Virus record (IMG/VR): IMGVR_UViG_3300035698_012297
Coordinates: 1-21,240 of that record
DNA: 21,240 bases
From: a virus
Direction: 5' to 3' (one strand)
Part shown: positions 1-21,240 of the stretch, piece by piece
Layout: each line of letters opens with the position of its first letter
Position numbering within the stretch: the stretch's first letter is position 1
Position numbers and translations under genes: made by a program
Notes under the pieces: generated by a model
Databases searched by the model: none
The model's input: only the letters and a program-made list of their open reading frames with translations
What the model was told of the DNA's origin: nothing

Positions 1-965
1 CTATTAGAAATGAAGATGGAGCAAAAACTAGTGTAACGCAAGTATTTATTCAAGTACAATATAATGATATAACAACTACAACAACAACATCAACGACAAG
101 TACAACATCGACAAGTACAACATCAACCAGCTCAACATCGACAAGTACAACATCAACAAGCACAACATCAACAAGTTCGACATCATCAACATCATCAACA
201 AGTACGACATCGACAAGTACGACATCGACAAGTACGACATCGACATCGACAAGTACGACATCGACAAGTACAACATCAACAAGCACAACATCAACAAGTT
301 CGACATCAACAACTACGTCAACAACAAGTACTTCATCGACAAGTACGACATCAACATCAACAACGACAAGTACGACAAGTACGTCAACTACGTCTACATC
401 AACAAGTACAACATCGACAAGTACGACATCGACAAGTACAAGTACGACAAGTACGTCAACGACTAGTTCAACGTCATCGACAAGTACGACAAGTACTTCA
501 TCGACAAGTACAACGTCATCGACAAGTACAACATCAACAAGTACAACAACAACAAGTACAACGTCTACTTCATCAACAACGACAAGTACTTCAACAACAA
601 CGACATCGACTACTTCAACTTCGACATCTACAACTTCGACAAGTACGACATCAACAAGTACAACAACGACTACTGGAATACAAAAATTAGGGAATCCACT
701 TGTTATTAGAACCACTGGTGAAATAGGTGATACGAATAAAACATATACGATCACTGGATGGTGTATGTGGTGTTTAACTGATAATTCAGAAGCAACTTTA
801 TATAATGAAGCTGCGGAACAATTAGTTTGGACTGGTCAATGCGGTGATGTGTCTGTTTATGGGAATATGGTTAATGGTCCTTCTTTAGTCACTCCTTTAA
901 CTGTAAGACATTTAACTTGTAGATCGCTAACTGCCGGTGCAATATTGTTTATATATTTGAGGTAA
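1..965 (+). CDS. Virion protein with 200-residue Thr/Ser tract (5' partial)
   Basis: The frame is open from the left window edge to a TAA at 963-965, so the start lies outside. The first visible residues (IRNEDGAKTSVTQVFIQVQY) look like the last beta-strands of a structural domain. Codons 72-671 then encode 200 consecutive Thr or Ser residues. A C-terminal domain of about 97 residues follows, beginning GIQKLGNPLV and ending AGAILFIYLR. It has a beta-rich pattern seen in small phage head-fibre or decoration domains, but I cannot name the family. The gene lies directly upstream of the head-tail connector, where phages often carry capsid decoration or fibre genes. Domain, long flexible linker, domain would suit a surface-exposed fibre. 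The frame and Thr/Ser tract are seen; the fibre/decoration role is inferred. Confidence 0.75.
   Translation, partial: IRNEDGAKTSVTQVFIQVQYNDITTTTTTSTTSTTSTSTTSTSSTSTSTTSTSTTSTSSTSSTSSTSTTSTSTTSTSTTSTSTSTTSTSTTSTSTTSTSSTSTTTSTTSTSSTSTTSTSTTTSTTSTSTTSTSTSTTSTSTTSTSTSTTSTSTTSSTSSTSTTSTSSTSTTSSTSTTSTSTTTTSTTSTSSTTTSTSTTTTSTTSTSTSTTSTSTTSTSTTTTTGIQKLGNPLVIRTTGEIGDTNKTYTITGWCMWCLTDNSEATLYNEAAEQLVWTGQCGDVSVYGNMVNGPSLVTPLTVRHLTCRSLTAGAILFIYLR
72..671 (+). repeat. Thr/Ser-coding minisatellite, 15-bp unit
   Basis: This is 600 bp of degenerate repeats in one frame, coding only Thr and Ser. The commonest unit is 15 bp, typically TCGACAAGTACGACA or its synonymous variants, giving Ser-Thr-Ser-Thr-Thr. Ser is written with TCA, TCG, AGT and AGC, and Thr mostly with ACA, ACG and ACT. 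All irregularities keep the frame. Similar tracts recur in four other genes of this window. Confidence 0.9.
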
Positions 966-966
966 A

Positions 967-1743
967 ATGTCAACTACAAGCACAAGCACTACAACTACGT
1001 CGACAACTTCGACTACTAGTACTAGCACTACGCTGTCTCCTATTACGATAGAAGATATGCGTAGTGTTGTGCGTTTTAAAACTCAGGACGACTCAGAACT
1101 GATCCGTCCGGAAGAAGTTAATTTAGCTATTGAAAGTGCTATAAGGATATATTCTAAAGATAAGCCTTACGAAAGAATACATGAAGACTCAACACCTAAT
1201 AATTCTAAATATGATTTTGATCTTCCGAATGATTGGGTTAATGATTTTTCATTTATTAAAGGACAAATAGAATATCCTATTTCTGCTGATTTACAAACAC
1301 CTGAATATGTAGATGACGCAGAATGGATTATTTATAAAACATTAGCTTCTACGAAATTAAGATTTATATCAATGATATTAGCAACCAGTTATTCTTTGAG
1401 ATTTGAGTATGTTGTACCGCATATAGTAGATGATGCTAGTTGTACTATTTATGAAAATGATATTGACGCGGTTGCAAATCTAGCAGCAAGTGTTGTATTT
1501 AAAGCATTGTCGGCTAAATATTCTCAAACATCAGAACCGACAATAGGTGCTGATGCCATTGATTACGCGACAAAAGCTGAGTATTATTCAACATTAGCAC
1601 AATCACATCTTGAAATGTATCAAGCGCATATAGGCGCAGGCGATAAAGTAGTGGAAAAACCGGGTGCGGCAACTACTACTGATATGGATATGAATTATTC
1701 ATGGAAGTCAAATTTTTTAACGCACCCAAGTAGTTCGCATTAG
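967..1743 (+). CDS. Head-tail connector-like protein with N-terminal Thr/Ser tract
   Basis: A 258-residue protein. Residues 2-22 are all Thr/Ser, and a globular region follows from about residue 24 (SPITIEDMRSVVRF). The segment around residues 30-55, with a short helical pattern (RPEEVNLAIESAIRIYSKD), resembles gp6-type head-tail adaptor proteins that form the ring under the portal. Its position before a tail-terminator-like gene and the tail tube fits that role. The start ATG is preceded by GAGG at 959-962, which overlaps the stop of the upstream gene, so the two are probably translationally coupled. The N-terminal Thr/Ser extension is odd because the other tracts are internal or C-terminal. 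The adaptor assignment rests on fold-like pattern and gene order. Confidence 0.65.
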   Translation: MSTTSTSTTTTSTTSTTSTSTTLSPITIEDMRSVVRFKTQDDSELIRPEEVNLAIESAIRIYSKDKPYERIHEDSTPNNSKYDFDLPNDWVNDFSFIKGQIEYPISADLQTPEYVDDAEWIIYKTLASTKLRFISMILATSYSLRFEYVVPHIVDDASCTIYENDIDAVANLAASVVFKALSAKYSQTSEPTIGADAIDYATKAEYYSTLAQSHLEMYQAHIGAGDKVVEKPGAATTTDMDMNYSWKSNFLTHPSSSH

Positions 1744-1804
1744 AAAAAGCCGGCGCTTGCGCATATAACTATCTCCCGGCGACAAAAGGAAGGCAGCGAT
1801 AATC

Positions 1805-2251
1805 ATGAGTTTATCTACAGTACGAACACAAATGAAGTCTGTCCTTGAATCCGTAACCGGAGTGGGACAAGTACACGATTACGAACGGTACTCTAAAGAA
1901 TGGTCAACGTATAAAGATCTTTTTAAATCAGGCGATGTGATTAATTTCATTGAAATACTCAGACCTTCTTTTGAAAGAGATATACAGGGATCTGATTCTA
2001 CGGAGCGCGTTACTCATAATTTTATATTAAAATGCGCCTATTCATTAAACGATGATATGGAAACTGAGAAAACTTTTCAGGATCTTGTTGAAGCTTATTG
2101 CCAAGCTTTTCGCGACAAGCCTAAACTCCAAAATACTGCTGAGGTAGTTGAGTATCCTATATCTGGAAGAATTTTAAATGGGATGTTTGGGGGCGTATTA
2201 TGTCATATAGCAGAAATAGAGATATCAATTAGGGAACGGATAGTATTTTAA
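1805..2251 (+). CDS. Tail terminator / neck protein
   Basis: A 148-residue protein starting MSLSTVRTQMKSVLES. Size, alpha/beta pattern and position between the connector and tail-tube genes fit a tail terminator or tail completion protein, which caps the tube and joins it to the head. A middle acidic helix (residues about 70-95) and a C-terminal strand (ICHIAEIEISIRERIVF-like) suit the family. An AAGGAAGG ribosome site lies about 11 bases before the ATG. The 61-bp gap before the gene holds a weak GCCGG/CCGGC inverted repeat (1749-1780) of unclear meaning. Function is inferred mainly from synteny. Confidence 0.55.
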   Translation: MSLSTVRTQMKSVLESVTGVGQVHDYERYSKEWSTYKDLFKSGDVINFIEILRPSFERDIQGSDSTERVTHNFILKCAYSLNDDMETEKTFQDLVEAYCQAFRDKPKLQNTAEVVEYPISGRILNGMFGGVLCHIAEIEISIRERIVF

Positions 2252-2265
2252 AAGGAGGATTAATA

Positions 2266-2457
2266 ATGGCTTATGAAGATTTATATGAGGCACAAAACCC
2301 AGGATTAGGACAGGGTCAAGGTAATCCAAGACAAGGCGATGGAGGTTTTGGTAGTTGTACTTGTCCTAGTTGCGGATATTCAACATCGCATCAAAGAGGG
2401 TCTCCATGCAATAGCATGGCTTGTCCTAAGTGTGGGGCAAAACTTATCGGTGGTTAA
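2266..2457 (+). CDS. Small zinc-ribbon protein in the tail module
   Basis: A 63-residue protein with a Gly/Gln-rich N-terminus and a C-terminal Cys cluster: C31, C33, C36, C48, C53, C56, in the pattern CxCPSCGY...CNSMACPKCG. The two CPxCG knuckles are a classic zinc ribbon, and the intervening HQRGSPC stretch matches small stand-alone zinc-ribbon or rubredoxin-like proteins found in many uncultivated bacteria and archaea. A strong AAAAGGAGG site lies before the ATG. Its place between the tail terminator and tail tube is unusual, since lambda has no such gene there. It could be a structural metal-binding protein, a regulator of late genes, or a passenger. Metal binding is well supported; the role is unknown. 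Confidence 0.75.
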   Translation: MAYEDLYEAQNPGLGQGQGNPRQGDGGFGSCTCPSCGYSTSHQRGSPCNSMACPKCGAKLIGG

Positions 2458-2484
2458 AAAACAATATTAAATAAGGAGGAAGAC

Positions 2485-3492
2485 ATGCCAGGACTATTAA
2501 CTAGAAGAGTACAAGTAGCAGCTGAGATCGAAAGTATTAGCGGCACAGCGATGACTTTAACTGCAATAGATGCTAAAATATTAGCATACGAACCTACTTT
2601 CAATTTTAATCCAACACAGTTTAAAAGGGATCCGTACAGAAAAACATTATCTCGTATGAACTCAGAGCCTGGATTACAGCTGTGTGAGTTAACATTTAAA
2701 TGTGAGGTTATGGGGCCTGCGATAGCGGCTCAAGGACAAGCTTGCGCGTTTGGTAATTTCTATCGTGCATGCGGTAATGCTCAAGCTTTAGTCGCAAGTA
2801 CATCAAGTACATATACTCCGCAATCAACAAGTATGAATACAATAACAATCGCTGTGTATGAAGACGGTCTTAAAAAGACTCTTTGCGGTGCTATGGGTAA
2901 TGTAAAGATTATTTGTAATGTAGGCGAGCCGATCATGGCTGAGTTTACGTTTACTGGTAAATATTCAGAGCATAGTGATGCATCGATGCTTAGTCCTTCG
3001 TATCCGAAATCAAAGCCTTTGATTTTCCAAAACGCTACAGTGACTGTTTTCAGCGATACATTATTAATTAATTCATTAGAAATAGATTATCAAAATGAAG
3101 TAATTATGCAAACAGATCCTACTGATTCTACCGGATATAAGCATGCTAAAATAACAGCTAGGAATCCACAGCTTACTTTCGATCCGGAACAGGAGCTTGT
3201 TGCAACTCATGATTTCCTAAGTAAATTAATATCTACCACAGAAGCCGCGGTAAGTATTATCGTATCCGCTATAGACGGTACGCAGCTTACTTTGAGTTTA
3301 CCGAAAGTTAGATACACAGGATTATCAGGTGGGGATCGTGATGGAATAAGAACTTATTCAGCAACATGTGAAGTTAATATGAGTTCTGGTGATGATGAAA
3401 TTAGTCTTGCTTTTGCCGGTACAACTACAAGCACAACAACTACAAGCACTACTACAACATCAACATCAACAACATCAACAACATTGGCGTAA
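2485..3492 (+). CDS. Major tail tube protein with C-terminal Thr/Ser tail
   Basis: A 335-residue protein preceded by AAGGAGGA. Its position, its length and its beta-rich sequence with an immunogenic tube-like pattern (for example the segment around residues 130-165, TITIAVYEDGLKKTLCGAMGNV-like) point to the major tail tube subunit, present in many copies per tail. The last residues are a 21-residue Thr/Ser run (bases 3421-3483) followed by Leu-Ala. In many siphoviruses the tail tube protein carries a C-terminal Ig-like domain displayed on the tail surface (lambda gpV is the known case). Here a Thr/Ser tail takes that place. The tube assignment is inferred from gene order and size; the tail is seen directly. 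Confidence 0.7.
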   Translation: MPGLLTRRVQVAAEIESISGTAMTLTAIDAKILAYEPTFNFNPTQFKRDPYRKTLSRMNSEPGLQLCELTFKCEVMGPAIAAQGQACAFGNFYRACGNAQALVASTSSTYTPQSTSMNTITIAVYEDGLKKTLCGAMGNVKIICNVGEPIMAEFTFTGKYSEHSDASMLSPSYPKSKPLIFQNATVTVFSDTLLINSLEIDYQNEVIMQTDPTDSTGYKHAKITARNPQLTFDPEQELVATHDFLSKLISTTEAAVSIIVSAIDGTQLTLSLPKVRYTGLSGGDRDGIRTYSATCEVNMSSGDDEISLAFAGTTTSTTTTSTTTTSTSTTSTTLA

Positions 3493-3493
3493 T

Positions 3494-3991
3494 ATGGGAT
3501 ATGCTAGTGTTTTTGAAATGTCAATAGACATGGAACTGTTTAATTTAGATAACTTAAAGAATGCTGATAAGCCTTTAGGTATTTTAGCTCGTCGTGGTGT
3601 TAGGCAGATTAAAAAACAGATAAGACAATCTAGATCTTGGAACGGCCAGTATTTAAAAGGATTAGCTGAAAAAACAATAAGATATAAGGCTAAACTTGGT
3701 CAGCCCAAAACACCATTGATTGCAACAAAAAAAATGTACAATGCTATACAGGCTAGAAAAAGCAGGGGTAATTTATATTACATTGGTATTGCCGCAGTAG
3801 GCAGTCCCAGAAGAGACATCATTGCAATGATACAGCAAAATGAAGGAGTAAATAAACACACAAGAGTTAAAAGACCGTTCTTTGGATTGTCAATGAAGTT
3901 TCATAAAGAATCATTATTGTATATTAATGATTGGGTTAAAAGTCAGATAAGGGTATCTGCTAATAGGAAGAAAAGGATTCGATTAAAATAA
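3494..3991 (+). CDS. Phage virion morphogenesis / tail completion protein
   Basis: A 165-residue basic protein. I place the start at ATG 3494, one base after the stop of the tail tube gene. Starting upstream at 3389 would only translate the Thr/Ser-coding DNA in a wrong frame as Gln/His/Leu. There is no good ribosome site, so coupling to the upstream gene is likely; ATG 3518 is an alternative. Features include the segment QSRSWNGQYLKGLAEKTIR, the phrase TPLIATKKMYNAI and the C-terminal RPFFGLSMK, a pattern typical of the phage virion morphogenesis family (tail completion, gpS/HK97 gp10-like). Such proteins help complete and join the tail. The gene precedes the tail chaperone pair. Confidence 0.65.
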   Translation: MGYASVFEMSIDMELFNLDNLKNADKPLGILARRGVRQIKKQIRQSRSWNGQYLKGLAEKTIRYKAKLGQPKTPLIATKKMYNAIQARKSRGNLYYIGIAAVGSPRRDIIAMIQQNEGVNKHTRVKRPFFGLSMKFHKESLLYINDWVKSQIRVSANRKKRIRLK

Positions 3992-4000
3992 GGAGGATAT

Positions 4001-4396
4001 ATGATCACGCCTATCGCTTTAGGTGCTGTAAAAGAGTACATAGCAAAAGATGACAAAGTAAATCCAACTATCTGGTTGCTAGGTTCTATCGATTCTATTG
4101 CTAAGACAAAATTACTTGGTGATAGCTTAACTGTTGAAATGATTGGAGATGTTCCAAAAATCACTCCAAACTTAAAACCGTTAGAACAAGATCTGTTAAT
4201 AGTAAAAGTAGGGTTAAAGGGATATAAGAATTTTGCTATTCCTTTTAAAACTGAAAAGATGCAAATAGGCGGAGCTGAAATAGATGTCGTTATAGACGAT
4301 ATTATTAAAGTAATACCTAGAGACATCATCAGCGAACTGTCTACTGAAATCTGGGGTGAGAATTCAGTCAGCGAAGAAGAAAGAAAAAACTCGTAA
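4001..4396 (+). CDS. Tail assembly chaperone, short form (G-like)
   Basis: A 131-residue protein preceded by AAGGAGG, lying just before the Cys-rich frame and the tape measure gene. The C-terminal half has a pattern I know from siphophage tail chaperones: VKVGLKGYKNF around residues 68-78, then an acidic helix, and the ending SEEERKNS. The final Lys-Asn codons AAA AAC form a slippery heptamer with the preceding A, four bases before the TAA stop. In lambda, gpG and the frameshifted gpGT bind the tape measure protein and bring tube subunits to it; both are absent from the finished virion. Chaperone function is inferred from position, size and the frameshift signal. Confidence 0.75.
   Translation: MITPIALGAVKEYIAKDDKVNPTIWLLGSIDSIAKTKLLGDSLTVEMIGDVPKITPNLKPLEQDLLIVKVGLKGYKNFAIPFKTEKMQIGGAEIDVVIDDIIKVIPRDIISELSTEIWGENSVSEEERKNS
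4384..4390 (+). promoter_or_regulatory. Programmed -1 ribosomal frameshift slip site A_AAA_AAC
   Basis: The heptamer A AAA AAC is in the exact zero-frame phase for a -1 slip (AAA and AAC codons). The zero frame stops at 4394. The -1 frame is open from 4360 (a TGA ends at 4359) through to 4701, so the slip falls inside the short permissible window. A weak nested stem (CGGC 4397-4400 with GCCG 4430-4433, inner TTCAA/TTGAA) follows and might stimulate slipping. Confidence 0.8.
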
Positions 4397-4701
4397 CGGC
4401 GGTTCAAGTATCTTCTTTGAATTTGGATTGCCGATTGTGTGGGGAACGTGAAAAGAAATACCGGGGATGTACTGGTGAACCTGAACAGCCTTATTATTTA
4501 AATAATATAAAATTAACAAGATGCCCAAACAGGTTAATACATCCAGCGACAATACCGTACTTTGAATATTACGGATACTATAAAAAAGGGTTTCTTCCGT
4601 TTCCCGGAACAATAGCAAATCAACCTGCTAAGTTGCTGGAAATATTTAATATTATTGAAAGTGAAAGAACCTTAATAGAAGAAAAACAAAGGAATCAATA
4701 A
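4390..4701 (+). CDS. Frameshift extension of tail assembly chaperone (T part of GT), Cys-rich
   Basis: This -1 frame would be read after slipping at 4384-4390, giving a fusion of about 233 residues (130 from the short form and 103 from here). It has no ATG near its beginning and no ribosome site; the only stand-alone option is TTG at 4417, which lacks a Shine-Dalgarno sequence. The region begins with a Cys cluster (DCRLCGERE, then YRGCTG and LTRCPNRLI) followed by YKKGFLPFPG and QPAKLLEIFNIIE. That arrangement (CxxC, Cys, CP, then GFLP and a helical tail) is familiar from short proteins placed directly before siphophage tape measure genes. The four Cys could bind zinc. Its stop overlaps the tape measure start (TAATG). 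Confidence 0.7.
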   Translation, partial: LVTAVQVSSLNLDCRLCGEREKKYRGCTGEPEQPYYLNNIKLTRCPNRLIHPATIPYFEYYGYYKKGFLPFPGTIANQPAKLLEIFNIIESERTLIEEKQRNQ

Positions 4702-6680
4702 TGGCTATCGAACCTACCCAAAATGTTGCAGTCACGTTAAGCTTTAGAGACCAAGCTACAGGTAAGTTTATTAAGGCAAATAATCGGATGATAGCAGGCG
4801 CTAAACAACATATGGCCGCACAGCAAAAATCTAGTAAGGGTATAGCACAAGCTATGCAAAGAACTGAAAAAGCCACGAAGAACACTACCAAGCAGATGGA
4901 TCGAATGCGTATCCTGACTCAAGGTCTGCAAAGAAAAATCGGTATATTAAGAAATGCTTTACTTGTATTCTTCTTTGTTCTTCGTCCCATAGGTCGTGCA
5001 TTAGCTGCTATTACCGATGCAGCTAGACAACAGGAATTAGCATTAACTAAATTAAATCTTGCTGCTGCTGGATCAGGTATTATCACAAGGAAGCAAGTAA
5101 AGTCTCTTGAAGATTATGCTGCCGCATTACAGAAAACAACTACTTACGGTGATGAGCAAATAATGAATGCCATGGCGCAAGTAGCTACCTTTAAAATGAA
5201 CGAAGAACAAATCCGGCAAGTCACTCCTCGCTTATTAGATATGTCGCGCGGTATTCAAAAGTTAACCGGATCAGAAGTAGACCTTCAAGATATTGCTAAA
5301 GCTGTATCTAAAGCGCTTAATGGCGATGTCGGTTCGTTAACAAGATACGGTGTTGTTATATCTGATAGTGTTAAAAAATCTAAAGACTTCACTAAAATAT
5401 TAGCAGAGATTGATAAGAACTACGGTGGCATGTCTGCAGCACAAATGAACTATACTGATCAAACTAAACAATTAGGTAATGTTTGGGGAGATCTAAAAGA
5501 AGCAATGGGTGAGTACCTAACTAAAAGCCCTGCAATACTAGCTGGTATTATTGCATTAAAAAATGTAATGGAAAAAATAGAAAAAGCTATTGATAACGCT
5601 AAAGAAGCGCAGAATCAATTTACCGATGCTTGGGTTAAAGGAATGTCTTCAGTAATTAATATGGGTATTATTGGTTATACTGTTATAAATACAATAGGAT
5701 CATCTTTTCGTGTCGTATCAGATACGATGATATTAGTTTTTGCAAATATGACAAAAGTAGCTAATGCATTTAAAAGCTTGTGGAATATTACAACGATTGT
5801 TACAAAGGGACAGAAAGAAGCTAATAAGATTTGGGACGAGTTAACGGAAAGCACGGAAGCAGCTAACCAAGCTATTGCAGACGCAAGTAAAAGAATAATT
5901 GATGAAGCAATGTTAAGCAATATGGAAGATGCTCTTAAAAAAATGGATGATGTTTATTCTAGTATTCTTGCTAAAACAATGCTTGTTAAAATCGAAATGG
6001 ATAGATTATTTACTAAAGAAATCCCGCAAGATATCACTAAGCTTGAAGCAAAAATGCTAGAGTTTGGGATTAGTGTATCTCAAGAAATGACACGCGTTGC
6101 TACATCAATGCATCAGACTTTTTCTAATATGTTCTTTGATGCTATGACTAGAGATTTTAAAAGTTTAGAAGAATATGCTAAAGATTTCGGAAGAAGTTTA
6201 TTAAGAATTATGTCTGAAGTAATAGCTAAAATGTTAATCGTAAAAGCGTTTGGTTGGACTGGTAAATACTTAGGAGTAGTTAACGCAGCAAGCCCTATCC
6301 CCGATGCTCCTGGAGGAGGCTTTGGAATTGGTGATCCAGGTATACCAGGCGGAGTTGGGATTGGTGTAGGTCATTCAGGCGGAGTAGTTCGCAGGGGTGG
6401 GATAAGTCAGCAGTACCATAACGGCGGTGAGGTAAGCGCTACATTGTTAAATGGTGAAGGAGTGTTAAGCAGAACCGGGCTGAATAATTTGGGTGCTGAT
6501 AATCTTAAAAAAATAAATCAAGGGCAGCAAGTAGGCGGCGGTAATGGAAACACTATTCTTGTTTTTCAGCTTTGGGATATGAGTGATGTACAGAAAAATA
6601 TGAAAACAATCATTAATGCTTTTAATCAAAATATGGCGCGCAATGGATCTATGAGGCGAGGGGTACAGCAGTATGGCTGA
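4701..6680 (+). CDS. Tape measure protein
   Basis: A 659-residue protein overlapping the upstream stop by one base. Basic, Gln-rich helix comes first (residues 20-85), then a hydrophobic segment around 85-105 (NALLVFFFVLRPIGRAL). Next comes the tape measure signature region 110-275 (AARQQELALTKLNLAAAG, SKALNGDVGSLTRYGV, QTKQLGNVWGDLKEAMG), a second hydrophobic part near 310-345, helices, and a Gly-rich C-terminus with HSGGVVRRGG and NGEGVLSRTG, typical of tail-length tape measures. It sets tail length and is ejected with DNA. With the usual rule of about 0.15 nm per residue the tail would be roughly 100 nm; this is an estimate from family knowledge. It is the longest gene of the module apart from the J-like gene. 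Confidence 0.92.
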   Translation: MAIEPTQNVAVTLSFRDQATGKFIKANNRMIAGAKQHMAAQQKSSKGIAQAMQRTEKATKNTTKQMDRMRILTQGLQRKIGILRNALLVFFFVLRPIGRALAAITDAARQQELALTKLNLAAAGSGIITRKQVKSLEDYAAALQKTTTYGDEQIMNAMAQVATFKMNEEQIRQVTPRLLDMSRGIQKLTGSEVDLQDIAKAVSKALNGDVGSLTRYGVVISDSVKKSKDFTKILAEIDKNYGGMSAAQMNYTDQTKQLGNVWGDLKEAMGEYLTKSPAILAGIIALKNVMEKIEKAIDNAKEAQNQFTDAWVKGMSSVINMGIIGYTVINTIGSSFRVVSDTMILVFANMTKVANAFKSLWNITTIVTKGQKEANKIWDELTESTEAANQAIADASKRIIDEAMLSNMEDALKKMDDVYSSILAKTMLVKIEMDRLFTKEIPQDITKLEAKMLEFGISVSQEMTRVATSMHQTFSNMFFDAMTRDFKSLEEYAKDFGRSLLRIMSEVIAKMLIVKAFGWTGKYLGVVNAASPIPDAPGGGFGIGDPGIPGGVGIGVGHSGGVVRRGGISQQYHNGGEVSATLLNGEGVLSRTGLNNLGADNLKKINQGQQVGGGNGNTILVFQLWDMSDVQKNMKTIINAFNQNMARNGSMRRGVQQYG

Positions 6681-7125
6681 ATTAACTTTATGCCCTAATT
6701 TTATCGTAACTGAAAACATTAGATACGATACTTTAGTGTCTTCTAAATTCGGAGGCTTAGAACTGCGCAGGTCTAAAAGACAAAACGGTATTCGTTTTTG
6801 GGAATTGATTTATACTAAAAGAACAGAAGCGGAATACAATACCATACGCGCTCTTTTTAATTCTAAGTATGGGAATGTATATCATTTTACTTGGATTAAT
6901 CCCATAGATAGCGTTGAGTATTATGTTAGATTTTTAGAACCGAAATTAAAATTTCAAATGATCCAATATAATGTGTTTAGTTTTAATTTTACATTAGAAC
7001 AAATATTGTATTGGTCGACAACAAGCACTACTACTACTAGTACGACAAGCACAAGCACAACAAGTACATCAACAAGCACAACATCAACAAGCACAACTAG
7101 CACTAGTACAACCACAACGACATAA
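6673..7125 (+). CDS. Minor tail protein, lambda gpM-like, with Thr/Ser tail (copy 1)
   Basis: A 150-residue protein whose ATG overlaps the tape measure stop by 8 bases, with GAGGGG upstream. Residues 1-114 form one domain with the pattern FWELIYTKRTEAEYNTIR...FTWINP...YYVRF...FNFTLEQILYW, resembling the lambda gpM/minor tail family that joins tube and tip. From base 7015 every codon is Thr or Ser up to the stop (36 residues). The next gene is a paralogue with the same architecture: shared W-LI, E-(Y/F)-x-TIR, K-x-G, FTW-NP, Y-x-VR and YW-TTSTT at matching places. The fold-family call rests on pattern and synteny (H-M-L-K order); the paralogy is visible directly. Confidence 0.7.
   Translation: MAELTLCPNFIVTENIRYDTLVSSKFGGLELRRSKRQNGIRFWELIYTKRTEAEYNTIRALFNSKYGNVYHFTWINPIDSVEYYVRFLEPKLKFQMIQYNVFSFNFTLEQILYWSTTSTTTTSTTSTSTTSTSTSTTSTSTTSTSTTTTT
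7015..7122 (+). repeat. Thr/Ser-coding tract, gpM-like copy 1
   Basis: This tract of 36 codons is all Thr or Ser, begins right after the YW that ends the globular domain and runs to the stop. The repeat units resemble those at 72-671 and 7476-7958. Confidence 0.9.
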
Positions 7126-7133
7126 GGTATGCT

Positions 7134-7967
7134 ATGGCGGATTTTACAATAGCTCCAGATTATGTAATATTAGAAGAACCGGAATTCGATACTCAAACAT
7201 TAGAGTTTGAATCAGGTGCTAATCAACGTATACTAGGCAATCCAAATACTTTAAGTGTTTGGAGTTTGATATTTATAAGTAAAATACAAAGTGAGTTTGA
7301 AACTATACGTGATTTCTTTATTGCGAAAAAAGGATCTTTAACCGCGTTTACCTGGGACAATCCTTTAAATGAAACGTCTTATTTAGTTCGCTGTGCTGAT
7401 GATGATATTCAAATAAAATTAAAAGCGTATCAAAAATATGATATATCATTAAAATTCCATGAAGTAGTTTATTGGACAACAAGCACTACAAGCACAACAT
7501 CAACTTCGACTTCTACTACTACTACAAGCACTACGAGTACATCGACTTCGACTACAAGTACCAGCACTACTTCTACAACTACATTGACAAGTACAAGCAC
7601 TACTACTACATCGACAAGCACGACTACTACAAGTACATCGACTACTACTTCATCGACTACAAGTACTACATCAACATCGACAAGTACTACTAGCAGTACA
7701 ACCACAACAGAAACTAGCACTTCAACTACAACAACATCAACGACAAGTACAAGCACAACAAGTACATCAACATCAACGACTACGACAAGTACTACATCAA
7801 CAAGTACTACTTCGACAAGCACAACAAGTACGACAAGCACTTCATCGACAAGTACGACAAGTACTTCATCAACAAGTACGACAAGCACTTCATCAACAAG
7901 TACTTCAACAAGCACGACAACAACAAGCACGACAAGCACAAGTACAACAACAACTACACCGGCATAA
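7134..7967 (+). CDS. Minor tail protein, lambda gpM-like, with long Thr/Ser tail (copy 2)
   Basis: A 277-residue protein. Residues 1-114 form a domain paralogous to the preceding gene (VWSLIFISKIQSEFETIRDF, FTWDNP, YLVRC, VVYW). From residue 115 on it is a 161-codon tract of Thr and Ser with single Leu and Glu interruptions, ending Pro-Ala. The start is ATG 7134 with AAGG shortly upstream, in the 8-bp gap after copy 1. The two copies may occupy different positions in the tail tip, or one may be a displayed accessory; the sequence does not decide. The large tail would make more than half of the mature protein an extended, hydroxyl-rich polymer if it is not processed. Confidence 0.7.
   Translation: MADFTIAPDYVILEEPEFDTQTLEFESGANQRILGNPNTLSVWSLIFISKIQSEFETIRDFFIAKKGSLTAFTWDNPLNETSYLVRCADDDIQIKLKAYQKYDISLKFHEVVYWTTSTTSTTSTSTSTTTTSTTSTSTSTTSTSTTSTTTLTSTSTTTTSTSTTTTSTSTTTSSTTSTTSTSTSTTSSTTTTETSTSTTTTSTTSTSTTSTSTSTTTTSTTSTSTTSTSTTSTTSTSSTSTTSTSSTSTTSTSSTSTSTSTTTTSTTSTSTTTTTPA
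7476..7958 (+). repeat. Thr/Ser-coding minisatellite, gpM-like copy 2
   Basis: This is 483 bp of in-frame repeat with mixed Ser codons (AGC, AGT, TCA, TCG, TCT) and Thr codons (ACA, ACG, ACT). The last third contains a regular unit reading Ser-Thr-Ser-Ser-Thr-Ser-Thr-Thr. Only one Leu and one Glu codon break the Thr/Ser composition. Confidence 0.9.
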
Positions 7968-7975
7968 GGATTATT

Positions 7976-8587
7976 ATGAGGACATTAGATATTACTTTTA
8001 CAACATTAAAAAACATGCAGACCAGCAAACCTTTATTTTTATATACTATATATGAATATGATGGTACGAATAATTTTAATTTAGTTAAGTATCAAACTGA
8101 TGTAGTTTATAAGGGAATTACATATAGTTCGTTCCCTATTATCCATGAAACAATAGGTGAAAACAATACAGGAGAGATCCAATCAGTAACAATAACATTA
8201 TCAAATGTGTCCAGATTAATACAAGCGTATCTTGGAAGTTATGATTTCCGGAAAAAGAAAGTATTGATCAGGCGCGTATGGGCCGATGAACTTTTAGACG
8301 TAGATGCTTATTCAGATGATATTTATTACGTTGATTATTATACAGCCGATCAGAACAATGTTAGTTTCCACTTAACAAGCAAATTCGATATATTAAATCT
8401 TACATTACCGACGAGAAAGTTCTCACGCAACTATTGTTCTTGGAGATTTAAAAACGCTGAGTGTAAATATGCAGGGACTGAAGCTGCATGTGATAAGACA
8501 TTAAGAAGATGTAAAGAATTATCTAATGTAATTAACTACGGTGGTTTTCCGGCGGTACCGAGTAAAAGGATATTTGGAGCATGGTAA
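7976..8587 (+). CDS. Minor tail protein L-like, Fe-S cluster type
   Basis: A 203-residue protein with AAGGA before the ATG. The C-terminal part carries four Cys (C154, C163, C172, C179) in the arrangement YCSWRFKNAECKYAG...CDKTLRRC, then the NYGGFPAVPSKR phrase. This matches the lambda gpL family, whose C-terminal domain is known to hold a 4Fe-4S cluster. The N-terminal domain (GITYSSFPIIHETI, LSNVSRLIQAYLGS) is typical of the family as well. gpL forms part of the tail tip beneath the J hub. The order M, L, K, J that follows supports the call. Its stop overlaps the next start (ATGGTAA). Confidence 0.85.
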   Translation: MRTLDITFTTLKNMQTSKPLFLYTIYEYDGTNNFNLVKYQTDVVYKGITYSSFPIIHETIGENNTGEIQSVTITLSNVSRLIQAYLGSYDFRKKKVLIRRVWADELLDVDAYSDDIYYVDYYTADQNNVSFHLTSKFDILNLTLPTRKFSRNYCSWRFKNAECKYAGTEAACDKTLRRCKELSNVINYGGFPAVPSKRIFGAW

Positions 8588-8985
8588 AATCAAGCGATAT
8601 TATAAAAAAATACTTAGGCATACCATACAAACATATGGGCAGGACAATCAAGGCGTTTGATTGTTGGGGTTTTATTTTGTCAGTCTACAAAGATATTGGT
8701 TTTAATCTTTGGGATGTTGGGGAAAATTATGAAATTGGTTGGAGTAAAAAAGGTAAGAATTATTTTATAGAAAACTATTATAAGGAGTGGAAGAAAGTTA
8801 TTACTCCAAAATTCTTAGATATTATTTTATTTATTAATGCAAAAAATATAGCGCATCATGCAGGCATATACTTAGATAATAATAAATTCATTCATTGCTG
8901 CAGAGTTGGTACCGTAGTTACAAGAATATCTGATCCTTTATGGAAGAATAAAATAGAAGGGTATTATAGATTAAATGTCAAATAA
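8581..8985 (+). CDS. NlpC/P60 cysteine peptidase, lambda gpK-like tail protein
   Basis: A 134-residue single-domain protein. Catalytic residues of the NlpC/P60 fold are visible: C28 in FDCWGFI, H93 in HHAGIYL, and H105 in KFIHCC as the third residue. Such tail-tip proteins (gpK in lambda) are linked to tail assembly and local peptidoglycan cleavage during entry. It lacks the extra N-terminal JAMM-type domain that lambda gpK carries; it is the peptidase domain alone. The start overlaps the upstream stop by 7 bases, and the downstream gene begins inside its last codons. It is the only peptidoglycan-active enzyme visible in the window. Confidence 0.88.
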   Translation: MVKSSDIIKKYLGIPYKHMGRTIKAFDCWGFILSVYKDIGFNLWDVGENYEIGWSKKGKNYFIENYYKEWKKVITPKFLDIILFINAKNIAHHAGIYLDNNKFIHCCRVGTVVTRISDPLWKNKIEGYYRLNVK

Positions 8986-11900
8986 AATAATACAAGTTAG
9001 TTATATTCCGAACATACTATCTCCTGATAACAGGAAAAAAGTTAACTTCTTTTATGAAGAACATATGAGTGTTTTTAAGTATATAGAAAAAGCCGACTTA
9101 GGTTGTGACGCGTTTGAATGTAGAGTTATTGTTGACGGTGAACGTATAGATGATCTTAGTATAAGATTAATACATGGAAGTCAAATAATCGTTACGCCTA
9201 TAATAAAGAATCCTATTCAAGCAGCAGCTAGTATAGGTAGCGCTCTTTGGGCCGTAGTAACAAGTGCTGCGTTCCAAGCTTTTATCTTTGTTGCGTCAAT
9301 ATATTATGCTACTAGAAAACCAAAAGTACCAGATTCCGGATCTCAAGATAGTGATTCACCGACATACAGTTGGGACGGCACGCATTCAATACAGGAAGTA
9401 GGGGTACCTGTTCCCATAGTATATGGTTTGCATCGTACCGGCGGAAATATAATTACCGCTTATTCAGATAATGATGGTACGAAAAACTATCTTAATGTAT
9501 TACTTGCGGTTAGTGAAGGAGAAGTAACTGAAATATCTGATTTCTATATTAATGATAATCCGATTGAGAATTTTGATGGGATAACATCATATACAAGATC
9601 AGGCACTAATGATCAATCTGTAATACCAAACTTCAATGACACGCATGATGTTAGATCGGTTGATGTTAATTTAAATCAAAACGACTCATATGCATATACT
9701 ACTGAAAGTCATGTTGTTGAAGGCTTTCGTTTGCAGTTTAAATTTCCATCAGGATTATATGTTATTGATAGTAGCTCTGGTGATATTAGGGCTACTTCCG
9801 TTACTGTTAAAGTAGAGTACCGTGTTAGAAATACAGGAGCTTATACTGATTTAGGTTCAACTACTTTTTATGGTAAATCAAGGTCTTCAATTAAAAGGTA
9901 TTATACAAAGGTAGGCTTATCAGCTAATCAATATGATATTAAAGTTACTAAAACATCCGCTGATTCAGGGACTTATAGTATAGTTAATATGTCGTTACAA
10001 AGCGTGGATGAAACTACAACTTCTGATATTGCTTATGTTAACTCTGCTTTATACGGATTTAAAGCGCTTGCGTCTGACCAGCTATCAGGTGGTATGCCTA
10101 ACTTCACTTGTTTGGTTAAAGGTATTAAGATCAGCGCTCCGCAGATAATGAACAATGGCGTGCAAGTAGATTACGATGATTATTATTGGGACCCTGATGT
10201 CTCGAAATATAAATTATTTACTAATGAAAGAATATTATCATGGGATGAATCTACTTATGTAGATCAGTACTGTGCTAATCCTATTTGGTGCATAATGGAT
10301 TTGCTTACTAATACCAGATATGGTTTAGGCGAATATATAACTTCTGAAAATATTGATACAGATTTGTTTTTAGAAATGTCTAAGTATTGCGACGAACGCG
10401 CTCCTGACGGCGATGGCGGATATGAAAAAAGATTCAGAATGGACATAGTTATTGATTCAGCATCGAAAGCATTAGATTGGATCATGCAACTTGCCGCGAC
10501 ATTTCGTGGACTGCCTTTTTATTCCGAGGGTACTATTAAAATTAGAATAGATAAACCTGAAGACCCTGTTCAACTATTTACTATGGGTAATATCGTAAAA
10601 GATTCCTTTACTCAGAGTTGGAAATCAATTAAGGAAGTTCCAAATATTTGCAATATTAATTTCTTAGATAAAGATAAAAATTATAAACGCGATAACATAT
10701 CTTATACCGACGAGGATTCTTTAACTGCCGGTGATCCGATGCGACCGATAGCACTTAATGTATTTGCTGCTAGATTATCGCAATGTTTACGTGAGGCAAG
10801 ATATGCTTTGAAAGTTGGTAAGTATGTTAATAGATCGATTACGTTTCAAGCTGGATGCGATGCACTTGCTATTCAACCCGGCGATGTTATTAGCGTTTCG
10901 CATGATGTACCGCAATGGGGTTGGAGCGGTAGAGTCCGCAGTGCGATAGGAACTCAGGTAACTGTAGATCAAGACTTAACTATTAGCTCCGGGGTTGGAT
11001 ATACTTTACAGATAAGATCTAATATTGATGATTCGATTGAAGAAAAAACAATAACCAATGCTTCGGGAACAACTAATGTATTAACAATTTCATCCGCGTT
11101 TACAAGAACTCCAGCACAAGGAGATGTCTATGCGTTCGGACCAACTAATTCAGTTAAAAAAGACTTCAGGGTAATTAGTTTAGAACGCCGAGGATTAGAT
11201 AGGATTGAAATAACAGCTACGGAATATGACGCGCTTGTTTATGATGATAGCGAAATATCAAATCCTACAAATAATTATTCTTCTTTAGATTTATCGATTC
11301 CTTATGCGTCATCATTGGTTTTAACTGAACGATTAATTAAAATGGGTGACGGATCAATTGAATTAGGTATTGACGTTTGGTTTGATACAGCTAGTCAATC
11401 TAGTTATGTTCAAACTGCTAGATCATATAGAATATATATTTCTGATGATAATGGTAATCATTGGAGTTATAAAGGTGAAGTAGTTGATGGTTTCTATACT
11501 ATTATAGGTAACCTTCAAGACCTCCATCAATATAATGTCGCGGTAACTACAGTAACTGGATTTCAAGAAGAAAGCGCTATCGCGAATAGTCCTCAAGGGA
11601 TTATTACTCCAATAGGAAAATCTGCTAATCCTAGCGATGTCAGCTCTTTTCTTGTTAACCAAACCAGGGATTTTCTATCGTTTGGCTGGACGAAGATTAC
11701 TGATGTTGATGTTTGGGGTTATGAAATAAGAAAAGGCGATTCTTGGGATGGTGGTATTCTTGTTGTTGCAGGGCATAAGTCTGATAAATATACTACAAGG
11801 AATTTCCAAACAGGATCTGCCCAAAGCTATTGGATTAAAGCGGTAGATACGTCAGGTAACTATTCTGAAAACGCTACGGAAGCTGTAATAACTATTGATG

Positions 11901-12592
11901 TTATTCCGTTTCAAAACATTGTTCATTCTTACTCAGAACAAACAGCATGGGCAGGAACAAAAAGCGATACGGAAAAAAGTGGTGATAATTTAATCATATC
12001 AGCAGCGAAATTAACAGGAACTTATGTTACTCCAGAAAGAGACGAAAGCTATGTCGCTACATTCAGATTGCAAATCGACTCTACTACAGCTATCACGCAA
12101 AGCACTGCGTTTGATACAAGCGCGACTGCTAAGTTTGATGACGATGCGACAATAAGATTTACAGGTTCTGAGGCTCCTGGCGCAGCTACGTTTGAAATCA
12201 GAACTTCGGAAGATAACATCACATGGACGGCTTGGGCAGATTATCAGATTGGTGATTATAAATGCAGATATCATCAAATCAGAATGACATTAACCAGAGA
12301 AAGCGTTTCTACTGCTTTAATTTGTTCAGCGTTAAATTACTACGCTGATCTGCCTGATGTTGTAGAAAGAGGATCTGATTCTGTAGCGGTAGGTAATGAA
12401 GCTGTAGGTGTTGCTATCGTATATTCGAAAACATTCCACGAAACACCACAGATGATTGTAGAACTTGTCGGCGGTAATTTTGCGTATTACAGAACTCATT
12501 TTGCAAGTGAAACAGGTTGTACTGTTTACTTATTCGAAAATGACGGTACTGCTAAAGCAGGATCTTTTCGCTGGATTGGACATGGAGTTTAA
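8975..12592 (+). CDS. Tail tip/host specificity protein J-like with fused I-like N-terminus
   Basis: A 1205-residue protein. Residues 1-80 look like a small beta-grasp domain (FKYIEKADL, CRVIVDGERI, LIHGSQIIVTP). Residues 86-112 are a hydrophobic segment; this pair resembles lambda gpI placed in front of gpJ. From about 130 the J-type hub begins (VPVPIVYGLHRTGGNII, EGEVTEISDFYIND, NPIWCIMDLLTNTRYGLG). Fibronectin-III-like domains lie at about 780-985. A beta-sandwich with WAGTKSD, YVTPERD and WTAWADYQIGDYKCRYHQIR follows, and the C-terminal 75 residues (YSKTFHETPQMIVELV...FRWIGHGV) resemble H-type-lectin-like receptor-binding domains. It forms the central tail hub and probably contacts the receptor. 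Domain limits are estimates. Confidence 0.85.
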   Translation: MSNKIIQVSYIPNILSPDNRKKVNFFYEEHMSVFKYIEKADLGCDAFECRVIVDGERIDDLSIRLIHGSQIIVTPIIKNPIQAAASIGSALWAVVTSAAFQAFIFVASIYYATRKPKVPDSGSQDSDSPTYSWDGTHSIQEVGVPVPIVYGLHRTGGNIITAYSDNDGTKNYLNVLLAVSEGEVTEISDFYINDNPIENFDGITSYTRSGTNDQSVIPNFNDTHDVRSVDVNLNQNDSYAYTTESHVVEGFRLQFKFPSGLYVIDSSSGDIRATSVTVKVEYRVRNTGAYTDLGSTTFYGKSRSSIKRYYTKVGLSANQYDIKVTKTSADSGTYSIVNMSLQSVDETTTSDIAYVNSALYGFKALASDQLSGGMPNFTCLVKGIKISAPQIMNNGVQVDYDDYYWDPDVSKYKLFTNERILSWDESTYVDQYCANPIWCIMDLLTNTRYGLGEYITSENIDTDLFLEMSKYCDERAPDGDGGYEKRFRMDIVIDSASKALDWIMQLAATFRGLPFYSEGTIKIRIDKPEDPVQLFTMGNIVKDSFTQSWKSIKEVPNICNINFLDKDKNYKRDNISYTDEDSLTAGDPMRPIALNVFAARLSQCLREARYALKVGKYVNRSITFQAGCDALAIQPGDVISVSHDVPQWGWSGRVRSAIGTQVTVDQDLTISSGVGYTLQIRSNIDDSIEEKTITNASGTTNVLTISSAFTRTPAQGDVYAFGPTNSVKKDFRVISLERRGLDRIEITATEYDALVYDDSEISNPTNNYSSLDLSIPYASSLVLTERLIKMGDGSIELGIDVWFDTASQSSYVQTARSYRIYISDDNGNHWSYKGEVVDGFYTIIGNLQDLHQYNVAVTTVTGFQEESAIANSPQGIITPIGKSANPSDVSSFLVNQTRDFLSFGWTKITDVDVWGYEIRKGDSWDGGILVVAGHKSDKYTTRNFQTGSAQSYWIKAVDTSGNYSENATEAVITIDVIPFQNIVHSYSEQTAWAGTKSDTEKSGDNLIISAAKLTGTYVTPERDESYVATFRLQIDSTTAITQSTAFDTSATAKFDDDATIRFTGSEAPGAATFEIRTSEDNITWTAWADYQIGDYKCRYHQIRMTLTRESVSTALICSALNYYADLPDVVERGSDSVAVGNEAVGVAIVYSKTFHETPQMIVELVGGNFAYYRTHFASETGCTVYLFENDGTAKAGSFRWIGHGV

Positions 12593-12604
12593 TAAGGAGG
12601 ATTT

Positions 12605-12856
12605 ATGGCTAAGAATATAATACCGAATAAATTAATAGTTAACTACAACAACGACGGTACGTTTAGGGACGGTGTGATACAATATAGAGTAGAAGCAGGC
12701 GGAGCCTTAGATAATAATTTCAAGACGATCAGTATTAACGACGCAGGATTTAGCGTTCCACAATTTAACGCTGCTTTAACTAAGATTAAAGACAAGGTTA
12801 TAATCAGCGAGAAAGCGGACGGTCATGAAGAACTCAGTGGATCAATTAATAAGTGA
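12605..12856 (+). CDS. Small hypothetical phage protein after the J-like gene
   Basis: An 83-residue protein with a strong AAGGAGG site. I do not recognise a named family, but short proteins with a QYRVEAGG-like strand, a TISI strand and a C-terminal helix often follow J genes in phages with lambda-like tails. It has no membrane segment or signal peptide. It may be a small tail-fibre accessory. The next gene starts 32 bases before its stop, in another frame. Confidence 0.55.
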   Translation: MAKNIIPNKLIVNYNNDGTFRDGVIQYRVEAGGALDNNFKTISINDAGFSVPQFNAALTKIKDKVIISEKADGHEELSGSINK

Positions 12857-13121
12857 TAAGAAAAATCCTATTTGCCAAAGATGCAAAGAAGAAATAAAGT
12901 ATCCTGGTTATGTAATTATTGGCTGTGATATAATAACTAATAATAAAAAAGCAACGCAACTTTATACATGTCCAGAGCAAGTATTTAATTTTAATCAGAA
13001 GATAGTTATGCATGATTATTGCTGGATGCGTACGCTTAGAGAACACGGAACTCCGTTATATGATATTGATAAGTTAGCTAAAGAACATTTAAAAAAAGTA
13101 GGTGATAAAAATGGTATTTGA
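12825..13121 (+). CDS. Small Cys/His-rich protein, putative metal-binding
   Basis: A 98-residue protein starting inside the upstream gene. Candidate ligands are C17 and C20 (ICQRCKEE), C34, C49 (YTCPE), H63 and C66 (HDYCW). A CxxC followed by an HxxC suggests a zinc-finger-like fold, but the spacing fits no family I can name. The C-terminal region is helical and basic. The ribosome site is weak, so coupling to the upstream gene is likely. Its stop lies inside the start region of the collar-like gene (TGA at 13119-13121). Function is unknown. Confidence 0.55.
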   Translation: MKNSVDQLISDKKNPICQRCKEEIKYPGYVIIGCDIITNNKKATQLYTCPEQVFNFNQKIVMHDYCWMRTLREHGTPLYDIDKLAKEHLKKVGDKNGI

Positions 13122-13929
13122 TAAAACAAAACCAGAAAACGATATGTTGCTAATAAATTTTCCAGCAGCTTGTCGTATAAATTGGATCGCATTAGAAACA
13201 ATGACCGAGGCATCTTTGCTAATTAAGAACGCAAAATGCGCTGCTGATATGGGACTGGTTGATACAAAACTAGCGCAAATAGTTACTGCTTCAAAAGTAC
13301 ATGGCACAGCAATCACAGGATTAGCAAGTGTGCCGGCAGGCGCCGGAGCTTTACCTTCTGCTAATTCACCAAACAAGCTTGCTGCTGATAGTCTAGACTC
13401 GACACCTCAGTATTTAGATAGTTTAATTGATACAGATGATTTTGATATATCGGCTGGAGATCTATTACAATTAAAACCAGCAAAGGATCCTTTCCAAGTA
13501 GGTGATTTAATACCATCTACGGTTACTACAGCTAGAACTGGGTGGACTAATGTTAGCGTGACTTACGCAAATAAATTCATGCGGATTAGTGCTACACCTC
13601 TTACAACTGGTGGAGTAGATTCACATGTTCATACAGGACCAAGTCATACTCATCCTGGAGCAGCTCATACTCATACGCTTCCTTTTGGGAAATGGGCATC
13701 TGATCCTGATACGTTGTATGCTAATGAGGCAAATTTAACAGGACCAACATGGGCGGCTACTGACGGATATACTGCAACTCATTGGGACGGTTCGGGGGCA
13801 ACGGCTACAAGATTTGTGTCTGATTCTACAACTCCTAGTACAAGTGGATGTGCAAGTGGAACTGGAAATACAGGTTCAGGATCTAATGTCCCCATATTTG
13901 TTCAAGTAACTATTTTCCAGAAAAGTTAA
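13111..13929 (+). CDS. Tail collar/fibre-like protein with three HxH metal motifs
   Basis: A 272-residue protein. I choose ATG 13111 because AGGTG (13099-13103) sits seven bases before it; GTG 13102 lies inside that site. Residues 135-165 (VGDLIPSTVTTARTGW, YANKFMRISATP) and the His-rich stretch SHVHTGPSHTHPGAAHTHT resemble the tail-collar and short-fibre C-terminal domains of phages. The His pairs H172/H174, H179/H181 and H186/H188 repeat with a period of seven. In trimeric fibres such as T4 gp37, HxH pairs from three chains bind an iron ion. The end (NVPIFVQVTIFQK) is the usual collar finish. The N-terminal half is unrecognised. It is likely a fibre or collar of the tail tip. Confidence 0.75.
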   Translation: MVFDKTKPENDMLLINFPAACRINWIALETMTEASLLIKNAKCAADMGLVDTKLAQIVTASKVHGTAITGLASVPAGAGALPSANSPNKLAADSLDSTPQYLDSLIDTDDFDISAGDLLQLKPAKDPFQVGDLIPSTVTTARTGWTNVSVTYANKFMRISATPLTTGGVDSHVHTGPSHTHPGAAHTHTLPFGKWASDPDTLYANEANLTGPTWAATDGYTATHWDGSGATATRFVSDSTTPSTSGCASGTGNTGSGSNVPIFVQVTIFQKS

Positions 13930-13946
13930 ACAGAAAGGATGTTTTT

Positions 13947-14288
13947 ATGCGTAATATATTGACCGTGGTTAAAGATTGTTTTTCTAATAAAAGAATGGAA
14001 GGTATTAAAGAAAGAGTCTTTAAAAACCATGAGGTAGTTTTAGACGCGTTAGGTTCTACTATTGAAGGTGGAAAACAATGCGAAGGGTTAATGGGTGGTA
14101 AATGTATAGGAAAAGCATGTCAGAAATTTATGGAATGGCATGTACCGCAAGGAAAAGATAAGCCTGACATTGTTTATTGGAGATGCGCTTACGTTCAAAC
14201 TCCTATTTTACTTACAGAAGTAAATGTTAATTTACAAAGAATGATTACTTTACAGCAAAAACAAATAGAATCTTTAAATAAAGCATAG
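13947..14288 (+). CDS. Conserved four-Cys phage protein of unknown function
   Basis: A 113-residue protein with AAAGGATG before the ATG. The middle has C45, C53, C58 and C80 in the pattern CEGLMGGKCIGKACQKFMEW...YWRCAYVQTPILLTE. I recognise this as a recurring small phage protein type (CIGxxC, then a conserved Cys and a hydrophobic LL), which might bind a metal or an Fe-S cluster, but I know no function for it. A C-terminal helix (NLQRMITLQQKQIESL) may be a coiled coil. It sits between the collar-like gene and a membrane protein, where lysis-linked genes often occur. Confidence 0.6.
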   Translation: MRNILTVVKDCFSNKRMEGIKERVFKNHEVVLDALGSTIEGGKQCEGLMGGKCIGKACQKFMEWHVPQGKDKPDIVYWRCAYVQTPILLTEVNVNLQRMITLQQKQIESLNKA

Positions 14289-14312
14289 AAAATAAAAGAA
14301 AGGATTTATGTT

Positions 14313-14636
14313 TTGAACTATTTAGATCTCGCTAGATTTGTTAAAGAAGTGGGTATAAGCATCGGAGTCTTTATACTATGTTTTTGGATGGTTAAATTCG
14401 TATTGGAACGGATATCTTCCAATCAGGATAGGACGGATACTAATTTAAATAAATTCATGACTAGAGTCCGTGAAGAACACGATCATCATGATAAACTGCA
14501 TGAACAAGTTCAAGAATATAATTCCACACAGCACGCAGCAATTATGCTACAGCACGAGAAACTTCTTGAGCAGTCTAGAGACATTGTGGCTGCATTGAAA
14601 TCAATAAACGATAATCAAGGATCGCATCATGGATAA
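14313..14636 (+). CDS. Single-span membrane protein with coiled coil, holin-like candidate
   Basis: A 107-residue protein. The start is TTG 14313, placed 9 bases after AAAGGA; the nearby ATG 14308 is out of frame and closes at once. Residues 11-31 form one membrane segment (VGISIGVFILCFWMVKFVL), followed by a long charged helix rich in His, Gln and Glu (EEHDHHDKLHEQVQEYN). This N-in or N-out single-span plus coiled-coil layout occurs in some holins and in phage proteins of the late lysis region. No endolysin lies next to it. The gene overlaps the next start by 8 bases. Function is a guess; the topology is clear. Confidence 0.55.
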   Translation: MNYLDLARFVKEVGISIGVFILCFWMVKFVLERISSNQDRTDTNLNKFMTRVREEHDHHDKLHEQVQEYNSTQHAAIMLQHEKLLEQSRDIVAALKSINDNQGSHHG

Positions 14637-14895
14637 TTTAAAATATACATTAAGCCATGATCAATTCAAACGATTAGTTTTAGAGATTAAAGCAGTAAAG
14701 GCTTTTAATTATAAGCAGTATAAAAAATTAACTATGATATCAAATGTTTTACTGGAAGATGAAGACGATACTGAAAGCGTTAAATTATTAAGGGAGGTGA
14801 TGTCTTTTAATTACAAGCAATTCAAGAAACTTAATTTTATAATTAATGATATCGTCTTGTCTATGGATCCGGTAGCTAACCCAAAGGAGGAATAA
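14629..14895 (+). CDS. Small hypothetical protein with internal duplication
   Basis: An 88-residue protein whose ATG overlaps the upstream stop. Two helical units match: FNYKQYKKLTMISNVLL (residues about 26-42) and FNYKQFKKLNFIINDIVL (about 60-77), joined by an acidic linker (EDEDDTES). I know no family with this repeat. The charged helical design suggests a dimerising or coiled-coil protein, perhaps a partner of the membrane protein upstream. Confidence 0.5.
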   Translation: MDNLKYTLSHDQFKRLVLEIKAVKAFNYKQYKKLTMISNVLLEDEDDTESVKLLREVMSFNYKQFKKLNFIINDIVLSMDPVANPKEE

Positions 14896-14896
14896 T

Positions 14897-15133
14897 ATGA
14901 GTGGAATTTTAAAATGGATTAAGAAAAACATCGGCGCAATAATTGGAGTTGTGCAGTCTGTTCTTAAAGTAGTAGTAGAAATCTGCATGGTATTAACTCG
15001 CTTAGTTGTAGGTTTAATACCCGGCGATAAAGATGATAAAGCCGTTGCGGCTGTACAGAAATTCGCGCAAAAAGGATTAGATGTTTTACAAAAAATAAAA
15101 AACTGGCTACTAGGGATTGGATTTAAAATATAA
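14897..15133 (+). CDS. Small membrane-active protein, possible holin or accessory
   Basis: A 78-residue protein with a very strong AAAGGAGG site. Residues 9-42 are strongly hydrophobic (IGAIIGVVQSVLKVVVEICMVLTRLVVGLIP), and the C-terminal half is an amphipathic helix ending NWLLGIGFKI. It could be a holin, pinholin or another membrane-active late protein. It ends the co-oriented late operon, right before the hairpin at 15139. Confidence 0.5.
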   Translation: MSGILKWIKKNIGAIIGVVQSVLKVVVEICMVLTRLVVGLIPGDKDDKAVAAVQKFAQKGLDVLQKIKNWLLGIGFKI

Positions 15134-15138
15134 ACATA

Positions 15139-15160
15139 GTGGGGTCTGCAACGGCCCCAC
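15139..15160 (+). terminator. GC-rich hairpin at the end of the late operon
   Basis: GTGGGGTC and GGCCCCAC form an 8-bp stem (one G-T wobble) with the 6-base loop TGCAAC. It starts 6 bases after the last structural-module stop. The downstream T stretch is poor (GTAACTTTAC), so a rho-independent terminator is possible but weak. It may instead be a processing or partial attenuation site before the radical SAM gene. Confidence 0.45.
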
Positions 15161-15177
15161 GTAACTTTACTGGTCTT

Positions 15178-16518
15178 ATGGATTATCGGAGAATAGTATT
15201 AATCAATCCCCCTACATCACATCTTAAATCAGATACTGGTGTTATATCAAAAGGGTTGCTATCGATCCACTCTTATCTAAAAAAGAACAGCATTGAATCT
15301 ATGATATTTGATCTTGCCGGGACTAAAAAAGAATTATGGCCAATGATACCTGACTCAGATATTTACGGCATAACTTCGGTAACATGCCAGATCGATTATG
15401 TCAAGGGATTAATTACATTTTTAAAGAATAGAAATTTCAAATGTAAAATAATTGTTGGTGGCCCACATGCAATAGCTTTGCCTGAAAATTGTCTAAGATA
15501 TATTAATGCGGATTATGCGTGCATAGGCGAGGGTGAAATAGCTACTCTGGAATTCTTAAAAAGTAAAACCGTTGTCAAGAAAAATTTCGCGTATCTTAAA
15601 AATGACAAGATGACTATTGGCGGAATAGTCCCTGATGAAGAAAATATCGAGAAGTTCTATCCATTATTATATCAAGATATCGGGATCCATAGGTACTTAG
15701 ATCCTGAAGTTTTTAAGTACGCAAATAGAACTTCATCAGATAAGCAATTAACAATCACTTATTCTAGAGGCTGTTACGGTACTTGTAAATTCTGCATGAG
15801 TGGAAGTAAAAAAGGAAAAGTTAGGTACCGTAATATATCTAATATGATTTCAGAAATTAAAGAGTATAAAAACAGATGGGGTATAGCTCGTATTTATTTT
15901 GATGATGATGAACTACTTACTGATAAAAGCCAACTCTTTAAACTCTGTAATGGCATGAAAGATACAGGCCTTGACTGGATGTGTTTAGGTAGAACTGATA
16001 AAGCAAATCCGGAACGATTTAGGATTATGAAAGAATCAGGCTGTACAGGCATTGTATTCGGTGTTGAAAGTTTCTCCGATAGAGTCCTTGATGGTATATT
16101 TAAAAGAACAACTGCTAAAATTAATTATGATGCTTTAATCCTTGCCGATGCTTTTAATTTTAAAGTACGCGCTCAAATGATGGTAGGCTGTTTACCATAT
16201 GAAACAGATACAACTGTTCTTGATACAGCTAAATATATAAAAAAGATTAATAAAGAAACTAAAAACCGCGTCAAATTTAGCCTCCATTTATTCCAGCCAT
16301 TGCCAGGGACGGCTTCCTACCTTGACGCTCTGCAAGACCCTATTCATTGGGATCAGGGAATCTTAAAGCGCTTCAAAAGCTTTCAGACGGTTGGAGATTT
16401 CAAAATCAACAAACATAAAAGACCTTTGATAGCGCATAAGAATAGGTCGAAAGTATACGACTGGTATGACTATTTAAATACAGTTGCCGGACAGTCAGAA
16501 CTTAATTCTGATCTATAA
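15178..16518 (+). CDS. B12-binding-domain radical SAM enzyme
   Basis: A 446-residue protein. I choose ATG 15178, since the upstream GTG 15139 lies inside the hairpin, has no ribosome site and would add a non-conserved stretch; the chosen start gives MDYRRIVLINPP, a usual B12-domain beginning. Residues about 4-130 form the cobalamin-binding Rossmann domain (GGPHA, ACIGEGEIA), but the DxHxxG-type His is not evident (FDLAGT). The radical SAM core follows with C199, C203, C206 in SRGCYGTCKFC, and later GIVFGVESF. Family members perform methylations, rearrangements or ring chemistry on varied substrates; the substrate here cannot be told. The gene converges on and overlaps glf by 17 bases. Confidence 0.9.
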   Translation: MDYRRIVLINPPTSHLKSDTGVISKGLLSIHSYLKKNSIESMIFDLAGTKKELWPMIPDSDIYGITSVTCQIDYVKGLITFLKNRNFKCKIIVGGPHAIALPENCLRYINADYACIGEGEIATLEFLKSKTVVKKNFAYLKNDKMTIGGIVPDEENIEKFYPLLYQDIGIHRYLDPEVFKYANRTSSDKQLTITYSRGCYGTCKFCMSGSKKGKVRYRNISNMISEIKEYKNRWGIARIYFDDDELLTDKSQLFKLCNGMKDTGLDWMCLGRTDKANPERFRIMKESGCTGIVFGVESFSDRVLDGIFKRTTAKINYDALILADAFNFKVRAQMMVGCLPYETDTTVLDTAKYIKKINKETKNRVKFSLHLFQPLPGTASYLDALQDPIHWDQGILKRFKSFQTVGDFKINKHKRPLIAHKNRSKVYDWYDYLNTVAGQSELNSDL

Positions 16519-17665
16519 CTCGTTTAAATATCCTACCAATTACTGAACCATATCCTATATCTTTGCATATCTTTTCATAGAGACTAAGCGCTGCTGCAAC
16601 TGTATCATCCATATTGTAATACTTGTAGTCTGCCAGCCTGCCTCCGAAATAGAAATTATTCACTTTCAAAGCTTCTTTCCTATACTTACTATATAGTAAG
16701 TTATTATATGGTATATTAACAGGGTAGTAAGGTTTACTATTATTATGGCAAGGATACTCTTCTGTGTATATCGTCTTGTTGAATTGCTTGTCCGGATAAA
16801 AATGTTTGTGTTCTACGATGCGCGTATATTCATAAAGCTTACTTGGGTAATTGATTTGAGCCGTACCTTGATAATCTCCCTTACCATAAGTATGCACGAA
16901 GTTTAAGGATATCCAATCTAAAACTCCAAACTTGTAATTAAAGGCCTGGTCAAGTTTGCCTGTATAGATAATAATTGTGTCTTTATCTTTAGGCATAGTA
17001 CAGAATCTTGTTTTTTCATTTAGAATTATCTTAATATTCTTATTTTGTAGCATGTTCTTAAACATTTCAGAGTATCCATCTACCGGGATACCCTCATATT
17101 TAGCATCATACACCTTATCAGTATGATCAAATCTTATAGGATTACGTTGGAATAAACTCGAAGGCAATAGCTTTGGATCCATTTTCCATTGCTTTTGAGT
17201 ATAATCTACATAGAACATCTTATATAATCGCGTTCCTACGGCTTTTAAGGCACTTTCTTTAAAGTTCTTAGGCTTGGACACGAATACCCTGTCTTTATCT
17301 AAAGCAGCCTTAATCTGATCAGGTCTGCATACCTTGTAAACCATATTAAGAGTCAATAAATTGATTGGGAACGGATATAATTTACCTTTATAATCAATTC
17401 TTATCTTATGAATGTACTTATTAAACTTAGTAAATAGAGATAAGTAGTCATAAACTAGCTGATTATTTGTATGAAATATGTGCGGACCATACTGATGAAC
17501 ATCAATTCCTGTATCAACATCAACATAAGTTGCGCAGTTGCCGCCAATATGATTTCGTTCATCAATAATACAAACTTTCGAACCTAAATCATTAGCTATG
17601 CGCTCTGCCAGAACACTGCCAAACAGCCCTGAACCCACGATTATGAATCTCTTCTGTTTCTTCAT
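16502..17665 (-). CDS. glf: UDP-galactopyranose mutase
   Basis: A 387-residue flavoenzyme converting UDP-galactopyranose to UDP-galactofuranose, the donor for Galf in surface glycans. Start ATG 17665 has AAAGGA seven bases upstream; the TTG two codons earlier overlaps the spacer. The N-terminal FAD motif GSGLFGS (G11, G13, G16) and HIGGNCATY are present. Also seen are GPHIFHT, the catalytic-region stretches YTRIVEHKHF (Arg contacting substrate) and GGRLADYKYYNMD, all standard for the family, at normal length. The enzyme is usually bacterial and sits in O-antigen loci. Here it is minus-strand cargo in a phage genome. It may alter host surface sugars or supply a donor for phage glycosylation; neither is shown. 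Confidence 0.93.
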   Translation of the reverse strand: MKKQKRFIIVGSGLFGSVLAERIANDLGSKVCIIDERNHIGGNCATYVDVDTGIDVHQYGPHIFHTNNQLVYDYLSLFTKFNKYIHKIRIDYKGKLYPFPINLLTLNMVYKVCRPDQIKAALDKDRVFVSKPKNFKESALKAVGTRLYKMFYVDYTQKQWKMDPKLLPSSLFQRNPIRFDHTDKVYDAKYEGIPVDGYSEMFKNMLQNKNIKIILNEKTRFCTMPKDKDTIIIYTGKLDQAFNYKFGVLDWISLNFVHTYGKGDYQGTAQINYPSKLYEYTRIVEHKHFYPDKQFNKTIYTEEYPCHNNSKPYYPVNIPYNNLLYSKYRKEALKVNNFYFGGRLADYKYYNMDDTVAAALSLYEKICKDIGYGSVIGRIFKRVIDQN

Positions 17666-17920
17666 TTGCAAATCCTTTCACTTCAATCATTTAGTTGTTG
17701 TTATCTATAATAGGGTTTTCAATGTAAGTCTTTTGTTTGCAACAAATACCCCTATATTCATAACATATTCTTATTATTATACTTACATAAAATCGTTTGA
17801 AGTTAGGGTGCTTAATGTCAGTTAGGGTTTTTTATATAACTATATGAAAACAATAGAGTTAAGTAGCCTCAGTCGATGATTTTTTTTTAATATAAATCTT
17901 TTAATAGTAATGCTTTATGT

Positions 17921-17945
17921 AAAAAAGCCTATTACTGAGGTAATA
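17921..17945 (-). terminator. Candidate terminator in the left arm, minus strand
   Basis: On the minus strand TATTAC-CTCA-GTAATA is a perfect 6-bp stem with a 4-base loop, followed by GGC and six T. It would stop minus-strand transcription from the HNH side before glf. The stem is AT-rich, so its strength is uncertain. Confidence 0.4.
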
Positions 17946-18106
17946 TGTCGCTAAAGGAGAGAGTAAAATAATTTTTTTGGTATTAAATCTTCTTTTTTTA
18001 ATTTTTCTATTTTTGCTATATTTTCTGTAAATTGATATACGTATCTCACTTATGTCATTTTCCTGTTTTTTGCCGTTTTTTTTATTTTTTTCTTCTCTCA
18101 TGAAAC

Positions 18107-18134
18107 AGCCTATTACCTCTAGTTTAGGCTTTTT
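18107..18134 (+). terminator. Candidate terminator in the right arm, plus strand
   Basis: AGCCTA and TAGGCT form a 6-bp stem with a 12-base loop, followed at once by a T run (CTTTTTG). It is the counterpart of the left-arm hairpin in the inverted repeat and points outward, to the right. Confidence 0.4.
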
Positions 18135-18301
18135 GATATAACTACTTGTCAATGAAAGATTTACAGCGATATTTTTTCTTCGACTGAGGCACCTTAACCC
18201 TAGTCATAGTATTGACTTGCATTAAAAAACCTAACTAACATTAACTGCCCTAACTTGAAAATATAGAATAATTGGGTAAAAATCACCGCTGCAAATATTA
18301 C

Positions 18302-18814
18302 TCATTGATAGTTATTCGATGTTAATTTATATATAGCTTTTTTACCTCTACCATCATAACTTCCGTTCGTAAGTTCAATTTTTCCTACACCTAATAAATA
18401 ATGAACCCTTTTTTTAACAGTATCATATTTTAATTTAGTTGCTGTCATAATGTCTTTATAAGTAAAAACAAATTGATCTATGTTAGACTCACCTTTCAAC
18501 CGTTGTAAAAAAATAATCATATCTTGTATCTTATCAGATCTTTTTTTATCCCAATATTTTTTAGTATTAGTAACACGCTCAAGAAATTGGCAATTATTAT
18601 ATTCATAGTCTCCGTCATTATTTTTTCGATCAATGCTTGGTTGTTTCATTAAATAAGCCTTATCCCTAAACCATAATTGTTTAATTTCTTGTTTGGTAAG
18701 TTTGAATTTAATACCCCTACCTCCATAGCGCTGGTATCTAACATGTTTAATATTTGTGCATCTACTTTCAGCACTTATATAATTACTCAACCAAGGTTTA
18801 TTTTTATTTTTCAC
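18302..18814 (-). CDS. HNH-type endonuclease with C-terminal winged helix
   Basis: A 170-residue protein. I choose GTG 18814 because a perfect AGGAGG lies just before it; the ATG at 18892 has no ribosome site and adds 26 unlike residues. Residues 9-80 match the small phage HNH family of the RYGGRGIKF / SIDRKNNDGDYEYNNC type, often free-standing homing-endonuclease-like enzymes. Residues about 113-165 form a winged helix (FTYKDIMTATKLKYDTVKKR, then GRGKKAIYKL). The same winged-helix pattern ends the primase-like protein at the right edge. The combination suggests DNA cleavage plus sequence-specific binding, or a regulator built from these parts. A promoter lies at 18932-18960. Confidence 0.72.
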   Translation of the reverse strand: MKNKNKPWLSNYISAESRCTNIKHVRYQRYGGRGIKFKLTKQEIKQLWFRDKAYLMKQPSIDRKNNDGDYEYNNCQFLERVTNTKKYWDKKRSDKIQDMIIFLQRLKGESNIDQFVFTYKDIMTATKLKYDTVKKRVHYLLGVGKIELTNGSYDGRGKKAIYKLTSNNYQ

Positions 18815-18833
18815 AATACCTCCTAATAAAAAC

Positions 18834-18890
18834 GGCGATGTTCGGGGAGATAGAGAAAAACGGTTATGTTTTCCAACCCTACTAATCGCC
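18834..18890 (-). promoter_or_regulatory. Structured leader, possible attenuator of the HNH gene
   Basis: In the minus-strand leader, GGCGAT (18885-18890) can pair with ATCGCC (18834-18839), which is followed by GTTTTTATT. A nested GGTT/AACC stem with its own T run lies in the loop. The long loop makes this uncertain. If real it would act between the promoter and the GTG start. Confidence 0.3.
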
Positions 18891-18931
18891 ATGTTTTGAC
18901 ATAAAAAATCCGTCTTCCTCTATCTAAATCA

Positions 18932-18960
18932 AGTATATCATTTACAACGATCTATTACAA
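18932..18960 (-). promoter_or_regulatory. Sigma70-type promoter for the HNH/winged-helix gene
   Basis: On the minus strand TTGTAA (18955-18960) and TATACT (18932-18937) are 17 bases apart, close to the consensus. The promoter begins directly after the stop codon of the upstream gene and leaves a leader of roughly 110 bases before GTG 18814. Confidence 0.6.
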
Positions 18961-18961
18961 C

Positions 18962-19267
18962 TTATTTATACCCATTGAAAATAATACTTTCAGGATTAAT
19001 ATGCTTATATTTTCTTTGTGCATATCTTAACGCATCTTCTCTATTATTAAATACCATGATATTCTTAGGGGTTACTGACTTCTTTTTAGTGTTAATAAAA
19101 CAAACAACTTCTCTAACGGTTAGATACCTACCTAGTAACTGTTCAGCTAGTAACCTATGCTTAAGGACGTAGCCTTCACTATCAGCCCTTGGATGATCCG
19201 GAACTGATATTTTACGGTACCCATTTTGTATCTTTCTTTCTTTTTTTCTCCAAGACATTCTTTTCAT
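18962..19267 (-). CDS. HNH-family protein with degenerate active site
   Basis: A 101-residue protein with AAGGA about 9 bases before the ATG. Residues 17-75 follow a common phage HNH layout: ISVPDHPRADSEGYVLKHRL, then LGRYLTVREVV, then TPKNIMVF. In active relatives the EVV is followed by a His-His pair and Asn (HHINGN type). Here it reads CFINTKKK, so both His are lost and the catalytic site appears dead. A short helical tail (REDALRYAQRKYKHI) follows. It may be a decaying homing endonuclease or a DNA-binding remnant put to another use. The gene is intact and has a ribosome site, so it is not an obvious pseudogene. Confidence 0.65.
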   Translation of the reverse strand: MKRMSWRKKERKIQNGYRKISVPDHPRADSEGYVLKHRLLAEQLLGRYLTVREVVCFINTKKKSVTPKNIMVFNNREDALRYAQRKYKHINPESIIFNGYK

Positions 19268-19288
19268 ATTAAATATCCTTAAAATTAA

Positions 19289-19715
19289 AGCAGCCCATGC
19301 TTATTGTTTAATTACTTGTTCCATAATTTAATTACACCAACCAGATATCCTTTATGGATAGGTTCGCCACTATTAAAATCACATCTGTATTCAGTTTTGA
19401 TCTGTTTTAACCAAGATATATTATTTATTCTTCCTGTGCCAAATTCATCGCCTTGGTCGAAAAGAATAACATCAACTCCTAGTCCAGCTTCATTATTTCT
19501 ATATTCATTTCTTCCATCTGCGCCATTAGATCCATCTACTCCGTCACTTCCGTCCTGGCCATCTACTCCGTCAATTCCATCTGCACCATCAGCTCCGTCT
19601 TTTGGCCAATGAAAAGCATATGAAGTAGAGCACATGGCAAATACCATTAGTAATACAATTGCTACTGATAATATTTTTTTCATTATTAAGATCTCCTTTA
19701 TTAGCATGGGCTGCT
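19289..19715. repeat. Cassette bounded by perfect 13-bp inverted repeats
   Basis: AGCAGCCCATGCT at 19289-19301 and its exact reverse complement at 19703-19715 flank the collagen-like gene and its ribosome site. Each copy is itself a small hairpin (AGCA/TGCT; the right copy extends to TTAGCA/TGCTAA). The outsides also share AAAATTAAA in direct orientation. No other copy was seen in the window. Confidence 0.7.
19312..19683 (-). CDS. Secreted collagen-like protein
   Basis: A 123-residue protein. ATG 19683 has AAAGGAG upstream, which favours it over the TTG-type start eight codons earlier. Residues 1-23 (MKKILSVAIVLLMVFAMCST and on to SYA) are a clear Sec signal peptide with likely cleavage after SYA; the Cys there is not in a good lipobox. 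About ten Gly-X-Asp-type triplets follow (DGADGADGIDGVDGQDG and so on), a collagen-like repeat, then a 65-residue C-terminal domain with no recognised match (QGDEFGTGRI, SWLKQIKTEYRCDF). Collagen-like repeats form trimers. The protein would be exported by the host cell and may sit at the cell surface or periplasm. Its role is unknown. Confidence 0.75.
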   Translation of the reverse strand: MKKILSVAIVLLMVFAMCSTSYAFHWPKDGADGADGIDGVDGQDGSDGVDGSNGADGRNEYRNNEAGLGVDVILFDQGDEFGTGRINNISWLKQIKTEYRCDFNSGEPIHKGYLVGVIKLWNK

Positions 19716-19719
19716 AAAA

Positions 19720-19890
19720 TTAAATTAATTCCTTTACTTTATTATACATATCTAAACATCCATCAATATAAGCAATCTTATATTTTTCATCACCTGTTTT
19801 TTTATTGACGTTTAAAAGCCTTGCCATTACCTGATTGATTTTCATTAAAGTTTCTATCTTATGCTTAACTATTTTCTTCTTAACTACCAT
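19720..19890 (-). CDS. Small basic helical protein
   Basis: A 56-residue frame starting MVVKKKIVKHKIETLMK, with a perfect AAAAGGAGG ribosome site 6 bases before the ATG at 19890 and a TAA at 19720-19722. It is highly basic at the N-terminus and helical throughout, with a single Cys. I know no family. The strong ribosome site and tight fit between its neighbours make it a real gene. Confidence 0.65.
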   Translation of the reverse strand: MVVKKKIVKHKIETLMKINQVMARLLNVNKKTGDEKYKIAYIDGCLDMYNKVKELI

Positions 19891-19923
19891 ATTATCCTCC
19901 TTTTTATAAAACCAAGCGCCGGA

Positions 19924-20100
19924 TCAATGCCGGACATCAAACCCCTTGTCAACGGAAAGATCAACAGGATTAACTGTCGCTTGGCTTTTAGTTTTAAATA
20001 ATGTACATCCACCTTTACCTATTGTAAATTCATACTCGTCCTTATCCATAACATTAAATAAGATGTTTAATAATATTAACAAAAACAATATTTTTTTCAT
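19924..20100 (-). CDS. Small exported or membrane-anchored protein coupled to the primase-like gene
   Basis: A 58-residue frame (MKKILFLLILLNILFNVM start) whose ATG at 20100 overlaps the stop of the primase-like gene as ATGA, typical of translational coupling. Residues 1-18 are a signal peptide or membrane anchor. The rest is polar (DEYEFTIGKGGCTLFKTKSQ, then VNPVDLSV), perhaps periplasmic. No family is recognised. The overlap and signal peptide are the evidence for a real gene. Confidence 0.6.
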   Translation of the reverse strand: MKKILFLLILLNILFNVMDKDEYEFTIGKGGCTLFKTKSQATVNPVDLSVDKGFDVRH

Positions 20101-21240
20101 GATCTCTCGCTAAATATATCTGTATGGGTTGTTCTGTTTAATGGATTGTAAAACAATTCTTTGTCACAAGGATATTTCTCGTATAAATCTTTAACTGATG
20201 GTAAAAACATTGTAGCTAATGGTCCTATTTTTGTTTTAACTATTTTATACTCTGCTGTTTTTCCTCTGCCGCCATAAGCATCAGTTGCAAAATCAATAAA
20301 GCCAGCCTTTAATAATGTTATTGTCCACTTCTTTACTTTGTCATATTTCCAATCAAGCGATTCCATTAGATCTTTATATGTAAAAGTAAAATCTGAGAAC
20401 GAGTCTTGACCTTCATCAGGATCAGTGAAAAACTTATCTCGCATTTGATGTAATGTATCCCAGATTGTTTTTGATGCCGGACCGATTTCATATATTGTCT
20501 CGAGTAATGTTTGTTCCGCGATTACTTTAGCTAAATGATAGTCAGCTAATGTAGCATGTAAATAAGTAACACCGTTTTGAGTCTCTTGCTTCCTATGGAA
20601 TTGGTGTAGCATTGTAATAATTTCGATCAAGCATCTAAACCTTTCCTTATCCCTTCTAATCCTTACAGGTTTGTCAGGAAAGCCACTAAAGACCTCGAAT
20701 GCAAAAGGCATTAATACTTTGTAATCCGGATTCAATAGTCTTTGAAAGTTTTTAAATAGATTAAGGTTTTCAGGATCCATTTCGAATGTTTCTCCAAGCG
20801 CTTTCTTAATGGTTACTGTCCCAATCTTCCTTGTTAACCCAGGAGAATCATCTGTAAACACTGAGAAGTTTCTTGTTTCATTCTCACTAAATAAACTAGT
20901 CTTTGTTGTTGTTACCAGAAATCCTACAGGTCCTTTAACTACTTTTGTAACTGTAACTATTTCACCTGTCTGAGGATTTTTCTGCGGCATCATAACTGTA
21001 AGATTACCTTCTGACTGAGCAGTTCTGATTGAATAATCAGCAGAGTCGGTTCCCGGCTGTTCACTTACCCAAATTATTTTATGCTGCATTCCGTCTTCAG
21101 GTAGATGATAGAAAGCATTTGCCGTAGCCCTAGAGATAAAGAAGCAACCTTCTTCAGGAACTATTGTAAGCACTTTACTTGGTATGTATGACTTACCACT
21201 TGAACTCTCGCCTTTAATCGTCACGCTCAAAGGATTAGCC
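20097..21240 (-). CDS. P-loop primase/helicase-like protein (5' end outside window)
   Basis: The frame is open to the right edge; the apparent start there is a Leu codon inside the reading (ANPLSVTIKGE), so the true start lies beyond. About 380 C-terminal residues are visible. They begin with the Walker A motif GESSSGKS, then a strand WVSEQPG, VTTTKTSLF (sensor-like) and NETR, which could hold an arginine finger. This resembles the ATPase half of large primase-helicase-like proteins of mobile elements that carry a CHC2 zinc finger upstream. The C-terminus has a winged helix (FTFTYKDLMESLDWKYDKVKK, AYGGRGKTAEYK). It would act in phage or element DNA replication. The primase part is not visible, so that is inferred. 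Confidence 0.72.
   Translation of the reverse strand, partial: ANPLSVTIKGESSSGKSYIPSKVLTIVPEEGCFFISRATANAFYHLPEDGMQHKIIWVSEQPGTDSADYSIRTAQSEGNLTVMMPQKNPQTGEIVTVTKVVKGPVGFLVTTTKTSLFSENETRNFSVFTDDSPGLTRKIGTVTIKKALGETFEMDPENLNLFKNFQRLLNPDYKVLMPFAFEVFSGFPDKPVRIRRDKERFRCLIEIITMLHQFHRKQETQNGVTYLHATLADYHLAKVIAEQTLLETIYEIGPASKTIWDTLHQMRDKFFTDPDEGQDSFSDFTFTYKDLMESLDWKYDKVKKWTITLLKAGFIDFATDAYGGRGKTAEYKIVKTKIGPLATMFLPSVKDLYEKYPCDKELFYNPLNRTTHTDIFSERS

Follow-up and report, generated by a model that had tools for sequence, protein, structure and literature searches.

Composition-matched threonine/serine tracts on unrelated virion proteins of a phage family suggest a particle-wide, probably sugar-bearing coat

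The stretch of DNA analysed here (the window, 21,240 nt) corresponds to positions 1–21,240 of the IMG/VR record IMGVR_UViG_3300035698_012297, and five of its virion genes contain in-frame tracts built almost entirely of threonine and serine (91–100% pure). The five tracts had been listed in an initial annotation, and a codon check of the window reproduced all of their coordinates and showed all to be in frame. The relevant features are the following:

3..965, plus strand: ORF1, a virion-associated protein by position; 5' end missing at the contig's left edge
69..677, plus strand: ORF1 internal Thr/Ser tract, about 200 residues; 72–671 is 100% Thr/Ser
672..962, plus strand: ORF1 C-terminal domain beyond the tract, modelled with AlphaFold2
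967..1743, plus strand: putative head-tail adaptor, by gene position only; N-terminal tract
970..1032, plus strand: adaptor N-terminal Thr/Ser tract, 21 residues; 21/21 codons Thr/Ser
2485..3492, plus strand: tail tube protein; Pfam Phage_tube_2 (PF18906), 1.6e-8; C-terminal tract
3421..3483, plus strand: tail tube C-terminal Thr/Ser tract, 21 residues; 3418–3486 is 21/23 Thr/Ser
6673..7125, plus strand: minor tail protein 1, DUF2460/gpM-like; C-terminal tract
7015..7122, plus strand: minor tail protein 1 C-terminal Thr/Ser tract, 36 residues; 36/36 codons
7134..7967, plus strand: minor tail protein 2, Phage_min_tail (1e-6)/DUF2460 (6e-6); C-terminal tract
7476..7958, plus strand: minor tail protein 2 C-terminal Thr/Ser tract, 161 residues; 159/161 Thr/Ser
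15139..16518, plus strand: B12-binding radical SAM protein, flanked by the tail/lysis genes and glf
16502..17671, minus strand: UDP-galactopyranose mutase (Glf); GLF profile, 1.2e-57

The longest tract, that of ORF1 (200/200 Thr/Ser codons at 72–671), contains tandem arrays with units of 15, 36 and 123 nt. In relatives, this gene is flanked by those for head decoration and the head-tail adaptor, and its product consists of an N-terminal domain of ~160 aa, the tract, and a C-terminal domain of ~95 aa, which AlphaFold2 models as a small all-beta fold (pLDDT 81). Foldseek returned no significant structural match for this domain, and a carbohydrate-binding-module-like identity was set aside as the matches were weak (best PDB E 0.037). 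The following ORF, 967–1743, indeed carries the N-terminal tract ascribed to it, but its earlier designation as the connector is a matter of position only, since neither Pfam nor PHROGs gave a connector or adaptor family match. The tail tube protein scores above the Phage_tube_2 cut-off (34.9 bits vs 27), and its tract begins directly after ...SSGDDEISLAFAG, the end of the conserved domain. Its profile found nothing among PDB sequences and, in a host search, no relative in the GTDB genomes; an AlphaFold2 model from six sequences reached a pLDDT of 36, too low to place the C-terminus. The gpM/DUF2460 minor tail proteins of the window score 24.9, 26.2 and 29.5 bits, each under the profile cut-off, and the DUF2460 proteins of relatives with N- or C-terminal tracts score 66–85 bits, well above it.

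The initial annotation had suggested that selection acts on the tract as a module and that its persistence be checked in related phages. Such a comparison, covering several metagenomes, places tracts at matching protein boundaries in 11 relatives. In the tail tube, the tract immediately follows the conserved domain in each of the 20 tract-clade proteins examined, and the tract-less tail tubes of isolates and one distant relative (L008, JP1, S-CBS1, RcZahn, P24 and RcWaterboi) end at the domain boundary, exactly where the tract would start. Placement otherwise varies: the tract genes of the Thr/Ser clade, tallied over overlapping loci, comprise 20 with C-terminal, 12 with N-terminal and 11 with internal tracts, and DUF2460 proteins bear theirs at the C-terminus in the window and the poly-Ser clade described below, and at the N-terminus in the relatives L145 and L161. 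Internal tracts join folded domains in ORF1 and in the L004 and L007 minor tail proteins. The ORF1 C-terminal domain of L161 and L145 has a tract attached directly to it and no further anchor that could be recognised. The tracts adjoin folded domains and are not inserted within them, and the longest of them measure ~200 aa in the window and several hundred in the relative G009. Attachment to unrelated virion proteins and to either end of homologues, purity at the protein level and persistence in relatives together uphold the proposal of a selected module. Absence from relatives and derivation from one mis-assembled repeat, the two outcomes named as contrary to it, were both examined and neither was found.

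The codons of the tracts bear on what is being selected. Third codon positions are well mixed in the window tracts, and if positions 1 and 2 varied as freely, ~239 of the 439 codons would be expected to encode residues other than Thr or Ser; only 2 do, and the protein is therefore the thing selected. The poly-Ser tracts draw on both serine codon families, TCN (773) and AGY (498), between which a one-step synonymous change is not possible. As a control for chance, 120 loci (954 kb) fetched by an arbitrary 14-mer yielded only one marginal 15-residue tract, with identical sequence in two loci, and this near absence from random viral loci is to be set against the density of five tracts in 21 kb in the window. 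The tracts lengthen via tandem duplication within each gene, and repeated codon runs are in strong excess inside the long ones. Between tracts of different genes, codon sharing is mostly at the level of a synonymous shuffle, with shared runs above it for window ORF1 with both M-like genes, for the two M-like genes with each other (M1/M2) and for L161 4618/5106. Gene conversion as the source of matched composition was mostly rejected, as the longest between-gene codon runs are at shuffle level with few exceptions.

It could be argued that the tracts arose as repeats at the DNA level or through faulty assembly, i.e., one repeat copied or mis-assembled with no function at the protein level, and their tandem-repeat structure, the strong over-representation of repeated codon runs in the long ones and the fact that contigs of several relatives end inside tracts would fit such an origin. 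This is contradicted by the same boundaries recurring in 11 relatives from different samples with tail-tube identity down to ~50–60%, by the purifying selection on the amino acids, by the mixing of codon families in poly-Ser, by the mostly shuffle-level sharing between genes, and by the near lack of tracts in random viral loci. As a full explanation, an artefact or a single copied repeat is refuted by the recurrence, the purifying selection and the mixed codons, and we consider this origin extremely improbable.

The tracts also differ between lineages in composition, here termed flavour. In a sister clade, with tail tubes 42–50% identical, comparable virion proteins carry pure poly-Ser, in which the residues L, F, Q, R and W are tolerated. 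The flavours are never mixed within a locus (0/21 loci, 74 tracts); the Thr fraction of the tracts is 0.54–0.89 in one clade and 0–0.13 in the other, and its within-genome sum of squares is 0.16, whereas permutations gave no value below 3.17. This comparison does not amount to many independent replicates, because the window's family changed flavour only once on the tail-tube tree. In that one lineage, the flavour (Thr/Ser vs pure Ser) switched on all of the tract proteins. In the literature searched, with subscription papers mostly beyond reach, no previous description of tracts matched in flavour between virion proteins was found.

One flavour per genome could reflect homotypic association, in which tract-tagged proteins stick together or tether decoration proteins, as could the L161 and L145 tracts on an ORF1 C-terminal domain without another recognised anchor and a lag-5 peak (a five-residue register) present in the Thr/Ser and poly-Ser flavours alike. 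This register, however, is perhaps a mere product of the 15-nt duplications, and it was rejected as a structural repeat because it is inseparable from them. Furthermore, the tube, adaptor and tip proteins have their own assembly interfaces, tract-less homologues still assemble, and we know of no sticky chemistry of pure Thr/Ser or Ser chains at neutral pH, all of which makes association an improbable role.

Comparable tracts also occur in a tail-tube family unrelated to that of the window, the Chi-like one, where C-terminal poly-Thr is present in 18/19 loci and occupies the slot of the Ig-like domain in Chi and YSD1. Neither this convergent group nor the poly-Ser sister clade and the flavour matching had featured in the initial annotation. 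Ig-like domains are found on virion proteins such as lambda gpV, T5 pb6 and the Chi/YSD1 major tail protein (PMC9022992, PMC8718954), and the tracts resemble them as an optional surface module on several virion protein classes, typically at the tail tube C-terminus. In both the window's family and the 18/19 Chi-like loci, the tract fills this C-terminal slot, and since the C-terminal extensions of siphophage tail tubes stand outside the tube (PMC9022992), the tail tract is likely exposed at the particle surface. Ig-like domains are folded, whereas the tracts are low-complexity, hydroxyl-only and of the same composition on every carrier in a genome, and no Pfam Ig-type match (Ig/FN3/Big) was found among the tract-bearing proteins. 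Judged by sequence, the tract would work like an Ig-like surface module, but is not one.

Long Ser/Thr-rich stretches serve as O-glycan acceptors and stalks in serine-rich-repeat glycoproteins and mucins, which the tracts resemble in such stretches, the acceptor role being putative here; unlike those proteins, the tract carriers are structural proteins of a phage, which lack signal peptides and have no accessory secretion system, and sequence homology between the two groups is not to be expected. A closer parallel is provided by the mycobacteriophages Che8, Corndog and Myrna, whose virions are glycosylated (Freeman et al. 2023, as cited in PMC12619734, PMC12363180 and PMC11256854). By these secondary accounts, phage-encoded glycosyltransferases target the particle surface, with sites at the capsid and tail-tube C-termini (both per PMC12619734, PMC12363180). 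The likeness lies in the hydroxyl-rich segment at the tail tube C-terminus, a candidate acceptor here; the differences are another phage family and a dedicated tract, pure Thr/Ser or pure Ser, carried by five or more unrelated, flavour-matched proteins. A survey of prokaryotic and phage low-complexity regions tied Ser/Thr-rich ones to polysaccharide-binding proteins and found alanine, glycine and proline most enriched in phages, with a longest region of 115 aa (PMC6821194); the longest tracts described here exceed that length, and tracts occur on several virion proteins at once.

By analogy with the mycobacteriophage virions, the tracts are probably a surface brush and O-glycan acceptor. In the proposed model, one kind of appendage, attached to the head-associated ORF1 product, the adaptor, the tail tube and the two tail-tip minor proteins, would stand out from the particle surface, forming a flexible brush rich in hydroxyl groups; modifying enzymes, phage- or host-encoded, would put O-linked sugars on the Ser/Thr hydroxyls, and the sugar-bearing brush would serve as an adhesive coat or a mucin-like shield. 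Long tracts that lead into a folded domain (ORF1; the L004 and L007 minor tail proteins) may double as stalks. A modifying enzyme system is the most likely factor behind the matched flavour, because the latter needs one genome-wide factor. We put the probability of this explanation as a whole, i.e., flexible outer Thr/Ser or Ser appendages O-glycosylated by a genome-wide modifying system, at about 50%.

The gene content of the window and its relatives makes O-glycans on the tracts plausible. The window Glf is a candidate supplier of activated sugar for such glycans, and the B12-binding radical SAM protein, similar to one encoded in the poly-Ser relative G009, possibly has a role in sugar modification; no glycosyltransferase gene was found in the 21-kb fragment. 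Among other tract-bearing contigs, G003 encodes rmlA, rmlB, RmlD, a GDP-mannose dehydratase, an aminotransferase and a sulfotransferase together with one GT1 and four GT2 matches, G001 an rmlB-like gene, and G009 an epimerase and a weak GT8 match; GT2 matches were also found in G007, G019 and G020, those of G009 being weak. GT2 is present in 5/5 multi-tract contigs >60 kb, which include related pairs (G003/G009 and G007/G020) and are thus not independent, against 2/13 random viral contigs (Fisher 0.0025), or in 4/5 when only matches over the cut-off are counted (P 0.022). The control contigs, likewise >60 kb, were drawn by an arbitrary 14-mer, the first eight (0/8) being extended to the 2/13 used in the statistics; large contigs drawn by a Thr/Ser pattern search (GT2 in 10/15) were replaced as a control, since they are tract-selected. 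GT2 also occurs in 13/23 other large contigs retrieved by the tract pattern and, given these and the 2/13, is not specific to multi-tract contigs. No GT2 or epimerase was found in the incomplete poly-Ser contigs G010 (41 kb) and G011 (38 kb), and the Glf and rml genes could act on host surface sugars or DNA instead.

It has to be noted that the tracts may carry no modification and simply be flexible spacers of hydrophilic character, forming stalks and a bare entropic brush that separate domains, aid solubility or lubricate the particle, with the flavour set by lineage mutational or codon pressure. The internal tracts bridging folded domains, the frequency of Ser/Thr linkers in carbohydrate-binding proteins (PMC6821194) and the acceptance of L, F, Q, R and W in poly-Ser are all compatible with such a spacer, which should, however, also accept Gly, Ala, Asn, Gln, Pro, Asp and Glu; the Thr/Ser clade has almost none of these (2/439 codons). 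Terminal tracts mostly connect nothing, a spacer alone does not account for a genome-wide Ser-only or Thr/Ser flavour, and the glycosyltransferase enrichment would be a coincidence. We regard bare spacers as rather unlikely.

Taken together, the findings suggest a particle-wide coat, probably sugar-bearing, that evolves as one unit. An extended form of the glycosylated-brush model, put forward only tentatively, is a virion-wide programme in which one system reads the flavour, be it Thr/Ser, pure Ser or poly-Thr, all virion proteins that are exposed carry the tag and a change of specificity switches all tags together, giving a fully sugar-coated, mucin-like phage. Virion glycosylation in phages has so far been shown for a few mycobacteriophages, and a flavour-matched acceptor tag, if recognisable, would make it predictable from sequence in uncultured phages. 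The concerted switch between Ser and Thr/Ser over unrelated proteins offers a natural experiment on the enforcing factor, and the tracts would give phage tails a low-complexity substitute for Ig-like domains, with a bearing on particle survival, adhesion and recognition.

The window, a viral fragment of 21,240 bases, has a lambda-like siphophage tail module that comprises tail tube, tape measure position, gpM-like, gpL, NlpC/P60 and gpJ proteins. The five Thr/Ser tracts listed in the initial annotation (within ORF1, at the N-terminus of the putative adaptor, and at the C-termini of the tail tube and two DUF2460/gpM-like minor tail proteins) were confirmed by an ORF and codon check, all being in frame at the right coordinates, with 437 of their 439 codons specifying Thr or Ser. 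A Cys-rich (zinc-ribbon-like) 63-aa protein is encoded directly before the tail tube gene (2266-2457), with similar ones in relatives; in the poly-Ser relatives, one such Cys-rich protein, about 100 aa long, itself bears a tract. Further genes of the window include:

downstream of the UDP-galactopyranose mutase gene glf, a pair of genes resembling HNH endonucleases (18302-18892 and 18962-19267, minus strand)
19312-19707, also on the minus strand, a small, apparently secreted protein that contains a GxD repeat like that of collagen (Pfam Collagen, weak match) and has no relation to the tracts

Selection on the tracts works at the protein level. Codon usage in the window tracts is broad, covering every Thr codon and all Ser codons but TCC, and 40% of the bases at four-fold sites differ from the commonest base; with equally free drift at positions 1 and 2, some 239 of the 439 codons should be non-Thr/Ser (a simple expectation rather than a fitted model), against two observed. 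No single synonymous change connects TCN and AGY codons, which are intermixed in the poly-Ser relatives (773 and 498, respectively), where the intermediates Thr and Cys are rare or absent. Tracts vary in length, and long ones are strongly duplicated internally. Identical codons occur side by side only about half as often as they do at other spacings, both in the poly-Ser tracts of loci L146-L156 and in the Thr/Ser tracts of the window's family, as if selection opposed slippage-prone pure codon runs.

Relatives were collected by a tail-tube search of IMG/VR, extended by alignment, and an adaptor-alignment search, yielding about two dozen contigs. Thr/Ser tracts occur in 11 distinct relatives, whose tail tubes are 59-91% identical to that of the window where a figure was reported, and the placement of the tracts is modular: counting overlapping loci, 20 tract genes of the Thr/Ser clade carry them C-terminally, 12 N-terminally and 11 internally, all on the virion strand. 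The tail tube keeps its tract at the same end, 18-24 residues following at once upon the domain end (...SSGDDE..F.G), but the DUF2460 homologue of loci L145 and L161 has an N-terminal tract instead; elsewhere in the minor tail proteins it follows a conserved Trp or aromatic residue. In ORF1 the tract, some 100-230 residues long, links an N-terminal domain to a C-terminal beta domain; in L161 and L145 the tract and C-terminal domain form a stand-alone protein. Tubes stopping at the domain end, without a tract, are found in locus L008 (38% identity) and the isolates JP1, S-CBS1, RcZahn, RHph_Y1_11, P24 and RcWaterboi. The contigs of three relatives break off within a further tract gene upstream of the terminase genes (L129:1-738, L133:2-202, L137:9456-9890); genomes therefore have more tract genes than were counted, and assemblies are interrupted by tracts.

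In nine loci at a greater distance, with tail tube identities of 42-50%, the tracts consist almost entirely of Ser and lie at the tail tube C-terminus, on a small Cys-rich protein, a decoration-like protein and DUF2460 proteins, and in the interior of gpJ. Tract composition is matched genome-wide: among 74 tracts in 21 loci, all those of one set have Thr fractions of 0.54-0.89 and all those of the other 0-0.13. In the tail-tube tree the poly-Ser set forms one clade (100/100), tract-free tubes lie outside, and two changes suffice for the whole pattern, implying one gain and one switch within the window's family, the latter a concerted one that hit four or five genes at once. Recent copying between genes is rejected as a general cause of the match, since for most pairs the exact codon runs common to different genes stay at the level of synonymous shuffles. 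Two very large proteins of the 71-kb poly-Ser relative G009 (L165:12645-16244 and 16255-19998) contain hundreds of poly-Ser residues, interrupted by single Leu residues for the most part at intervals of 10 or 15; the Thr/Ser tracts, too, show a five-residue register.

Convergence is seen in a second tube family. Most matches listed by a Thr/Ser pattern scan have a tract in one gene only, and at least three contigs among them bear poly-Thr at the C-terminus of a tail tube from another family, one that matches the Chi/YSD1 major tail protein. An alignment-based search of this family found the C-terminal run in 18 of 19 loci (short in L189), most of the 18 having additional Thr-rich tracts on other genes. 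The run stands where the tubes of Chi and YSD1 have an outward-projecting Ig-like domain (PMC8718954, PMC9022992). Thr/Ser or Ser tracts in four loci of unrelated phages (L012, L016, L107, L122) are often linkers between repeated Cys-rich/beta domains, a use different from that of terminal tags.

In the window, a UDP-galactopyranose mutase gene adjoins a B12 radical SAM gene; the relative G003 encodes rmlA- and rmlB-type and RmlD-like proteins, a GDP-mannose dehydratase, a DegT aminotransferase, a sulfotransferase, GT1 and several GT2; G001 has an rmlB-like gene shortly after the tail module; G009 encodes an epimerase, an aminotransferase and a B12 radical SAM protein and has a weak match to GT8; and in the Chi-like poly-Thr contig G007 a GT1 gene lies in the head module and several transferase genes cluster behind the lysis genes. 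An intein that carries a LAGLIDADG-type domain interrupts the phage GDP-mannose 4,6-dehydratase gene of G003 (L132:5216-7288). Glf and rmlB homologues are rare in isolate phages (85 and 219, respectively, of 50,697 records). Counts of GT2 suggest an association of tracts with glycosyltransferases: GT2 was found in 5/5 multi-tract contigs (4/5 over the curated cut-off, Fisher 0.022) and 13/23 other tract-bearing contigs vs 2/13 random IMG/VR contigs of ≥60 kb (one-sided Fisher 0.0025 and 0.018, respectively; small samples, uncorrected for kinship). GT2 was absent from two contigs of the poly-Ser type, each about 40 kb long.

The tracts may be exposed on the particle exterior, with O-glycosylation as the putative common factor underlying their matched composition; bare spacers or homotypic association are possible alternatives. 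Exposed and glycosylated tracts would work like the Ig-like surface modules of phage virion proteins, and like the virions of mycobacteriophages, a precedent in which capsid and tail tube proteins are glycosylated at their C-termini (PMC12619734, PMC12363180); the tract-bearing virions are candidate members of this glycosylated class. Of the mucin-like virion coat proposed in the initial annotation, protein-level selection and modular placement are borne out, exterior exposure and O-glycosylation are inferred, and the proposal is extended by the matching of tract composition across the genome, which is the main new result.
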